Assembly (NCBI GenBank): GCA_947475165.1
Contig: CANJLD010000002.1
Location: 186,001 to 250,000 of the forward strand
Reading direction: 5' to 3'
Source: Bacteroidota bacterium
GTDB lineage: Bacteria > Bacteroidota > Bacteroidia > Chitinophagales > LD1
DNA length: 64,000 nt
In this document: positions 1-64,000 of the stretch, piece by piece
How positions within the stretch are numbered: position 1 is the stretch's first letter
Layout of the letters: each line of letters begins with the position of its first letter
The notes under the pieces: model-generated
What the model saw: the letters and a program-made list of their open reading frames with translations, nothing else
The model's database searches: none
What the model was told of the DNA's origin: nothing
Made by a program: the position numbers and the translations under genes

Positions 1-2387
1 GAAACCTTTTCTACAATCTTTTGAAGAATGTAAAAGTCGTTATCGCTGTAAACATATTTTGGATGCTCCTCCACCGGTGAATGATTGATAATACTCCACA
101 TCGTATCAGGAAAATCGTTTCGAATAAAAAGAGAATCGGCCACTTGAATAGAAAATACACCATCAGCCGTTTTGCGATAATATCTTTCGAAATTGCTGTC
201 AACCGTGTTTTTATAAAACATGAAAAATGCTTTCAGCCCCGCCTGATGGGTTAGCACATCCTTCAGTTTTAGCTTTTTTATGGTAGCATCTTTGGGCAGG
301 TCAAGGTAATCGCCAACCGTTTTGTCGAGATTTATTTTTTTCTGCTCACACAACTTCATTATCGCAATAGTGGTGGCGGCAACTTTAGAAATAGAAGCAA
401 GGTCGTATAGCTCGCCCGGTTTAACCACTTCGCTGCTCTCGTAAATTTTTGTGCCGTAGCATTTGTTCCAAATCACCTTTCCATCTTTTGCTACCAACAG
501 TTGGCAACCGGGAAACGCCTTACCATCAATTCCTTTTTGAATGATGTCGTCCATCCGTTTTAGCTCGGCAGTTTTCAAACCAACTTCTTCAGGCGAGGAA
601 ATTTTTAAACGATAAATGGAATCAGAAACAAAACCGGCACCGGCAGGAAAGGCAGGAGAAGCGGTAACTGGCAACTTACCCGATATTTTTTCGGCACCGA
701 ACAAAGCGTTTGCTGCTGCAAGGTTAGTAGCATCGTTATCTTCATATGCTTCAAGAATCCAGGGCGCGTATTCAAAAAATTTCAACGCGTAAGGATTTCC
801 GAAAACGCAAAGCACCACTTTTGTTCTGCCGGTGAGCGAGTCAATAAACTTTCTTGTTTCCTCAGTTACGTTGTAATTTTTTGCAGCCGCGCGAACCATA
901 GCGTGCAAATCAACAATCACTAAATCGTAAGTAGCCAGCGTATCGAAAATACCGTTAAACGATTTTTCGTTGTGCTCAAAACTCTGATTGAAAAAATCTA
1001 TTTCCGCAAAATTGTTGATGTGTCGCTGAAATGACGATGCACCCGAATTACCAATAGAAAGCGAGGCCACTTTTTTGTAATTCCAATCTTTGAAAGGAAG
1101 GAGATTTTCCTGATTAGCGGCAAGCGTTATCGCCTGCTCATACAATTTCAATCGAAGCAATTTGCCTTTCGTATTATTCAAATCCTCGTGCAGATTTTCA
1201 AGCGCAACGTGTTGTGGTTTATTTAACCCAAGCTTGTATTTATACGCCAGAACTTTTTTAACTCGAGTCTCTAACTCACTTACAGAAATCACTTCGCTAT
1301 CCACCGCCATTTTAATTTTTTCAATTCCCTTCGAGGCATCCTCGCTGAACACCAGAATATCGCAACCCGCCATAAACGCCATGGAGTCAACCGTGCCTGG
1401 TTTGTAATATTTAGCAACACCTCTCATGTTCAGTGCGTCTGAAAAAACCAAACCATCAAAGCCGAGTGAATCTTTCAGCCAACCGGTGGCGATTTTTTTA
1501 GAAATGGAAGCCACCGAACCGGAATCGCTGTCAAGCGCAGGAACATTTAAGTGCGCCACCATCGCGCTACCCACGTTATTTTTAAAAAGAATTTTGAAAG
1601 GATAAAACTCCAGCGAATCGAAACTGGCTGCGCTCTTTGTTATTATAGGTAAATCAAAATGCGAATCGGTATTCACATCACCATGTCCCGGAAAATGTTT
1701 GGCACATGCAAGCACACCCTCATCCTGCATTCCATCGGCATACTCAATTCCCTTTAGAGCAACTTTGTATTTGTCTTCGCCAAAACTCCGGTCATTGATA
1801 ACCGGATTGTTCGGATTGTTGTTTACATCCACATCGGGCGCAAAATTGATGTTGATGCCAATGCGCTTGCACTCGCGACCAATCTCTCTTCCCATTTCAT
1901 AAATCAAAGTGTTGTCAGCCACTGCGCCCAGCGCAATCTGATGCGGAAACGAAATCGTGGAATCTAAACGCATGGCTAAACCCCATTCTCCATCAATAGC
2001 TATAAAACTTTTCACTTTGCAGGAATCCTGAATTTTATTTGTCCATTCCGCCTGCGGCTCCGGTAGCCCTTTAAAGAAAATTACTCCACCGGCTTTGCCT
2101 TGTTTCATCCAACTCAAAACCGAATCCATGTTATAGAGCTTGCCATCGGTGTAAGCAGCAATCATAAAAAACTGCCCGATTTTTTCTTCGACCGAGAGTT
2201 GTGAGTAAACAGAGTCAACCCAACTTACGCACGCTTTGTCGTTTTTCCAGTTTCTGAAATCTGGATTTTGAGCGACAGACAACAGACAACAGACAACGGA
2301 CAACAGAGAAAGACAAAGCCTGCGCAAATCGTTTCGTATTTCGTATTTCGTATTTCGTATTTCCACTTGTGCGAATAGACAAAACAT
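1..2387 (-). CDS. GH3 beta-N-acetylhexosaminidase fused to serine beta-lactamase-like domain (3' end off window)
   Basis: The frame is open from an ATG at 2387 to the window edge (at least 795 residues). Residues 1-39 look like a signal peptide ending ..LLSVA|Q. The first domain is glycoside hydrolase family 3 of the NagZ type, with the signature KHFPGHGD at residues 230-237; this family cleaves terminal beta-linked sugars, often GlcNAc from peptidoglycan or chitin. From about residue 610 a class C beta-lactamase/esterase-like domain follows, with the SxxK motif SISK at 665-668 and a later YSD motif. Such GH3-serine hydrolase fusions occur in Bacteroidota and are expected in the periplasm or outer membrane; the role of the second domain is unknown. 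The codons for the signal peptide are made largely of two 7-bp tandem repeats. Frame was checked at several points and is continuous. Confidence 0.85.
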   Translation of the reverse strand, partial: MFCLFAQVEIRNTKYEIRNDLRRLCLSLLSVVCCLLSVAQNPDFRNWKNDKACVSWVDSVYSQLSVEEKIGQFFMIAAYTDGKLYNMDSVLSWMKQGKAGGVIFFKGLPEPQAEWTNKIQDSCKVKSFIAIDGEWGLAMRLDSTISFPHQIALGAVADNTLIYEMGREIGRECKRIGININFAPDVDVNNNPNNPVINDRSFGEDKYKVALKGIEYADGMQDEGVLACAKHFPGHGDVNTDSHFDLPIITKSAASFDSLEFYPFKILFKNNVGSAMVAHLNVPALDSDSGSVASISKKIATGWLKDSLGFDGLVFSDALNMRGVAKYYKPGTVDSMAFMAGCDILVFSEDASKGIEKIKMAVDSEVISVSELETRVKKVLAYKYKLGLNKPQHVALENLHEDLNNTKGKLLRLKLYEQAITLAANQENLLPFKDWNYKKVASLSIGNSGASSFQRHINNFAEIDFFNQSFEHNEKSFNGIFDTLATYDLVIVDLHAMVRAAAKNYNVTEETRKFIDSLTGRTKVVLCVFGNPYALKFFEYAPWILEAYEDNDATNLAAANALFGAEKISGKLPVTASPAFPAGAGFVSDSIYRLKISSPEEVGLKTAELKRMDDIIQKGIDGKAFPGCQLLVAKDGKVIWNKCYGTKIYESSEVVKPGELYDLASISKVAATTIAIMKLCEQKKINLDKTVGDYLDLPKDATIKKLKLKDVLTHQAGLKAFFMFYKNTVDSNFERYYRKTADGVFSIQVADSLFIRNDFPDTMWSIINHSPVEEHPKYVYSDNDFYILQKIVEKV
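2274..2308. repeat. 7-bp tandem repeat, consensus AACAGAC, five units
   Basis: Five consecutive heptamers (GACAGAC, AACAGAC, AACAGAC, AACGGAC, AACAGAG) lie inside the GH3 gene and encode the hydrophobic core of its signal peptide on the minus strand. Because 7 is not a multiple of 3, gain or loss of one unit would shift the frame. Confidence 0.85.
2332..2363. repeat. 7-bp tandem repeat, TTTCGTA, four units plus partial
   Basis: Four perfect copies of TTTCGTA plus TTTC. On the minus strand they encode the charged n-region (about residues 9-19) of the GH3 signal peptide, 23 bp from the AACAGAC tract. Confidence 0.9.
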
Positions 2388-2503
2388 TTATCGTGCCTTG
2401 CTTAATTCTATTAACGACTTTTCTACTGTTTTATGTTGATTGAATTCCACAATTAATTTTTCCCAATAGAAAGCGAATTCTGCAAGGAAGAAATGCAAAT
2501 AAT

Positions 2504-2511
2504 TAAGTTTG
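2504..2511 (+). promoter_or_regulatory. Bacteroidota -7 box TAAGTTTG before mutL
   Basis: TAAGTTTG matches the Bacteroidota -7 consensus TAnnTTTG and ends 7 nt before the mutL ATG. Transcription would then start at or next to the start codon, giving a leaderless or nearly leaderless mRNA. No clear -33 TTTG is seen. Confidence 0.5.
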
Positions 2512-2518
2512 CGAACTC

Positions 2519-4357
2519 ATGGACATTATTCGTCTTCTGCCCGATAATATTGCTAACCAAATTGCTGCCGGTGAGGTTATTCAACGACCTTCTTCTGCTG
2601 TAAAAGAGTTATTGGAAAATTCGATTGATTCCGGTGCTACGCATATTAAACTGATTGTAAAGCAAGCGGGAAAAAGCTTGGTGCAGGTGATAGATAACGG
2701 TTGCGGCATGAGCGAAACTGATGCCAGGATGTGTTTTGAGAAACACGCTACTTCAAAAATTCGCGCGGCTGAAGATTTGTTCAACATCCGTACCATGGGC
2801 TTTCGCGGAGAGGCACTCGCTTCTATTGCAGCCATTGCGCAAGTAGAATTAAAAACAAGGCAAACCGGGGAGCAGCTCGGCACTTCAATTGAGATTGAAG
2901 GAATGAAAGTGCTGAAACAAGAGCCCTGTCAAACAGAAGAAGGAACTTCCATTGCCATGAAGAATCTTTTCTTCAATGTTCCCGCGCGAAGAAATTTTTT
3001 GAAAAGCGATACGGTTGAATTGAAAAATATTATTGAAGAGTTTCAACGCATTGCATTGGCGCATCCGAAAATCGGCTTTCAGCTTTTCAATAATGATTAC
3101 GAAATGTATCATTTGAAATCGGGAAATCTTAAACAGCGAATTGTTGCCTTGTTCGGAGATAATTATGCCGAGAAGATTGTACCGGTAGAAGAAAAAAGCT
3201 ACGCGCTGCACGTTTACGGCTTTACCGGTAAGCCGGAATTTTCGAAGAAGACAAGAGGGGAACAATTTATTTATGTAAACAATCGTTTCATCAAATCGCC
3301 TTATTTGAATCATGCGGTTTCGATGGCGTTTGAACAAATGATTCCGCAAGGCAGTCATCCGTTTTATGTTTTGTTCTTAGATATTGATCCTTCTAAAATT
3401 GACATCAATGTTCATCCGGCTAAATATGAAATCAAGTTTGAGGACGAGAAATTGGTTTACACGTTTGTGAACCTTGGAGTGAAACACGCGCTTGGAGCTT
3501 ACAGCGTTTCTCCAACATTAGATTTTAATCAGGAACATCATTTGAATAACAACGACACGTTCACTCAACAGCCGCGTACCTGGTTGGAGATTACACAGCA
3601 GGCTACAACAACGCGTGATGCGAAGAAGTATGCACCACCAAGTAATTTCCAATCGCTTAATAAACGGGAAGAAAATAATTTGAAGAATTGGGAACATGCG
3701 TTTGATACGGTAAGCAACAACAAACAGCCGGAAACCAGAAATCAGAAATCAGAAATCAGAAGTTCAGCGGAACATGATGTTTATAAAGAAGCTGTTCCGC
3801 CACATCAAATTCAGAACAGGTACATCGTTTCGCAAATTAAGAGCGGCTTTATTTTAATTGACCAGCAAGCCGCCCATGAGCGTGTTATGTTTGAGCGGTT
3901 TTTAAAGCTGCTCGACAGAAACAGAAATGAAAGTCAACGACAACTGTTTCCGCAGAATTTGGATTTGAATGCCATGGACACACAAATCCTATTGCAGATA
4001 TTACCTGAGATAAACAATCTTGGTTTCGATATTCAGGAGTTTGGCAAAAACAGTTTCGTCATTCACGGATTTCCGGCCGATATCTTGCAAGGCGATGAAA
4101 AGAAAATGATCGAAGAATTGATTGAGCAATTCAAAATGAATTCGCAGGTAACAAAGCTTTCTAAGCGCGAAACATTGGCGAAATCATTAGCACATAGCTC
4201 AAGTATTAAAGCAGGAAAAAAACTTTCGGTAGAAGAAATGAAAACATTGATTGATGAATTGTTCGCCTGCGAAAATGCTTTCACTGCGCCCAACGGACGA
4301 TTTACTTTTATTACCCTGAACAATGATGAATTAGAAAAACGCTTCGAGAACAAATAA
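2519..4357 (+). CDS. mutL: DNA mismatch repair protein MutL
   Basis: A 612-residue MutL. The N-terminal GHKL ATPase is complete: the KELLENSIDSGA helix (catalytic Glu30 and Asn34), DNGCGMS, and GFRGEALASI near residue 95. The C-terminal dimerisation domain starts near residue 430 and carries DQQAAHERVMFE, a version of the metal-binding endonuclease motif DQHA(x)2E(x)4E in which His is replaced by Gln, so nicking activity is plausible but not certain. It couples MutS mismatch recognition to strand incision. No mutS is in the window. The linker between the domains (about residues 404-415) is encoded by a 7-bp tandem repeat. Start ATG 2519 sits directly after a TAAGTTTG promoter box. Confidence 0.97.
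   Translation: MDIIRLLPDNIANQIAAGEVIQRPSSAVKELLENSIDSGATHIKLIVKQAGKSLVQVIDNGCGMSETDARMCFEKHATSKIRAAEDLFNIRTMGFRGEALASIAAIAQVELKTRQTGEQLGTSIEIEGMKVLKQEPCQTEEGTSIAMKNLFFNVPARRNFLKSDTVELKNIIEEFQRIALAHPKIGFQLFNNDYEMYHLKSGNLKQRIVALFGDNYAEKIVPVEEKSYALHVYGFTGKPEFSKKTRGEQFIYVNNRFIKSPYLNHAVSMAFEQMIPQGSHPFYVLFLDIDPSKIDINVHPAKYEIKFEDEKLVYTFVNLGVKHALGAYSVSPTLDFNQEHHLNNNDTFTQQPRTWLEITQQATTTRDAKKYAPPSNFQSLNKREENNLKNWEHAFDTVSNNKQPETRNQKSEIRSSAEHDVYKEAVPPHQIQNRYIVSQIKSGFILIDQQAAHERVMFERFLKLLDRNRNESQRQLFPQNLDLNAMDTQILLQILPEINNLGFDIQEFGKNSFVIHGFPADILQGDEKKMIEELIEQFKMNSQVTKLSKRETLAKSLAHSSSIKAGKKLSVEEMKTLIDELFACENAFTAPNGRFTFITLNNDELEKRFENK
3729..3763. repeat. 7-bp tandem repeat (CAGAAAT) inside the mutL linker
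   Basis: Three perfect CAGAAAT units (3736-3756) are flanked by one degenerate unit on each side. They encode part of the flexible linker of MutL (ETRNQKSEIRSS). Slippage by one unit would frameshift the gene after the ATPase domain. Confidence 0.85.
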
Positions 4358-4388
4358 TTTTCGCGCTCAATCGTTTCATCTCTTCAAT

Positions 4389-4396
4389 TACATTTG
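4389..4396 (+). promoter_or_regulatory. -7 box TACATTTG before the rhomboid gene
   Basis: A perfect TAnnTTTG box ends 6 nt before ATG 4403. It overlaps the TTG at 4394 that could be read as an upstream start, which argues that the real start is ATG 4403. Confidence 0.55.
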
Positions 4397-4402
4397 TCGC
4401 CC

Positions 4403-5074
4403 ATGTTTGATAATATAAATCTAAAGAGCGTAACGTTTAACTTAATCGTCATTAACGTGCTGATGTTTTTTGCCACCAATTTTTTTGGTGAAAAAATGTA
4501 TGAATTGTTCGCGCTTTTCTACCCAGCCAGTCCATTTTTTAAACCGATGCAGCTTATCACGCACATGTTCATGCACGGAAATGTTGGGCATATATTCTCA
4601 AATATGTTTGCGCTGTTCATGTTCGGAGCAATTCTTGAACGCGTGTGGGGACCGCAACGATTTTTATTTTTCTACTTCGTTACCGGTTTAGGTGCAATGT
4701 TATTACACACCGCAGTGGAAGCTTGGATAATCCATAACTTCACTGGTTCATTTGCTCCATCGTTTGAATTGCTTAACGAATTTCCTGATGTAGCGACAAT
4801 GTATGTAACGCCAACCGTTGGCGCATCCGGTGCTATTTTCGGAATCCTGATTGCATTTGGAATGTTGTTTCCCAACACGGAACTGTTTTTAATGTTTATA
4901 CCTGTTCCTGTAAAAGCAAAATATTTTGTCTCCCTGTATGTTTTGTGGGAACTGTATCGCGGCATCAGTATGAGTCAGGGCGATAATGTTGCGCACTTCG
5001 CTCATCTTGGCGGTGCACTGTTCGGATTCCTACTTGTTAAATACTGGAATCGCAACCGGTTTACTCTCTACTAA
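4403..5074 (+). CDS. Rhomboid family intramembrane serine protease
   Basis: A 223-residue, largely hydrophobic protein with about six membrane segments. It shows the rhomboid landmarks in order: HMFMHGNVGHIFSNM in segment 2, the nucleophile motif GASGAIFG near residue 142, and the catalytic-His segment HFAHLGGALFGF near residue 203, so it is predicted to be active in cleaving transmembrane substrates in the inner membrane. The start was set at ATG 4403 rather than TTG 4394 because the latter lies inside the promoter box. It follows mutL by 45 bp with its own promoter. A second rhomboid lies at 19825-20706. Substrate unknown. Confidence 0.92.
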   Translation: MFDNINLKSVTFNLIVINVLMFFATNFFGEKMYELFALFYPASPFFKPMQLITHMFMHGNVGHIFSNMFALFMFGAILERVWGPQRFLFFYFVTGLGAMLLHTAVEAWIIHNFTGSFAPSFELLNEFPDVATMYVTPTVGASGAIFGILIAFGMLFPNTELFLMFIPVPVKAKYFVSLYVLWELYRGISMSQGDNVAHFAHLGGALFGFLLVKYWNRNRFTLY

Positions 5075-5202
5075 TACTCTTTAGCAATTCGCTGTCTGAT
5101 TTATTGAAGCGGACTGCTTAGTATTCATTTCGGTTTCTTCTGTTCAAAAACCATCTCACATTCCTTAGCAAAGCATCGGATATTCGCGCAAAAGAAAAGT
5201 AG

Positions 5203-7641
5203 ATGCAGGTTTTAAAATTTGGAGGCACCTCGGTTGCCAATGCTGAAAATATTTTGAAGACGATTGCCATTGTGCAGAAAGCTGTAGCGAAAGGAAAGAC
5301 AATGGTTGTTGTTTCTGCGTTAGGCGGAACAACAGACATGTTGATTGATGCCGGAAAATTAGCTGCCAGCGGAGATGAAGCGTATAAAGCAAAACTAAGC
5401 GCGATTGAACAACGCCACTTGCAAACAACTACAGATTTGATTGCCGATAAAAACCAATCTCTCCTTTTAGTGGAAGTAAAAAAACAATGCAGCGAACTCC
5501 GCGCCATTTGCGAAGGTGTTTTTTTATTACGCGAATTATCTAACCGCACAATCGATAGCATTGTAAGTTTTGGGGAACTGCTCTCATCAATTATGATTTC
5601 GCACAAATTGAATTCCCTCGAGGTAAAACACGAATGGAAAGATTCGCGCGAACTTATAGAAACCAATTCGAACTACACATTTGCCGCAGTAAATTTTGAA
5701 GAGACCAACAAAAAAATTCTGGCGTTTATAAAAGAAAAACCGTCTGAGCTTTATCTTTTGCCGGGATTTATTGCAAGTGATGCTACCGGTGTTACCACTA
5801 CACTTGGCCGTGGGGGATCAGATTATACAGCTGCAATTTTTGCAGCAGCCGTTAAAGCAAGCGTCTTAGAAATTTGGACAGATGTAAGCGGCATGATGAC
5901 TGCCGACCCGCGCTTAGTTCAAAATGTAAAAGTGATTCCGCGCATTTCGTATCAGGAGGCAATGGAACTTTCGCATTTTGGTGCGAAGGTTATTTATCCG
6001 CCAACCATTCAACCGGTGATGAGTTTGGGGATGCCGCTTTGGATTAAAAACACATTTGCACCTGATGACGAAGGAACATTGATTGAAAACAAGAGCGATG
6101 CGAATCAAAATGTGGTGAGTGGAATTTCAAGCATCGGCAAGGTTTCGATGTTATTGCTGGAAGGAAGCGGTATGGTGGGCATTCCAGGATTTTCGAAACG
6201 ATTGTTTGATGCGTTGAGCAGAGAGAAAATAAATGTGATTCTGATTACGCAGAGTTCATCGGAACATTCAATATGTGTAGCGATAGATGAAGCGAATGCT
6301 GTAAAAGCAAAAGCTGCAGTAGATATAGAATTTGAATACGAAATAGGAACAAAGAAACTTGAACCGCTCAGCGTAGAAAGCTCATTGGCGATTGTTGCAT
6401 TGGTTGGCGATAATATGAAAAATCATCCTGGTATTAGCGGAAGAATGTTCAGTGCACTTGGAAAGAATGGTGTGAATATTCGCGCTATTGCACAGGGTTC
6501 TTCCGAAAAAAATATTTCGGCAGTTATCACCGCACTGGATGTAAAGAAAGCCATCAACGTATTGCACGAAGAGTTTTTTGAAACCACTTACAAGCAGGTG
6601 AATCTTTTTATTTCGGGCGCAGGGAATGTGGGCAAACGCTTAATTGAACAACTAAAACTGCAACAGGGGTATCTGCAAATACATTTGCGCTTAAACGTTC
6701 GCGTGGTGGCTATTGCTAATAGTAAACAGGTTGCTTTGAATGAAGAAGGAATTGATTTAAACAATTGGGAAGTTGAGTTGAAAAAAGCTGCACCAATGAA
6801 ATTGAATGAGTTGGTAAAATTTATTCAAGAGAAAAATCTCCGCAATTCGGTTTTTGTAGATGTTACTGCCAACGAAGAAGTATCGAAGAGCTATGCTTCG
6901 CTGTTGCAGAAAAGCGTTTCGGTAGTTGCCTGCAATAAAATTGCAGCTTCATCTGCTTACAATAATTACGAGCAGTTGAAAAACACAGCCCGCGAATTCA
7001 ACACTTCATTTTTGTTTGAAACCAATGTGGGGGCAGGTCTGCCGGTTATAGGTACGCTGAACGATTTAATGCGAAGTGGTGACGAAGTGCAGAAAATTCA
7101 AGCGGTGCTTTCCGGCACATTAAATTTTGTTTTCAATAATTATGATGGCACAAAAACCTTTGCCAGCGTGGTTAAGCAGGCACAGGACGAAGGCTACACC
7201 GAACCCGACCCGCGGTTAGATTTAGGTGGCACCGATGTAATGCGAAAAATTTTAATTCTTGCCCGCGAAGCCGGAAACAAAATGGAGATGAGCGATATTG
7301 CTAACAATGTTTTTCTTCCCGAAGAATGTATGCAAGGTGATGTAGCAGCGTTTTATAAGTCGCTCGAAAAATATGAAGAGCATTTCAAAAAATTATTTGA
7401 TGAAGCCAACGTGAAGAACTGTAAACTGAAGTTTGTTACTCAGCTTGAAAATGGAAAAGCATCGGTAGGCTTGCAGCACATTAGCAAGGAGCACGACTTA
7501 TATCATTTATATGGTAAGGATAATGTGGTTTTATTTTTCACGCGCAGATATTCGCAGCAACCGTTGGTAATTAAAGGAGCTGGAGCAGGAGCAGATGTAA
7601 CTGCATCGGGAGTGTTTGCTGATATTTTAAGAGCTGTTTAA
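5203..7641 (+). CDS. thrA: Bifunctional aspartate kinase / homoserine dehydrogenase
   Basis: An 812-residue fusion catalysing the first (aspartate to aspartyl-phosphate) and third (aspartate semialdehyde to homoserine) steps of threonine/methionine synthesis. The kinase domain begins KFGGTSVANAEN and has the GRGGSDYTAA motif near 202. Two ACT-type regulatory regions follow (about 300-450; note SSEHSICVAID and GSSEKNISAVI), the usual site of threonine feedback inhibition. The dehydrogenase has the NAD(P)-binding FISGAGNVGKRL near 468, the CNKIAAS motif and the GTLNFVFN and GTDVMRK segments. Length matches the family. It heads thrA-thrB-thrC, with 2 nt to thrB. The 128-bp leader shows no evident attenuator peptide or promoter box. 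Confidence 0.97.
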   Translation: MQVLKFGGTSVANAENILKTIAIVQKAVAKGKTMVVVSALGGTTDMLIDAGKLAASGDEAYKAKLSAIEQRHLQTTTDLIADKNQSLLLVEVKKQCSELRAICEGVFLLRELSNRTIDSIVSFGELLSSIMISHKLNSLEVKHEWKDSRELIETNSNYTFAAVNFEETNKKILAFIKEKPSELYLLPGFIASDATGVTTTLGRGGSDYTAAIFAAAVKASVLEIWTDVSGMMTADPRLVQNVKVIPRISYQEAMELSHFGAKVIYPPTIQPVMSLGMPLWIKNTFAPDDEGTLIENKSDANQNVVSGISSIGKVSMLLLEGSGMVGIPGFSKRLFDALSREKINVILITQSSSEHSICVAIDEANAVKAKAAVDIEFEYEIGTKKLEPLSVESSLAIVALVGDNMKNHPGISGRMFSALGKNGVNIRAIAQGSSEKNISAVITALDVKKAINVLHEEFFETTYKQVNLFISGAGNVGKRLIEQLKLQQGYLQIHLRLNVRVVAIANSKQVALNEEGIDLNNWEVELKKAAPMKLNELVKFIQEKNLRNSVFVDVTANEEVSKSYASLLQKSVSVVACNKIAASSAYNNYEQLKNTAREFNTSFLFETNVGAGLPVIGTLNDLMRSGDEVQKIQAVLSGTLNFVFNNYDGTKTFASVVKQAQDEGYTEPDPRLDLGGTDVMRKILILAREAGNKMEMSDIANNVFLPEECMQGDVAAFYKSLEKYEEHFKKLFDEANVKNCKLKFVTQLENGKASVGLQHISKEHDLYHLYGKDNVVLFFTRRYSQQPLVIKGAGAGADVTASGVFADILRAV

Positions 7642-7643
7642 TT

Positions 7644-8567
7644 ATGAAAGAAGTAACCATTTTATCTCCTGCTACTATCGCAAATATTGTTTGCGGTTTT
7701 GATGTGATGGGCTTTGCCATTCATCAACCGGCCGATAAAATTGTGATGCGCCTGCTCGAAAAAAAGGAAATCCGCATCATCAATAAAGATGGATACAATC
7801 TGCCAACAGAACCGGAGAAAAATGTTTTTGGCGGTGCGCTGCTTGCTATGATGCGTGAAGTGAAAGAGGAAATAGGTTTTGAAATTGAAAGCACCAAAGT
7901 GATAAAGCCGGGGAGCGGAATTGGTTCAAGTGCGGCAAGCGCAGCCGGTGTGGTTGTTGGTGCCAATCATTTACTCGGCAATCGTTTTTTGAAAAATGAA
8001 TTGGTGCGCTTTGCCATGCATGGCGAACAAATTGCATCACAAGCATGGCATGCCGATAATATTGCGCCTTGCATTTACGGTGGCGTTACACTCATTCGTA
8101 GTAACGAGCCGCTTGATATTATTCCGCTTGATTTTCCTCCGTTGTATGTAACAGTTATTCATCCGCAAATTGAAGTAAAGACAAGTTACGCACGCGAAAT
8201 TTTACCTAAACAGGTTTCGCTAAAAGATGCAGTTACTCAATGGGCAAATGTTGGCGGACTGGTGGCGGGCTTTATGAAACAGGATTATGATTTAATCAGC
8301 CGCTCACTACAAGATGTTTTAATTGAACCGGTGCGCAGTAAACTGATTCCTAGTTTTGATAAAATGAAAAAACGTTGCTTAGAAGCCGGTGCATTAGGCG
8401 GAGGAATTTCTGGTTCAGGTCCTTCGGTTTTTATGTTGAGTAAAGATCAAGCAACAGCAAAAGCAGTTGAAGAAGTAATGAATGAAGTGTATCGGAAAAT
8501 GGGAGTTGAGTTTAATGTGTATGTAACTACAGTGAATAGTAAAGGAGTGGAAATTGTAAACGGATAA
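7644..8567 (+). CDS. thrB: Homoserine kinase
   Basis: A 307-residue GHMP-superfamily kinase that phosphorylates homoserine to O-phosphohomoserine. The ATP-binding glycine/serine loop GSGIGSSAASAAG is near residue 91 and the C-terminal GGGISGSGPSVF loop near 250. It begins 2 nt after thrA and ends 5 nt before thrC, so the three are one transcription unit. Confidence 0.97.
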   Translation: MKEVTILSPATIANIVCGFDVMGFAIHQPADKIVMRLLEKKEIRIINKDGYNLPTEPEKNVFGGALLAMMREVKEEIGFEIESTKVIKPGSGIGSSAASAAGVVVGANHLLGNRFLKNELVRFAMHGEQIASQAWHADNIAPCIYGGVTLIRSNEPLDIIPLDFPPLYVTVIHPQIEVKTSYAREILPKQVSLKDAVTQWANVGGLVAGFMKQDYDLISRSLQDVLIEPVRSKLIPSFDKMKKRCLEAGALGGGISGSGPSVFMLSKDQATAKAVEEVMNEVYRKMGVEFNVYVTTVNSKGVEIVNG

Positions 8568-8572
8568 GAGAA

Positions 8573-9877
8573 ATGCTTTATCACAGCACCAATAGTAATT
8601 CGGAGAAAGTAAATTTCAGAGAAGCCACCATTCGCGGACAGGCACCGGATAAGGGTTTGTATTTTCCGGATAGCATTCCGATGCTTACCAAAGAGTTTCT
8701 TTCTTCTTTTAAACAGAAATCAAAAGCACAGATTGCGTTTGAGGTTATTGGCCCGTATGTGGGGGATACGATTACTGAAGAAGATTTATTTCAAATCTGC
8801 GAGCACACCGTCAACTTTGATTTTCCACTAGTACGCGTTACGGATAATATTTCGTCTCTCGAATTATTTCACGGACCAACGCTGGCGTTTAAAGATATTG
8901 GCGCAAGGTTTATGAGTCGTTGTCTTGGTTGCTTTTCAAAAACCGATTCAAGAAAAGTAACGGTGCTTGTAGCAACCTCCGGAGATACAGGTAGTGCGGT
9001 TGCCAATGGGTTTCTTGGTGTAGGGGGCGTGGATGTAATTATTCTTTACCCTTCCGGTAAGGTGAGCAAGATTCAGGAATTGCAATTGACCACTCTCGGA
9101 CAAAACATTACCGCACTTGAAGTGCAGGGAACATTTGATGATTGTCAGCAAATGGTGAAGCAGGCGTTTATGGATGAAGAATTGAACAAAAAATTATTTC
9201 TCACATCCGCCAACAGTATAAACGTAGCGCGCTGGCTACCGCAACAGTTTTATTATTTCTATGCTTTACAACAATGGCAACAAAAAGAGCCACCGGTGGT
9301 ATGTGTGCCGAGCGGTAACTTCGGAAATATTTGTGCGGGACTAATCGCGGCCGTTTCGGGCTTGCCGGTAAAACATTTTGTAGCGGCATGTAACAGTAAC
9401 GATGTGTTTACTAAATATCTTTTGTCAGGCGAATTGTATTCGCAACAAGCCGTTGCCACTATTTCAAATGCGATGGATGTTGGTAATCCGAGCAACTTGG
9501 TTCGCTTGCTAGAAATGTTTGGCAGCGATTATTCGCGCATTAAAAATTTCATCAGCAGTTATTCTATAAGCGATAAAGAAACTTCTGAAACTATTTCGCG
9601 CGTTTATAAAAACTATAACTACACACTCGACCCGCATGGTGCGGTGGCTTATGCTTCGCTGGAAAAATATTTGAATGAAGTTGATGGTCAGGCGACCAAC
9701 AACAGGGGTTTGTTTTTAGAAACCGCACATCCGGTCAAGTTTAGCGATGTGGTTGAAAAAGCTACTGGTGCAACAATTGAGTTTCCCGATTCAATGAAAC
9801 ACCTTCTGCACTTGAAAAAGAAAAGTGTAATGATAGAGGCTGAGTATAAAGCGCTGAAGAGCTTCCTGGATAGTTAG
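8573..9877 (+). CDS. thrC: Threonine synthase
   Basis: A 434-residue PLP enzyme converting O-phosphohomoserine to threonine. N-terminal YHSTN..VNFREATIRGQAPDKGLYFP is typical of the long bacterial/fungal class; the PLP lysine lies in GPTLAFKDIGARF (about residue 104), and the phosphate-binding SGDTGSAVANGF and PSGNFGNICAG loops are present. It ends in TAG, showing that TAG is used as a genuine stop here. Its last 4 bases overlap the convergent AI-2E-family gene. Confidence 0.97.
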   Translation: MLYHSTNSNSEKVNFREATIRGQAPDKGLYFPDSIPMLTKEFLSSFKQKSKAQIAFEVIGPYVGDTITEEDLFQICEHTVNFDFPLVRVTDNISSLELFHGPTLAFKDIGARFMSRCLGCFSKTDSRKVTVLVATSGDTGSAVANGFLGVGGVDVIILYPSGKVSKIQELQLTTLGQNITALEVQGTFDDCQQMVKQAFMDEELNKKLFLTSANSINVARWLPQQFYYFYALQQWQQKEPPVVCVPSGNFGNICAGLIAAVSGLPVKHFVAACNSNDVFTKYLLSGELYSQQAVATISNAMDVGNPSNLVRLLEMFGSDYSRIKNFISSYSISDKETSETISRVYKNYNYTLDPHGAVAYASLEKYLNEVDGQATNNRGLFLETAHPVKFSDVVEKATGATIEFPDSMKHLLHLKKKSVMIEAEYKALKSFLDS

Positions 9878-10893
9878 TGTTGCTCTCCTAAATATTCATT
9901 GCGATAAATTTTTAGCAACAGAATAAAGTAAGAGATAAGCAGCGGTCCGAAAATTAAACCTACAAAACCGAACAGATTTAAGCCGATGATTACTCCGAAG
10001 AAAGTAATAAGCGGATGTGTGTCGCCCAATCTTTTCTGCAAGGCAAAACGTAACACATTATCAAGCAAACCAACACCGGCCATAAAATAAACGGTTAGTG
10101 CAGCCGCTTGCCAATGTTGTCCGTTCAGGTATAAAAATATAGCAAGTGGCACCCAAACAATACTGGCACCTATTACCGGTATTACACTAAGCAGCGCGGA
10201 AATTACCGCCCAGAAAAACGGTTCATCTATTCCGAAAACCCAGTAACCGATACCAGCAGCAATACCTTGTGCAACCGCAATAATGGGAATGCCTATAGAG
10301 TTTGAAATAGTTTGACTCTTCAGCTCTCGCAATAGCAACTGGTCGTTGGTGTCGTGAAAAGGCAAATTTTTTCTTACACTTTTTTCAAGTTCATGCGCAT
10401 TCGAAAGCATGAAGTAGAGTAAAAAGTAAAGCACAAAAACATCGGCAACTGCGCTTGCCGTGGCAGAAACAAAATGTGGAATTACGCTGGCAGCAACACC
10501 GGTGAGTTTGCTTGCAGTATCAGTCGAAAATAAATCAATGCCTACATATTCTTTCAGTTGATTACTGGCATCCTGGCAAAGCGTGAGAATTTCCTGGTAG
10601 TGTGTAATGAGGTAACTCACCTTACCGGATAACATAACCGACACCAGAAACACCGGTAACACTAAAACCAAAAACGAAGCAAACATCAGCACACCGGTGG
10701 CGAGCGATTTGTTCCATTTACGTTTTGCCTTTTGTGTGAGGTAAAAAAACGGTTGACGCAACAGCACATAAAAAACTACTGCACCAAGAGCGGCACTTAA
10801 AAAGCCTTTCAATAGCCAGAATAAAAAACCGCCTAATACAAACAGCGTGATGAGAAAAAGCGATTGCTTGAGTTTATCGTTGTTCAGATGCAT
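9874..10893 (-). CDS. AI-2E transporter family (PerM/YdiK-like) permease
   Basis: A membrane protein of about 339 residues in the AI-2E family transporter group (DUF20). It has paired N-terminal helices, a soluble middle region, then a helix pair and the conserved C-terminal segments around VIPVIGASIVWVPLAIFLY and PLITFFGVIIGLNLFGFVGLIFGPLL. Substrates in this family are mostly unproven (autoinducer-2, ions, others), so no function is assigned. The frame is open to an ATG at 10935, but ATG 10893 (MHLNNDKLKQ) gives a normal N-terminus and is preferred. Confidence 0.88.
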   Translation of the reverse strand: MHLNNDKLKQSLFLITLFVLGGFLFWLLKGFLSAALGAVVFYVLLRQPFFYLTQKAKRKWNKSLATGVLMFASFLVLVLPVFLVSVMLSGKVSYLITHYQEILTLCQDASNQLKEYVGIDLFSTDTASKLTGVAASVIPHFVSATASAVADVFVLYFLLYFMLSNAHELEKSVRKNLPFHDTNDQLLLRELKSQTISNSIGIPIIAVAQGIAAGIGYWVFGIDEPFFWAVISALLSVIPVIGASIVWVPLAIFLYLNGQHWQAAALTVYFMAGVGLLDNVLRFALQKRLGDTHPLITFFGVIIGLNLFGFVGLIFGPLLISYFILLLKIYRNEYLGEQH

Positions 10894-10982
10894 GCAATAA
10901 AAATAGAAGTTAATAGTTATTATATAAGTAAGCATTAACTAACCTATGTATTGCAACCGTTACTCCACCCATATTTCTGATT

Positions 10983-11594
10983 ATGAAACGGCTTGCCTTT
11001 TTTCTGCTATGCGTCATAGTTGCTACTGTAATGAACAGCTGTGGTCTAATTAATCGGCTGGCTTCTAATGCGCACGATAGTTATTTGCTTACTGCCCCTT
11101 ACGATGTAATTATTGTACCCGGTACTCCCTTTGACAGCACCGGTGTAAATCAAATTTATAAAGCGCGGATGCTTTGGGCAAAATGGTTGTTTGACCGGAA
11201 GATTGCGAAGAACATTATCTTCTCCGGTTCAGCCGTTCGCACGCCATATATAGAAGGGCAGAGCATGAAAATAATGGCAGACTCTATGGGCATACCTTCA
11301 GAAAATACTTTTGTAGAAAGCCGCGCAGAACACAGCAGCGAGAATGTAGACTTTGGAATAAGATTAGCGCGGCAACTTGGGTTCAAAAAAATTGCAGTGG
11401 CTACAGACCCTTTTCAATCGCATTTTATAAGAAGGTTTTTAGATGCGTGCAAAATTAAAGTGGCACTGGTGCCGTTTCCGCTGCAGATGATGTCGCTGTA
11501 TCACAAGCGCACCGTTCCGCGTATTGATGCTTCGGATGCTTTTGTTAAAAACTTTGTGCCGATAGAGAAACGTGATGTAGCGCAACGGGATTAA
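10983..11594 (+). CDS. DUF218 (SanA/YdcF/ElyC) family lipoprotein
   Basis: A 203-residue protein with a signal peptide ending in a lipobox (VMNSC, lipid-anchored Cys about 20). The DUF218 domain follows: YDVIIVPGTPFD, the NIIFSGSA strand-loop, EGQSMKIMADSMGIPSENTFVE and the SSENVDFG motif. In enterobacteria members of this family affect envelope permeability and carrier-lipid use, but the biochemistry is unresolved. Another member lies at 62652-63263. It is 31 bp from the following SASA-domain lipoprotein and may be cotranscribed with it. Confidence 0.85.
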   Translation: MKRLAFFLLCVIVATVMNSCGLINRLASNAHDSYLLTAPYDVIIVPGTPFDSTGVNQIYKARMLWAKWLFDRKIAKNIIFSGSAVRTPYIEGQSMKIMADSMGIPSENTFVESRAEHSSENVDFGIRLARQLGFKKIAVATDPFQSHFIRRFLDACKIKVALVPFPLQMMSLYHKRTVPRIDASDAFVKNFVPIEKRDVAQRD

Positions 11595-11625
11595 AGTTTA
11601 AAAACGATAGGTTTGTAGAACAAAG

Positions 11626-12438
11626 ATGAAGCGCAATAAACATATTCCACACTTTATAGTTTTGTTTTTCTGCATATTGTTATTGCTGACTAATGCTTGC
11701 AAAACAGATGCTTCGCTTGCCGTTATGAAACACGATTGCACCACTGGCACACCGGTTCATGACACGATAGTGCTGTTGGTAATGGGACAATCGAATGCAG
11801 CTAATGCTGGTGAAAAAAAATACGAAGCGCATTGCGAAAACACGTTCAATTATTTTGAAGAAATTCTTTATCCGCTTAAAGACCCGTTGAAGGGAGCCAA
11901 CGGAGAAGCCGGTAGTGTGTGGAGCCGGTTAGGTGATAAAATGGTGGAGCACAATTTTGCACGCACGGTAATTATTGTTCCTTGTGCAGTTGGCGGAACA
12001 AAAATTGAACAATGGATACCCGGTGGCGATTTGAATCACTTGATTTTAGAAACTGTTCAGCATTTGAATAATTCGGGGCTGAAGGTTACGCAGGTGCTGT
12101 GGCATCAGGGCGAGAGCAATCATGTTTTGCTTTCCGGTGGTTTAGCTCCTGAACAGAATGCTGCGAACTATACCGCCAAGTTTCATTTGCTCCTAAATTA
12201 TTTGCGAAGCATTGGAATAGATGCACCAGTTTATCCGGCTATGGCAACGCGCTGCGGTGGTGCGCCTGATTTTGTTTTGCAGGAAGCGCAACAAAATCTG
12301 GCGAATGATTCTTTGAAGATTTTCAACGGACCGAATACCGACTCTCTGGATAATTCGTACCGGTACGATAACTGCCATTTTAGTAAAGCGGGGCTGGACC
12401 TTCATGCGCAATTGTGGCTGGAGGTGCTGATGAATTAG
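11626..12438 (+). CDS. SASA-domain (sialate O-acetylesterase-like) lipoprotein
   Basis: A 270-residue protein with lipobox LLLTNAC. The block VLLVMGQSNAAN holds the nucleophile Ser of the SGNH/SASA fold, GSVWSRLGDKM and VGGTKIEQW follow, and WHQGESNH contains the block III/V-type acid and His. These features point to an O-acetyl ester hydrolase acting on carbohydrates at the cell envelope. Substrate cannot be read from the sequence. Ends in TAG. Confidence 0.85.
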   Translation: MKRNKHIPHFIVLFFCILLLLTNACKTDASLAVMKHDCTTGTPVHDTIVLLVMGQSNAANAGEKKYEAHCENTFNYFEEILYPLKDPLKGANGEAGSVWSRLGDKMVEHNFARTVIIVPCAVGGTKIEQWIPGGDLNHLILETVQHLNNSGLKVTQVLWHQGESNHVLLSGGLAPEQNAANYTAKFHLLLNYLRSIGIDAPVYPAMATRCGGAPDFVLQEAQQNLANDSLKIFNGPNTDSLDNSYRYDNCHFSKAGLDLHAQLWLEVLMN

Positions 12439-12488
12439 AATCTTGTGCGCGAACTTTTTCTTCTGCCAATTGTCTACTATCGTAAATT

Positions 12489-12956
12489 ATGAGCCAACTG
12501 TATTCTTTTCAAACTATTCAAAAAATTCCGGCACCGGTAGATAAGGTTTGGCAGTTTATTTCATCGCCATTTAACCTTAAAATAATTACTCCGCCAAGCA
12601 TGGGGTTTGAAGTAAATACCGATACGCCCAGCGATGTAATGTATGCCGGTTTAATTATTGCCTATAAAGTAAGCCCGGTATTGGGAATTAAAATGAATTG
12701 GGTTACCGAAATAACGCACATAAAAGAAAGGGAGTATTTTGTAGATGAACAACGCTTTGGCCCGTATGCTTTGTGGCACCACAAACATTTTATAAGACAA
12801 ATTGATCGCGGAGTAGAGATGGTAGACATTGTTCACTACAAGATTCCCTTCGGTATTTTGGGCGATGTAGCCAACGCTTTAATAGTTAAGTATAAGCTGA
12901 AAGAAATTTTCGACTACCGGTTTAAGAAGGTGGAAGAAATTTTTGGGAAGTATTAA
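12489..12956 (+). CDS. SRPBCC (START-like) superfamily protein
   Basis: A 155-residue cytoplasmic protein with the N-terminal pattern of the SRPBCC ligand-binding fold (FQTIQKIPAPVDKVWQFISSPFNLKIITPP), then the strand-rich middle and a C-terminal helix. This is the family of cyclase/dehydrase and ligand-binding proteins related to TDP-forming YjgH-type proteins; the ligand is unknown. It is convergent with kbl, 14 bp away. Confidence 0.75.
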   Translation: MSQLYSFQTIQKIPAPVDKVWQFISSPFNLKIITPPSMGFEVNTDTPSDVMYAGLIIAYKVSPVLGIKMNWVTEITHIKEREYFVDEQRFGPYALWHHKHFIRQIDRGVEMVDIVHYKIPFGILGDVANALIVKYKLKEIFDYRFKKVEEIFGKY

Positions 12957-12970
12957 AGTCCCCTTCGGAA

Positions 12971-14158
12971 TTATCTAATCACCCCTAACTCTTTCCCCAC
13001 TTTAGTAAACGCAGAAATGCATTTATCCAAATGCTCCTGCTCATGCGCGGCACTAACCTGTACGCGTATACGCGCCTTGCCTTTAGCTACTACTGGGAAG
13101 AAGAAGCCAATAACATAAATGCCTTCGTCTAAAAGTTTAGCCGCAAAGTTTTGCGCCAGCACCGCATCGTAAAGCATAACGGGCGTAATAGGATGCTCTC
13201 CCGGTTTAATATCAAACCCCGCAGCCGTCATTTGCTCGCGAAAATATTTAGTGTTGGCTTCCAGCTTATCGCGCAGCGCAGTAGTTTCACTCAACATATC
13301 TAATACTGCAATACTCGCCCCAACAATAGCTGGCATCAAAGTATTACTAAACAAATACGGACGAGAGCGCTGACGAAGCAGTTCTATAATTTCTTTTTTG
13401 CCCGAAGTAAAACCACCGCTTGCACCGCCTAATGCTTTGCCCAGCGTTCCGGTTATAATATCAATCTTCCCATGCACGCCACAATACTCCGGTGTCCCGC
13501 GTCCGGTCTTGCCAATAAAACCACTGGCATGGCATTCATCTACCATTATCATGGCATTGTATTTATCGGCAAGGGCAACAATCTTATCGAGCTGTGCAAT
13601 CGTTCCATCCATGCTAAACACTCCATCGGTAACAATAATACGCGACCGGTTCCTCTGAGTGGCAATCAACTGCTGCTCCAAATCTTCCATGTCGTTATTC
13701 TTATAACGCAACCGCTCTGCCTTGCACAAGCGAACACCATCAATTATTGAAGCATGATTCAGTTCGTCAGAAATAATCGCATCCTCTTCGTTAAACAAAG
13801 GCTCAAACACACCACCGTTGGCATCAAAGGCTGCGGCATATAGAATAGAATCTTCTGTTCCCAGGAAATCAGAAATCTTTTGCTCCAGTTCTTTATGAAT
13901 ATCCAGTGTGCCGCAAATAAACCGAACACTGCTCATCCCGTAGCCGTGTGTGCCTATCGCGCGTTTTGCCGCATCAATAACTTTTGGGTTAGAAGAAAGG
14001 CCAAGATAATTGTTAGCACAGAAGTTAATCACTTCTTTGCCTGCAGTGGTGTTGATGTCAGCGCCTTGAGGAGTAGTAATTACTCTCTCCGTTTTATAAA
14101 GCCCCGCTGCTTTAATTTCTTCTAAATCTTTTTGTAACCGCTGTTGAATGGAATACAT
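12971..14158 (-). CDS. kbl: Glycine C-acetyltransferase (2-amino-3-ketobutyrate CoA ligase)
   Basis: A 395-residue alpha-oxoamine synthase, close to the E. coli Kbl length of 398. It has the N-terminal [28 protein letters not shown], the [10 protein letters not shown] motif, DECHASGF for the PLP-contacting Asp/His, and the Schiff-base lysine in [14 protein letters not shown]. It interconverts 2-amino-3-ketobutyrate plus CoA with glycine plus acetyl-CoA in threonine degradation. No threonine dehydrogenase (tdh) is adjacent. The frame is open upstream to 14263, but ATG 14158 ([15 protein letters not shown]) matches family starts. A TATTTTTG box at 14182-14189 on the minus strand is a possible promoter. 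Confidence 0.95.
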
Positions 14159-14238
14159 AATTGATGTGGTTTCTTTCCGTTCAAAAATAGATTTTTCAAT
14201 TGCATGACGCGCATCATTCAGAAAATGCGGCAATGAAT

Positions 14239-14246
14239 TATCTTCG
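14239..14246 (+). promoter_or_regulatory. -7-like box TATCTTCG before trhO
   Basis: TATCTTCG is one mismatch from TAnnTTTG and ends 7 nt before the trhO ATG, the same spacing as at mutL and the rhomboid gene. Confidence 0.4.
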
Positions 14247-14253
14247 CGCCTGA

Positions 14254-15189
14254 ATGAAACCATATCAGACCTTACTTTATTACAAATACACCCGCATACC
14301 GGATGCTGAAGAATTTGCGCAACATCATTTAGAGTTCTGCGAACGGCTTGGCATTGTAGGCAGAATAATTGTTGCCGAAGAGGGATTGAACGGAACTATT
14401 TCAGGCACCGTTGTGCAATGCAAAAAATATATGGACACGGTAAAATCGAATCCGCTGTTCGAAGGCGTAGAGTTTAAGATTGATGAAATGGATGCGCCTA
14501 CTTTTGAAAGATTGTATGTGCGCGTTAAACCCGAAATAGTGCACAGCAGCCTGCGCGGCATAAAAGCAGTTGATCCGAATGAAACTACCGGTATACATTT
14601 AAAACCACACGAGGTAGATGAAATGATTGAGCAGGAAGATGTAGTATTTGTAGATGTGCGCAGCAATTACGAAAGTGGAGTAGGTCATTTTAAAAATGCA
14701 CTCAAACTCGACATTGACAATTTCCGCGACTTTCCTGAACAACTAAAACAACTCGAACATTTAAAGGATAAAAAAGTAGTAACCTACTGCACCGGTGGCA
14801 TTAAATGTGAAAAGGCAAGCGGTTATTTATTACAGAATGGTTTTAAAAACGTTTATCAGGTAGATGGAGGGGTGGTGAAATACGCTAAAGAAACCGGAGG
14901 CAAAAATTTTGAAGGTAAATTATATGTGTTCGATAACAGAGTTGTTGTGGATGTAAATTCAGTTGCTCCATCTATTGTTTCTACCTGCAAAATCTGCGGA
15001 ACAAAATCGGCACACATGGTTAACTGCTCTAATGCAGAATGTAACGAACACTTTGTGTTGTGCGAAGAATGTGGCTGGAAAATGGAAGGCTGCTGCAGCG
15101 AAGCTTGTATGACCGCCCCTTCAAAAAGAGTTTATGACGGTACCGGTTATTATCAAAGGGAGACAGTAGCCTCTTCTTCAAAAGAGTAA
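14254..15189 (+). CDS. trhO: tRNA uridine(34) hydroxylase TrhO, rhodanese family
   Basis: A 311-residue protein of the YceA/TrhO family. An N-terminal acylphosphatase-like domain contains [10 protein letters not shown]; the rhodanese domain has the active-site cysteine in [14 protein letters not shown] (about residue 180); the C-terminal cysteine-rich tail ([24 protein letters not shown]) probably binds zinc. TrhO makes 5-hydroxyuridine at wobble U34 of tRNAs using oxygen. It is divergent from kbl with a 95-bp gap. Confidence 0.93.
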
Positions 15190-15191
15190 CA

Positions 15192-16148
15192 CTATTCTTT
15201 TACAAGCTTTTTGACAATGCTGCTTTTATCCGAACTGATATTGACATAGTAAAGTCCGGTTGACAAGCCTGATATATCTATGCCTGCTACTTTACAGGAT
15301 ACTTCCACATACAATTGTTTTCTGCCATCCAACGAAAATATTTCCAATACATAATTATCAAAAGGTGATTCGATAAATAATTTTTCGGTGGCTGGATTAG
15401 GATACAGCTTTACTTCCGGCTTCTTGGTATTAATTGGTCCTATAGCGTTGTAAATAAAACTTCCTGTATCGCCCTGTATAGCAAAGCTTTTAAAAGTTAG
15501 CTGTCCAAAAGTAGAGCGCACTTCAATCCACCCATATAAAGTATCGGCAGGTATAATTTTGCGAAACACTACATACAAATCCGTATCTCCCTGTTCTATC
15601 CAGCCGGTGTATGGACCATTACAATTTGCGGTCTTCCACCATGAAATATTGATGTATTTTTTAAAAGAGCTATCCACCCATGTATGGTAGTTGGTAAAGT
15701 AAGCTGTATCCCAATGTCCCCACGGAGGCACGGTATCAATTACAAAGGATGTTGTAAAATCGCGCTTAGTATTATCGGTTACATAAACCGAATCGCCAAG
15801 CATATACGGAGGCAATTCGGTAATTGAGCTGTTGAATGTATCCACCAAAATCTGCATATCACCCAAAAACTCTATTTGGGTTTGATATATTCTGCTAGCA
15901 AAATTGCACTCACCATCGGTGTAGGTAAAAAGAAAATCATCTGCACTCATACTGTCAATATGCAAGGGATATTCTCCACTACAATAGTAGGGGTAGTAAT
16001 GTTGGCAATACATTTGCCAGTCTGGACTAATATCGGTAAACTGCATGTTTAATTTATTGCCAACAATCATTACCGGTTGCTGCGCACTAACAACACTAAG
16101 CGCATGAATAAATAACTAGGAGAAAATAAATCGTATTTCTCTTTTCAT
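15192..16148 (-). pseudogene. T9SS type A sorting-domain secreted protein, interrupted by an in-frame TAG in the signal peptide
   Basis: The reading frame from ATG 16148 gives MKREIRFIFS, then TAG (16118-16116), then LFIHALSVVSAQQPVM in the same frame, which together make a complete signal peptide with a normal cleavage site; replacing TAG by TTG (Leu) restores it. Downstream of the stop, ATG 16070 opens a 292-residue frame without an export signal. The body is Trp/Tyr/Asp-rich and unrecognised; the last 75 residues (PEVKLYPNPATEKLFI..) are a T9SS type A C-terminal sorting domain. Without the signal peptide the product could not be exported, so the gene is probably inactive unless the TAG is read through or is a sequence error. 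Confidence 0.8.
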
Positions 16149-16187
16149 GTAGATTGAAAAGTAGTTGAATGTTGGAAGAAACCAAAA

Positions 16188-17210
16188 CTACAGCGCTGCT
16201 CTCTCCGCCTCATACTGATAAATAGTATAAAGCAAAGTTCTTCCTACAGCGTTTAATGTAGTTTTATCAATCACACTCATATCATCGGCATGTGTGTGCC
16301 AGTAACTTCCGAAAGTTCCTGATGTAGAGTTAGGGTCATAATGAATAATATCTATGGTTGGAATTTTTGCCACCTGATTAATGTAAACATGGTCGTCAGT
16401 AATTCCTGCAATAGTTTCGTTACTGAAAAAATTGGAGTAGCCAAGCGTATTTGCATTCGCCCAAACTTTATCCTGAACCCAGCCGGCATTAAAAGAAGAA
16501 TTTCCTTCGCGCGCAAACACGGCACCCTTAGCAGCGGCCATGTCTAACAAAATGCCAAAGTCGGCTCTATAACCCGGTAAATGTGGATTAACACTCCAGT
16601 GCTGCGAACCCAAACACCACGAGCCCTCACTATCAAGGGTGCCGGGCTTAATAATATCATCAAGCGAAGAAGAATAACCGCGGTCTTCTGCATCATTAAA
16701 AAATAAATCAACGCCAATATTTTTAAGCGGAGAAGACTTAATGGCTCTTGCAATTTCCATCAGTGTTCCCACACCACTTGCCCCATCGCAGGCAGAGAGA
16801 ATCGGCTTGTTTCTGTCCTTGGTATCCTGGTCTGCCCAAGGGCGGCTGTCCCAGTGCGAGGAAAGTAATATTCTATTTGTTGCCTTCGGATTTATTGAAG
16901 CTATGATGTTGGTGCACTTCAGATTCACTCCGTCAAATCCTTTTACATCAAACTTCTGAATGTAAACTGTGTCGGCAAATTTTTTAATCTCTTCTATCAA
17001 ATATTTAGCGCAGGCTTCGTGTCCTTTCGAGTTCATTTCGCGGGTTCCGAAATCTAATTGCGCTTGTGTATAGTTATAAGCAGAGTCACCGCTGAATGCC
17101 GGTGCGTTTACCACAATTTGTTTTGGCTGTTCAACAATCGTTTGTGTGGGTTGATTGCACTTATCGCACGAAGCGAGAAAGAGTAAGATTATTGGAAAGA
17201 GTTTTTTCAT
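16188..17210 (-). CDS. M28-family lipoprotein, probable glutaminyl-peptide cyclotransferase
   Basis: A 340-residue lipoprotein (lipobox LFLASC). The M28 zinc-hydrolase fold shows SSHWDSRPWADQD (metal His and Asp), ACDGASGVGTLME, FNDAEDRG (acid and bridging ligand) and a C-terminal TDDHVYIN and YWHTHADD. The HWDSRPWADQD and WCLGSQHW blocks resemble animal-type (type II) glutaminyl cyclases known from Porphyromonas, which convert N-terminal Gln of exported proteins to pyroglutamate; a plain aminopeptidase is the alternative. The start is ATG 17210 (MKKLFPIILLF), 5 nt after the cysS stop, so it is the last gene of that operon. Confidence 0.85.
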   Translation of the reverse strand: MKKLFPIILLFLASCDKCNQPTQTIVEQPKQIVVNAPAFSGDSAYNYTQAQLDFGTREMNSKGHEACAKYLIEEIKKFADTVYIQKFDVKGFDGVNLKCTNIIASINPKATNRILLSSHWDSRPWADQDTKDRNKPILSACDGASGVGTLMEIARAIKSSPLKNIGVDLFFNDAEDRGYSSSLDDIIKPGTLDSEGSWCLGSQHWSVNPHLPGYRADFGILLDMAAAKGAVFAREGNSSFNAGWVQDKVWANANTLGYSNFFSNETIAGITDDHVYINQVAKIPTIDIIHYDPNSTSGTFGSYWHTHADDMSVIDKTTLNAVGRTLLYTIYQYEAERAAL

Positions 17211-17215
17211 TGCCG

Positions 17216-18682
17216 CTAATTTGAGGTCCATGTTACTCCTTCCTTTCCATCCTTTACCTGTATGCCTACTTTCAAAAGTTCATCGCGTATTTTATCGCTG
17301 GCGGCAAAATCTTTTTTCGCACGAACATCTTTACGCAACTCAATAATCAGATTCATCAGTCCATCTACTTTATCTGAACCGGCACCGGTTTCTTCTTTTA
17401 ATCCAAGCACATCAAAAACAATTTCACTAAAGAGTTTTTGCAATTGTTCTTTATCGGCAGCCGTAATAGTTGCCTTGCCATCGTTAACCGAGTTTATGAC
17501 CCCCGCACCTTCAAATAAACCGGCAATAGCCAGCGGTGTATTAAAGTCATCATTCAATGCATTATAGATATCCGCTTTCAGATTTTCGAAATTGAAAGAA
17601 GATTTGTCGCTTGTCTTTAAACCTGCCATCAACTTCATTGCATTCATCAAACGCTGACAACCTTTTTCAGAAGCTTGTAATGCCGTATTCGAAAAATCGA
17701 GTGTGCTGCTATAGTGTGCCTGCAACATAAAAAAGCGAACCACCATAGCAGAATAACCGCGCTCGAGCAAAGGATGACTTCCAGTAAAAAGTTGTTCCGG
17801 TAAAAAGGAGTTTCCTAAACTCTTGCTCATCTTCTGTCCGTTCACGGTAAGCATGTTGGTGTGCATCCAAACCTTTGCAGGAGATTTTTTGCAGCAAGCC
17901 ACATTTTGAGCAACCTCATTAGTATGATGAGTTGGAATCAAATCCATCCCGCCTCCGTGTATATCAAATTGTTCGCCAAGATATTTTGAACTCATAGCAC
18001 TGCACTCAATATGCCAACCTGGAAAACCTTCGCCCCATGGGCTCGTCCAACGCATAATATGCTCCGGCTTGGCTTTTTTCCAAAGCGCAAAATCTAAACG
18101 TCCGCGCTTTTCTTCCTGTCCTTCTAAGTTATCACGAGTGCCATCCAGCATCTCATCTAATTTTCTTCCACTCAGTTCGGTATATGGATAATCCATCGCA
18201 AATTTTTCTACATCAAACCAAATGGTGCCATCTACTTCGTACGCTAAACCATTCTCGATAATCTTCTTTGTCATTTCAATTTGCTCAATAATGTGTCCGC
18301 TCGCAGTCGGCTCAATGCTTGGCGGTAATAAATTGAAATCATCTAACACTTTGTGAAAATCTACAGCGTACAACTGCACAATTTCCATCGGTTCTAATTT
18401 TTCGAGCCGCGCACGTTTTGCAATTTTATCTTCTCCTTCATCGCCATCGCTTTCCAAGTGTCCTACATCGGTAATATTGCGCACGTAACGGACCTTATAG
18501 CCCAAATGTTTTAAGTAACGAAACACTACATCGAACGAAAGAAATGTTCTGCAATTACCAAGATGAGCATGACTATATAAAGTTGGACCACATACATACA
18601 TACCTACATGAGGCGCGTTGAGCGGTTTGAAAATTTCTTTTTCGCGCGTAAGCGTGTTGTAAATTTTTAATTCGGAATTCAT
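17216..18682 (-). CDS. cysS: Cysteinyl-tRNA synthetase
   Basis: A 488-residue class I aminoacyl-tRNA synthetase. The HIGH-type signature appears as [15 protein letters not shown] (about 32-46), the zinc ligands are at [15 protein letters not shown] and HHTNEVAQ, and KMSKSLGNS (about 278) is the KMSKS loop. The C-terminal DALR-type domain ends [23 protein letters not shown]. It charges tRNA-Cys. It lies 27 nt downstream of the EEP-hydrolase gene on the same strand. Confidence 0.97.
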
Positions 18683-18709
18683 GCGTGCAATATAATGCGT
18701 TGAGAATTT

Positions 18710-19825
18710 TCAGAGAGAAAAAGTGGTGACAACCGGATAGTGGTCAGAGAGTTGCTTGCGAATAGTTTTACAGGAGTTGATTTTTATTCCCGAATCAAAC
18801 AGAGAGTAATCAATTCTGAAAAGGGAAAACTTATTGGCGTAAGTGGTTCCGAAACCTAAACCCTTTTCTACAAATGCGTCCCGTAAGTTTCCCTTTGCCG
18901 TACTATAGGTATACGAAACAGGTACGTCATTAAAATCTCCGCAAACAATTTTTTGTCCTGAATATCCACCCATGCTTTGTGCCACTGCATTTGTTTGAAG
19001 CGAACGTTTGGTGTAGGCGCGCTTCATTTTCCGCATAATATTTTTCAGCGGAACCCAGCGCGTAGTTTGGTTCTCTTCCAACGAATCAATAGTAGCGTAA
19101 TCATCATAGCCGAGGTGAATAGATTGGAAATGCACGTTATAGACCCGCGCTTTTTTTCCGTTAAAATTAATGTCTGTATAAATACAATCGTTGGCAAATG
19201 AATTTTTGAAATCAATGTTACCGGTGTCAACAATCGGAAATTTGGAAAAAGTAGCAACTCCCCATTGCTGATGTAACTCGCCTTTCTTCCAAAGGGTTTG
19301 TTGTAGTTTGCTCTTGGGCAGTTTTCTCAAATCAACGGAAGGGAAAAAATAAACGTAAGTATAACCCAATGAATCGCGCAGGTATTCCAGATTATGGAAG
19401 AGCTGGTTGTTAGTGTAAAATTCCTGTAAGCAAAGCACGTCTGCATTTTCTTTTTTGATGAGTTCCATCATCTCCTCGCGTGTGTCAAGATTTTTACTCC
19501 AGTTATATAAATCAAAATTCTTTACGTTCCAGCTAATCACTTTTATACCTGACTCCTTATTTTCTCCATTAAAGTTTATTGCAAAAGTGGAGTGAATGAA
19601 TTGCCAGGTGAGTACAATTGCTACCAGAGAAATCAATCCAAATCTGTCTCGCTTGTAAATCCAGATAAGCAGGAAAAAAACATTTACAATTAACACTACA
19701 GGAAAAGCAAAACCGATAAATGTAAGCTGCCAGTATTTGCTTGGTTCTATATAAGTGGCCATGCACGAAGCCAGCAACACAATTAGCGCGACTATATTTA
19801 GAACTTTAAAAAATCCGCGCACCAT
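18710..19825 (-). CDS. Membrane-anchored endonuclease/exonuclease/phosphatase (EEP) family protein
   Basis: A 371-residue protein with about three N-terminal membrane segments (residues 5-95) and a C-terminal EEP domain. Catalytic landmarks are SWNVKNFDLY, CLQEFYTN (metal Glu), VYNVHFQS, VCGDFNDVPVS and the final LSDHYPVVTTF with the Asp-His pair. The family includes sphingomyelinases, phosphatases and nucleases; with the domain facing the periplasm a lipid or nucleotide phosphoester is plausible, but unproven. Its ATG overlaps the stop of the rhomboid gene by 1 nt (TAATG), so the two are translationally coupled. Confidence 0.88.
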   Translation of the reverse strand: MVRGFFKVLNIVALIVLLASCMATYIEPSKYWQLTFIGFAFPVVLIVNVFFLLIWIYKRDRFGLISLVAIVLTWQFIHSTFAINFNGENKESGIKVISWNVKNFDLYNWSKNLDTREEMMELIKKENADVLCLQEFYTNNQLFHNLEYLRDSLGYTYVYFFPSVDLRKLPKSKLQQTLWKKGELHQQWGVATFSKFPIVDTGNIDFKNSFANDCIYTDINFNGKKARVYNVHFQSIHLGYDDYATIDSLEENQTTRWVPLKNIMRKMKRAYTKRSLQTNAVAQSMGGYSGQKIVCGDFNDVPVSYTYSTAKGNLRDAFVEKGLGFGTTYANKFSLFRIDYSLFDSGIKINSCKTIRKQLSDHYPVVTTFSL

Positions 19826-20706
19826 TATTTTTTCGAATAATTAAACAGAAAATCTTTTTCCTCCTTTGTTAAGCTGTCATATCCCGAACGCGCAATCTTG
19901 TCTAATATTTCATCTACACGTTGCTGCTCGTTCTTACCAACCGGTTTCTCGGAAGATTTTTTGTAGTCAGTGTTTTTGTAGGCCACTTTTACTTTTGAAC
20001 CGCGATTGAAAATATTTTTAATTTTTTCAATCGGAGGAGGAAGGTTGACTCCGCTCTGCAATAGTTTGATGTAAGAGTAACCCAATAGCGCCCCACCCAA
20101 ATGTGAAAAATACGTGCCGGCTCCGCCCTCAGGCACATCAATTAAATCAACAAGTAATGAAACTATAGCTATGTATTTGATGCTCACTTCACCAACAAAC
20201 ATCAAATTCATTTTATGGTCAGGATGAAGAGCTACCGCTGCAAAAACTATTGCCATAACACTTGCCGAAGCCCCATAAAGCATATTGGCTTCCGCCATCG
20301 GCTTTAGCACCGGTATAAAATGCAATGCGCTGGCATAAATTAACCAGCCGAAAAATCCTCCGGCTATGTAAAGCGGTAAAATTTTCTTCTCTCCGATATA
20401 TAAAATGAAAATTTCTCCAAACCAATATAGCCACAACATATTGAACAGGATATGCAGAAACCTGACATGCATAAACTGATACGTGATGATTGTCCATGGC
20501 TTATGAAGTGAACTGCCCCAACTGCTGTATGCGAATAAATTTTCAGTCAGAAATGTAATTGCGCCAGAACTTTGCGTGAAATAGGAAACAACATTAATGA
20601 GTGCGTAAATCAGAAATACCGCCACATTCACCAATATCAATTTCATTACTATGCTGCCATAGTGAAACTGATGTTTGATGTCATTAGTAATTGAATCGGT
20701 GAGCAT
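19825..20706 (-). CDS. Rhomboid family intramembrane serine protease
   Basis: A 293-residue protein with about six membrane segments and a charged C-terminal tail of roughly 80 residues. The motif HVRFLHILFNMLWLYWFG is in segment 2, the catalytic serine is in YGASASVMAI (the usual GxSG is GASAS, so the residue after Ser is Ala rather than Gly), and the His segment is YFSHLGGALLGY. It follows the 534-residue secreted protein by 3 nt and is coupled to the EEP protein. Confidence 0.9.
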   Translation of the reverse strand: MLTDSITNDIKHQFHYGSIVMKLILVNVAVFLIYALINVVSYFTQSSGAITFLTENLFAYSSWGSSLHKPWTIITYQFMHVRFLHILFNMLWLYWFGEIFILYIGEKKILPLYIAGGFFGWLIYASALHFIPVLKPMAEANMLYGASASVMAIVFAAVALHPDHKMNLMFVGEVSIKYIAIVSLLVDLIDVPEGGAGTYFSHLGGALLGYSYIKLLQSGVNLPPPIEKIKNIFNRGSKVKVAYKNTDYKKSSEKPVGKNEQQRVDEILDKIARSGYDSLTKEEKDFLFNYSKK

Positions 20707-20709
20707 GTT

Positions 20710-22314
20710 CTAATTTATTTTCTCAATTGTGTAACTCAAAAAGTATCGGTCCTTCAATTCAAATTTACTGAACGGGCACGGGTCATCATTTTTTCCTTCT
20801 TGTGGCGAGTTGGTAAAGTGGTCGACCCTGCCTAGTGTGTTGTAAGAATGTAGATTGCTTATTTCTCCATAGTTATCATCTAAGCATCCTTTTAGCAGCA
20901 TGTTCTGAATAGAAAAAATACGGTTCTTGAAAAAACGCTTTGTCTTCTTATCGCACGGTGAGCTGCCATCAAGAATATCTCCTGCCAACAAATCAATTCC
21001 ATCCACTTCCCATCCGCTCATATACACTCTGAAATTTTTCCCACGCGGAACATAAACTGTAAACTCGTTATTCAGCGCCCATTTGTGTTTGTAGGTTTTG
21101 CCTAACCCTTTCGTAAGAATTTTTCCTTTCTTACCATGAAAGTCGTTTAGAAAAATCCAATTGTTCCCCACATTCACAAACAAACGAACTTCAGCTTTCG
21201 AAAGTTTATCGTTGATGTAGCGAAACTTTAAGTGTGTCAATTTTACCTTATAAATATCAACCGGATTCTCATTTGTTACACCTCTTCCTTCATCCCAATA
21301 AAAATAAATGGTGCGCGCATAAATTTCTAAGTCGTTAGCATTTTTAGTGCTCCAGGGAATGAGAATATGCGCATTGGCAGAATCATCATTCATCTCAATC
21401 ATTTCGTATTGCGAAAAACTATCACCCTTGCGTCTTTCTAATTTATACCGCAATTGCGCATTAGTGGACGGACGGGGCAAATCTATCTTTACGGTAAACG
21501 CATAATCTTTACTGCTCATGTTCACGCGCTTTACAAAAGCCGGTGAGTTATACCGGTTGTTCTGCAACGCACCGCCATCGCCACTCGCAAAAATATCTAC
21601 ACGGGTTGCAAATTTTATAGAACTATCTCCAAGAGAAATCTGTTCGGCAAGCGAACGTTTTATAGCTACGAAACGCGGAGGATGAACCTCAGCTTCGCTT
21701 GGCGGATGTCCCCGATCCCAAACATAATTTCCTTCTACATGCACCCAATCGCCAACGCTTGGCCAGTTCCAAATTATGTCGCGCAACTCATGTCCTGCGC
21801 TCGCAAATCCCCCGCTTCTTCCCACATTGTTATCGGTACTAATGGCATTTATACGATTACACATTCCAAGTCCGCACTCCCACTCGCAATGTATTTTTTG
21901 GTCAAGCACGGTGTCATTGCCGTCTTTTGTTTTATAAACCAGATAAGGCAGATAATTTGTGAACCGGTTATCATCGGTTTTGTCGGGAATAATATCAAAA
22001 TCAACATCGTGAGAATAATGATAGAACGGCAAGTCTTCGTGGCTAACGTGAGGGCCATGTCTGCCGTTTACCAAATTGTAAGCAACTCTGCCTTCTAAAA
22101 TAGCGATGTAGTTTCTGTCAACAATAGGCAGCCAGGAAGGAAGAATAACACCGATGTCGTAAAATTCACGCCTCTTTAAAAAGGAGATAGTGTCTTTACA
22201 AGGATTAAACCCTTCTTCGCTTTGTGTGGAATACGGATGATTAGGCAACGGCTGCGAAAACACCGGTGATACAAAAACAAAAAGTAGAGAGAAGAGAAAA
22301 TATTTATTCATCAC
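20710..22314 (-). CDS. Secreted protein of unknown function, 534 residues
   Basis: A signal peptide ends ..SPVFSQ|P (about residue 20). I do not recognise the family with certainty. The mature part is rich in Trp, His and Asp. It contains HYSHDVDFDIIPD (about 93-105), a Cys pair in HCEWECGLG, and the striking block GDWVHVEGNYVWDRGHPPSEAEVHPPRFVA (about 188-217), whose spaced His/Glu residues look like a metal site or active site. The second half is beta-rich and mentions FYVWDE-type strands, followed by VYVPRGKNFRVYMSGWEVDGIDLLAGDILDG. It is the first gene of an apparent operon with the rhomboid and EEP genes. Confidence 0.8.
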   Translation of the reverse strand: MMNKYFLFSLLFVFVSPVFSQPLPNHPYSTQSEEGFNPCKDTISFLKRREFYDIGVILPSWLPIVDRNYIAILEGRVAYNLVNGRHGPHVSHEDLPFYHYSHDVDFDIIPDKTDDNRFTNYLPYLVYKTKDGNDTVLDQKIHCEWECGLGMCNRINAISTDNNVGRSGGFASAGHELRDIIWNWPSVGDWVHVEGNYVWDRGHPPSEAEVHPPRFVAIKRSLAEQISLGDSSIKFATRVDIFASGDGGALQNNRYNSPAFVKRVNMSSKDYAFTVKIDLPRPSTNAQLRYKLERRKGDSFSQYEMIEMNDDSANAHILIPWSTKNANDLEIYARTIYFYWDEGRGVTNENPVDIYKVKLTHLKFRYINDKLSKAEVRLFVNVGNNWIFLNDFHGKKGKILTKGLGKTYKHKWALNNEFTVYVPRGKNFRVYMSGWEVDGIDLLAGDILDGSSPCDKKTKRFFKNRIFSIQNMLLKGCLDDNYGEISNLHSYNTLGRVDHFTNSPQEGKNDDPCPFSKFELKDRYFLSYTIEKIN

Positions 22315-22324
22315 TAAACGCTGT

Positions 22325-22332
22325 CAAAGATA
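22325..22332 (-). promoter_or_regulatory. -7 box TATCTTTG for the 22314-16188 operon
   Basis: On the minus strand TATCTTTG matches TAnnTTTG and ends 10 nt before the ATG at 22314. Confidence 0.5.
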
Positions 22333-22404
22333 AACTTGCCCCTGAAAAAATTTGAAACCTTTTGGTTTGGCAGTCGTAAACAAAAGAACCTAAACGCGTA
22401 GCTT

Positions 22405-22464
22405 ATGATACAAATTGACCCGAAACTGCCTCATTGGCCAGTTGACGATAACACAAATAACTAA
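22405..22464 (+). CDS. Possible 19-residue small ORF in an intergenic gap
   Basis: An ATG-TAA frame encodes MIQIDPKLPHWPVDDNTNN and ends 20 bp before a strong terminator hairpin, in the 212-bp gap between two minus-strand genes. There is no clear ribosome-binding site, and it could equally be a remnant or chance frame. Confidence 0.2.
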   Translation: MIQIDPKLPHWPVDDNTNN

Positions 22465-22484
22465 AAGCTGAAGAGCTGATAACG

Positions 22485-22522
22485 AAAAATCTTCCGGGAG
22501 CGAAAGCTGCTGGGGGATTTTT
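22485..22522. terminator. Bidirectional terminator hairpin with GAAA tetraloop
   Basis: AAAAATCTTCC (22485-22495) pairs with GGGGGATTTTT (22512-22522), with two G-U pairs, and an inner AGC-GAAA-GCT stem-loop. Both strands end in a T run. It lies against the stop codon of the MFS gene and would terminate it on the minus strand. Confidence 0.75.
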
Positions 22523-22526
22523 TGTT

Positions 22527-23801
22527 TTAGGCAATCACCGGTTCTTTCTCCAGCGATTTAGAATTGATAAACAAAATAACAGCTCCAACGAAACAGATAA
22601 ATGCCATTCCCGCCACAGCATATAAAACATTTATGCCTTGATGAAAAAATGGGAGCGTAAAACTGCCGATCAAACATAAACGCAGAAAAACGTTAATCAC
22701 AAAAAATATACTGTTCGCTCGGCCTATTAGGTGATTTGGAATGTGATGAAACAAATAAGTAACGCGCTGAATTCTTATTGCGGCATTGCAGACACCAATT
22801 ATAAAATTGGCAGCAAAGAACAGAAACAATATGTGGTTGAAAGACATGACCAAATACATTGCTCCTGATACAACAGAAAGAAGAATAATTCCGAGCAACG
22901 CATTTTTCTCAGCAAAAATTTTAGTGGTTAAGAAACCCGCCAGCACCGCGCCTAACGAAAAAGCCATATCGCCAAAAGCGTATACATCACCGCCTCTGTG
23001 CAAGAACGAATCGACATACACCGGTTGTATGTAAGTGCCGAAAACAAGTATGGTTAAAAACACCAGCAGCGATGCGTTGCCGAAATGAAAAAGCAAAGGA
23101 TGTTTCTTGAGAAATCCGAAACTAACTTTCATTCGCTCCCGCAAATTACTAGTATCGATTTTCTTTTCTACTACCGGTAGCGATTTAATGCGGTAGATGA
23201 TGATGAAGGCAATCAGATAAGTGATAGCATCTATGGCAAATATTTCGTGAATCTTCCAAGCCCGAAAGGAGAAAGGCAATGAAATATCAAACCCAAAAAA
23301 ATTCATTTGATGATTAACTCCGTTTAAAAGCATGGCGGCAAGTCCACCGGCAATAGTGAAAGTTATTTGTCCCTGAATTTCGAGCAGCGATGTAACGCGA
23401 CCGTAATCCTCTTTTGCAGTTATCTCCTGCGAGAAAGCATAAAGATTCGGGAAGTGAATGTTATAGATAAAGGCAGTAGTGGCAAAAATACCCGCCACCA
23501 AATACCAAGGCAGCGAATCGTTTATAAATCCAATTAGCGTAACAGACGAAAGCATAAACAAACCGGCAAGGTTCATTACCAGAAAAATTCTCTTGCGGCT
23601 GTACCGATCAATCAAAGTGCCGGAATACAAACCCCAGAAAAGCGAAACAGCAGTAATAGCAAAATACGCTTTGCCGAATAATTCTTCGCGGTGAATAACA
23701 CCGGTAAAATACCAGGGAATAGCAAGCATTGAAATTCCCTGCGCTACTCCGCTAATGGAGTTGGCGAGCAGAAGAAGAAATATGGCGCGCGAGTTTTTCA
23801 A
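22527..23801 (-). CDS. MFS transporter
   Basis: A 424-residue integral membrane protein with about twelve segments and a soluble loop in the middle (about residues 195-225). The motif GTLIDRYSRKRIFLVMN after helix 2 is the MFS motif A (GxxxDRxxRR). The family resembles enterobactin/macrolide exporters of the EntS/MefA group, but the substrate cannot be inferred. Single gene with a terminator immediately after it. Confidence 0.88.
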   Translation of the reverse strand: MKNSRAIFLLLLANSISGVAQGISMLAIPWYFTGVIHREELFGKAYFAITAVSLFWGLYSGTLIDRYSRKRIFLVMNLAGLFMLSSVTLIGFINDSLPWYLVAGIFATTAFIYNIHFPNLYAFSQEITAKEDYGRVTSLLEIQGQITFTIAGGLAAMLLNGVNHQMNFFGFDISLPFSFRAWKIHEIFAIDAITYLIAFIIIYRIKSLPVVEKKIDTSNLRERMKVSFGFLKKHPLLFHFGNASLLVFLTILVFGTYIQPVYVDSFLHRGGDVYAFGDMAFSLGAVLAGFLTTKIFAEKNALLGIILLSVVSGAMYLVMSFNHILFLFFAANFIIGVCNAAIRIQRVTYLFHHIPNHLIGRANSIFFVINVFLRLCLIGSFTLPFFHQGINVLYAVAGMAFICFVGAVILFINSKSLEKEPVIA

Positions 23802-23857
23802 TTGCTATTTTCGAAAGCAACGAAACTAAAAGAAAAGATTTCTCACAGACAGCACAG

Positions 23858-24325
23858 ATGAATACAGAAGCAAACCCTATTGATAAAACTATTTACGATA
23901 AACTCTCCAATTTTTGTGCCTATCAGGAGCGATGCGTAAGCGATGTAAAGGAGAAAATGCGCAAGCTGAAAGTTGAAAAGCAAGACTATGATGGCTACAT
24001 AGAAAAACTGAAGGACAGTAATTTTTTGAACGAAGAACGCTTTGTAAAATATTATGTGAGTGCCCACGCAAAAAAGAAATGGGGAAAAACAAAAATGAAA
24101 TCTGCTCTTGGCGCAAAGCGGATTGATTCATCGCTCATTAAAACATATCTGGATGATATGGATGAAGGCGATTACGATGAGCAGATAAAAACCATTGCCG
24201 AGAAGCAATGGAATACCATAAAAGCTAAAACACCGCGCGATAAAAAAACCAAGATGCTTCGATTCTTGCTAAGTAAGGGATATGAGATGAGTAAAGCCTT
24301 GAGTGCGATAAAAGATTTTAAATAG
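23858..24325 (+). CDS. recX: Regulatory protein RecX
   Basis: A 155-residue, Lys-rich helical protein. Three repeated three-helix units typical of RecX are visible: LSNFCAYQERCVSDVKEKMRKL, YIEKLKDSNFLNEERFVKYYV and the C-terminal KMLRFLLSKGYEMSKALSAIKDF. RecX binds RecA filaments and limits recombination and SOS activity. recA is not nearby. Its 3' end overlaps the convergent DUF167 gene by 8 nt. Confidence 0.9.
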   Translation: MNTEANPIDKTIYDKLSNFCAYQERCVSDVKEKMRKLKVEKQDYDGYIEKLKDSNFLNEERFVKYYVSAHAKKKWGKTKMKSALGAKRIDSSLIKTYLDDMDEGDYDEQIKTIAEKQWNTIKAKTPRDKKTKMLRFLLSKGYEMSKALSAIKDFK

Positions 24326-24572
24326 GCAGTTTGCTGTTGATGTAATTCTCCTCCGCATCAATTTCCAATGTTTTAAATGAATTGGTTTCTCCTTTAAGTA
24401 GTAATATTTTTGATTTTGGCAGAGCGAATGCCTCACTTAAATATTCAATCAGATATTTATTCGCCTTGCCCTCTACCGGTTGTGCTTTTATTTTCAGTTT
24501 CAGTGAGCCATCAGCTTCGCGCAGTAATTCGTCTTTATTTGAGCCGGGCTTTACCTTTATTCTCAGCTTCAT
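24318..24572 (-). CDS. DUF167 (YggU) family protein
   Basis: An 84-residue protein with the family pattern MKLRIKVKPGSNKDELLREADGSLKLKIKAQPVEGKANKYLIEYLSE, continuing FALPKSKILLLKGETNSFKTLEID. The family is widespread and small; its function is unknown. Confidence 0.9.
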   Translation of the reverse strand: MKLRIKVKPGSNKDELLREADGSLKLKIKAQPVEGKANKYLIEYLSEAFALPKSKILLLKGETNSFKTLEIDAEENYINSKLPI

Positions 24573-24616
24573 ACTTAACGTCTGTTAAGCGCACAATCTA
24601 CCGCAATTGATTTGAT

Positions 24617-24624
24617 TACATTTG
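24617..24624 (+). promoter_or_regulatory. -7 box TACATTTG before nfu
   Basis: Perfect TAnnTTTG, 18 nt before the ATG at 24643. No clear TTTG at -33. Confidence 0.5.
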
Positions 24625-24642
24625 CCAACTTAATTACTAAAC

Positions 24643-25230
24643 ATGAACGCAACCGACATCATAGAAATTTATACCGAAATGACTCCGAACCCGGAGAGTT
24701 TAAAGTTTGTAACCAGCCGTCACATACTTCCTAATTTTCAACTGGACTTTAAAACAAAAGAATTAGCAGGTGGTTCTGAGTTGGCGAAAGCGCTTTTCGA
24801 AATTCCTTTTGTGGGTGGAGTTTTTATAGCCAATAACTTTATAACCATTACCAAGAAAGCGGAATACGACTGGTTTGAAATTACACCGGAGCTGAAAGAT
24901 GCTATTACAAAATTTCTGCAAAGCGGAAAGAAACCGGTTGATGATTCGCTTCTTCCTAAAGATATTTTGCAGGAACAAAAATCGGAAGCGGCTAACGAAG
25001 ACCCCGAGACAAAAATTAAAGACCTGCTCGAAAAATATGTAAAGCCTGCTGTGCAAATGGATGGCGGACACATCGAATTCAAATCGTTCGAAAATGGCAC
25101 GGTTACACTTTCGCTGCAAGGCTCTTGCAGCAGTTGTCCTTCTTCTACACTTACACTTAAATCGGGTATTGAAGGTTTGCTAAAACGCATGGTACCGGAA
25201 GTAGAAGAGGTGGTTGCCGAAGCAAAATAA
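24643..25230 (+). CDS. Nfu/NifU-type iron-sulfur cluster scaffold protein
   Basis: A 195-residue protein with an N-terminal Nfu_N (Scaffold) domain (EMTPNPESLKFVTSRHILPNF, about residues 8-95), an acidic linker, and a C-terminal NifU domain (about 120-195). The NifU domain carries the cluster-binding GSCSSCPSSTLTLKSGIEGLLK, i.e. the CxxC pair. It is expected to receive and deliver [4Fe-4S] clusters. A single gene followed by a long inverted repeat. Confidence 0.92.
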   Translation: MNATDIIEIYTEMTPNPESLKFVTSRHILPNFQLDFKTKELAGGSELAKALFEIPFVGGVFIANNFITITKKAEYDWFEITPELKDAITKFLQSGKKPVDDSLLPKDILQEQKSEAANEDPETKIKDLLEKYVKPAVQMDGGHIEFKSFENGTVTLSLQGSCSSCPSSTLTLKSGIEGLLKRMVPEVEEVVAEAK

Positions 25231-25231
25231 A

Positions 25232-25335
25232 CCCCTAAATCCCCTAAAGGGGACTTAACAGCCAATACAAAATACAAACAGCCGATGACAAAAATTCACC
25301 GGCTGTTTGTATTTAAGTCCCCTTTAAGGGTAATT
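25232..25335. terminator. Nested inverted repeat / bidirectional terminator between nfu and the next gene
   Basis: An outer pair, CCCCTAAAGGGGACTTAA at 25241-25258 and TTAAGTCCCCTTTAAGGG at 25313-25330, encloses a perfect 15-bp stem (25270-25284 with 25300-25314, core ACAAACAGCCG / CGGCTGTTTGT). The left part CCCCTAAATCCCCTAAAGGGGACTT is a dispersed element type; a relative occurs at 62612-62645 and a fragment at 12954-12967. It separates convergent genes. Confidence 0.75.
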
Positions 25336-25344
25336 TGTTTTATC

Positions 25345-25755
25345 CTACTGTGCGGCTGAAGCAAGCAGTACGGCAGGATAAGCTCTTTCTATACCGTCTT
25401 TGGTAACGGTTTTTATGCGGTAATAAACATCTTTGTTGGCGGAGTAAGGATACCGGTCAATTTGAAGCATATATCCGTTATGGCTTTTTACCTCGGCACA
25501 CGAAATGTATTTGCACTTGCCAAAATAGTTTGGCGTTTCGGCACTGCGCTCTATTATAATATGGTCGTACTGGCTCATGTCTTTAACCAGTATATGCAGT
25601 TTTACTTCACCGGTGCCGCGTTGCACATCTAAAGCTACTTCCTCATCTGCCGACTTAAACGTGTAGGTGTTTTCAACCGTGCCGTTACCTGTGGCAAACA
25701 CGGTTGGAAAACCAATAAGCAGCGATGCGACCAGAGAGAGGAGTATTTTTTTCAT
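25345..25755 (-). CDS. Small secreted protein of unknown function
   Basis: A 136-residue protein with a signal peptide ending ..PTVFA|TG. The mature part is strand-rich (VALDVQRGTGEVKLHILVKDMSQYDHIIIERSAE..), fits a single fibronectin III-like or similar beta-sandwich, and has two Cys (KCKYISCAEV). The frame extends upstream to 25809, but ATG 25755 (MKKILLSLVASLL) gives the proper signal peptide. Confidence 0.7.
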   Translation of the reverse strand: MKKILLSLVASLLIGFPTVFATGNGTVENTYTFKSADEEVALDVQRGTGEVKLHILVKDMSQYDHIIIERSAETPNYFGKCKYISCAEVKSHNGYMLQIDRYPYSANKDVYYRIKTVTKDGIERAYPAVLLASAAQ

Positions 25756-25840
25756 TGCTTGTTTAATTGCGTGTGTAGGTTTACACCATTGTGTAAAATT
25801 TGGTTTCACCCATTCGGGTGAATGTTACATCTTGCGCGTT

Positions 25841-26365
25841 GTGATACCGGTTACCGATAGCATCTTTCTTACAAAGCTTGAGTTGAGCGATGCCGAAACT
25901 ATTAATGCGCACATGCGCGATAAAGAAATTTCGGACAACACGCTGGTGATTCCTTTTCCTTATACCATACAGGATGCGAATACATTTTTGGAAGACACCG
26001 CAATTAAAGAAGAAGAGACCGGTGTGCAGAAAAATTTTGCCATTCGCGATGGCTATGGAGTTTTGATGGGCATTATCGGTATTCATTTCAACTTCGGATT
26101 AGATGCCGGCAAAAGTGAGTTCGGTTACTGGTTGGGCAAGAAGCACTGGAACAAAGGAGTAATGACCACCGTGATTAATAAGTTTTGCGAGGTGGCGAAA
26201 GAGAAATACAAAATGAAAACGCTTGAGGCGTATGTGTTTTACTTTAACGATACTTCGATGCACGTTTTACAAAAGTGCGGCTTTGCCTGCACCAATGATA
26301 CCATCACCCACACCAAGCGCGATGACACTAAGGTGTTGGGGATAGGATTCAGCAAACTACTCTAG
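25841..26365 (+). CDS. GNAT family N-acetyltransferase (RimJ/RimL-like)
   Basis: About 174 residues of the RimJ/RimL branch: LTKLELSDAETINAHMRDKEISDNTLVIPFPYT, then GIIGIHFNF..AGKSEFGYWLGKKHWNKGVMTTVI (acetyl-CoA binding) and MKTLEAYVFYFNDTSMHVLQKCGF. There is no ATG before the domain; GTG 25841 or TTG 25832 are the candidate starts. A degraded -7-like sequence TACATCTTG ends just upstream. The target (ribosomal protein N-terminus, or a small molecule) is unknown. Confidence 0.78.
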   Translation: MIPVTDSIFLTKLELSDAETINAHMRDKEISDNTLVIPFPYTIQDANTFLEDTAIKEEETGVQKNFAIRDGYGVLMGIIGIHFNFGLDAGKSEFGYWLGKKHWNKGVMTTVINKFCEVAKEKYKMKTLEAYVFYFNDTSMHVLQKCGFACTNDTITHTKRDDTKVLGIGFSKLL

Positions 26366-26370
26366 CGTTC

Positions 26371-26423
26371 ATTGCGAGGCTATATGTCCAAGCGTGTGAG
26401 ATTGCTTCGCAGAGCCTCGCAAT
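26371..26423. repeat. Inverted repeat ATTGCGAGGCT...AGCCTCGCAAT
   Basis: Perfect 11-bp arms at 26371-26381 and 26413-26423 with a 31-bp spacer containing GAGATTGCTTCGC. The ATTGCGAGG / GATTGCTTCG wording resembles a dispersed palindromic element seen in many unrelated environmental genomes. Confidence 0.65.
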
Positions 26424-26440
26424 TGATTGATAGTAAAAAC

Positions 26441-26474
26441 AAAACGGGCTCCGAAAAATTCCGGAACCCGTTTT
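26441..26474. terminator. Bidirectional rho-independent terminator
   Basis: AAAACGGG (26441-26448) pairs with CCCGTTTT (26467-26474), with an inner TCCG/CGGA stem. T runs on both strands serve the convergent GNAT and DUF1573 genes. Confidence 0.85.
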
Positions 26475-26497
26475 ATATTCTTAGCTGAAAGTATTTC

Positions 26498-26983
26498 CTA
26501 GTGAGGAGTTACAGCAGCAGGAGTTGGTGTAGTTGTAGGAGCAGGAGTTTTGCCGGCATCCGGGTCGTTTACAGTTCCTGTAATTTTCAAAGTTTCGTTT
26601 GGATTCTTTGCATTAGAAGTAACGGTTACAGTTTTAGTGAACGGACCTACGCGGTTAATATCATAGTGAACCGATATAGAACCTTTTCCACCAGGCAAAA
26701 TTGGCTCGGTAGGGCAAGTAGGAACAGTACAACCGCAAGAACCACGGCAGCTTGAAATAATTAGCGGTGATTTACCGGTGTTGGTGAATTTGAATTCACG
26801 TTTAGAATTGCCTTCGTCCGCCTTGGTAACAGTACCGTAATCAATAGTGGTGTTATCCCACTTAAACTCCGGTGCATTAGGGTCCGGTGCTGTTTGTTCA
26901 GGAGTAGCGGCTGGTGGCGCTGTTTGTGCCATAGCGAACGCTGTTGCTCCTGCAAAACTTAACATCAGAAATAACTTTTTCAT
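26498..26983 (-). CDS. DUF1573 domain secreted protein
   Basis: A 161-residue protein: signal peptide ending ..TAFAMAQ, a Pro/Ala-rich linker, then DUF1573 (about 40-135: FKWDNTTIDYGTVTKADEGNSKREFKFTNTGKSPLIISSCRGSCGCTVPTCP), followed by a Pro/Thr-rich tail. DUF1573 is an ASH/immunoglobulin-like beta domain common in Bacteroidota surface proteins; the CRGSCGCTVPTC cluster is characteristic. Function unknown. Confidence 0.88.
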   Translation of the reverse strand: MKKLFLMLSFAGATAFAMAQTAPPAATPEQTAPDPNAPEFKWDNTTIDYGTVTKADEGNSKREFKFTNTGKSPLIISSCRGSCGCTVPTCPTEPILPGGKGSISVHYDINRVGPFTKTVTVTSNAKNPNETLKITGTVNDPDAGKTPAPTTTPTPAAVTPH

Positions 26984-27032
26984 TGTTGTTGTTTTAGTTT
27001 GGTTAAATAATTTATTGCTGGTTGATTTAAAT

Positions 27033-27062
27033 CAAATGTAATGCCTTTTACCGTTTGCGCAA
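27033..27062 (-). promoter_or_regulatory. Promoter TTGC-N18-TACATTTG for the DUF1573 gene
   Basis: On the minus strand a perfect -7 box TACATTTG (27040-27033) is preceded by TTGC at 27062-27059 with an 18-nt spacer. It is 50 nt upstream of ATG 26983. Confidence 0.6.
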
Positions 27063-27097
27063 TACATTTGCTTAGGGCGTTTAACGTTTTTTACACT

Positions 27098-27862
27098 TTA
27101 TGTTTTGTTTCGGGAACCGGTGTTTAGCTGTGCACACTTTAAATGAAGAGGCCAAATAACCTCCTTTATTTCATCGTCATTCCATAAGCTTTTCAGCTTT
27201 GGTAATAAAAAATCAATCGGGTCAGCGTTGTGCTTTGCTACATAGTTGGTATACGAACTCCAGCTCATTACATAATTTAACCATTGTTGTTTGTTCCAGT
27301 TCATCCGGCAAAAGAAATCCGGAGTCTTCACAGGTTCAAACGGAAAGGGAAGCGTTTCGTATTTATTGCGCACATACCATCTGCCATCGGGCCAGTAGTC
27401 ATAAAGATATTCGTACATAAACCACTCCATCACTTCTTCTATTTCAGCAGAAATTTTTGCTCCGCTGTAAGTCCACACAGCAAGCACTCCATTTGGTTTA
27501 GCAACCCGAATGGCTTCTTTGTAAAACAAATCGTGGTTAAACCAATGTGCTGCAGTGGCAACGGCTATCAAGTCAATCGAATTATTTTCTAAGCCACTTT
27601 CTTCGGCAGTTCCTACGCGGTATTCTACATTTTCAGTTTTAATGGCATTGGCAATTTGCTTTTCGCTTCCATCGGAAGCAATTATTTTTTTGAAGTGCTT
27701 TGCTAATGAAGTAGCAGCCTGACCGTTACCGGTGGCGCAATCCCAACATAATTCATCGGCAGGAGAAATGCTGGCGAGATATTCAAATAAATCTTCTGGA
27801 TATGTAGGTCGTGCCTTTAAATAAATATCTGCCTGACGCGAGAAATGGTCTTTAAATTCCAT
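27098..27862 (-). CDS. Class I SAM-dependent methyltransferase
   Basis: A 254-residue protein. After HFSRQADIYLKARPTYPEDLFEYL comes motif I, CWDCATGNGQAATSLAK (about 40-55), then ASDGSEKQI (motif II region), VGTAEESGLENNSIDLIAVATAAHWFNHDLFYKEAIRVAKPNGVLAVWTYS. This is the methyltransferase_11 pattern seen also in yeast Crg1/Tmt1-like enzymes. Substrate unknown. The start is ATG 27862: a TACGTTTG box lies 8 nt upstream, which excludes the longer frame reaching 28036. It is divergent from the TetR gene. Confidence 0.88.
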   Translation of the reverse strand: MEFKDHFSRQADIYLKARPTYPEDLFEYLASISPADELCWDCATGNGQAATSLAKHFKKIIASDGSEKQIANAIKTENVEYRVGTAEESGLENNSIDLIAVATAAHWFNHDLFYKEAIRVAKPNGVLAVWTYSGAKISAEIEEVMEWFMYEYLYDYWPDGRWYVRNKYETLPFPFEPVKTPDFFCRMNWNKQQWLNYVMSWSSYTNYVAKHNADPIDFLLPKLKSLWNDDEIKEVIWPLHLKCAQLNTGSRNKT

Positions 27863-27870
27863 AAGAACTG

Positions 27871-27878
27871 CAAACGTA
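27871..27878 (-). promoter_or_regulatory. -7 box TACGTTTG before the methyltransferase gene
   Basis: Perfect TAnnTTTG on the minus strand, ending 8 nt before ATG 27862. It predicts a leaderless transcript and fixes the start codon. Confidence 0.6.
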
Positions 27879-27921
27879 AAATATCCGCTTTGTACTGCTA
27901 ATTTTCCGGTTCGCGGTAAGG

Positions 27922-27955
27922 TTTGGAAACTTTCGGGTCTTTCTTGGTTTCCAAA
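27922..27955. promoter_or_regulatory. Candidate TetR operator: inverted repeat TTTGGAAAC / GTTTCCAAA
   Basis: Perfect 9-bp arms at 27922-27930 and 27947-27955, centres 25 bp apart. The right arm overlaps the putative -33 region of the TetR promoter. Position between the divergent methyltransferase and TetR genes fits autoregulation by the TetR protein. Confidence 0.5.
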
Positions 27956-27967
27956 GTTTTTATCGTA

Positions 27968-27975
27968 TACATTTG
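27968..27975 (+). promoter_or_regulatory. -7 box TACATTTG of the TetR-RND operon
   Basis: Perfect TAnnTTTG, with TTGG at 27944-27947 as a possible -33 element (20-nt spacer). It ends 8 nt before the TTG start of the TetR gene. Confidence 0.6.
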
Positions 27976-27983
27976 CGCCCGCT

Positions 27984-28598
27984 TTGAAAAACAAACAACT
28001 AGTACACTTATTGCAGAAGTCCGGAGAGCTGTTCAAAAAGTATGGCGTTAAGAGCTATACCATGGATGATGTGGCGAAGGAATTGGGCATGAGTAAAAAA
28101 ACCATTTACCAGTTTGTAGAAAATAAGGCGGAGTTGGTGAAGCTCACTATGGAGCAATATCTGGCAGAAGAGCGCACACAACTGGAAGCCATTTTAAAAA
28201 CATCGAAAAACTCGGTGGACGAAATGATTCAGATGGTGGTGTATTTTTTTAATCAGGTGCGCGAGTTCAACCCTTCCGCCCTGAATGATTTACAAAAGTA
28301 TTATCCCGAAACATGGGCTATCTATAATGAATATCGTTTTGATTTTATGTTGCGCATGCTTACAAAAAACATGGAAGATGGAATTGAACAAGGCTTATAC
28401 CGCAACGATTTAAACTCGAATACCATTGCAAAAATATATATCGGCACTATCGATGTACTTATCAATCAGCAATTTTTCCCGATTAAAAAGTATGTGTTTA
28501 TTGATACTTATAAAGAGTATTTGAATTACCATTTGCGCGGAATAGTTTCTGCCAAAGGATTAAAATATCTCGAACAACACAATTTATTTAAGAGTTGA
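27984..28598 (+). CDS. TetR/AcrR family transcriptional regulator
   Basis: A 204-residue regulator. The N-terminal helix-turn-helix reads SGELFKKYGVKSYTMDDVAKELGMSKKTIYQFVENKAELV (about 12-52); the remainder is the helical ligand-binding domain. The start is TTG 27984: no ATG lies before the HTH and the promoter box ends only 8 nt upstream. It sits 19 bp before the tolC-like gene and most likely represses the efflux operon that follows. Confidence 0.92.
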   Translation: MKNKQLVHLLQKSGELFKKYGVKSYTMDDVAKELGMSKKTIYQFVENKAELVKLTMEQYLAEERTQLEAILKTSKNSVDEMIQMVVYFFNQVREFNPSALNDLQKYYPETWAIYNEYRFDFMLRMLTKNMEDGIEQGLYRNDLNSNTIAKIYIGTIDVLINQQFFPIKKYVFIDTYKEYLNYHLRGIVSAKGLKYLEQHNLFKS

Positions 28599-28617
28599 AT
28601 GACCTAACTATCATCTG

Positions 28618-30087
28618 ATGAAAAATATTTTTTCGCTCCTAATAATTTTATCGTTTGCTGTCAGCGTATTTGCGCAGGACAAAACGGTAAAAACATTCAC
28701 CGTAAAGGAAGCGGTGGAATATGCTCTGCAAAATAATACCGCTGCAAAAAATGGAAAGCTTGGAGTTGACCAGGCAAAGTGGCGCAACCTCGAAATTATT
28801 ACGCAAGGCTTGCCGCAAATTTCTGCCAACTTAGATTACACTTACTATTTCAAGCAGCCGCAGTCACCGGCTCTCAGCAAATTATTTTCTGATACTTCTC
28901 AGGCTTCATCAAAAATTTACAGCTATCTGGCACAACAAGGTGTAATTGCCGGTGACCCGACTATTGCAAATATTCTAACGCAGAGTTTTAACGCCAGTAA
29001 GGATTCTAAAATTTCATTTGTTCTTCCCCATAATCTAAACGCAGGTCTTCAACTCACCCAGTTAATTTTTGATGGCAGATATGTGTTTGGTGTTAAGGCC
29101 GCCAAAGACTTAATGAAAACCTCGCGCCTCTCTTCGCAAATGAGCGATGTGGATGTAAAGTATTCGGTAATGAAAGCCTACTACCAGGCGCAAGCTGCAC
29201 AAGAAGCAAAAAGTTTATTGCAGGATAATTTGAAGTTGATTGAAAAATTGGCGAACGACACCCGCGCTATTTATAAAGAAGGGTTGATTGAAGAATTAGA
29301 TGTGAACCGGTTAGAGTTGGTGCAGGCAAACTTGGAAAGTCAAATCAATTTGCAGAACCAAATGGCAGAAGTGGCTTTGGCAAATTTGAAATTTCAGATG
29401 GGCTTGCCGTTGAGCGATGAAATTGTTTTGAAAGATAATCTCACCGAATTAAAGGCAGATGTTCCTCAGCAATTGGTTTCGCAGTTTGACCCAACTAAGC
29501 GGGTAGAATATGAATTGCTTGAAACTGCTGTGCGTTTACAAGGTTACGACATGAAACAAAAGCGCGTGCAGTATTATCCCTCGCTGTACGGTTTCTTGAA
29601 TTACGGATGGCAAGCGCAAACAGAAAAATTTGGTGACTTCTTTAAATCAACTACTGCCACTTATCCCGATGGCGATACACGCAAGCGTAACGCTTGGTAT
29701 GATCAAGGTTTAGTAGGCATTACTTTGAAAGTGCCAATTTTTGATTCCGGTTTAAAATTAGCTCAGGTTAAGCAGGCGAAAATCGAACAAATGAAATCGC
29801 AGAATAGTTTTGAGAATTTCAAAAGTGCTTCGGAGTTACAATTCCGCGCAGCGCAAAGCGGATTTAATTCTGCGATTGCCGATGAAATGAATACTAAGCG
29901 TACTCAGGAACTGAGCAAGCGTATTTTCAATACCAACTCGGTGAAATTTAAGGAAGGCGTAGGAAGCAGTTTTGAGTTTGTGCAGAGCGAGCAGGAATAT
30001 GTGACCAATCAATTAAAACATATTCAAAGCACCTTGAACATGCTGAATGCAAAAGCAGATTTGGATAAAGCATTAGGTGTACAATAA
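28618..30087 (+). CDS. TolC-family outer membrane efflux protein
   Basis: A 489-residue protein with signal peptide (..AVSVFAQ|D) and two repeated helical halves of the outer membrane efflux (OEP) family: TVKEAVEYALQNNTAAKNGKLGVDQAKW, EELDVNRLELVQANLESQINLQNQMAEVALANLKFQMG, and in the second half VPIFDSGLKLAQVKQAKIEQMKSQ and SSFEFVQSEQEYVTNQLKHI. It forms the outer membrane channel of the tripartite pump encoded by the next two genes. Confidence 0.95.
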   Translation: MKNIFSLLIILSFAVSVFAQDKTVKTFTVKEAVEYALQNNTAAKNGKLGVDQAKWRNLEIITQGLPQISANLDYTYYFKQPQSPALSKLFSDTSQASSKIYSYLAQQGVIAGDPTIANILTQSFNASKDSKISFVLPHNLNAGLQLTQLIFDGRYVFGVKAAKDLMKTSRLSSQMSDVDVKYSVMKAYYQAQAAQEAKSLLQDNLKLIEKLANDTRAIYKEGLIEELDVNRLELVQANLESQINLQNQMAEVALANLKFQMGLPLSDEIVLKDNLTELKADVPQQLVSQFDPTKRVEYELLETAVRLQGYDMKQKRVQYYPSLYGFLNYGWQAQTEKFGDFFKSTTATYPDGDTRKRNAWYDQGLVGITLKVPIFDSGLKLAQVKQAKIEQMKSQNSFENFKSASELQFRAAQSGFNSAIADEMNTKRTQELSKRIFNTNSVKFKEGVGSSFEFVQSEQEYVTNQLKHIQSTLNMLNAKADLDKALGVQ

Positions 30088-30133
30088 AAAAAGCGGAAGT
30101 AGTTAAGGATTTAGTAAAACCATAAAAATTTAA

Positions 30134-31288
30134 ATGATGAAGTTTCAAAAATTAGCATTCGTTATTCTGGTGTCAGCCGTATTAACTTCTTGCGGAGATG
30201 CGGAAAAAAGGAATAGTGCAGACGACAAGAAAAAGAAATTAGCGGAGTACAAAACACAGTTGAAAGAAATAGCCGGCAAAATAGAATTGCTTGAAAAAGA
30301 AATTGCGAAGTTGGATACTTCTTTTCACGTAGCCCAGAAAACAAAACTTATTACTGTTGAGGCGCTGAAAAAACAAGATTTCAAGCATTATATCGAAGTT
30401 CAGGGCAACGTAGATGCAGAAGAAAATGTAATTGCGCTAAACCAACAGCCCGGAATAGTTACAGCTATCAATGTAAAAGTTGGCGACCATGTTTCTAAAG
30501 GGCAAGTTCTAGGATTGACGCAAACTACTTCTGCAATAGAAGACCAGGTTCGTTCAACCGAAACACAGGCAGCACTTGCAAAAACAGCTTACGAAAAACA
30601 AGAACGTTTGTGGCAGCAAAAAATCGGAAGCGAGATTCAATACTTGCAAGCGAAAACACAAAAGGAAGCGGCTGAAAGCGGATTGGCTGCGTTCAAGAAG
30701 CAATTAGAAATGACAAAAATTATTGCGCCAATCAGCGGAACGGTTGATGCGGTGAATTTACGAATTGGTGATATGGCTGCACCAAGCCAATTAATGCCGG
30801 GAATCAGAATAATAAACGAAGGCAGTCTGAAAGTAAAAGCGAAATTGGCTGACAGCGATTTCGGAAAAATTAAAAGCAACGATAAAATTGAAGTTGAATT
30901 TCCGGACATTAATAAAACGGAAAATACTGTAGTTAGCTACGTTTCAAAAACAATTGACCCGCGTTCGCGCACGTTTAGTTTAGAAGCAAAATTGAATAAC
31001 CCACGCAACGAGTATGGCGCGAATATGATTGCGAAACTGAAGATTAATGACGCGGTATTGAAAAACGTGATACTGGTTCCCACAAACATTATTCAAAAAT
31101 CTACCGATGGAAAATATGTGTTGGTGGCTTTAGAAGAAAAGGGAATTAAAGTAGCACACAAGAAAATGGTAGAGACCGGTGCTGACTATGATGGAAAAAC
31201 TGTTATTACCGAAGGATTAGAAGAAGGCGACCAGATTATTACATTCGGTTATAGCGAAGTAGTAGATGGACAGCGAATTGAATTTTAA
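30134..31288 (+). CDS. RND efflux periplasmic adaptor (membrane fusion) lipoprotein
   Basis: A 384-residue lipoprotein (LVSAVLTSCG, Cys about 20). A coiled-coil (residues 30-60) precedes the lipoyl-like half-motifs VDAEENVIALNQQPGIVTAINVKVGDHVSKGQVL and IIAPISGTVDAVNLRIGDMAAP, then the beta-barrel and membrane-proximal domains ending EGLEEGDQIITFG. It bridges the inner-membrane RND pump and the TolC-like channel. ATG 30134 or the adjacent ATG 30137 may be used. Confidence 0.94.
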   Translation: MMKFQKLAFVILVSAVLTSCGDAEKRNSADDKKKKLAEYKTQLKEIAGKIELLEKEIAKLDTSFHVAQKTKLITVEALKKQDFKHYIEVQGNVDAEENVIALNQQPGIVTAINVKVGDHVSKGQVLGLTQTTSAIEDQVRSTETQAALAKTAYEKQERLWQQKIGSEIQYLQAKTQKEAAESGLAAFKKQLEMTKIIAPISGTVDAVNLRIGDMAAPSQLMPGIRIINEGSLKVKAKLADSDFGKIKSNDKIEVEFPDINKTENTVVSYVSKTIDPRSRTFSLEAKLNNPRNEYGANMIAKLKINDAVLKNVILVPTNIIQKSTDGKYVLVALEEKGIKVAHKKMVETGADYDGKTVITEGLEEGDQIITFGYSEVVDGQRIEF

Positions 31289-31307
31289 TTTTTCAGAATA
31301 GAAGAAC

Positions 31308-34300
31308 ATGAATACCGAAAGACTCAAAGAATTAAAATTTACAAGCTGGTGCATCGATAATGCAACCAGCATTTATGTATTCATTGCCATCATCGTTATT
31401 TCTGGCTTGCTCATTTATCAGAGCCTGCCGAAAGAACTATTTCCCGATGTAGTTGTTCCAACAATTTCTATTGCCACCATTTATCCTGGCGCTACACCAG
31501 AGGATATAGAAACGCTTATCACCAAGCCACTCGAAAAACAAGTGAAGAGTATCAACGGTGTAAAAAAAGTTACGAGCAATTCGCTTTCTGATGTTTCAAT
31601 TATCACGGTTGAATTTTCGACTGATTTAAAACCTTCAGAGTGTAAGCAGAAAGTAACTGATGCCGTTGCGAAAGGCAAAAAGGATTTGCCGAACGATTTA
31701 AAAACCGACCCGCAAATTCAGGAGTTCGACATCAATGAGATGCCAATAATGAACATCAACCTTGCCGGTGATTTTCCGCTTGACCAGATTAAGAAATACG
31801 CGAAAGATCTTAAAGATAAAATCGAAAGTCAAAAAGAAATTACACGCGTAGATATTGTGGGCGGTGTTGACCGAGAGATTCAGATTAATGTAGACATGTA
31901 TAAAATGACAAGCGCGGGAATCGCTTTCATGGATATTGAAAATGCAGTGCAGCGCGAGAACCTGAATATTTCCGGAGGAGAAGTTCGCGTAAATGAAATG
32001 AGGAGGAATTTACGTGTTACCGGTGAGTTTAAAGACCCAAAAGAAATTGGCGATATCGTTGTTCGCTCGTTTACTGGAACTACAGTTTTCTTAAAAGATA
32101 TTGCAAAGGTTGAAGATGCGTTTAAAGAAAAACAGGATTTCGCACAGCTTGACCACAAACCTGTTATTGCTTTGAATGTGGTAAAACGCAGCGGAGAAAA
32201 TCTAATCAACGCTACCGACCAGATTTATAAAGTGCTGGAAGATTATCAGACCAACAAATTTCCGCAAGGGCTTAAAATAAAAGTAACCGGTGATACTTCT
32301 GAGAACACGCGTGTGCAATTACACGATTTATTGAATACGGTTATTCTTGGATTTATTTTCGTGGTGTTTATTCTTATGTTCTTCATGGGATTTTCGAATG
32401 CGTTTTTCGTGGGGCTTTCGGTTCCGTTAACCACACTTGTTGCGTTTCTGTTTATGCCTGGCTTGGGAATGACCATGAACGTAATGGTTCTCTTTTCACT
32501 ACTGCTTGCGTTGGGTATTGTGGTAGATGATGCGATAGTTGTAATAGAAAATACTCATCGAATTTACAACAAATACGATTTTGGAATTGTGCAGTCTGCA
32601 AAGTATGCAGCCGGTGAAGTATTTCTACCGGTATTGGCTGGAACGCTTACTACACTTGCTCCATTTTTCCCTCTCTTATTTTGGCCGGGTATTGTAGGAA
32701 AGTTCATGAAGAATCTTCCTATTACCCTCATTATAGCGTTGGGTGCTTCGCTGTTTGTAGCATTTGTAATGAATCCGGTTTTCGCAGTTACATTTATGAA
32801 AAAAGATGACCACGAAGCCAAATCAAAACTGAAAGATTACCTCAAAGGCTTTATCGTTTTTGGCGTGATAGCTATTATCGGTTACGCTACAAAAAATTGG
32901 GGAGTAGGAAATTTTGCTGTTACTGCTATCGTTTTCATTTTGCTCTATCATTTTGTTTTGCTGTGGGCAATCAAATCGTGGCAGTCGAAGCTATGGCCTG
33001 CCTTGGTGAGCGCATACCGTAAAACATTAACCGAATTTATCAAGGGCTATCGCCCTATATTTATTCCACTTGCGGTGGTGGTATTGCTTATTGTAAGTTG
33101 GACTATTTACCTTCTTAGCAAACCGCAAATTGAATTTTTCCCGAATGGCGAACCGAACTTTGTTTACGTGTATTGTAAGTTGCCTATGGGCACCGATGCA
33201 AACGTAACCGATTCTGTTACCCGCATTATTGAAAAACGCGTTTACCAAATTATTGGAGAAAACAATCCGGATGTTACTTCGGTAATCTCCAACGTTGGTT
33301 TGGGTGCAGGTGACCCGCAGAATCCCGATAAAGTAGCAACACCCAATAAAAGCAAGGTAACTGTGGCTTTCAAAAAATATGCCGATAGAAAAGGGGTACA
33401 CGAAAAATACCCGACTACTGCGTTTTGGTTAGATACACTTCAAAAGTCTTTCAGAGCAATTGGAATTGCCGGAGCCGAAATTTCTGTTGAAAAAGAAAGC
33501 AACGGCCCACCGGTGGGCAAACCCATAAACATTGAAATAAGCGGAGACGATTTTGCGGTAATGAAAGATTTAACTGCCGAATTAAAATCGAAAATTGATA
33601 AGGAAGAAATTGCAGGTATTGCCGAATTGAAAAGCGACTTGCAAATCAGCAAGCCCGAAATAATTATTGATATTGATAAAGAAAAAATGTTGCGCGAAGG
33701 AATTTCGTTAGGGCAAGTGGGAGGTGAATTGCGCACAGCTTTGTTCGGAAAAGAAGTTTCGAAATTTCGTGATAAAGATGAGGATGCGCCTATTCAACTT
33801 CGTTTGCGTGCCGAAGACAGAACGAAAGTGGAACAGTTGATGAACGTGAACATTTCTTACATGGATTTCAGCACCGGTTCTTTCCGTCAGGTACCTATTT
33901 CTGCTATTGCCAGTATGCATTACGATAATTCAATTAGCGTGATTAACCGTAAAAATCAGAAACGCGTAATTACACTGGCTTCGGATTTAACCGAAGGTCA
34001 TGCCGCCAACGAAATTATTCCGCAGATAGAGCAGATTATCACAAATATGGATGTGCCGGAGGGCTATGAAATAAAAATGACCGGTGAGCAGGAGCAGCAG
34101 GCAGAAACCGGTTCTTTCCTGATGGTGGCATTTGGTATGGCTCTTTCCCTTATGCTTATTATTTTGGTTACTCAGTTTAATTCAGTGGTTAAGCCAATGA
34201 TTATTTTTACCACCGTAGCATTTTCGCTCATAGGGGTGGCACTTGGTTTTGCAGCCACCGGCAAAACTTTCTCTATTGTAATGACCGGAGTAGGAATTTT

Positions 34301-34688
34301 TGCTTTGGCAGGTATTGTTATTCGAAATGGAATTTTGCTGATTGAATTTATTGACGAGTTACGCGAGCGCGGCATGACGGTAGAGGAAGCGGTAATTGAA
34401 GGTGGTGCAACTCGTATGACACCCGTAATACTTACCGCAGCCGCTGCTATACTTGGACTAATTCCTTTGGCAATAGGATTGAATATGGACTTTGCCACTT
34501 TATTCAGCGAGTTTAATCCGCATTTCTATCTCGGAGGCGACAACGTTGCTTTCTGGGGCCCACTTGCGTGGACCATGATTTATGGTTTAATCATGGCAAC
34601 TTTCTTAACGTTGCTGGTTGTTCCTACCATGTACATGCTCGGCTTTAAAACCAGAGGATGGTTTCGCAGAAAATTTGCGAAGGCATAA
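31308..34688 (+). CDS. RND family efflux permease (AcrB-type)
   Basis: A 1126-residue inner-membrane pump. It has an N-terminal helix, the porter domain beginning PKELFPDVVVPTISIATIYPGATPEDIE, twelve-segment architecture, and in segment 4 the proton-relay region LALGIVVDDAIVVIENTHRIY with the paired Asp residues, and GTLTTLAPFFPLLFWPG. The second half repeats the pattern (TGEQEQQAETGSFLMVAFGMALSLMLIILVTQFNSV, AGIVIRNGILLIEF). Absence of metal-site methionines and presence of DD suggest a hydrophobe/amphiphile (HAE-like) rather than CusA-type pump. The insert near 500-560 with three extra hydrophobic stretches is somewhat longer than AcrB. It is followed by a terminator. Confidence 0.95.
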   Translation: MNTERLKELKFTSWCIDNATSIYVFIAIIVISGLLIYQSLPKELFPDVVVPTISIATIYPGATPEDIETLITKPLEKQVKSINGVKKVTSNSLSDVSIITVEFSTDLKPSECKQKVTDAVAKGKKDLPNDLKTDPQIQEFDINEMPIMNINLAGDFPLDQIKKYAKDLKDKIESQKEITRVDIVGGVDREIQINVDMYKMTSAGIAFMDIENAVQRENLNISGGEVRVNEMRRNLRVTGEFKDPKEIGDIVVRSFTGTTVFLKDIAKVEDAFKEKQDFAQLDHKPVIALNVVKRSGENLINATDQIYKVLEDYQTNKFPQGLKIKVTGDTSENTRVQLHDLLNTVILGFIFVVFILMFFMGFSNAFFVGLSVPLTTLVAFLFMPGLGMTMNVMVLFSLLLALGIVVDDAIVVIENTHRIYNKYDFGIVQSAKYAAGEVFLPVLAGTLTTLAPFFPLLFWPGIVGKFMKNLPITLIIALGASLFVAFVMNPVFAVTFMKKDDHEAKSKLKDYLKGFIVFGVIAIIGYATKNWGVGNFAVTAIVFILLYHFVLLWAIKSWQSKLWPALVSAYRKTLTEFIKGYRPIFIPLAVVVLLIVSWTIYLLSKPQIEFFPNGEPNFVYVYCKLPMGTDANVTDSVTRIIEKRVYQIIGENNPDVTSVISNVGLGAGDPQNPDKVATPNKSKVTVAFKKYADRKGVHEKYPTTAFWLDTLQKSFRAIGIAGAEISVEKESNGPPVGKPINIEISGDDFAVMKDLTAELKSKIDKEEIAGIAELKSDLQISKPEIIIDIDKEKMLREGISLGQVGGELRTALFGKEVSKFRDKDEDAPIQLRLRAEDRTKVEQLMNVNISYMDFSTGSFRQVPISAIASMHYDNSISVINRKNQKRVITLASDLTEGHAANEIIPQIEQIITNMDVPEGYEIKMTGEQEQQAETGSFLMVAFGMALSLMLIILVTQFNSVVKPMIIFTTVAFSLIGVALGFAATGKTFSIVMTGVGIFALAGIVIRNGILLIEFIDELRERGMTVEEAVIEGGATRMTPVILTAAAAILGLIPLAIGLNMDFATLFSEFNPHFYLGGDNVAFWGPLAWTMIYGLIMATFLTLLVVPTMYMLGFKTRGWFRRKFAKA

Positions 34689-34706
34689 TTGTAAAATGAA
34701 TTTTTA

Positions 34707-34737
34707 AAAAAGGTCAGATGCTTCATTTGACCTTTTT
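34707..34737 (+). terminator. Rho-independent terminator of the efflux operon
   Basis: AAAAAGGTCA (34707-34716) pairs perfectly with TGACCTTTTT (34728-34737), ending in a T run, 19 bp after the RND stop. Its last bases run into the -7-like box TAATTTCG (34737-34744) of the next gene. Confidence 0.88.
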
Positions 34738-34747
34738 AATTTCGGAT

Positions 34748-35228
34748 ATGCCTGATTTAAAAATTCGTTTAGCCACACTTGAAGATGCGGTCGGTATTGC
34801 TTACGTGCAATATCACTGCTGGCAGGAAACATACAGAGGCTTCATCAACGATTCTTATTTGAACGCAATTAGTCTGGAAGAAAGAACAGTGCGCTGGAAT
34901 AAAAATCTTCAATCACCGCTTGGTTTAAATGATGTGCTACTAAACGAAGACAAAGAAATAATCGGCTATGTGAGTTGCGGAAAGAACAGATCAAATAAGT
35001 TAGACTGCAAAGGAGAAATCTACGCGTTCTATCTTTTGAAAAAATATCATGGGCTTGGTTTGGGCAAACAACTTTTTAAGCATGCAGTAAACCGTTTGCG
35101 CCAATCTGGCTTTCAATCGTTTTGTGTTTTTGTTCTTCTTCACAATCCTGCAGTTCATTTTGTACAAAAAATTTAATCCTTATATGCAGGAGTATGGGCC
35201 GGTAAAAATCGGAAACGAAGAATATTAG
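34748..35228 (+). pseudogene. GNAT acetyltransferase with a frameshift at an A6 run
   Basis: From ATG 34748 (MPDLKIRLATLEDA) the frame shows a typical GNAT: YVQYHCWQETYRGFI, GYVSCGKNR, IYAFYLLKKYHGLGLGKQLFKHAV, and FCVFVLLHNPAVHF, then stops at 35176 just where motif B should continue. Removing one base at or near the A run 35166-35171 continues the frame as NPYMQEYGPVKIGNEEY to TAG 35228, the expected C-terminal length. The gene is therefore probably inactive or carries a homopolymer error. The start at 34748 was chosen over ATG 34718, which lies inside the upstream terminator; a TAATTTCG box ends 3 nt before it. Confidence 0.75.
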
Positions 35229-35308
35229 GATTTGGCCTTGGGTTGGAGTGACATAAATAAATTTCCACGTTAGAAAAGAGTTTGTAGTTTTAAGAACAAA
35301 TCACTTCT

Positions 35309-35695
35309 ATGAAGAAACTGTTACCCCTTCTGTTTCTCTTGGTTAGTTTAAATTCCTTTGCCGGTTGGGAAATGATGTTCTGCGATTCCGCAGATGAGAA
35401 AGGCAACTGTGCTGGTAAGTTAGAATCCTTCGTTTTATCGGGGCAGGACGTTCAACTAAAAATTGTGTTAGCAAACGCAGGTGGAATACGAACAACAAAA
35501 GTGTATTTCGAAGTTTATTTAGTTGACCCAACAACATTTGCAGAAGAATTGGTGGCGACAGAAGAATTGCAAACAGCAGAAAATGCCATAGTTGCAATTA
35601 AAGCAATCAAACTATTTAAGAAAGGAAGCTATCTCATCTAGGCGCGTGACTCTTACAAAGACTATATCACCTCGCGTGAGTTAACGGTAAAATAG
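35309..35695 (+). pseudogene. Small secreted protein gene interrupted by an in-frame TAG
   Basis: ATG 35309 starts a signal peptide (..LNSFAG|W) and a beta-rich domain resembling a single CARDB-like Ig fold (VQLKIVLANAGGIRTTKVYFEVYLVDP). TAG at 35639-35641 stops after KKGSYLI; the same frame continues ARDSYKDYITSRELTVK to TAG 35695, which reads as the last two strands of the domain. A single change TAG to TAT/TAC would restore it. Product truncated by 18 residues as written. Family not firmly recognised. Confidence 0.65.
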
Positions 35696-35703
35696 GAGAA
35701 GAA

Positions 35704-36102
35704 TTAAACGCGGAACTGCATCTCGATAGTTGCTCCTTTGTCGGAGAAAACAACCAAGTCAGCCAACTGCATCATTAAGAAAACTCCGCGACCGTGAGTC
35801 TTCTCTAAATTTTCAGGGTCAGTAGGATCCGGAAGATGGCCGTAATCGAAACCCGGTCCCTGGTCTTTAATAACGAAGGTCAAATTTTTTCCGCGCTCGT
35901 CTAATGCGTAAGTAATTGTTACATTTTTGCTTTCATCGCATTTGTTACCATGAATGATGGCGTTGTTTGCGGCTTCGGTCATGGAGATGAGAACATTTCC
36001 ATAAACATCATCACCAATATTTATTTCGTTGCGCATTTCGTCAATAAATTTTTCTACTGCTGCAACATTTTCGGGATTGGAGGATATCGTAAGTGATTTC
36101 AC
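35704..36102 (-). CDS. RsbW-like anti-sigma-factor-type ATP-binding protein
   Basis: A 132-residue GHKL ATPase domain (HATPase_c_2). N box TEAANNAIIHGN, G1 box DQGPGFDYGHLPDP and G2 box THGRGVFLM are all present. Proteins of this type phosphorylate anti-anti-sigma factors or act as stand-alone histidine kinase-like switches; no partner (STAS protein or sigma factor) is adjacent. It is 118 bp downstream of the DUF4175 gene on the same strand. Confidence 0.88.
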   Translation of the reverse strand: MKSLTISSNPENVAAVEKFIDEMRNEINIGDDVYGNVLISMTEAANNAIIHGNKCDESKNVTITYALDERGKNLTFVIKDQGPGFDYGHLPDPTDPENLEKTHGRGVFLMMQLADLVVFSDKGATIEMQFRV

Positions 36103-36219
36103 AAATTACTTTTTGACTTGTTGAAACAAAATTGTTATTGCCTAACAAATAAAGCAATCAGAATTGGTATTGCAAACACATAAACGGAAAATTATAATAC
36201 AATAAACAGTTTGTGGACA

Positions 36220-39200
36220 CTATTGTTGAATAGAAATGTTTCGGAAATATTTTTCAGCTAAGCCTTTGTAATACGGCTTTAAACTTGGTGGGACTGTTTT
36301 GTATAAATCTACCTCGCTGTTTTTTGCTTTCAGATATTCTTCGAGCGATGGTGGCATGTTGCGTTCCGATTCTTTTGCAGTGTTCGATTCTCGTTCTTGT
36401 TTTTGGTCGCGTTCGCGTTGGGCATCTTCTGCTTCTAATAATTTGGTAAGAATATCCTGTTGGCGTTTCAATGCTTCGGCTGTCAGGTTTTTGTTTACCA
36501 GTTCTTTTTCGGTTTGTTCCATCTGTTTGATGGCCTCACCTAAGTTGCCGAGAGAGTTTTTTCCGTCTTTATTCTCCTGTTGATTTATTTTCTCAAGTTC
36601 TCTGCGAATCTGCGATTGCATCTGTGCCATCTCAGCAAACTCTTTACTGTGTTGACCGCTTTGTCCTTTTTCTCCCTTTCCTTCCTTCTTCATCATTTCA
36701 CCCATCTGCTGCATCTTATCTTTCAATTGCTTTTGCATTTTTGAAAGATTCGGAAGACCGTTACCGGGCTTCTTACATTTCATACACATTTTTGGTTTGC
36801 CATCGCTTTGCTGTTGGCTTTCGCTTTGCTGTTGCTGCATTTGCTGTAATGCTTCGCTGAGCATCAATGCCAAATTATTGTAACCGGTCATGGTGAATTG
36901 CTGATTACTCATTGCCTTCACCACATTGCGGTCTTCCATATCGGAAATAGATTTGCCGAGGTATTTATTGACGTTCGTAATTTCTTTGGTGATGAACGAT
37001 TTAATTCCGTCTTGTCTGCGGGCAACGGCATACAAACTGTCTTCCACCATTTTAGAATTTTCTTTTATGCGCTGCTGCTCCTTCATCAAATCAATATACT
37101 TCGGATTGTTGATGCTGGTGTTCTTCATATTATTCATCAGCTTCTCCTCATCGAACGAAAGCTGAACAATATTTTCAAGCAGCTGACGGATGGCCTGCAT
37201 GTCTTCCGCTTCCTGTTCGGCATCCATGGCCATCTTCATATCAGAAAGTTTTTTCGAAGCTTCCTTCATGTTGTTGGCTGCGCTCTTCTGATTTTTAGAT
37301 GCTTGCTGATTCTGTTTAGAATCCATATTCTGCTTGGCATCTTCCTGTTGCTTTTCGGCAGTTTCTAAACTCTTTTCCACCTCTTTAAAATCCTGTTCAC
37401 TCTTGGTTTCTTCATTCAGTTTTTTCAAGTCGGCTAAATCTTTCTTTGCATCTTTTAAATCCTGATTTAGTTTGTCCTGCTCTTTTTTCAAATCTTCCTG
37501 TGCCTTTGCATCTTTTGCTTCTGGATTTTTTTCTGCTTCTTTCGAAAGCTCTTCCTGTTTGTGTGCGAGCTTATCTAACTTGTCGGAAGTCTCCTGTAAC
37601 TTCTGGTCGAACTCTAATTTCTTGAATAACTCCAGCATCCGGTCGAGTTCTTTTTCCATTTTCTCGTTGTCGACTTTCATGTCCTCCATTTTGTCAAGCG
37701 CGTCTTTCTTCTGCAATTCTTCCAACATCTTCTGCAGCTTTTCCATCATTTCTTTCACCTCCTTGTTCATCGTCTGTTCAAAGAGTTCCTGTAAACGCTG
37801 TTGTTTTTCGGCAACCTCCGGAGTTACTTCTTTAAACTCATTTTGTTTTTCGAAGTTGCTGTCCATCTTCTTCTTAATCTCTTCGAGTTGTTGTTGCAGT
37901 TCTTTTTGCTTCTCAATGTTCTGCGTCAAATTCTTTTTGTCTTCCCAATTCAGGTTTTGCTTTTCCTGCAATTTGTCTTTCATGGCAGTCAACTCATTCT
38001 TTGCTTCTGCGGCTTTCTTCATGGCATCCTTCAATTCCTGTTTTAATTCTTTGTTGTCTTTCGCTAATTCTTTATTCAACTCGTTGAGCGAAGGCATGTC
38101 AAAATTCATCAACTCGCTTTTGGTTGATTTGCTTCCGTGAATGCCATCGTTATCCCACACTTCGAAATAGTAAGTGATTTTGTCACCCGGCTTAATGCCG
38201 AAATCGGATAGCTGCCAGTAGTATTGAAAGTGCGAAGCAGTGCCGGGAGTGAAAGGCACATCCATTTCTTTTGTAACCGAAGTTGTAGAATCTGAACGCG
38301 TAAGCTGATAATTGAAAGTGAGTTTACGGATGCCGTAGTCGTCAGAAATTTCACCGATGTAGTAGAAATATTTTTGCGTAGCCGAATCGTTTTTCTCTTT
38401 CACCGCAATCACGGGATACAAATCGGGGGTTACATTCAACGAGTAAGAAACGCTGTCGGCATCTTTTACATTGCTGTTAGAAACCTTGAGTGTATATTGC
38501 GCGCTTTGCAAAAACGATTTGGTGAAAGTAAATTCGGCATCACCGGTGCGCTTAACATTGTAAGAAGAATCGCCCACAGCAAAAGAAATAGTTTCTACGT
38601 TTTGAGTATTGAACTTCCACGAAAGTTTAGTGCCTGCAGGAATAACCAAATCTCCCATGTTTTTTAAAACCTCGTTGTGCTTGCCGGTGTAGGCAGGATA
38701 GGTGCAGGCTACTTCGAAACCGGATACCACCGGTTTGGCTACCACATCGATGGTATATTCTTTACTGTGGCAGCCGTTCGCAGCAAATTGAAAAGTGGTT
38801 GACTTTTGAAGATTTACAAATTCATAAGAGAACGAATTCTTGTCTTTCTTCTTCAGCTTGAAAATATTTTTGTCGGCTTCTACAAAAACTTCATTAGGTA
38901 AAACATCGCCTTCAATTTTTACATCGAGGTTGAAGTTTTCGAATTGCAGTGCCTTTAAACTCTTGTTCTGAATTACAAATTGAAACGGAGCTTCTTTCTC
39001 ATAAAACGTATCGTTATGATAAAGGCGTTTGGTTCCTTCTTTAATAACATTAGGTGCTGCGATGATGATGAAGAGAAACAAAAGCACCGGTGGCGCGAGA
39101 TACTTGAGATATTTTTTATTGGTAGTTAAATCAATGGCAAAAGAAAAATCTATCGGCTTTAATTCAAATGCTTTTTGGTCGATGGCGGCAAGTAGCAATT

Positions 39201-39579
39201 GAGAATCGGAATTTGCGACATCGTTATGCAGTTGCAGTATGTTCAGCAGCTTGTCTTTAATTTCTTTAAAGTGTGTGCCTATGATATTTGCCGCCTGCTC
39301 GTAAGAAATAATTTTGCCTAACCGGTAGTAGTGCAGCAGGGGAATAAGAAAAAAATTAGCCGCAAACGCAGCCGATGAAAGAAGAAAACCAAAGAATAAC
39401 ACTTTACGCAAACCGGTAGAGAGATAGAAGTAGTATTCCAGCAAATTGATAGCGAGGAAAAAGCCAAGCACATACACAGCCGAAAAAATAGCACCACGAA
39501 TGAGTTGGTTCGTATAATATTTACGAATAAACTTATCGAGTTTGCCGATGAGGGAGCTATATGATGTTGCCTGCGCCAT
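36220..39579 (-). CDS. DUF4175 family membrane protein with long coiled coil
   Basis: A 1119-residue protein. Three hydrophobic segments are near residues 25-50, 55-80 and 150-175; residues 200-480 are beta-rich (probable Ig-like domains); residues about 490-1080 are a very long Glu/Lys/Gln/Met-rich coiled coil with a CMKCKKPG zinc-knuckle-like motif near 925. Members of this Bacteroidota family are uncharacterised; the layout suggests an inner-membrane anchor with a periplasmic rod. ATG 39579 (MAQATSYSSL) is chosen over 39588. The antisense strand carries large shadow frames caused by the biased composition. Confidence 0.85.
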   Translation of the reverse strand: MAQATSYSSLIGKLDKFIRKYYTNQLIRGAIFSAVYVLGFFLAINLLEYYFYLSTGLRKVLFFGFLLSSAAFAANFFLIPLLHYYRLGKIISYEQAANIIGTHFKEIKDKLLNILQLHNDVANSDSQLLLAAIDQKAFELKPIDFSFAIDLTTNKKYLKYLAPPVLLFLFIIIAAPNVIKEGTKRLYHNDTFYEKEAPFQFVIQNKSLKALQFENFNLDVKIEGDVLPNEVFVEADKNIFKLKKKDKNSFSYEFVNLQKSTTFQFAANGCHSKEYTIDVVAKPVVSGFEVACTYPAYTGKHNEVLKNMGDLVIPAGTKLSWKFNTQNVETISFAVGDSSYNVKRTGDAEFTFTKSFLQSAQYTLKVSNSNVKDADSVSYSLNVTPDLYPVIAVKEKNDSATQKYFYYIGEISDDYGIRKLTFNYQLTRSDSTTSVTKEMDVPFTPGTASHFQYYWQLSDFGIKPGDKITYYFEVWDNDGIHGSKSTKSELMNFDMPSLNELNKELAKDNKELKQELKDAMKKAAEAKNELTAMKDKLQEKQNLNWEDKKNLTQNIEKQKELQQQLEEIKKKMDSNFEKQNEFKEVTPEVAEKQQRLQELFEQTMNKEVKEMMEKLQKMLEELQKKDALDKMEDMKVDNEKMEKELDRMLELFKKLEFDQKLQETSDKLDKLAHKQEELSKEAEKNPEAKDAKAQEDLKKEQDKLNQDLKDAKKDLADLKKLNEETKSEQDFKEVEKSLETAEKQQEDAKQNMDSKQNQQASKNQKSAANNMKEASKKLSDMKMAMDAEQEAEDMQAIRQLLENIVQLSFDEEKLMNNMKNTSINNPKYIDLMKEQQRIKENSKMVEDSLYAVARRQDGIKSFITKEITNVNKYLGKSISDMEDRNVVKAMSNQQFTMTGYNNLALMLSEALQQMQQQQSESQQQSDGKPKMCMKCKKPGNGLPNLSKMQKQLKDKMQQMGEMMKKEGKGEKGQSGQHSKEFAEMAQMQSQIRRELEKINQQENKDGKNSLGNLGEAIKQMEQTEKELVNKNLTAEALKRQQDILTKLLEAEDAQRERDQKQERESNTAKESERNMPPSLEEYLKAKNSEVDLYKTVPPSLKPYYKGLAEKYFRNISIQQ

Positions 39580-39662
39580 TATTACCACAATGATATAACG
39601 ATTGCGCGAAAGGTTTGTTGTAAGTTTTAAATCTTTAACTACTGCAAACCTGAAATGTTCAG

Positions 39663-41399
39663 TTATTTATCCAGCCACACCTCGCGGAAGTTGCGATACT
39701 CCATACCGTTGTTGGGATAGTTTCTGACATATGGTTGCAGCAATCTGCGGTTCATGCTATAGTAAATGAGCAACACCGGTGCATCGTCTACAATCATTTG
39801 GTCAAGCTGCGCGTAAATTTTATTGCGCTCTGCAGCATTGGTGGTCACTAATGATTTTTCGTAGAGAAAATCGTAGTCTTTGTTTTTGTAGCGGGTTGGA
39901 TTTGCATAGGCAGATTCTTCCATAGTTGCCGGAACATTTTTTCCGTAAAACAATGCGAAGAAATTATTCGGGTCCGGGTAATCGGCAACCCAGCCAAAAC
40001 GCCAGAAATTTGTTTTACCGGTTTCTACATTGTTGGTGTGTTGCGCCCAAATAACTTGCGTAAGTTCAATTTCGATATTGAGGTTATCGGTTAGCATTGT
40101 CTTAATAGCTTCCGCCACATCCTGATTTCTTCCGCCTCCGCTATTTATTTCCAACGTTATTTTCGGAAAGCCTTTGCCATCGGGATAACCGGCTTTTGCC
40201 AGATATTCCTTGGCTTTTTTTACATCGAACGTGTATCCATTTACCTGCGCGTTATCGTAACCGGGCATGCCTAGTGGCGCGAAGCCATACATGGCAGGAA
40301 CGCCTTCGCCCTTGGCGGTGTAGTCGGCAATTTTTACGCGATCGAGGGCGTGGTTAAAAGCAAGGCGCACGTTTTTGTCTTTGAAAATTTTATCGGGAAC
40401 AAGGAAGCCGTAAAACTGTGTAGCATACTCAGGCACTATCTGCAATTGAAATTTTTTGTATTCGCCTTTTAGATTTTTTTGCTCATCAAGAATCTGGTCA
40501 ATCATGCTGAACGGTAGGCGGTATTTCATTTCCAGGTTTCCTTTCGCCAGTTCCAGCATTTCGGTTTTATCTTCCTTAATAAAAGAAATTTTAATGCCAT
40601 CTAAGTATGGCAGCTGGTTGCCGAACTCATCTTTGCCCCAGTATTTTTCGTTGCGTGCCATTACTACGGCTTCGTCTGCCTTCAATGCCTTTAAAACAAA
40701 AGGACCGGTACCCACCGTATGGTAAAGAATTTCGCCCTTGTATTTTTCAATAGCCTCGTGTGGAAACACCGCTGCGAATGGAAGCCCTAACCGGTTAAGG
40801 AAATCGGCATATGGTTTTACGAGGGTGATTTGAAAAGTAGAATCGTCTAATGCTTTTACGCCAAGTGCTGCTGACTCATCTGCATCGTGTTGCTTTTTTT
40901 CGCGGGCAGTATAAAGAACAGCAGCACCTTTAATTATGTCGCGGTAAAAACTAAAGCCCTGATTTTTTGCATCGGGTGTGCAGAGTAGGTTAAAGTCGTA
41001 TGCAAAATCTTTTGCCGTCATAACGCGGCCTTTTCCATCGGGGAAACAGGCATCGTCATGAAAAACCACACCGGTGCGCAAATGGAAGGTGTAAACGGTA
41101 GCCGTAGAATCCACATCCCAGCTTTTTGCAAGCAAAGGCTCTACGGTTAAATCTTTTTGATTGAAATAAACCAGGCCTTCGTAAATCTGATTGGTAATGC
41201 GGTGACCGGTTACTTCAGTTACACCTTGCGGGTACAAAGTTTTCAAATACTCCACTTCATTATAGCGGAACACACCTCCGTATTTTACACCACCTTTAGC
41301 ATCGCGCTTTTCGGCAGAAGAAGTTTTAGCGTTGTTGCCGCAAGAAGTAAACAGGGCAACAGAAAGAAGAATAATGGCCAAGCGATTAACTAAATGCAT
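39663..41399 (-). CDS. ABC transporter oligopeptide-binding lipoprotein (SBP family 5)
   Basis: A 578-residue lipoprotein (VALFTSCG). The SBP_bac_5 signature occurs near the N-terminus (YEGLVYFNQKDLTVEPLLAKSWDVDSTATVYTFHLRTGVVFHDD), with the usual hinge regions HTVGTGPFVLKA and VRLAFNHALDRVKIADYT and the C-terminal DDAPVLLIYYSMNRRLLQPYV. It resembles DppA/OppA and would capture peptides in the periplasm; no permease or ATPase genes are adjacent in the window. Confidence 0.92.
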   Translation of the reverse strand: MHLVNRLAIILLSVALFTSCGNNAKTSSAEKRDAKGGVKYGGVFRYNEVEYLKTLYPQGVTEVTGHRITNQIYEGLVYFNQKDLTVEPLLAKSWDVDSTATVYTFHLRTGVVFHDDACFPDGKGRVMTAKDFAYDFNLLCTPDAKNQGFSFYRDIIKGAAVLYTAREKKQHDADESAALGVKALDDSTFQITLVKPYADFLNRLGLPFAAVFPHEAIEKYKGEILYHTVGTGPFVLKALKADEAVVMARNEKYWGKDEFGNQLPYLDGIKISFIKEDKTEMLELAKGNLEMKYRLPFSMIDQILDEQKNLKGEYKKFQLQIVPEYATQFYGFLVPDKIFKDKNVRLAFNHALDRVKIADYTAKGEGVPAMYGFAPLGMPGYDNAQVNGYTFDVKKAKEYLAKAGYPDGKGFPKITLEINSGGGRNQDVAEAIKTMLTDNLNIEIELTQVIWAQHTNNVETGKTNFWRFGWVADYPDPNNFFALFYGKNVPATMEESAYANPTRYKNKDYDFLYEKSLVTTNAAERNKIYAQLDQMIVDDAPVLLIYYSMNRRLLQPYVRNYPNNGMEYRNFREVWLDK

Positions 41400-41444
41400 A
41401 CAAGTAATTTTTTAGTGGTGCGAATAACGTGAATTCCGATTCAA

Positions 41445-42479
41445 TCAGAATTTTTTCTCGTCTACGTTTTTAATGAAATCAATAATACCCGGATAATACT
41501 CCTGCTGTGCGTCCCACATGCTCAGGTGACCACCGGTTGGACAGTAGAGATATTTTCCATGCTGAACGAGTTTGCTCATCTCTTCCATTTCTTCGGGGTT
41601 CATAGTGTCGTAATGTGAGCCAATCATTAAAGTGGGAACAGAAAGGTTTTTCAAACGCGTCCAGCACTCCCAGCCCACTAATCTTCCATCGGGGACAAAC
41701 TCACTCGGACCTTGCAGAATTTCATACACAGGTTGATTGATGTGCTTGAACGAACGCAACACCGGTTCCGGCCATTGGCTCTCGGGCTTGCGCAAAATAT
41801 GCTTACAGTAGTATTCATCAAACACCAATTTTACATAAACCGGATTCATCAAATCGCCCTTCTTTTCAAACGCTTCAAGAGAATCTACTAAACTCTTGCG
41901 CATTTCGGTGCGCAGTTTTTTGTTGTATGCTCCATACTTTGCATAGTCAGCCGTCATGTTTGAAACGATAAGCCCTTTTAAGTTCTGCTGATACTTGAGC
42001 GCGTATTCCATTCCTAAAATTCCGCCCCAGCTGTTTCCAAGCAAATAGAAGTTGTCTTTGTTTAAGCCAAGCGCAAGGCGCACCTGCTCTACTTCTTCTA
42101 CAAATCTATCCAATGTCCAAAGCGAAGAATCAGTAGGTTGGTCGCCATAGAAAGAACCGAGTTGGTCGTATTCGAGTAATTCAAAACCTTCCTTCGGAAG
42201 AAACGCTTCAAAGCATTCCATGTATTCATGCGTGAGGGCAGGGCCACCATGTAATAACAAAACTTTAATGCGCGGATTGTTGCCGATTTTTTTTGTCCAT
42301 ACTTTAAATGTTCCCTTCGGTGTTGTAATAGGAATCATTTTTACTCCCGCATTTTCGGTTTCTTCTTTGGTGTAGCTGAAGTATTCTTCAACAGAAAGTT
42401 TCTTGTTGGTGGTTTCTTGTTTGTTGTTGCAGCCGGTTAACAACGAGACACACAAAAGTATAGAAAGAATGTTTTTCAT
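41445..42479 (-). CDS. Proline iminopeptidase-like alpha/beta hydrolase lipoprotein (S33)
   Basis: A 344-residue lipoprotein (SLLTGCNN). The fold shows the oxyanion segment LLHGGPALTHEY, EYDQLGSFYGDQP, the nucleophile elbow LGNSWGGILGMEYAL, and the late acid/His segments around MIGSHYDTMNPEEM and PTGGHLSMWD. The HGGP and GNSWGG motifs are those of prolyl iminopeptidase/tricorn-interacting factor F1 enzymes, which release N-terminal proline. It is the last gene of a compact minus-strand operon starting at 44636 and precedes the peptide-binding lipoprotein by 45 bp. Confidence 0.9.
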   Translation of the reverse strand: MKNILSILLCVSLLTGCNNKQETTNKKLSVEEYFSYTKEETENAGVKMIPITTPKGTFKVWTKKIGNNPRIKVLLLHGGPALTHEYMECFEAFLPKEGFELLEYDQLGSFYGDQPTDSSLWTLDRFVEEVEQVRLALGLNKDNFYLLGNSWGGILGMEYALKYQQNLKGLIVSNMTADYAKYGAYNKKLRTEMRKSLVDSLEAFEKKGDLMNPVYVKLVFDEYYCKHILRKPESQWPEPVLRSFKHINQPVYEILQGPSEFVPDGRLVGWECWTRLKNLSVPTLMIGSHYDTMNPEEMEEMSKLVQHGKYLYCPTGGHLSMWDAQQEYYPGIIDFIKNVDEKKF

Positions 42480-42494
42480 GATTTCAATTTTCGG

Positions 42495-43049
42495 TTAGTG
42501 CATACAGCCAATGTATAATTCAGATTTCAATTTAAAGCAATTCGGCTCCTGTCGCTTTAAAATGGCGAGTGAGCTGTCTGCGTTTGCTTCGGTTTCATAA
42601 ATTCCGGCTACCAGTGCAATTGTTTTGTCATTGGCATCGCGCTGATAAATTTCGAGATATTCTAAACTTAAATTATCAGATGGATACCGCCTTGGATAAT
42701 AATCACCGGCATAAATTTCATCTTCATCATCGTCTGCCAGCGCAATTAAATTTTTTGATGCGTTGTAGTGCCGCCCCATTGTATCGATAGGAATATTCAA
42801 CCGGTTGCTTAACGCATACATTTTGCTTTGCAGCGGAAAATAATTTAAGCCGGTATCTGCTACGATTACAAAATAGGTGGCGTGGTCGTAATCGGTAGTG
42901 TCAACCGGTTCTATTTCGTCTTCTTCAGCACCGGTTAATTTAATTGTTACTGTATCAGTTACTTCACCTTGTAATGCATTCTCTTTTGTTGCACTTGTAT
43001 TGCAGGAGGCGAAAAAGAAAACCAACACTATGAAAGAGAAGTGTTTCAT
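42495..43049 (-). CDS. Small lipoprotein, possible SPOR-like C-terminus
   Basis: A 184-residue lipoprotein (VFFFASCN) with an acidic stretch (EEDEIEPVDTTDYDHATYFVIVADTGLNYFPLQSKMYAL) and a C-terminal part LALVAGIYETEANADSSLAILKRQEPNCFKLKSELYIGC that has the pattern of a SPOR or similar ferredoxin-like repeat. Not confidently recognised. Gaps of 3 and 15 bp to its neighbours place it inside the operon. Confidence 0.7.
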   Translation of the reverse strand: MKHFSFIVLVFFFASCNTSATKENALQGEVTDTVTIKLTGAEEDEIEPVDTTDYDHATYFVIVADTGLNYFPLQSKMYALSNRLNIPIDTMGRHYNASKNLIALADDDEDEIYAGDYYPRRYPSDNLSLEYLEIYQRDANDKTIALVAGIYETEANADSSLAILKRQEPNCFKLKSELYIGCMH

Positions 43050-43052
43050 AAA

Positions 43053-43856
43053 TTAATTCGTGTGCTCTTTATGCTCGCTGGCATAAAAACGGAAAAGAAA
43101 ATAAGCCGCCAAAGCATCTAATATATGCCAGATGGCATGGCCTTGAATAAGGGAATGCGGGTCGCACAAAGGGCTGTCGTCTTTCCACATGTTCCAGATA
43201 GCAAATGCGAGGAAGAGCGAAGCGACACTGGCAAAACCATATTTGCGTTCGTGTACGTGCTTGCGGATAAAGCTGTTGAGCATTTCGTAAACAATGGTAA
43301 CCGTTAGGAAGAATGCGAAAATGGCATTGCCGGCATAATCAATAATTGGAATTTCTTCGTGATACATGCCCACCGCTTCGCAGATGAGAATGATAAGCAC
43401 AAACGATATGGTGAAGGTCCGGTTGGTCCAATGATAAAAACGCTGCAGGGCGTACGAAGCAGAGAAAGAAGCAATGAGATACATGCTAAGCATATCGAAA
43501 CTGCCACCGGTTTCTGTTTCGGTGGCGTGCATAGCCATAGAACCGGGGCCGAGAAAAACAACTATGCACGAAAAGAAAATAGCCGTAAAATTACTTTGCG
43601 TGAACCGGTTCTGGTTTTTGTGGAATGTTCCCTTTGATAATTGCCAGGCCATGAGCAGACCGGCAAAAATAAAACCGAGATTGCTCCATGTGTTAGCCGG
43701 TTGCTTGATTAAGCCGGGTCGCGCAGCTTCGCAAAACGCTCCGCCTACATCGGTAGCAGGACCAAACCAGCCAAACACCACCGAAAGCATGAAAAGGGAA
43801 AACGCAACAACGGCAAAGGAAAGCGTGATGAGAAAAATCCGGTTCCGGTTATTCAT
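43053..43856 (-). CDS. Ceramidase-like (CREST superfamily) membrane protein
   Basis: A 267-residue protein with seven hydrophobic segments. It carries the CREST hydrolase residues: CEAARPGLIKQPANTWSNLGFI, MAMHATETETGGSFDMLSMYL (His and Asp), and the C-terminal GHAIWHILDALAAYFLFRFY (HxxxH). This matches alkaline ceramidase (PF05875), which cleaves the amide bond of ceramide. Many Bacteroidota make sphingolipids, so the activity is plausible, but other amide substrates are possible. Lies 6 bp after xth and 3 bp before the lipoprotein gene. Confidence 0.82.
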   Translation of the reverse strand: MNNRNRIFLITLSFAVVAFSLFMLSVVFGWFGPATDVGGAFCEAARPGLIKQPANTWSNLGFIFAGLLMAWQLSKGTFHKNQNRFTQSNFTAIFFSCIVVFLGPGSMAMHATETETGGSFDMLSMYLIASFSASYALQRFYHWTNRTFTISFVLIILICEAVGMYHEEIPIIDYAGNAIFAFFLTVTIVYEMLNSFIRKHVHERKYGFASVASLFLAFAIWNMWKDDSPLCDPHSLIQGHAIWHILDALAAYFLFRFYASEHKEHTN

Positions 43857-43862
43857 GTGCGG

Positions 43863-44636
43863 TTAAAATTTAAACTTGGTATACACCGGACAGTGGTCGC
43901 TGTGCACTGCATCCTGAAACATGCGCGACTCCACTAAATTTTTTTCCAGATTTTTTGTGGCGGCTATGTAATCAATGCGCCAGCCTTTGTTGTTAGCGCG
44001 CGAGTTAAACCGGGTGCTCCACCACGAGTATTGATGAGGCTCTTTATTAAAATGACGGAACGTATCTATAAAGCCCGACTCGAAATATTTTTCCATCCAC
44101 TCGCGCTCTTCGGGTTTAAAGCCGGAGGTGTCTTTATTCGAAATAGGATTATGAATATCAATAGGCTTGTGACAGATATTATAGTCGCCACAAACAATCA
44201 ACTTGCCTTTTTTCTTCTCCACATCATGTATGAACTTGAAAAAATCTGCCAAGTAATTCATCTTCACTCCCTGCCGCACGTCACCGGTGGTGCCGCTGGG
44301 GAAATACGAACTCATAATACTTAATTCACCCAGTTCGATGGCTAGGTTTCTTCCTTCATCGTCATACATTTTTATGCCGCAGCCCTCACTTACTTTATCG
44401 GGTTTTGTTTTCGACAATACGGCAACACCGCTGTATCCTTTCTTAACTGCCGGAAAAATATAGGTGTGATAGCCGAGTGCTTCAAAAGGCTTGGGGTCAA
44501 AATCTTCGCGGGCTACTTTTATTTCCTGCAGGCAAACTACATCAGGGTTAATTTGTTTCAGCCAGTCGGCTAATCCTTTTTTAAGTGCGGCACGCACTCC
44601 GTTTACGTTGTACGAAATTACTTTGAGTTCGCTCAT
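43863..44636 (-). CDS. xth: Exodeoxyribonuclease III
   Basis: A 257-residue AP endonuclease/3' exonuclease of the EEP fold. KVISYNVNGVRAALKKGLADWL, VVCLQEIKV (metal Glu), YFPSGT, VCGDYNICHKPIDI, WWSTRFNSRANNKGWRIDYIAAT and the final VHSDHCPVYTKF are all present and in family order. It acts in base excision repair. First gene of a four-gene minus operon; a TATTTTCG box (44648-44641) ends 4 nt before the ATG. Confidence 0.95.
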   Translation of the reverse strand: MSELKVISYNVNGVRAALKKGLADWLKQINPDVVCLQEIKVAREDFDPKPFEALGYHTYIFPAVKKGYSGVAVLSKTKPDKVSEGCGIKMYDDEGRNLAIELGELSIMSSYFPSGTTGDVRQGVKMNYLADFFKFIHDVEKKKGKLIVCGDYNICHKPIDIHNPISNKDTSGFKPEEREWMEKYFESGFIDTFRHFNKEPHQYSWWSTRFNSRANNKGWRIDYIAATKNLEKNLVESRMFQDAVHSDHCPVYTKFKF

Positions 44637-44666
44637 GCTTCGAAAATAAAATTAGATGAATACTTT

Positions 44667-44726
44667 TTGCCACAGATTCACAGATTAAATGCAAAGTGTT
44701 TTTTTAAATCTGTGAATCTGTGGCAA
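44667..44726. repeat. 20-bp perfect inverted repeat made of CACAGATT units
   Basis: Arms 44667-44686 and 44707-44726 are perfect complements (core CACAGATTCACAGATT, i.e. two 8-bp units), with a 20-bp loop. It lies between the xth promoter and the terminator of the 44792 gene. Similar 8-mer-based palindromes occur at 48809-48874. Confidence 0.8.
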
Positions 44727-44739
44727 TGAAATAAAAAAA

Positions 44740-44763
44740 TCCGCTCCATTTTACTGAAGCGGA
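44740..44763 (-). terminator. Terminator of the 44792-45292 gene
   Basis: On the minus strand GTCCGCT...AGCGGAT followed by seven T; arms 44740-44745 and 44758-44763. Confidence 0.85.
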
Positions 44764-44791
44764 CTTACACCAATTGTTAACCCTATTAAGT

Positions 44792-45292
44792 TTATTGCAT
44801 TTGAATCACCAGCGAACTGAACGGATTATCGTTCATAATGTATTTTACATCGGCACTGCTTTTTTCTTCGCTGTCCATAGGTTGCAGAAAAATATCAGCG
44901 TCTACATACGTTTCTTTTTTGTCGAAGCTCTTGATAACATAACGCTTGTAACCGGCTATCTTAAAAATTACGCGGATAGGCTCGCCCAATTCTTTCTTGT
45001 TTAATGCCAGTGCGTAGTTGCCTTTGTCATCAATGCTTGCCTGCAACAGTTCATCACCGAATTTATCGAAGTTAATCTTGGCATTAGCAACCGGAAGTTT
45101 CGTGACCGCGTCAACAATTTTTCCGGTAATCACTAACACATCGGGGTTAGTAATGGCGTGGTTAGTAACCGCTTGGGGACCCGCGGTTAAATTGGTGTTG
45201 CCTGCTGTTAATGTGTTTTGCGCAGAAAGATTTCCACACACAAGGCTCAACAGGAAGCCTACGCTAAGCGTAAGAATGGTTTTTGTTTTCAT
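44792..45292 (-). CDS. Secreted carboxypeptidase-regulatory-like domain protein
   Basis: A 166-residue protein with a signal peptide (..GNLSAQ|N). Residues about 50-135 form a CarboxypepD_reg-like/transthyretin-type beta sandwich: VLVITGKIVDAVTKLPVANAKINFDKFGDELLQASIDDKGNYALALN..IRVIFKIAGYKRYVIKSF. Such modules are usually attached to TonB receptors or surface proteins; here it stands alone. Single gene with its own terminator. Confidence 0.8.
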   Translation of the reverse strand: MKTKTILTLSVGFLLSLVCGNLSAQNTLTAGNTNLTAGPQAVTNHAITNPDVLVITGKIVDAVTKLPVANAKINFDKFGDELLQASIDDKGNYALALNKKELGEPIRVIFKIAGYKRYVIKSFDKKETYVDADIFLQPMDSEEKSSADVKYIMNDNPFSSLVIQMQ

Positions 45293-45756
45293 ACCGACAT
45301 CCTTTTTATTTAAATGATTATAAAATACTGATAATGACTGCTAATAATTTGTTAATCTGCTCAACTGCCTTTTTCTTGCTACACTGCGAAAAATCACATT
45401 CAGCGAATTTTCGCAACAAATATATAAAAGCTCAAACGAACTATTGTGGAAAACATTGTATTGTTTCTGTTAAAAAACGGAAAAAGGCAATTGAAGCGTA
45501 AAATGGAGGCGTTGAAGCGTACAAAAGCATGAAACGCCCCTCCGCACAATTCGTAATTTGTTTTTTGCTCACCTTTAACTCAACGGAGTTGAGTGATAGC
45601 CATTCACGAAGAATTGCATTTGGATAAAATACTTAAAGGTCTTACACCCGATGAGATTAAGGAGAGGTTGGGGAAGAAGAAGGAGTGAGAGTATGCTTTC
45701 AATGCGCCTGTTACAACTAACCCCACGCTTACGCAGTTTTTTTATTTTCAATACCT
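45293..45756. other. 464-bp gap with little coding signal
   Basis: AT-rich upstream region of the 45292 gene, then a perfect hexamer palindrome pair CTCAACGGAGTTGAG at 45579-45593 and a short frame that looks like the C-terminus of a lost gene (45593-45688). No RNA gene or promoter consensus was recognised apart from a weak TATTTTCA box just before 45757. Confidence 0.5.
45593..45688 (+). pseudogene. 31-residue gene remnant or small ORF
   Basis: A GTG-started frame encodes an amphipathic, charged peptide ending HLDKILKGLTPDEIKERLGKKKE, which reads like the C-terminal helix-turn-helix or tail of a longer protein (compare GLTPEEI-type tails of Rpn/PD-(D/E)XK transposase-like proteins). No upstream part of such a protein is visible, so it is most likely a remnant. 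Confidence 0.3.
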
Positions 45757-46671
45757 GTGACTAAGCGGCAAAAGATTTTACTTGGTATTCCATATTTTGT
45801 TTACGCCATACTATTTGTGGGCATGATGGTATCTTTTATATCCTCAGATGAAAGCAGGGGAATAGGCAGTGCAGCGTTATTAGTATTTATTTTTCTTCTG
45901 GTTTTAGTATTGCTTACGGTATTAATTCCATTCTCCATCGGTGTCATAATATCGCTGCTAAGTTTTAGCAGAGTCTCAGTTACCGGTGGTGCCATAATTG
46001 TTCATTGGCTTTTCTTAACCGTACTTGGGTATTTCGGCAGCATAATAGTCTGGAAACAATTTCATCCGGTTGCCCCGTCTGCTTGTGTTCAAGGCGATTG
46101 CAAAAATGGCAACGGCATAAAAATTTATTTTGACCAAGGTTTAGAAAAGGGAACTTGGAAAGATGGAAAACTGGAGGGCAACTGCTACCAATTATTTGGA
46201 AAAACATCTGAGTTTTCCGGAGATAGCTATGAAGGCGAATTTAAGCGGGGAGTATATTGGGGTAAAGGAACTTACTATGATGAAAGCGAAGATTCTAAAT
46301 ATGTTGGCAATTGGGTCAAAGGAAAACCAAATGGCAAAGGGCTTGCCACTTGGGGCGAGAAATCTAAATTTCCCGGCAGGTATTACGATGGAGAATGGAA
46401 AGACGGATTAATGCATGGTTATGGAACAAAGTTCTGGGGCAAAGCAGAGGTTGACAAATACACTAACAATAAGTATACAGGCGAATGGAAAAACGACAAA
46501 ATGGACGGATTTGGCAAATACGATTGGGCAGACGGCAGCTACTATGAAGGGCCTTGGAAAAATGATGAACAAGATGGAGATGGCATTTATGTGTTTAAGG
46601 ATGGAGAGGTTTTTAAAGGACACTGGGAGAATGGCTACTGCGAAGTACTTGCGAAGAAAATGGGGCTTTGA
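45757..46671 (+). CDS. Membrane-anchored MORN-repeat protein
   Basis: A 304-residue protein starting with GTG at 45757. Three hydrophobic segments occupy about residues 8-30, 42-70 and 75-100; the rest is a run of about seven MORN repeats (YEGEFKRGVYWGKGTYY, YVGNWVKGKPNGKGLATW, YDGEWKDGLMHGYGTKF, YTGEWKNDKMDGFGKYDW, YEGPWKNDEQDGDGIYVF, FKGHWENGYC). MORN repeats form elongated beta hairpins that bind partners or lipids. No partner is suggested by the neighbours. Confidence 0.85.
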   Translation: MTKRQKILLGIPYFVYAILFVGMMVSFISSDESRGIGSAALLVFIFLLVLVLLTVLIPFSIGVIISLLSFSRVSVTGGAIIVHWLFLTVLGYFGSIIVWKQFHPVAPSACVQGDCKNGNGIKIYFDQGLEKGTWKDGKLEGNCYQLFGKTSEFSGDSYEGEFKRGVYWGKGTYYDESEDSKYVGNWVKGKPNGKGLATWGEKSKFPGRYYDGEWKDGLMHGYGTKFWGKAEVDKYTNNKYTGEWKNDKMDGFGKYDWADGSYYEGPWKNDEQDGDGIYVFKDGEVFKGHWENGYCEVLAKKMGL

Positions 46672-46773
46672 TGTTTCGGCATTCTATGACAAAACCAAAT
46701 CTGTGCAAAGCGAGGAACCTGTCGCGCCAGCTGGCGCAAGAATGTAGCCAGGCAAACGAGCCGGGCTTTTGCC

Positions 46774-46818
46774 GTTGTTGGTGTTTTAGTATCGGCTCTG
46801 CGATAAGTCACCAACAAC
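46774..46818. terminator. Hairpin between convergent genes
   Basis: GTTGTTGGTG (46774-46783) pairs perfectly with CACCAACAAC (46809-46818), with an inner TATCG/CGATA stem. No T run follows on either strand, so it may be a transcript-end structure rather than a classical terminator. A 14-bp palindrome GCGCCAGCTGGCGC lies just upstream (46724-46737). Confidence 0.5.
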
Positions 46819-46866
46819 TATTCTATCGAGTACACCTGTTTCAATTCCGCACTCAACATTCCACAT

Positions 46867-47109
46867 TCACTTCAATCTCTCCACAATCCAACCCTCACCG
46901 GTCGCCACCGTTTCTAACTTAAACTCCCTACCGGTTGCCTTCGTAACCCGGCTCAACATCTGCCCCGGTCCGTTTTTCTGCTGCCAATCGGCTTTCTCAA
47001 TCAGCAAAATTTCCCCCGGCTGCAAATGCATCACAGCAGTCCTCGCCACCGAGCTACTCCCGCGCTTCAAAACAAACTTGCTCGCCTCCTCCTTTGTAAG
47101 CTTCTTCAT
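46867..47109 (-). CDS. Small conserved-looking protein of unknown function
   Basis: 80 residues from ATG 47109 (MKKLTKEEASKFVLKRGSSS); the frame is open to 47151 but the inner ATG gives a natural N-terminus. It is basic, with a short helix followed by a beta-rich part (MHLQPGEILLIEKADW, REFKLETVATGEGWIVERL) and might bind DNA or RNA. No signal peptide. Not recognised. Confidence 0.65.
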   Translation of the reverse strand: MKKLTKEEASKFVLKRGSSSVARTAVMHLQPGEILLIEKADWQQKNGPGQMLSRVTKATGREFKLETVATGEGWIVERLK

Positions 47110-47670
47110 AAACTGTATTTTATTATTAAATGATTTTCCGTATCCATACACCTATTACCCTCTATGCAATTTCTTACAATAAATAGCTTTTGTATTGGCT
47201 GTTCTCTATTGTGTTCTATGTGCCTATGTGTTTAATAATTTGTTCTCAGTGGTAAATATCTACTCCATAATCACCCATATTCCATCCAAAAATCAACATT
47301 TTTCAATCAAAACAACAAATTTACCTGCTTATACCCCCTTTCGGTCTTATCATAAGCGGCTTCCGCCTGTCAATAATTATCTTCTGCCTTCCAATAATCG
47401 GCTTCGGTCATCCAATAATTATCTTCCGTCTTCCAGTAATCAGCTTCGGTCTTCTCATAATTAGTAGCTACACATCACTAATCATCATCTTTATACCCAA
47501 AAATAACATCTATCTTTCAATAATTCTAATTCGCCTTGCCTTAAATCGTTGCGGTCTTAACATTATTTCCTACTGCCTTATACAATTCAATTACTCTCCA
47601 TTTATTTCTCATGTCTGTTCGCTTATATTTTGTATTCGGCTGTTCCTCCCCTTTAGTGGTCGGGGGTTAT
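47110..47670. other. Long non-coding stretch holding a 21-bp tandem array
   Basis: About 560 bp with a marked shortage of G on the plus strand. It holds the 21-bp array (47339-47464) and, on the minus strand, a run that reads as a decayed 7-residue repeat between about 47310 and 47482, with weaker related units near 47530-47590. Nothing else is recognised. Confidence 0.6.
47339..47464 (-). repeat. Six 21-bp tandem repeats (minus strand encodes a [DN]YWKTE[AD] repeat)
   Basis: Six contiguous units of exactly 21 bp: 47339-47359, 47360-47380, 47381-47401, 47402-47422, 47423-47443, 47444-47464, consensus CTTCnGnCTTCCAATAATnnn. Read on the minus strand they encode NYEKTEA, DYWKTED, NYWMTEA, DYWKAED, NY(stop)QAEA, AYDKTER; the stop is TGA exactly where Trp (TGG) is expected. 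There is no start codon. This looks like a decayed repeat-protein gene or a minisatellite derived from one. Confidence 0.8.
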
Positions 47671-47700
47671 TTTGTCCCGTCCTCTGAATAATTACATTTG
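47671..47700 (+). promoter_or_regulatory. Promoter TTTG-N18-TACATTTG of manC
   Basis: TTTG at 47671-47674 and TACATTTG at 47693-47700 with an 18-nt spacer, the best full Bacteroidota promoter match in the window. ATG 47724 is 23 nt downstream. Confidence 0.75.
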
Positions 47701-47723
47701 CGCCCTCTTAAAATAATGCACAA

Positions 47724-48803
47724 ATGAGCAACACATACGTTGCAATAATGGCGGGTGGAATTGGAAGTCGTTTTTGGCCCGAAAGCCGCACCGCCAAACC
47801 CAAGCAATTTCTCGATATCCTCGGAACAGGCAAAACCCTGCTGCAAATGACTTACGACAGGTTCCTTAAAATCATCCCTGCCGAAAACATCTACATAGTA
47901 ACTGCCGATGCTTATCAGCAATTGGTAAAAGAGCAGTTGCCAAACATGAGTGACGGGCAAATTCTGAAAGAACCCATGCGCAGAAACACCGCGCCCTGCA
48001 TCACTTACGCCTGCGATAAAATCTACGCGCGCGATAAAAATGCCACCATCATAGTTGCCGCCAGCGACCACCTTATATTAGAGGAGCAGAAGTTTCTTGA
48101 TGTAGTGGCTAAGTGCATTGATTTTGTTGCCGACAATACTTATTTAGTTACCATTGGCGTAAAGCCAACCAAGCCTTCTACGGGTTACGGCTACATTCAA
48201 TACCAGGACGATAAAGCCCATGGCGATTTCTTTCAGGTAAAAACCTTCACCGAAAAACCCACGCACGAAATTGCCCGCACTTTTTTAAAGAGCGGAGATT
48301 TTCTTTGGAACAGCGGAATGTTTGTTTGGAAAGCAAAAACACTTTTACGCGCAGTGGTTAAACATTTGCCTGAAGTTGCAGAAGCTTTCCGCGAGGGCAA
48401 TAAATTTTACGATACAAAAGGCGAGGCAAAGTTTTTGCAGGAAGCCTATTCGCAGTGCACAAATATTTCGATTGACTATGGTGTGATGGAGAAGGCAGAT
48501 AACGTTTACACCATTCCCGCACAATTCGGTTGGAGCGATATCGGCTCGTGGGATTCGCTTTACGAAGTATATCATCACGATTACCTTGGCAATGCGGTAG
48601 CAGGAGAAAACGTAAAAATTTACGATTCAGCCAACAACATGATTATGGTGCCGAAAGATAAACTGGTGGTTCTGCAAGGCTTAAGTGGCTATTGTGTAAT
48701 AGACACCGGTGATGTGTTGCTCGTATGCGAAAAAAGCAAAGAGCAGGAGATAAAGCAGATAACGGTTGATTTGAAAGTTGCAGACTTTGATAAATACCTT
48801 TAA
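47724..48803 (+). CDS. manC: Mannose-1-phosphate guanylyltransferase
   Basis: A 359-residue nucleotidyltransferase that makes GDP-mannose from mannose-1-phosphate and GTP. The signature YVAIMAGGIGSRFWPESRTAKPKQFLDI is at residues 4-31, with VAASDHLI, KPSTGYGYIQY, FTEKPT and WNSGMFVWKA downstream, and a short left-handed-helix C-terminus without the isomerase (cupin) domain found in longer bifunctional versions. Feeds glycan synthesis; no glycosyltransferase cluster is adjacent. Confidence 0.93.
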   Translation: MSNTYVAIMAGGIGSRFWPESRTAKPKQFLDILGTGKTLLQMTYDRFLKIIPAENIYIVTADAYQQLVKEQLPNMSDGQILKEPMRRNTAPCITYACDKIYARDKNATIIVAASDHLILEEQKFLDVVAKCIDFVADNTYLVTIGVKPTKPSTGYGYIQYQDDKAHGDFFQVKTFTEKPTHEIARTFLKSGDFLWNSGMFVWKAKTLLRAVVKHLPEVAEAFREGNKFYDTKGEAKFLQEAYSQCTNISIDYGVMEKADNVYTIPAQFGWSDIGSWDSLYEVYHHDYLGNAVAGENVKIYDSANNMIMVPKDKLVVLQGLSGYCVIDTGDVLLVCEKSKEQEIKQITVDLKVADFDKYL

Positions 48804-48808
48804 TGAGA

Positions 48809-48874
48809 TAATTAGCAGATTAGCGAATGACTTGATTGAATTCAACATATGCTAATTTGCTAATCTGCTAATTA
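48809..48874. repeat. Inverted repeat built from TTAGCAGA/GCTAATCT units
   Basis: Arms 48809-48828 and 48855-48874 match 19 of 20 positions (core TTAGCAGATTAGC / GCTAATCTGCTAA), with a 26-bp loop. It fills the gap between manC and the aminotransferase gene, and can form a transcript hairpin. Same style as the CACAGATT palindrome at 44667-44726. Confidence 0.75.
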
Positions 48875-48881
48875 GCCAATC

Positions 48882-50036
48882 ATGAACTTTCCTTCTTCCA
48901 TTAATTCCAAACTCCCCAACACAGGCACTACCATTTTTACGGTAATGAGTGCACTGGCGAAGGAGCATAATGCGATAAATCTTTCGCAGGGCTTTCCTGA
49001 TTTTAATCCTCATCCTGTTTTGGTAGAAGAAGTAGAGAAGGCAATGAAGAGCAACTTTAATCAGTATGCTCCGATGGCGGGCTATCTGCCGTTGCGCGAA
49101 CGAATTGCAGAGAAGGCAGAATCGCTCTACGGAACAAATGTGGATGCTGACACGGAAGTGACGGTTACTGCCGGAGGAACACAGGCGATTTTCACCGCCA
49201 TCCTTTCAGTTATTCGCGAAGATGATGAAGTGATTTTGTTTGCACCTGCTTACGACAGCTATGCACCGGCTGTTGAACTTACCGGTGGCAAGGCTATCTT
49301 CTACGATTTAGAATCACCGGACTATAAAGTTGACTGGCAGAAAGTGAAGCGGCTGATTAACCAGCGCACGAAGATGATTATCATCAACACGCCACATAAT
49401 CCATCGGGTACTACTTTAAAGCCCGCAGATATGGCGGAGTTAGAGAAGCTGACCAAGGGCAGCGATATTATTATTATCAGCGATGAAGTTTACGAGCATA
49501 TAATTTTTGATGGAGCAAAACACGAAAGTGTGTTGCGCTATCCGAAACTTGCCGAGCGCAGTTTTGTAATTGGTAGTTTTGGGAAGACCTATCACACCAC
49601 CGGTTGGAAAGTAGGTTACTGCATTGCTCCTAAAAACCTGATGAATGAATTCCGCAAGGTGCATCAGTTTAATGTGTTTAGTGTAAGTTCTGTTGCACAG
49701 GTAGCATTTGCTGAAATTATAAGGCGCGAAGAACTTTATCTTGAACTCAATTCTTTCTATCAGCAAAAGCGTGATTATTTCCGCAGAGCTATTCAGTCAT
49801 CGCGCTTCAATTTATTGAAATGCGAAGGCACTTACTTTCAGTTGGTTTCATACAGTAAAATTTCTGACGAGCGCGATTTGGAATTTGTAAAACGCATGAC
49901 TAAAGAGAAAGGCGTAGCTGCTATTCCGGTTTCGGTTTTCTATCGTCATAACAACGACAGCAGCATTATCCGCTTTTGTTTTGCCAAAGAGGAAGAGACC
50001 CTGAAACGTGCGGCTGAGAAAATATCTTTGATGTAG
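48882..50036 (+). CDS. Methionine/glutamine aminotransferase (YbdL-type)
   Basis: A 384-residue fold-type I PLP aminotransferase: INLSQGFPDFNPHPVLVEEV, NQYAPMAGYLPLRERIAEK, TVTAGGTQAIFTAIL, NTPHNPSGTTL, ISDEVYEHIIFDG and the Schiff-base lysine in GSFGKTYHTTGWKVGYC. These match methionine aminotransferase YbdL and kynurenine/glutamine transaminase K. The gene 15 bp downstream encodes an omega-amidase, a pairing known in methionine salvage, where glutamine-dependent transamination of 2-oxo-4-methylthiobutyrate yields methionine and the amidase removes 2-oxoglutaramate. Confidence 0.92.
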   Translation: MNFPSSINSKLPNTGTTIFTVMSALAKEHNAINLSQGFPDFNPHPVLVEEVEKAMKSNFNQYAPMAGYLPLRERIAEKAESLYGTNVDADTEVTVTAGGTQAIFTAILSVIREDDEVILFAPAYDSYAPAVELTGGKAIFYDLESPDYKVDWQKVKRLINQRTKMIIINTPHNPSGTTLKPADMAELEKLTKGSDIIIISDEVYEHIIFDGAKHESVLRYPKLAERSFVIGSFGKTYHTTGWKVGYCIAPKNLMNEFRKVHQFNVFSVSSVAQVAFAEIIRREELYLELNSFYQQKRDYFRRAIQSSRFNLLKCEGTYFQLVSYSKISDERDLEFVKRMTKEKGVAAIPVSVFYRHNNDSSIIRFCFAKEEETLKRAAEKISLM

Positions 50037-50051
50037 TATCTTCACCACCGC

Positions 50052-50846
50052 ATGAAGAACCTTCGCGTTACTCTTATTCAATCTAACCTGCACTGGGAAA
50101 ATATTTCAGCCAATCTGGAAATGTTTTCGGAGAAGATAAACGCGATTGCCGAAACAGATTTGATTGTGCTGCCCGAAACCTTTACCACCGGCTTTAGCAT
50201 GAATCCGAAATTTGCGGAAGCAATGGATGGAAGTGCTGTTGAGTGGATGCGAAAATTTGCGAATGAAAAAGGTTGTGTTGTATGCGGTAGTTTAATGATT
50301 AACGATGACGGGAGATTTTACAATCGTTTAGTTTGGATGCAACCGGATGGCGAGTTTCTGACTTACGATAAACGTCACCTCTTCTGCATAAGCGATGAAC
50401 CAAAATTTTTTACTGCAGGAGAGGAAAGATTGATTGTTGAATTAAACGGATGGAAAATCTGCCCGTTGATTTGTTACGATTTGCGCTTCCCGGTTTGGGC
50501 GAGGAATCATAATGCAGAGTATGACATTTTGCTCTATGTTGCCAACTGGCCCGAAAGAAGAAATGTAGCATGGAAGACTCTGTTGCCTGCTCGTGCCATA
50601 GAAAATCAAGCGTATGTTATTGGTGTAAACCGCGTAGGCGTTGATGAGAAGAATATTTCTCACACCGGTGATTCGATGGCGATAGACGCTTTAGGAAAAA
50701 CACTTTACTATAAAGAACATGAAGAAGATGTTGCTACGATTGAATTGAATTATGAAGAGTTTAAGAAAGTAAGAGAGCAACTTCCTTTCTTAAACGATGC
50801 AGATGATTTTGTGCTGAATCCGAAACTGAAAATTAAAAGTCACTGA
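50052..50846 (+). CDS. Omega-amidase (YafV/Nit2-type carbon-nitrogen hydrolase)
   Basis: A 264-residue nitrilase-superfamily enzyme with the complete Glu-Lys-Cys triad: VLPETFTTGFSM (Glu about 42), TYDKRHLFCISDE (Lys about 107), and CPLICYDLRFPVW (Cys about 140). The closest family is YafV/Nit2 omega-amidase, hydrolysing 2-oxoglutaramate or 2-oxosuccinamate. Cotranscribed with the transaminase; its TGA overlaps the ATG of the next gene. Confidence 0.93.
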   Translation: MKNLRVTLIQSNLHWENISANLEMFSEKINAIAETDLIVLPETFTTGFSMNPKFAEAMDGSAVEWMRKFANEKGCVVCGSLMINDDGRFYNRLVWMQPDGEFLTYDKRHLFCISDEPKFFTAGEERLIVELNGWKICPLICYDLRFPVWARNHNAEYDILLYVANWPERRNVAWKTLLPARAIENQAYVIGVNRVGVDEKNISHTGDSMAIDALGKTLYYKEHEEDVATIELNYEEFKKVREQLPFLNDADDFVLNPKLKIKSH

Positions 50847-51208
50847 TGCCGCTGCTGAACGAACATAAAAACGAAGACGAAAAAAGCTTTGCGCTGCGCT
50901 GGTACGAAGTGCGCAATCGTGTGAAAAATGAATTTGGTCAGCGACCGGATATTAATGCCATGCTGTTTTTAATTGGCATGAACGAAGTGGGTGTTGTAAA
51001 AGAGAAATGGGAGAAAGAAGAAAAGCAGGATTTAATGCATGTAGCAGTTTGTAAACTTTTCAGCAGCGAAGGTTATTTCAATTTTATCGGCAACGATGAA
51101 GAGGGCTGGCCTGAATATGAAGTGGTGGAGAATATCCCAAAGCTTGTTTTAAAAGACCAAGATGAATTGCTGAAGAAAAAAATTGTAGAATATTTCGAGA
51201 CGTTGTAA
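50846..51208 (+). CDS. Conserved-looking protein of unknown function, third gene of the transaminase operon
   Basis: A 120-residue soluble, acidic, mainly helical protein (SFALRWYEVRNRVKNEFGQRPDINAMLFLIGMNEVGVVKEKWEKEEKQDLMHVAVCKLFSSEGYF). Not recognised. Translationally coupled to the omega-amidase gene (ATG at 50846 within the overlapping ..TGATG). Confidence 0.75.
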   Translation: MPLLNEHKNEDEKSFALRWYEVRNRVKNEFGQRPDINAMLFLIGMNEVGVVKEKWEKEEKQDLMHVAVCKLFSSEGYFNFIGNDEEGWPEYEVVENIPKLVLKDQDELLKKKIVEYFETL

Positions 51209-51210
51209 AA

Positions 51211-51627
51211 CTACCTCCACGTCTTTGCAAAGTATGGGGTGTAATCGTCACTTACCGCATCTTCCTGCTTCCAGTATTTCATGGTTACAACATGCCCATC
51301 ATTAGTTCGCAGTAATCTTCCGTAAATAGCATTGGTTACGTTGAATTCGTTTTGTGTAACCGCAACCGTAAATGTTGAAGGCGGTGGTGGTGGCGGAGGA
51401 GTTTCTGCCACCGGTGGTGCAACTACACCTTCTGCATTTGGTTCAACCTTCGGTGCCGCAGGTGCTGCAACTTTTGACGGTGGCGAAGCAATTACTACAA
51501 CGGTATAGCCATTTCCTTCCAGCAACCATTTCAAGAATTCAACGCGCTCGGGTTTGCAATTTTTTTCAACTACCGCACAACGCACTCCGTCAATTTCTTC
51601 AAATGGATGATTCTGATTGATTGCCAT
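51211..51627 (-). CDS. Protein of unknown function with proline-rich linker
   Basis: A 138-residue protein without signal peptide: an N-terminal 48-residue alpha/beta piece (EEIDGVRCAVVEKNCKPERVEFLKWLLEGNGYTVVVIA), a Pro/Ala-rich linker (about 49-86, including seven consecutive prolines) and a C-terminal 50-residue beta-rich piece (FTVAVTQNEFNVTNAIYGRLLRTNDGHVVTMKYWKQ). Not recognised. It begins 2 nt after the nuoN stop, so is probably cotranscribed. Confidence 0.7.
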   Translation of the reverse strand: MAINQNHPFEEIDGVRCAVVEKNCKPERVEFLKWLLEGNGYTVVVIASPPSKVAAPAAPKVEPNAEGVVAPPVAETPPPPPPPSTFTVAVTQNEFNVTNAIYGRLLRTNDGHVVTMKYWKQEDAVSDDYTPYFAKTWR

Positions 51628-51629
51628 AC

Positions 51630-53039
51630 TTAAAGGTTAGCCGCAAGGTTAAAGATGACATCAAACGTTCTGCTCAAAAATCCAATAACAAGAATTCCGA
51701 TTACACAAACTGCCAGTGCAGCAAGCACCGAAGTTTGAATAGAAAATTTTGGAAGCGGCTCGCTGCTTTCATCTACAAACATGGCTCGGATGATTCTCAA
51801 ATAATAGTAAAGTGAAATAACCATGTTAAGCGCAGCGATAATAATCAGCCACCAGGTGCCTATAGATGCACCGGTAGTGAGCAGAAATAATTTTCCAAAG
51901 AAACCTGCGGTTGGCGGAATGCCCGCTAACGAAAAAAGTGCGAGTGCCATAATCAATGCAAGCGTTGGGTTCGATTTGTAAAGTCCCTTGTAATCGTTTA
52001 CGGTTTCTTTACCGGTGCGGGAAGAAATAATGCTGATAACTCCAAATGCTGCAAGGTTGCTGAAGACATAAATCAATATGAAGTAAACCACACTTGCCAC
52101 ACCAATTTGCGAAGCAGAAGAAATTCCAATCAGCAAATAACCTACTTGCGCAATAGATGAAAAAGCAAAAAAGCGTTTCAGGTTTTGTTGGCGAAGAGCA
52201 AACAGATTTCCGACAATCATAGTAACAGCCGCAGAAACTGCAAGCGCGTAATACCATGTTTGTGCCAGCGGAGCAAATGTTTTGTAAAGCACAGTAATGA
52301 AAACAAAACTCATCGCTCCTTTTGAAACTACCGATAGAAAAGCAGTTACTGCAATTGGAGAACCTTCATATACATCAGCGGTCCATAAATGAAAAGGAAC
52401 TACAGAAAGTTTAAATGCAAAACCGGTGAAGAGTAGAATAAAAGCAAGCGTTTGCAATTGGCTTCCAACTAATGCCATTGGTATTTCTGAAAAGCTGATA
52501 GTGCCGGTTGTGCCGTACATCATCGAAATACCAAACAATAAAATGGCAGACGAAAAGGCAGATGACATAATCATTTTCATCGCGGCTTCGCTCGAAACCT
52601 TTTTATCTAAATCGAAATTGCAAAGTGCGGCGAGTGGAATTGTGGAAAGTTCAAGTCCGAGATAAAACATCAACAGGTTACCGCTACTCATCATAAAAAA
52701 CAGACCGAGTAAACTCGAAAACAAGAGGATAAAAAACTCCGGCAAGTGTTTATGATTCTTCAGCCATTCGTAACTCGTGAGCGAAATGATCAGCACGGCA
52801 AGGTTCAGGATGTTTTTTTCTAAAGCCAACAGATGATTGGTGCGGAACGAATCGCCAAAAAGATTGAACTCTTCGTTTCCGAAAAATCCGGTAACCACAT
52901 TTACAAGAAGTAAAATATTAGTAAGACGAAGAAGAGAAGTGTTGAGGGCGCGTCCGTCAATTTTCAGAAAAAGAAGAATGAAGATGATTGCGGTGAGCAT
53001 TATCTCGAACTTCATGGCAAAGATTGCGCTTAAATCCAA
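51630..53039 (-). CDS. nuoN: NADH-quinone oxidoreductase subunit N
   Basis: A 469-residue membrane protein with about 13-14 segments. Proton-channel residues lie in LGLELSTIPLAAL (segment 5 Glu), VVPFHLWTADVYEGSPIAVTAFLSVVSKGAM (Lys/His of segments 7-8) and the broken-helix region around LALFSLAGIPPTAGFFGKLFLL. It is one of the three antiporter-like subunits of complex I. Unusually, its upstream neighbour is prfA rather than nuoM. ATG 53015 (MKFEIMLT) is an alternative start. Confidence 0.93.
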   Translation of the reverse strand: MDLSAIFAMKFEIMLTAIIFILLFLKIDGRALNTSLLRLTNILLLVNVVTGFFGNEEFNLFGDSFRTNHLLALEKNILNLAVLIISLTSYEWLKNHKHLPEFFILLFSSLLGLFFMMSSGNLLMFYLGLELSTIPLAALCNFDLDKKVSSEAAMKMIMSSAFSSAILLFGISMMYGTTGTISFSEIPMALVGSQLQTLAFILLFTGFAFKLSVVPFHLWTADVYEGSPIAVTAFLSVVSKGAMSFVFITVLYKTFAPLAQTWYYALAVSAAVTMIVGNLFALRQQNLKRFFAFSSIAQVGYLLIGISSASQIGVASVVYFILIYVFSNLAAFGVISIISSRTGKETVNDYKGLYKSNPTLALIMALALFSLAGIPPTAGFFGKLFLLTTGASIGTWWLIIIAALNMVISLYYYLRIIRAMFVDESSEPLPKFSIQTSVLAALAVCVIGILVIGFLSRTFDVIFNLAANL

Positions 53040-53117
53040 ACTGGTTTATTGAATGGTTACTGCTAATGTAAACGAATTGATGAAATAGAAAAGAGTCGTC
53101 AATGTTGAAAATGGAAA

Positions 53118-54194
53118 TTAAAACGCCACTCCCCCTTCTTTCAATTTCTCGCTTTGCTCGGCTACGGCAAGTGCATCAATCATTTCGCTGATGTTGCCGT
53201 CCATAAATACCGCGAGGTTATAAATCGAAAGATTGATACGGTGGTCAGTAATTCTTCCCTGCGGATAATTATAAGTTCGGATTTTTGCTGAACGGTCACC
53301 AGTACTTACCAAAGTCTTTCTTCGCGCTGCAATTTCATCTTCGTGTTTGCGCACGGCTGTTTCATAAATTTTTGTCTTCAGCATTTTCATGGCATGTTCG
53401 CGGTTTTTATGCTGCGAACGTTCCTGTTGACATTCCACTACTGTATTAGTTGGAACGTGTGTTAAACGCACGGCACTCTCCGTTCTGTTTACGTGCTGTC
53501 CACCGGCACCGGATGCGCGGAACACATCCAGCCGTATATCTGCGGGATTGATATACACTTCCACTTCATCGGCTTCAGGCAATACCGCAACAGTAACTGC
53601 CGAAGTGTGAACACGCCCTTTCGCCTCGGTTAATGGAATACGCTGAACACGATGGACACCGCTTTCAAACTTTAATTTGCCGTAAACATTCTCACCGGTT
53701 ACTTCCAATACAATTTCTTTGTAGCCGCCTGCACTTCCCTCGCTGGCATTAGCAACGGTCACTTTCCAGCCAAGCGTTTCGCAATAGCGCGTATACATGC
53801 GCATCAGGTCACCGGCAAAAATACTTGCTTCATCGCCACCGGTGCCTGCACGAATTTCCATAAATACGTTTCTTTCATCTTCAGGCTCTTTAGGAACCAG
53901 CAGTGATTTCAAATCGTTTTCCAGCTTTTCTTTTTCAACCTCAAGTGTGGCTAAATCATTCTTCGCCAAATCGCGAAACTCTTCATCTGTTTCAGTAGAA
54001 ATAATTTCCTTGTTCGTTTCAATGTTGCTCAACACGTTGCGGTAATCGTCATACACTTTCACCACCTTCTCTAAATCGCGATACTCTTTATTTAGTTGAG
54101 TAAAGCGTTTCATATCGCTCATCGTTGCGGGGTCGCTGAGCGTTTTGCCTACTTCAATAAACTTGCCTTTTATATTTTCTAACTGACTGAACAT
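53118..54194 (-). CDS. prfA: Peptide chain release factor 1
   Basis: A 358-residue class I release factor. The GGQ motif is in RASGAGGQHVNRTESAVRLTHVPT and the stop-recognition PxT tripeptide is RIPLTEAKGRVHTS, which identifies RF1 (UAG/UAA specific) rather than RF2; the signature FMEIRAGTGGDEA is also present. An intact RF1 argues that UAG is decoded as stop in this organism, relevant to the two TAG-interrupted genes in the window. Confidence 0.96.
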   Translation of the reverse strand: MFSQLENIKGKFIEVGKTLSDPATMSDMKRFTQLNKEYRDLEKVVKVYDDYRNVLSNIETNKEIISTETDEEFRDLAKNDLATLEVEKEKLENDLKSLLVPKEPEDERNVFMEIRAGTGGDEASIFAGDLMRMYTRYCETLGWKVTVANASEGSAGGYKEIVLEVTGENVYGKLKFESGVHRVQRIPLTEAKGRVHTSAVTVAVLPEADEVEVYINPADIRLDVFRASGAGGQHVNRTESAVRLTHVPTNTVVECQQERSQHKNREHAMKMLKTKIYETAVRKHEDEIAARRKTLVSTGDRSAKIRTYNYPQGRITDHRINLSIYNLAVFMDGNISEMIDALAVAEQSEKLKEGGVAF

Positions 54195-54252
54195 CTACTT
54201 TGATTTTTTTTGAGCGCGCTAAAATAATTGAATTGAGGAGAGAGGAGGCGCG

Positions 54253-55071
54253 CTAATATTTGTAGAAATCTATTTTCTCTTTTTTCATTATGCCTAAGCG
54301 GTCTTTTTCGATTACTGCTAACGAAACATCGCTGGTGTCGGGAAGGGAAAGTGATTTTAATTCAAGCGTGAAAGAGTTGTAAGCGTTTAACTGATGATTG
54401 TCAAAATAAATTACCTGGTCTTGTAAAATTTGAAACTTGCTTAAGCCTTTAAGCGGAATTGTTTTTTCGTAGCTGCCGAAAATATCGAAGACAAGAATCC
54501 CGATGTTCGGGTCGTTCATATAAACTTTGTTGTCGCGCTCCATCATAAAGTTTGGATTGGGGGCTTGCTCCAATACTACGTTTAGTGCCTGACTTTCACG
54601 AAAAATCTTTCCGCCTTCGTCAATCTTTTTTAGTTTGAATTCTATGTTATCGTAAAACCAAATTCGCCCATCAGTAGAGGAGGCAACAGCAGAAATGTTT
54701 TGGTAACCGAGTTCGAAAAAGTTATAGGTATTGATGGGGGCGAGAAATCTATCCATCGTCATTATCGTCATAAAATCTGGATAGAAGACCAATAGTTTCA
54801 TCGGATTGTTTACGTCCACCATTCCAATTTTGCCATACTTGAATTCTTCATAACGGAAAAGAAATTTCCCATCCGATGAAAACTTCATTACTGAATTATT
54901 AGACGCAGCATAAAAACTTCCGAAGTTGTCAATAGCAATGTTGTTTGCTTTTGTTTCGTAAGAATTGATGAGTGTGAATGAAGGTGACAAAGAGCAAAGG
55001 GCAAAGAGCAAAAAGCAAAGAATAATCTTCTTTGAACTTTGAACTTTGATTTTTGGTCTTTGATTTTTCAT
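54253..55071 (-). CDS. Secreted beta-propeller-like protein of unknown function
   Basis: A 272-residue protein. The first 32 residues (basic n-region KNQRPKIKVQSSKK, hydrophobic IILCFLLFALCSL) form a signal peptide encoded almost entirely by two 7-bp tandem repeats. The mature part has repeated strands of the kind found in NHL or six-bladed propellers (NIAIDNFGSFYAASNNSVMKFSSDGKFLFRYE, FELGYQNISAVASSTDGRIWFYDNIEFKLKKIDEGGKIF, VYMNDPNIGILVFDIFGSYEKTI). Its ATG overlaps the lpxH stop (ATGA), so it is translationally coupled to lpxH. Confidence 0.8.
   Translation of the reverse strand: MKNQRPKIKVQSSKKIILCFLLFALCSLSPSFTLINSYETKANNIAIDNFGSFYAASNNSVMKFSSDGKFLFRYEEFKYGKIGMVDVNNPMKLLVFYPDFMTIMTMDRFLAPINTYNFFELGYQNISAVASSTDGRIWFYDNIEFKLKKIDEGGKIFRESQALNVVLEQAPNPNFMMERDNKVYMNDPNIGILVFDIFGSYEKTIPLKGLSKFQILQDQVIYFDNHQLNAYNSFTLELKSLSLPDTSDVSLAVIEKDRLGIMKKEKIDFYKY
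54986..55020. repeat. 7-bp tandem repeat, consensus AGCAAAG, five units
   Basis: GACAAAG, AGCAAAG, GGCAAAG, AGCAAAA, AGCAAAG. It encodes the hydrophobic core of the signal peptide of the gene at 54253-55071 on the minus strand. Confidence 0.85.
55030..55064. repeat. 7-bp tandem repeat, consensus CTTTGAA, five degenerate units
   Basis: CTTTGAA, CTTTGAA, CTTTGAT, TTTTGGT, CTTTGAT. It encodes the basic n-region of the same signal peptide, right after the start codon at 55071. Confidence 0.8.
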
Positions 55072-55832
55072 TTCTTAAAGTATTTCAATTCCATTTTCTC
55101 TCCATCAAACACAGCATAGCTATAATAATCGAGCCAATCTCCGGTGTTGATGTAGCGACTTTTCTCATTTAGTTGAACATCAAGAGGTAAATGACGGTGA
55201 CCGAAAACAAAAAAATCGAAATGCTCGTTCTTTAAGGTCTCGTGGCAAAATTGAACCAACCATTCTTTTTCTTCATTGGTCTGATATTCCTCAGCTGCCT
55301 TTCGTTTTCCTTCATTGCCAAATCTGCTTTCGTACGAAAAATAGCTGGCTACACGTGCGCCAATATCCGGATGTAACCAGCGAAACAAAAATTGGCAAAG
55401 CGTATTGGAGAAAACTTTCTTAATGAATTTGTAACCGTGGTCACCGGGCCCTAAGCCATCGCCATGCCCGATAAAAAATTTCTTGCCGTTGAACTCGCGT
55501 TGCGTTGGTTGAGTGTAAACTTTAGCTCCTAACTCTTGCTCAAAATAACCGAACATCCACAAGTCATGATTGCCGGTAAAAATGTGAACCGGTATGCCTG
55601 CATCGCACAATTCTGCAATTTTTCCTTGTATGCGAACAAATCCTTTGGGTATTACGGTTTTGTATTCGTGCCAGAAATCGAAGATATCGCCAATGATGAA
55701 AATTTCTGCAGCATCAGCTTTAATTTCATCGAGCCATTGCACAAATAATTTTTCGCGTGCCGCACTCGATTTTACATCAGGTGTGCCTAAGTGTAAATCA
55801 GAAGCGAAATAAATTTTCCCCGAAAATGCCAT
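55068..55832 (-). CDS. lpxH: UDP-2,3-diacylglucosamine diphosphatase-like metallophosphatase
   Basis: A 254-residue calcineurin-like phosphatase with all metal motifs in order: FASDLHLGTPD, IGDIFDFWHE, FTGNHDLWMFGY, FIGHGDGLGPGDHGYK and VFGHRHLPLD. These match LpxH/LpxH2, which hydrolyses UDP-2,3-diacylglucosamine to lipid X in lipid A synthesis; the LGPGDHGYKFIKKVF segment is typical of Bacteroidota LpxH. A TATTTTTA box lies a few nt upstream of the ATG. Confidence 0.88.
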   Translation of the reverse strand: MAFSGKIYFASDLHLGTPDVKSSAAREKLFVQWLDEIKADAAEIFIIGDIFDFWHEYKTVIPKGFVRIQGKIAELCDAGIPVHIFTGNHDLWMFGYFEQELGAKVYTQPTQREFNGKKFFIGHGDGLGPGDHGYKFIKKVFSNTLCQFLFRWLHPDIGARVASYFSYESRFGNEGKRKAAEEYQTNEEKEWLVQFCHETLKNEHFDFFVFGHRHLPLDVQLNEKSRYINTGDWLDYYSYAVFDGEKMELKYFKK

Positions 55833-55862
55833 CGGGCTAAAAATAGAATTATTGATGGAGAG

Positions 55863-56690
55863 TTACGGACGCAAAGACGGTGGAATAATCTGGTCTACTA
55901 AAAACACGTAAACATCTTCCGTGCCTTCAGCATTCAGAATCAAACGTTGCTTATCGTAGAAGTGCCCGTTATTACATGAGCCCAACTTGATGATACTTGG
56001 AAGTTCGCCTTTATTCAACGCGTAGAATTTTTCTAATCCTTCTGCTTCGCTCACTGCAAGATGAGCAATATCTGTAATGATGATATGCGTTTTCGGAAAG
56101 CAGTGCAATCTTCTGCGCGATGCTTGTTTAGGATTTAATATGATAGTTCCCTCTTCAGCAATCAAACTTTCGCAAAGCGAAACAGCCGCATCTGAGTTTT
56201 CGATAGTATAACCGATTGAACCTTTCTGAAAATTATTTTCGCAGAAAGCATCTTTCACTTCATTCTCCCAGCAAAAAATATGTGACCAGTTTCTTTCAGC
56301 CTTCAACATGCGCAATCCTTCAATAGCTTCTTTTACATTCTCGCAGAAAATAAATTTTCCGTTTGCCTGAATAAATTTTGTAGCAAAGCGAATGTCCAAA
56401 TCCTTTTCTGTAGGCAATGTATATGACGGAGCAGTTACTTCAACTGTGCGAAGAGAAATTTCTTTTTCAGTTACACTTTCATCACTAACGCGCGAGGTGT
56501 AGGTAAACACCGGTGCCGGAGTTGTAGTTTCTGCAGGTTCTTCATTGGTGGTTTGGATGTTCGATTCGTAGGTAAGTTCTGCGATAGTAACAGCTTCTGT
56601 GCTCGTTTCTTCCTGAGTCGATTTTTCGGAGTTAACAAACACACTTTTCATTTTCGCGAAAAATCCGGTTCCGGTTTCTTCTGTAAGCAT
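55863..56690 (-). CDS. LUD (LutC/YkgG) domain protein
   Basis: A 275-residue protein with an N-terminal low-complexity Thr/Glu-rich stretch (about 20-90) and a C-terminal LUD domain: ATKFIQANGKFIFCENVKEAIEGLRML, IGYTIENSDAAVSLCESLIAEEGTIIL and THIIITDIAHLAVSEAEGLEKF. LUD proteins include LutC of lactate utilisation; this shorter version is regularly found downstream of ftsH in Bacteroidota and has no assigned function. Third gene of rsfS-ftsH-LUD. Confidence 0.85.
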   Translation of the reverse strand: MLTEETGTGFFAKMKSVFVNSEKSTQEETSTEAVTIAELTYESNIQTTNEEPAETTTPAPVFTYTSRVSDESVTEKEISLRTVEVTAPSYTLPTEKDLDIRFATKFIQANGKFIFCENVKEAIEGLRMLKAERNWSHIFCWENEVKDAFCENNFQKGSIGYTIENSDAAVSLCESLIAEEGTIILNPKQASRRRLHCFPKTHIIITDIAHLAVSEAEGLEKFYALNKGELPSIIKLGSCNNGHFYDKQRLILNAEGTEDVYVFLVDQIIPPSLRP

Positions 56691-56762
56691 AGGGGTCAGG
56701 GTTGGTTTCGATAATTTTTATATCGAACTCAAAGTTAGCCAGCCACTATGCGAATGAAAGTT

Positions 56763-58808
56763 TTATGCAGGAGTATTCTCAACAGAAGGAGTATCAGCGT
56801 CCGTGTTTTTAGACACGGTTAGAACTTCTGTATCAAACACATCCGGTGTTTCGTATGGACGTTTTCCGATTAGTCTTTCTAAGTCGTCTTTGAAAAGAAC
56901 TTCTTTTTCCAATAACAAACTCGCAAGCATATCCAGTTCTTTTCTTTTTTCACGAAGTAGATTTTGTGCACGTACATATTGGTCTTCAATAATTTTGCGC
57001 GATTCCACATCAATCATCTTCGCAGTTTCTTCACTGAAAGGTTTGTTGAATGTGTTTTGATTTTGCATATCGTAGAACGAAACGTTTCCTACTTTTTCAT
57101 TCATACCAAAAATGGAAACCATCGCATACGCAACTCGTGTTACCTGATCTAAATCGTTTTGAGCACCGGTTGAAATTTCATCAAATACAATTCGTTCTGC
57201 TGCACGACCACCCAGTGTCATACACATACGGTCAAGCATTTCGTTTTCTCGCTCGATGTATTTTTCTTTCGGCAAATATTGCGCGTATCCAAGTGCTGCA
57301 ACACCGCGCGGTATAATTGAAACTTTTAATAACGGATGAGCATATTCCAAGAACCATCCGCAAATGGCGTGACCGGCTTCGTGGTAAGCAATAATTTTTT
57401 TCTCTTCCGGTGAAATGAGTTTGTTCTTCTTTTCTAAACCACCGATAGCGCGGTCAACAGCATCGTTGAAATCCTGCATATCAATTTCGGTTTTGTCATT
57501 GCGTGCGGCAATCAACGCGGCTTCGTTGCAAATATTTGCAATATCGGCACCAACAAAGCCCGGAGTAAGGGCGGCAAGTTTGTGAACGTCAACTGCTGGA
57601 CTTAGTTTGATGGTTTTCGAATGCACTTTAAAAATTTGCTCTCTGCCTTTTAAGTCTGGTTTGTCAATAGAAATTTGACGATCAAATCTTCCTGGGCGAA
57701 GAAGTGCTGTGTCCAACACATCCGGTCGGTTGGTAGCAGCAATCATGATTACACCTTTCTCTGAACTGAAACCATCCATCTCCACTAGCAACTGGTTCAA
57801 GGTGTTTTCGCGCTCATCATTTCCATTCACTAAATTTTTTCCACGCGCGCGACCGATGGCATCAATTTCATCAATGAAAATAATGCACGGTGCTTTCTCT
57901 CTCGCCTGGCGAAATAGATCGCGAACGCGTGATGCGCCAACGCCCACAAACATTTCTACGAAATCGGAACCGGAGATAGAGAAGAATGGAACCTGAGCTT
58001 CGCCTGCCATTGCTTTTGCAATCAAAGTCTTACCGGTTCCCGGTGGACCAATCAGTAATGCGCCTTTCGGAATTTTTCCGCCCAGTGCTGTATATTTTTT
58101 CGGATTCTTTAAGAAGTTGACAATCTCATGCACTTCCACTTTTGCTTCATCCAACCCGGCAACATCATCAAACGTGATGTTTATTTTTTCATCCTTATCA
58201 AACAGAATAGCTTTAGATTTTCCGATATTGAAAATATTGCCACCGGGTCCGCCAATTCCACCACCCGATTTGCGCAACATGAAAATCCATAGACCGGCAA
58301 TTAAAAGAAGCGGCAACAGCCAAGGCACAATATCTCTCCACCAGTCCTGACGCAATTCGTATTCAACATTCACTGGGGAGAATTCCGGTTTGTCTTTATA
58401 AAATTCTGTAGAGAATTTATCGAAAGCATCGTTTGATGGAACGGTGAGACTGTAATGAGGTCCTTTGTTTGCAGAGCCAAATCTGGTCTTTGCAATCTTC
58501 TTATATTTTGCTTTATTGAGCGAAGAATCTTTTAGATAAACCTCCGCCAGTTTTTCGTTTACTATAACTACTTTGTCAACGTCTTTATCCGTTAACATGG
58601 TGCGCAAATCGTTCATGTTACTCTTCTGCACGTTCTCTCCAAAAAGCGACATGTTGAAAGAGATAACTACAAATACAAAAATGATGGCATACACCCAGAA
58701 GTAATTAAACTTAGGTCCGTCATCCAAAATATTTTTAGCTGAGCGTTTCTTTTCTTTCGATTCTTCTCCCTGCTGATTCTTGTTTTCGTTGCTGTTTTGC
58801 GTTTCCAT
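56763..58808 (-). CDS. ftsH: ATP-dependent zinc metalloprotease FtsH
   Basis: A 681-residue membrane-anchored AAA+ protease. Transmembrane segments are near residues 35-55 and 160-180. The AAA module has Walker A GPPGTGKT, Walker [13 protein letters not shown], the pore motif [11 protein letters not shown], and the second region of homology [19 protein letters not shown]. The protease domain has the zinc motif HEAGH ([12 protein letters not shown]) and the third ligand region [10 protein letters not shown]. It degrades membrane and regulatory proteins. The extended periplasmic domain (58-158) is normal for Bacteroidota. Confidence 0.97.
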
Positions 58809-58876
58809 GTTACTCGTTTATCAAATGTCCCCTTTGAGACGATTCGGCTTTTTATTTATTGTAAGTTAAATTTTGT

Positions 58877-59242
58877 TCAACCATCAGAATGCTTCGTAAG
58901 CTTTCCATCGCTCCATAAATCTTCGAGGTCGTAAAAGTCTCTTTTGTCGCGGTGAAAAATATGCACCACCACATCTACAAAATCAACAATAATCCATTCT
59001 GAATTTTTGCCGCCTTCGCTGTGATAAGGCTGCAATCCTTTTTCGCCTGCCTCATATACTATGCTGTCGAAAATTGCTTTTACCTGAGTGCTTGAATCGC
59101 CATGCGTGATAATGAAATAATCAGCCGCAGCATCATTTATTTTCCGAAGGTCAAGAGATACAACTTCGCGTCCTTTCTTATTTAAAATTGCCTCCACCAC
59201 CAGCTTCTTCAAACTTTCTGTCCCAGTTTTCTTTTTCGCCAA
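58877..59242 (-). CDS. rsfS: Ribosomal silencing factor RsfS
   Basis: A 121-residue protein of the RsfS/Iojap family: VVEAILNKKGREVVSLDLRKINDAAADYFIITHGDSSTQVKAIFDSI, EGGKNSEWIIVDFVDVVVHIFHRDKRDFYDLEDLWSD. It binds L14 of the large ribosomal subunit and blocks subunit joining. The start is TTG 59242: no in-frame ATG precedes the domain. It lies upstream of ftsH and divergent from birA. Confidence 0.94.
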   Translation of the reverse strand: MAKKKTGTESLKKLVVEAILNKKGREVVSLDLRKINDAAADYFIITHGDSSTQVKAIFDSIVYEAGEKGLQPYHSEGGKNSEWIIVDFVDVVVHIFHRDKRDFYDLEDLWSDGKLTKHSDG

Positions 59243-59309
59243 ACTTCAAATTTTGTTGATAAAATACATGCGTAATACTTCTCAAAAGTAATTAGTTTTC
59301 GCAAACAGA

Positions 59310-60059
59310 ATGGATACACTTTTCATAGGGAAAAACATAGTTGAACTTGAATCGGTTGATTCAACAAATAATTACGCGAAAGAATTGCTTGCGAAAGAGA
59401 AACCTCTTGAGGGAACCATCATCTTTGCGCACGAGCAGCATACCGGCAGAGGCCAAATGGGAAATGCGTGGAAAACCGAAGCTGGAAAAAATCTCACTCT
59501 TAGTTTTATTCTCTATCCTGATTTTTTAGATGCGGATAAACAGTTTTATCTGAACATGGCTATCAGTTTAGCCGTGAAAGATTTTTGTGAGAGCGTATTG
59601 CCCGATGAAATAAAAATTAAATGGCCCAACGATATTTACTGGCACGATAAAAAGCTTGGAGGAATTTTAATTGAGAATACGATTAACGGTAGTCGAATTT
59701 CGTCTTCGGTGGTCGGTATCGGCATTAATGTAAATCAGGAGGAGTTTGATGAAGCGTTGCCGAATCCGGTTTCGCTTTTGCAAATTTCAAATTTCAATTT
59801 CAAGCTTTCGAATTTGATTGAAGGATTGAGTGTGTTTATAGAAAAGTATTATTTGCAACTGCGACAACTGCATTTCAATTTTTTAGATAAGGGATATACC
59901 GTTGCGCTTTATCGTTATCAGCAAACGCATGAGTTTAAAAAAGGCGAGCAGATTTTACGAGGAGAAATAAACGGTGTGGCGAAAGACGGCAAACTAATTC
60001 TGCATTGCAACGGCAAAGAATCGCGGTTTGGGTTTAAGGAGATTGAGTTTGTGATTTGA
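59310..60059 (+). CDS. birA: Biotin--[acetyl-CoA-carboxylase] ligase
   Basis: A 249-residue group I (no DNA-binding domain) biotin protein ligase. Key motifs: ELESVDSTNNYAKELL, HEQHTGRGQMGNAW (biotinyl-AMP GRGQ loop), IKWPNDIYWHDKKLGGILIE (KWPND) and VGIGINVNQ. It attaches biotin to carboxylase carriers. A TAGTTTTC box (59293-59300) precedes the ATG by 9 nt. Confidence 0.95.
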   Translation: MDTLFIGKNIVELESVDSTNNYAKELLAKEKPLEGTIIFAHEQHTGRGQMGNAWKTEAGKNLTLSFILYPDFLDADKQFYLNMAISLAVKDFCESVLPDEIKIKWPNDIYWHDKKLGGILIENTINGSRISSSVVGIGINVNQEEFDEALPNPVSLLQISNFNFKLSNLIEGLSVFIEKYYLQLRQLHFNFLDKGYTVALYRYQQTHEFKKGEQILRGEINGVAKDGKLILHCNGKESRFGFKEIEFVI

Positions 60060-60061
60060 GT

Positions 60062-60601
60062 TTATCTCCTTCGCCTCGTTATCAGCAGATCTTCTTTAAA
60101 TAAAGTAAAGACTTCCTTTTCGTTTTTGGGCGGTACTTCGCCACTATTGGCAACGGTGTTTATCTCCATTAAAATTGTGTTGGTTCCTTTTGTGCCGCTG
60201 TATGCTTTTGTTACTTCAACCATACTGCCTCTGTTTCGCATAGAGGGTAGCCGGTATTTAATTAAGAAAAAGACAGAGTCGTTTTTTTGAACGCAAGGCA
60301 CTTTCCGGTATTCGCCTACGCTTGCGTTTTTATCTTCTAACACGCCCAGCGAATCAAGAATGCTTTGCGTTGCTTTAAAATAGATGAGTGTATTCGGGCT
60401 GGTTATTTTTATGCCCGTTCTGTAAACGATACGGTTAAATGTTTCTGTTTTATTGGTAAGGAATGTTTGCTGAACAAAAGTGTCCATTGCAATTTTGCCT
60501 TTATAGCCCGCCATGTCTCTTCTTACAGAAAAGGTATCTGTTTTCTGCGCCTCGGCACTTGAAAACAAAAATGAAATGAAAAGAAAAAACAAAAATTTCA
60601 T
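60062..60601 (-). CDS. Secreted protein of unknown function
   Basis: A 179-residue protein with a signal peptide (..FSSAEAQ|K). The mature part is beta-rich without recognisable motifs (VQQTFLTNKTETFNRIVYRTGIKITSPNTLIYFKATQSILDSLG, SVFFLIKYRLPSMRNRGSMVEVTKAYSG) and ends in four arginines. Convergent with birA, 2 bp apart. Confidence 0.7.
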   Translation of the reverse strand: MKFLFFLFISFLFSSAEAQKTDTFSVRRDMAGYKGKIAMDTFVQQTFLTNKTETFNRIVYRTGIKITSPNTLIYFKATQSILDSLGVLEDKNASVGEYRKVPCVQKNDSVFFLIKYRLPSMRNRGSMVEVTKAYSGTKGTNTILMEINTVANSGEVPPKNEKEVFTLFKEDLLITRRRR

Positions 60602-60656
60602 CTTAATGAAAGAAGACTAATGATGAAAAGTAACGGAATTGGCAGAGAGAAATTTT

Positions 60657-61724
60657 CTATTTCAACTTCACCCGCATTTTCACCGGTTGGTGGTCGCTGA
60701 AATCAAAACCCATGTTAACTCCTTTGACTTCTTCCACTTCAATATTCGGAGATGTGAAATAGTAATCAATTACTGTAGTGAATGTTTTGGCCGGGTCAAA
60801 AGTAAACTTGTTCTTCCGGTTAGTGGCAGTGGTTGAATCATAAACATAATTCCAACCGGTAACATAGTTCGGGTCGTTGTTCTTTAAATATAATTGGTCG
60901 TCTTCCGGTTCTTTCTCCCAGGTGTGAACGTTGAATGATGGCGGAGCAATATTCCAGTCGCCACCTAACACTACATAGTTTCCTTTGGCATATTCTTCTT
61001 CCAGAATCTTTTTGGTCAACGCCATTTGCTCTTTCTTTACGCTGCCGTCATCGTAAGCTTCGAAGTGCGTGTTGATGACAACCAAATCTTTTCCATTCGC
61101 CAATTTGTAACGCTGCATGAGCAAACAACGTTCGAGATAAAATAGTTTGCGTGGGAAATCTGAAATGCCCGGTAGGGCAATTCGTTTTGATTCCACCGGT
61201 GTGAATTTTGAAAGCGTTTGCAAGCCTCCATAAACTTTTCCAATTGGATTTGTAAATGGAAACGGCAGAAATTCCACCTGATAGTTTGGCGTGAACACAT
61301 AGTTGTGTTCATGTAATATTTTTGCAAACTGCTCTGCCTGGTCAATCTTCCAGCTGCGTTTGCTGCTGCGGTCAACTTCCTGCAACATGATAAAGTCGAT
61401 GTCTTTATTATCTGCAAAAAACTTCTTCATGCCTTCATTGTTCTTCAGCACATGTTCTTTAGGTGAAGTCACCATTTTGCCGCCATCGTAAAAGAAGTCT
61501 ACCTCTTTGCCTAAACCACCATAGCCTACATTCCAAATGATAAAAGAGAAGGTGGAATCGGTAAGTGATTTCGGATTTTGGATTTCGGATTTTGGATTTA
61601 CAACTGCTACATCTTCTGCCGGTGCCGGTTTGAATTTCGTAACGATTCCAAACAAAATCATTCCGCCCACATAAAGAATGGCACTAATTAAAAGAATGCC
61701 AATGAATAGTAACACCTGTTTCAT
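60657..61724 (-). CDS. Membrane-anchored endonuclease/exonuclease/phosphatase family protein
   Basis: A 355-residue protein with one N-terminal membrane segment (about 4-30) and a periplasmic-side EEP domain: FIIWNVGYGGLG, MLQEVDRSSKRSWKIDQAEQFA (metal Glu), VINTHFEAYDDGSVKKEQ, VLGGDWNIAPP and the terminal FSDHQPVKMRVKL. It resembles neutral sphingomyelinase/phosphatase-type EEP proteins; substrate unknown. The linker after the membrane segment (about residues 43-53, NPKSEIQNPKS) is encoded by a 7-bp tandem repeat. Confidence 0.88.
   Translation of the reverse strand: MKQVLLFIGILLISAILYVGGMILFGIVTKFKPAPAEDVAVVNPKSEIQNPKSLTDSTFSFIIWNVGYGGLGKEVDFFYDGGKMVTSPKEHVLKNNEGMKKFFADNKDIDFIMLQEVDRSSKRSWKIDQAEQFAKILHEHNYVFTPNYQVEFLPFPFTNPIGKVYGGLQTLSKFTPVESKRIALPGISDFPRKLFYLERCLLMQRYKLANGKDLVVINTHFEAYDDGSVKKEQMALTKKILEEEYAKGNYVVLGGDWNIAPPSFNVHTWEKEPEDDQLYLKNNDPNYVTGWNYVYDSTTATNRKNKFTFDPAKTFTTVIDYYFTSPNIEVEEVKGVNMGFDFSDHQPVKMRVKLK
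61567..61601. repeat. 7-bp tandem repeat GATTT(C/T)G, five units
   Basis: GATTTCG, GATTTTG, GATTTCG, GATTTTG, GATTTAC. Inside the EEP gene, encoding the linker between membrane anchor and catalytic domain. Confidence 0.85.
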
Positions 61725-61751
61725 TTCAGAAAATTTTATGCAAGATAATTC

Positions 61752-61759
61752 TACATTTG
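61752..61759 (+). promoter_or_regulatory. -7 box TACATTTG before the alpha/beta hydrolase gene
   Basis: Perfect TAnnTTTG, 25 nt before ATG 61785. Confidence 0.5.
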
Positions 61760-61784
61760 AAAAACACTTAAATCATTTAAGAAT

Positions 61785-62621
61785 ATGAATCATTTTGAAT
61801 GGACCTGGAAACAGGAAGGAGAAACAATCAGCGCGCAAGGATGGAACCCGCCACAAACCAAAGGGGTGGTTTGCATTGTGCATGGCTTTAATGAGCACAG
61901 CACCCGCTATGCCGATGCCGCTGAACGCTTTTGTGCGGCAGGTTATGCCGTGCTTACTTACGATGAGTTCGGACATGGAAAGACTACCGGTAAACGCGGA
62001 CATGCGCCCACTTATGACGCGTTTCTTGATTCGGTAAAAATAATTCTGGATGAAGCGGAAACGCGCTTTCCGGGAGTGAAGAAATTTTTGTGGGGACACA
62101 GTATGGGCGGAGGCATTGTGCTGAATTATTTATTGAAGCGTCAGCCGAATATTGCCGGTGCTATTGCTACCGGTCCGCTGTTGAAGCTGGCGTTTGAACC
62201 GCCTGCGTTTAAAGTTTTTCTGGCTAAAATGATGGTGAATATTTATCCTGCCTTTACCGAAACCGCACCGGTTGATGCTGAAGCCATTTCGCGCGACCGG
62301 AATGAAGTGCGCAAGTACACCGAGGACGTACACAACCACGGAAAGATTACTGCCGGAACTTTTTTCGGAATGTTTAATGCCGGCAAATGGAATATTGAAC
62401 ATGCTTCGGAACTGAAAGTTCCTTTGTTGTTGATGCACGGTATGGCAGATAGATTGACTTCGCCCGAAGGCACTAAAGAGTTTGCTGCTAATGCCCCGAA
62501 GAATTTAGTGACGCTAAAACTCTGGGAAGGTTTTTATCACGAGCTGCATAACGAACCGGAACCGGACAGAAGTGAGGTATTTGCATACATTACTAATTGG
62601 CTGAACGGACACCTCTCCTAA
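61785..62621 (+). CDS. Alpha/beta hydrolase, monoacylglycerol lipase/lysophospholipase-like
   Basis: A 278-residue serine hydrolase: VVCIVHGFNEHSTRYADAAERFCAAGYAVLTYDEFGHGKTTGKRGHAPTYDAFLDSV, the nucleophile elbow FLWGHSMGGGIVLNYLL (Ser about 107), LLMHGMADRLTSPEG with the acid, and FYHELHNEPE with the catalytic His. This is the PldB/monoglyceride lipase (hydrolase_4) family. No signal peptide, so cytoplasmic. Confidence 0.9.
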   Translation: MNHFEWTWKQEGETISAQGWNPPQTKGVVCIVHGFNEHSTRYADAAERFCAAGYAVLTYDEFGHGKTTGKRGHAPTYDAFLDSVKIILDEAETRFPGVKKFLWGHSMGGGIVLNYLLKRQPNIAGAIATGPLLKLAFEPPAFKVFLAKMMVNIYPAFTETAPVDAEAISRDRNEVRKYTEDVHNHGKITAGTFFGMFNAGKWNIEHASELKVPLLLMHGMADRLTSPEGTKEFAANAPKNLVTLKLWEGFYHELHNEPEPDRSEVFAYITNWLNGHLS

Positions 62622-62645
62622 ATCCTCTCCGAAGGAGAGGACTTT
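62612..62645. terminator. CCTCTCCTAAATCC element with hairpin
   Basis: CCTCTCC (62624-62630) pairs with GGAGAGG (62634-62640) with a GAA loop, followed by ACTTTA. It overlaps the last codons of the hydrolase gene and is the same element type as CCCCTAAATCCCCTAAAGGGGACTT at 25232-25257. Confidence 0.6.
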
Positions 62646-62651
62646 AAAACC

Positions 62652-63263
62652 ATGCGTAAAATTTTCATTTTACTTCTTTCCGTATTTCTTCTTGGTACTG
62701 CAGTTTATCTTTTCCGTGCGCCTATACTCCGTTCGTTTGCTACGTTTTTAATACGAGAAGATTCACTTCAAAAAGCTGATGCCATTTTTATTCTCTCCGG
62801 TGGCGGATATGATAGAGGAAACTTGGCCGCTAAACTTTTTGATAACGGCTGGGCACCAAAAATTATCTGCACCGGTGGCAATGCTATGCCGGAGTTATGT
62901 GTGTTTGATATTGATACGCTCGAAAGCGATATGGCGCGCGCCAATCTTTTACAGCAAGGTATTCCCGATTCGGTGATTGTAATGATTCGCAACGGTACCA
63001 GTACTAAGGAGGAAGCGAAAATTATTTTCAATTACTGCTCTACAAACCATTTTACGCGCATCATCATCGTTTCTTCGAAACTACATACTTATAGAGTGAA
63101 TGATGTGTTTAGAAAAAAACTGAAAGAGCAGGGAGTTGATTTGATTATTCGCGGTGCGGCAAGCTCGCGCTTTAATGAGTTGGAGTGGTGGAAAACCGAA
63201 GACGGTTTAATTGCCATCAACAACGAATGGCTAAAGACTTTTTATTACTGGTGGAAGTACTGA
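62652..63263 (+). CDS. DUF218 (YdcF/ElyC) family membrane-anchored protein
   Basis: A 203-residue protein with an N-terminal membrane segment (about 4-22), then the DUF218 domain: ADAIFILSGGGYDRGNLAAKLFDNGWAPKIICTGGNAM, DMARANLLQQGIPDSVIVMIRNGTSTKEEAKII, RIIIVSSKLHTYRVNDVFRKKL. Periplasm-facing; probably envelope related. Related in family to 10983-11594 but anchored by a helix rather than by lipid. Confidence 0.88.
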   Translation: MRKIFILLLSVFLLGTAVYLFRAPILRSFATFLIREDSLQKADAIFILSGGGYDRGNLAAKLFDNGWAPKIICTGGNAMPELCVFDIDTLESDMARANLLQQGIPDSVIVMIRNGTSTKEEAKIIFNYCSTNHFTRIIIVSSKLHTYRVNDVFRKKLKEQGVDLIIRGAASSRFNELEWWKTEDGLIAINNEWLKTFYYWWKY

Positions 63264-63272
63264 AACAGGTTT

Positions 63273-63348
63273 ACCGCTAAGGCACTAAGTTCACGGAGAA
63301 GCACAAAGAAAACCTTAGTGAACCCTTGAGTTCTTGTGCCTTAGTGGT
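63273..63348. repeat. Imperfect inverted repeat ACCGCTAAGGCACTAAG ... CTTGTGCCTTAGTGGT
   Basis: Arms 63273-63289 and 63333-63348 are nearly complementary, with an inner GTTCAC/GTGAAC pair. The CTAAGGCACnAAG wording is a dispersed palindrome type found between genes in many bacteria. It occupies most of the 102-bp gap between convergent genes. Confidence 0.65.
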
Positions 63349-63365
63349 TATTTGCATTTGGCTTT

Positions 63366-63989
63366 TTACTGCAAATTAAACTGGGCTCTTACTACTTCAT
63401 TATCTCCAAAAACAACTTGCGCTGCCTTGTGAACGCGCTGGTAAAAACCGTAAAGCTTATTCACTTTTTCAATGCGCTCGCGCTGTAGCCGTATGATGGT
63501 GCGCTTAAAACGCTCTTGCTTAAATTCTGCCGGAAAGAGAGCTAACTGGGCATTATCTAAGTCGGTTATAATAGAGGCGGGCATGCCTGCGGCTGTAAGC
63601 TCGGTATTGTAATCATCGGCTACGGCCATCATTACAACCATCCACATGATAGTGCTTAAAGATTTAGCGCGTATCTGTTTGCGCTCGGTAAAACCAAACT
63701 CCTGCATAATGCGCGCATTGTCCGGAAAGGCTTTTTCTACATAATACTGTAAACCATTGGCCGCCACAAAACAAGCTTTGCGGGCTTCTTCCATGTCTGC
63801 GGTGCGCTGTTGCAACTCGTAATTGGCGGTTTCATCGGTCTCGTGCGCTTCGCAAAGTTCGGCCTGCGCTACCCAGGCATCGTGATAAGCCATGTTTAAA
63901 TTGAAGTCGAAAGCGGTAAATGCGGGAAGCTTGTGTTTAAAGAGTTCGGCCAAAGTGCGGCTGCGTTCATAGAAAACGGCATCCTCCAT
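63366..63989 (-). CDS. Protein of unknown function (start may lie outside the window)
   Basis: 207 residues from ATG 63989; the frame is open to the window edge so the true start may be further upstream. It is all-helical, with internal near-repeats of length and composition (MAYHDAWVAQAELCEAHETDETANYELQQRTADMEEARKACFVAANGLQYYVEKAFPDN), and has no signal peptide. Not recognised; the pattern suggests a helical-bundle protein. Confidence 0.65.
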   Translation of the reverse strand: MEDAVFYERSRTLAELFKHKLPAFTAFDFNLNMAYHDAWVAQAELCEAHETDETANYELQQRTADMEEARKACFVAANGLQYYVEKAFPDNARIMQEFGFTERKQIRAKSLSTIMWMVVMMAVADDYNTELTAAGMPASIITDLDNAQLALFPAEFKQERFKRTIIRLQRERIEKVNKLYGFYQRVHKAAQVVFGDNEVVRAQFNLQ

Positions 63990-64000
63990 ACTGTAAAGTC

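Follow-up and report, generated by a model that had tools for sequence, protein, structure and literature searches.

Heptanucleotide repeats are over-represented in bacteria (Mrazek et al. 2007, as cited in PMC4692102 and PMC4679880), and polymerase slippage is the cause proposed in the passages of PMC4692102 and PMC4679880 that deal with them. The corresponding passage of PMC4692102 also describes repeats in general as being in excess close to N-termini. The GGGNATC repeats of Xanthomonas and Nostoc (passage in PMC4692102) resemble the arrays reported here in forming dispersed short heptamer arrays in which some positions are variable. The TAACTGA direct repeats of Beggiatoaceae, Cyanobacteria and a few Bacteroidetes (passage in PMC4679880) resemble them in their proximity to start codons and their patchy distribution. 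The tandem repeats of Borg elements, as described in a part of PMC9879509, are likewise a case in which repeat DNA quickly supplies new stretches of protein.

The arrays reported here are dispersed and dominated by period 7 like the repeats of Mrazek et al. (2007), as these are summarised in the citing passages, but they are densest in DNA coding for signal peptides (SPs) and are species-specific at a given gene. The GGGNATC repeats are, in the passage of PMC4692102, G-rich, quadruplex-forming and in excess in non-coding DNA, whereas the present arrays are A- or T-rich and located at coding starts. The TAACTGA repeats consist, in the passage of PMC4679880, of one fixed heptamer that is mostly found upstream of the start codon, while the present genome uses many heptamers, after the start codon and often as inverted pairs. 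Borg repeats belong, according to the part of PMC9879509 concerned, to archaeal extrachromosomal elements and code for disordered regions, and involve neither SPs nor period 7. The passages of PMC4692102 and PMC4679880 on heptamer repeats do not mention SPs, and a passage search of PMC4060949 returned no text on heptamers. Heptamer repeats serving as SPs were not found in a literature search by title and start of abstract, which covered mostly papers outside subscription and is weak evidence of absence. A coding role, if true, would differ from the mainly non-coding or regulatory one that the passages of PMC4692102 and PMC4679880 assign to heptamer repeats.

Structure of the P0001 locus

The gene P0001 is located in a window of 64 kb, the whole stretch of DNA to which the first-pass annotation applies. 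The positions of its parts and of other arrays in the window are given in Table 1. The N-terminus of the protein reads MKNQRPKIKVQSSKKIILCFLLFALCSLSPSF. Period-7 arrays and translation confirmed the claim of the first-pass annotation that this N-terminus is built from two heptamer tracts, one coding for the basic region and the other for the hydrophobic core. Tandem Repeats Finder reported period-7 tracts at 54988-55021 (4.9 copies, 85% matches), 55030-55049 (2.9 copies, 100% matches) and 55045-55073 (4.1 copies, 77% matches). The two arms are inverted versions of a single 5-bp core (CAAAG/CTTTG) with two variable positions (CAAAGNN/NNCTTTG). Orthologues of P0001 were present in 55 of the 60 genomes searched, its own genome counted, and no Pfam family was matched. 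In 20 of the 30 orthologues fetched the farthest in-frame ATG reads ATGA. The phosphoesterase encoded upstream is presumably LpxH-like.

Table 1. Arrays and neighbouring features in the window
Feature	Position	Strand	Description	Basis
Gene P0001	54253..55071	-	272 aa, array-built SP	ORF translation, orthologue search
Putative SP zone of P0001	54976..55071	-	codons 1-32; conserved mature part next	translation, orthologue comparison
A-rich arm of P0001	55030..55073	-	coding strand NNCAAAG units (+ strand YTTTGNN); basic n-region; from start codon	
Spacer of P0001	55020..55029	-	10 nt; with the last units, tip of predicted hairpin	
T-rich arm of P0001	54988..55019	-	coding strand CTTTGCT/CTTTGCC/CTTTGTC units (+ strand CAAAGNN); hydrophobic core	
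Calcineurin-like phosphoesterase gene	55068..55832	-	upstream of P0001; 3' end overlaps P0001 ATG by 4 nt	
A-rich arm of GH3 gene SP	2332..2363	-	TACGAAA on coding strand	
T-rich arm of GH3 gene SP	2275..2304	-	TTGTCTG on coding strand; without complementarity to A-rich arm	
Single period-7 array	61567..61599	-	GATTTCG/GATTTTG on + strand; inside 355-aa gene 60657-61724	
Single period-7 array	3731..3761	+	GAAATCA; body of 612-aa gene 2519-4357	

The coding strand of P0001 was predicted to fold as RNA into one ladder-like hairpin with steps of mostly 4-7 bp (-21.9 kcal/mol). Its z score of -2.76 was equalled or bettered by 3 of 200 shuffles. Such an mRNA hairpin over the start region could control translation, the coding of an SP being secondary, and a z score below -2 was obtained for 5 of 17 array genes compared with 13% of 60 randomly chosen array-free SP-like genes, with mean z scores of -1.49 and -0.33 for array genes and array-free SP-like genes, respectively. 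We nevertheless regard translational control as highly unlikely, given that z stayed above -2 in 12 of the 17, that the GH3 arms of the same genome are unpaired (z 0.9), and that the energy predicted for the zone differs widely from one orthologue to another.

The GH3 gene (window 3-2387, - strand) had been named as another case of paired heptamers in an SP. The arrays are real, as Tandem Repeats Finder returned period-7 tracts for the arms at 2275-2363, while the start codon is uncertain: the ATG at 2387 is TTG in the sister genomes G004 and G016. A stretch upstream of this ATG is partly conserved across the genus. The GH3 protein also matched the beta-lactamase family, after the GH3 domains.

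The single array at 61567 begins 125 nt and ends 157 nt past the ATG of its gene, behind a hydrophobic N-terminus. The 612-aa gene with the GAAATCA array we take to be MutL from its N-terminal motif. A 179-aa gene at window 60062-60601 (- strand) had a single relative, with 34% identity, among ten genomes of the same genus, its own copy aside.

Period 7 and placement in the genome sample

The genome comprises 3.88 Mb in 45 contigs, and a sample of 864 kb, or 22% of the genome, made up of the window and 40 stretches of 20 kb each, was scanned with a match score of 1, a mismatch score of -2 and a threshold of at least 14. This gave 40 arrays of period 7, as compared to 0, 0, 1, 4, 0, 0, 0 and 0 arrays of periods 5, 6, 8, 9, 10, 11, 12 and 13, respectively. 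Periods 14, 18 and 21 gave 5, 6 and 19 arrays. Head-to-tail copies of 7 bp thus exceed other periods in the 864 kb, as expected of heptanucleotide simple sequence repeats, and chance is excluded at the genome level.

Arms less than 80 nt apart were merged, and the resulting 36 elements were assigned to gene starts, gene bodies or intergenic DNA, taking the most-upstream ATG as the gene start. The first-pass annotation had proposed a genome-wide test for enrichment in the first 120 bp of genes with SPs and had named random placement relative to gene starts as the outcome that would speak against it. In the sample the first 120 nt held 17 of the 36 elements with 3.4 expected (p=6.6e-9), a figure that is independent of the SP rule, and placement was thus not random. 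When the window and stretch L040 were excluded, gene starts held 13 of 29 elements with 2.8 expected (p=7.9e-7). L040 had been placed off the regular grid beside already known array hits, and was also left out of the per-gene counts.

Gene starts were classed as SP-like by a home-made, crude rule, which 261 of 677 genes (39%) passed; it may take in N-terminal membrane helices, and an array itself can satisfy it, so that a peptide may count as an SP through its array. The 36 elements comprised 15 in SP-like gene starts (120 nt), 2 in other gene starts, 4 in intergenic DNA and 15 in gene bodies, corresponding to 47.0, 4.0, 4.3 and 2.2 elements per 100 kb, and the densities in SP-like starts and intergenic DNA differed with p=1.6e-6. 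Without the window and L040 the numbers were 11, 2, 3 and 13, and the same comparison gave p=2.9e-5. Counted per gene, the first 150 nt held a period-7 tract in 16 of 261 SP-like genes, as against 4 of 416 other genes. When the window was excluded as well, the respective counts were 13 of 232 and 4 of 388 genes, with an odds ratio of 5.7 (p=0.0014). Periods 6 and 8-13 were absent from the first 150 nt of both gene classes, and period 5 occurred once. Block-wise permutation of the codons of the SP-like genes left on average 0.01 genes with a period-7 tract (maximum 1 in 100 runs). No enrichment was found at non-SP N-termini (p=0.20-0.37 in four settings), and the suggested preference for N-termini therefore applies to SP-like ones and not to the others. 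By eye the putative array-coded SPs had a canonical look.

Array-bearing SP genes were nearer to their upstream neighbour than other SP-like genes (median 16.5 versus 74 nt), and 50% of 16 of them, compared with 21% of 244, lay within 20 nt of a co-directional upstream gene, suggesting that tight gene junctions may play a part. This proximity, by which the soft stretch of such a junction may simply be the SP, would also fit pure tolerance, in which arrays arise everywhere and survive in soft sequence, SPs being the softest coding DNA and nothing being selected. Arrays do occur in gene bodies and between genes, and those sampled in G226, G278 and G059 are intergenic only. Tolerance predicts, however, that intergenic DNA is at least as rich in arrays as SPs, whereas in this genome it held less than a tenth of their density, and we consider this explanation unlikely.

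Period-21 arrays were degenerate (L085:12814-13012, L090:2454-2563, L093:3343-3484, L043:820-913, window 47360-47454 and others), and 16 of the 19 in the sample without L040 lay outside ORFs of at least 100 aa. Short ORFs coding for 7-residue repeats may account for some of them. Among 14 short stretches with CAAAG matches, three (L138, L141 and L144) contained no array at threshold. At L147 (about 274.7 and 275.1 kb on contig C1 of the same genome) two CAAAG arrays in the same orientation were found around a 106-aa ORF.

Anatomy and coding properties of the arrays

The array genes include those of PorP/SprF, BatD, von Willebrand A, TPR and PhoD domain proteins and of the GH3 enzyme. Two proteins without an SP by eye (L089:15034-16326 and L137) have an A-rich array directly after the ATG. 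In SP genes with paired arms, the coding strand carried the A-rich arm followed by the T-rich arm in all four cases of this genome, and in the one case of G015/G016 (score at least 9). The polarity of single arrays was looser: 8 of 10 in the h-region were T-rich and 2 neutral, and of 13 in the n-region 8 were A-rich and 5 T-rich.

As 7 is a multiple of 3 plus one, all three frames of a heptamer array translate into one and the same cycle of seven residues, e.g. KVQSSKF from CAAAGTT and FALCSLL from CTTTGCT. In whatever frame it is read, an A-rich array with a T-rich one behind it thus yields basic residues and then hydrophobic ones. Provided that stops are avoided, both strands of an inverted array pair have this property. 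Such a succession of residues is what makes an SP. CTTTGAA and other CTTTGA units bring a stop in one frame. This stop-prone form made up 2 of 19 T-arm units and, as the complement, 17 of 19 A-arm units, although the units within a gene are not independent of each other. The difference in usage indicates that neither arm is a simple, recent fold-back copy of the other.

Arrays located elsewhere than in SPs were also joined in silico. When an A-rich array was followed by a T-rich one, 751 of 6000 joins scored as SP-like, as compared to 1 of 6000 in the opposite order. Letter-shuffled A-then-T arms gave 602 of 6000; what counts for the peptide is thus order and composition and not the period.

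Turnover at the same gene start in related species

SPs are interchangeable and evolve fast. The SP zones of P0001, GH3 and PorP/SprF, chosen because arrays were present there in this genome, were compared in 15, 17 and 17 genomes of the genus, respectively; G003 was left out (partial or paralogous matches), and the BatD sequence of G016 was added. At a score of at least 9, a period-7 tract was found in 9 of 15 zones for P0001, 9 of 17 for GH3 and 10 of 17 for PorP/SprF, compared with 4 tracts of periods 5, 6, 8, 9, 10 and 11 pooled in the same 49 zones. The PorP/SprF zones carried CAAAGTT in G000, G017 and G004, TTGTCCG in G001, TTGTCTA in G015, AATTACA/AGTAATT in G016, CAAATAC in G005, GGTCAAT in G008, AGAAGTC in G009 and CAGTTTA in G012, and those of the remaining seven of the 17 genomes had no period-7 heptamer. 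For BatD the zone of G016 had a heptamer of the AATTTTCG type, and that of G000 an array of the GAAATCA type. P0002, an SP gene without an array, had orthologues in 10 of 10 genomes, and a second such gene had a match in just one genome besides its own.

Nucleotide identity was determined for a fixed 140 nt ahead of the mature part, taken as the SP zone, and for the mature part. For PorP/SprF the values of SP zone and mature part were 56% and 89% for G004-G015, 61% and 93% for G015-G016, and 59% and 80% for G000-G001. For P0001 they were 64% and 94% for G004-G015 and 62% and 87% for G000-G001, and for GH3 56% and 90% for G015-G016. Shuffled SP zones had a mean identity of 53% and a maximum of 59%. 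In 13 of the 21 species pairs of the three genes the SP zone was at most 64% identical, with the mature part at 76-94%. Other zones were similar: PorP/SprF of G000-G017 (SP 91%, mature 80%) and G000-G004 (88% and 78%), P0001 of G015-G016 (94% and 93%) and GH3 of G000-G001 (83% and 83%). As some zones are shared by descent and similar while others have diverged, replacement is episodic. In a tree of the three mature proteins from 17 genomes, G000, G001 and G017 formed one group and G004, G015 and G016 another, apart from it. The CAAAGTT array of PorP/SprF in G000, G017 and G004 is likely to be the older state, which would have been replaced separately in G001, G015 and G016. Sister species with mature genes 89-94% identical and unrelated array-built SPs make birth and replacement of SPs accessible to strain comparison.

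The G016 PorP/SprF zone used as a query in seven genomes returned no full second copy (best array match, 31 nt at 90%), which argues against the copying of whole SPs. In the GH3 SP zone of G016 a 29-nt hairpin-like sequence was observed, and a similar one at a different place in the G015 zone (L154 and L155, respectively). With up to 3 mismatches the G016 sequence occurred 3 times in G016 and not in the 8 other genomes searched.

The gain or loss of a 7-bp unit shifts the frame, and an array at a gene start could act as a contingency switch of the phase-variation type, with the protein alternately off and on; the passage of PMC4692102 concerned connects the general surplus of repeats close to N-termini with phase variation. 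Imperfect units, which damp slippage, are however common in the arrays, and arrays shared by descent stay similar, as in PorP/SprF of G000 and G017. An internal stop was found in just one orthologue match of the array genes, that of G021, which has no array. A switch of this kind appears distinctly improbable.

Proposed origin of the signal peptides

The reading that we prefer, with a probability of about 0.58, is that a process generating heptamer arrays supplies DNA coding for Sec-type SPs, and that selection keeps this DNA and repeatedly replaces it. A general process in the lineage, for which replication slippage is the likeliest source, would turn a limited set of heptamers into short arrays. 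Where an A-rich array precedes a T-rich one, basic and then hydrophobic residues would result whatever the frame. Selection would retain stop-free arrays at gene starts, as the unit usage suggests. As the comparison of species shows, a new array with another heptamer displaces the old SP in the course of evolution, presumably through intermediate steps, while the mature protein is kept. The array-coded peptides presumably work as signals.

The specificity for period 7, the concentration in SP-like N-termini and the polarity of the paired arms argue for this reading, as do frame invariance, the stop-avoiding T-arm units, the in silico joins and the species-specific heptamers. The share of elements in gene bodies, the scores of the shuffled arms and the T-rich arrays in the n-region argue against it, and so do the crude SP rule, the gene starts set at most-upstream ATGs, the selection of the three compared genes by their arrays and the reuse of heptamers. 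The wider proposition that heptamer DNA is a latent export-signal source independent of frame and strand, from whose fresh arrays SPs of this Bacteroidota clade would repeatedly be born and replaced wholesale and not by point mutation, is given somewhat less than an even chance. A repeat class with a frame-independent peptide would be a source of new SPs that is visible in the DNA.

Arrays in other lineages and reuse of heptamers

Sampled stretches of other genomes were surveyed at a score of at least 12. Within the genus, G015 had 12 arrays (4 SP, 4 intergenic, 4 body), G016 had 14 (1 SP, 4 intergenic, 9 body) and G009 one intergenic array, while none were found in G010 and G004 (60 kb together) or in the stretches of G007 and G005. 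In the same family G025 had one intergenic array and G018 and G021 none. In the same order G031 had one intergenic array, G048 none, G049 seven (4 intergenic, 2 SP, 1 body) and G059 seven, all intergenic. All 11 arrays of G226 and G278, which belong to genus g48 of the same class, were intergenic. The single SP among the arrays of G016, the array-free samples of the genus and family, and the genomes with intergenic arrays only also argue against the preferred reading. The first-pass annotation had suggested, as one of two readings, a mechanism that creates SPs. With 15 of the 36 elements in bodies, 4 between genes, and three genomes (G226, G278 and G059) whose sampled arrays lie only between genes, a mechanism dedicated to this is not supported, and a general heptamer process with selection at SPs fits better. 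In the long intergenic arrays of G059 (L132-L135) one heptamer changes to another within a single tract.

Heptamers were reused within the genome: its 49 arrays contained 30 identical heptamer pairs, compared with 3.0 for letter-shuffled heptamers (maximum 11 in 2000 runs). Of 51 arrays from other genomes, 15 shared a heptamer with this genome, with 3.7 expected from shuffling (maximum 12). Such reuse speaks against seeds that are fully random and goes beyond what slippage alone accounts for. It would fit the insertion of an inverted-repeat element, in the manner of a miniature mobile element, that brings both arms and the centre to a gene junction in one piece. Inverted arm pairs around a short centre were seen repeatedly in this genome and also, built from different heptamers, in genus g48. 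The inverted CAAAG/CTTTG pair, however, was found in 1 of 395 genomes of the phylum, the present one, so that this pair is no widespread element. Moreover, an element can have two unrelated arms (GH3), the variable positions differ between the two arms, the one replaced zone tested in seven genomes had no full second copy, and no enzyme was linked to the arrays. Insertion is thus regarded as improbable.

The reversed pattern, used as a control in the search for the CAAAG/CTTTG pair, matched 12 g48 genomes and 3 others and is no clean null because it describes another inverted heptamer family. This second family, (GTTTCAN)n ... (NTGAAAC)n, was observed in G301, G226, G278, G083 and G311 (loci L195-L208), where a genome had as many as 60 matches to the pattern; g48 is, at a guess, Flavobacterium-like. 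Its arms are T-rich and then A-rich, opposite to those of the present genome. At 10 distinct loci it lay wholly between two ORFs in 7 cases, overlapped the first bases of an ORF in 2 and was located inside an ORF in 1.
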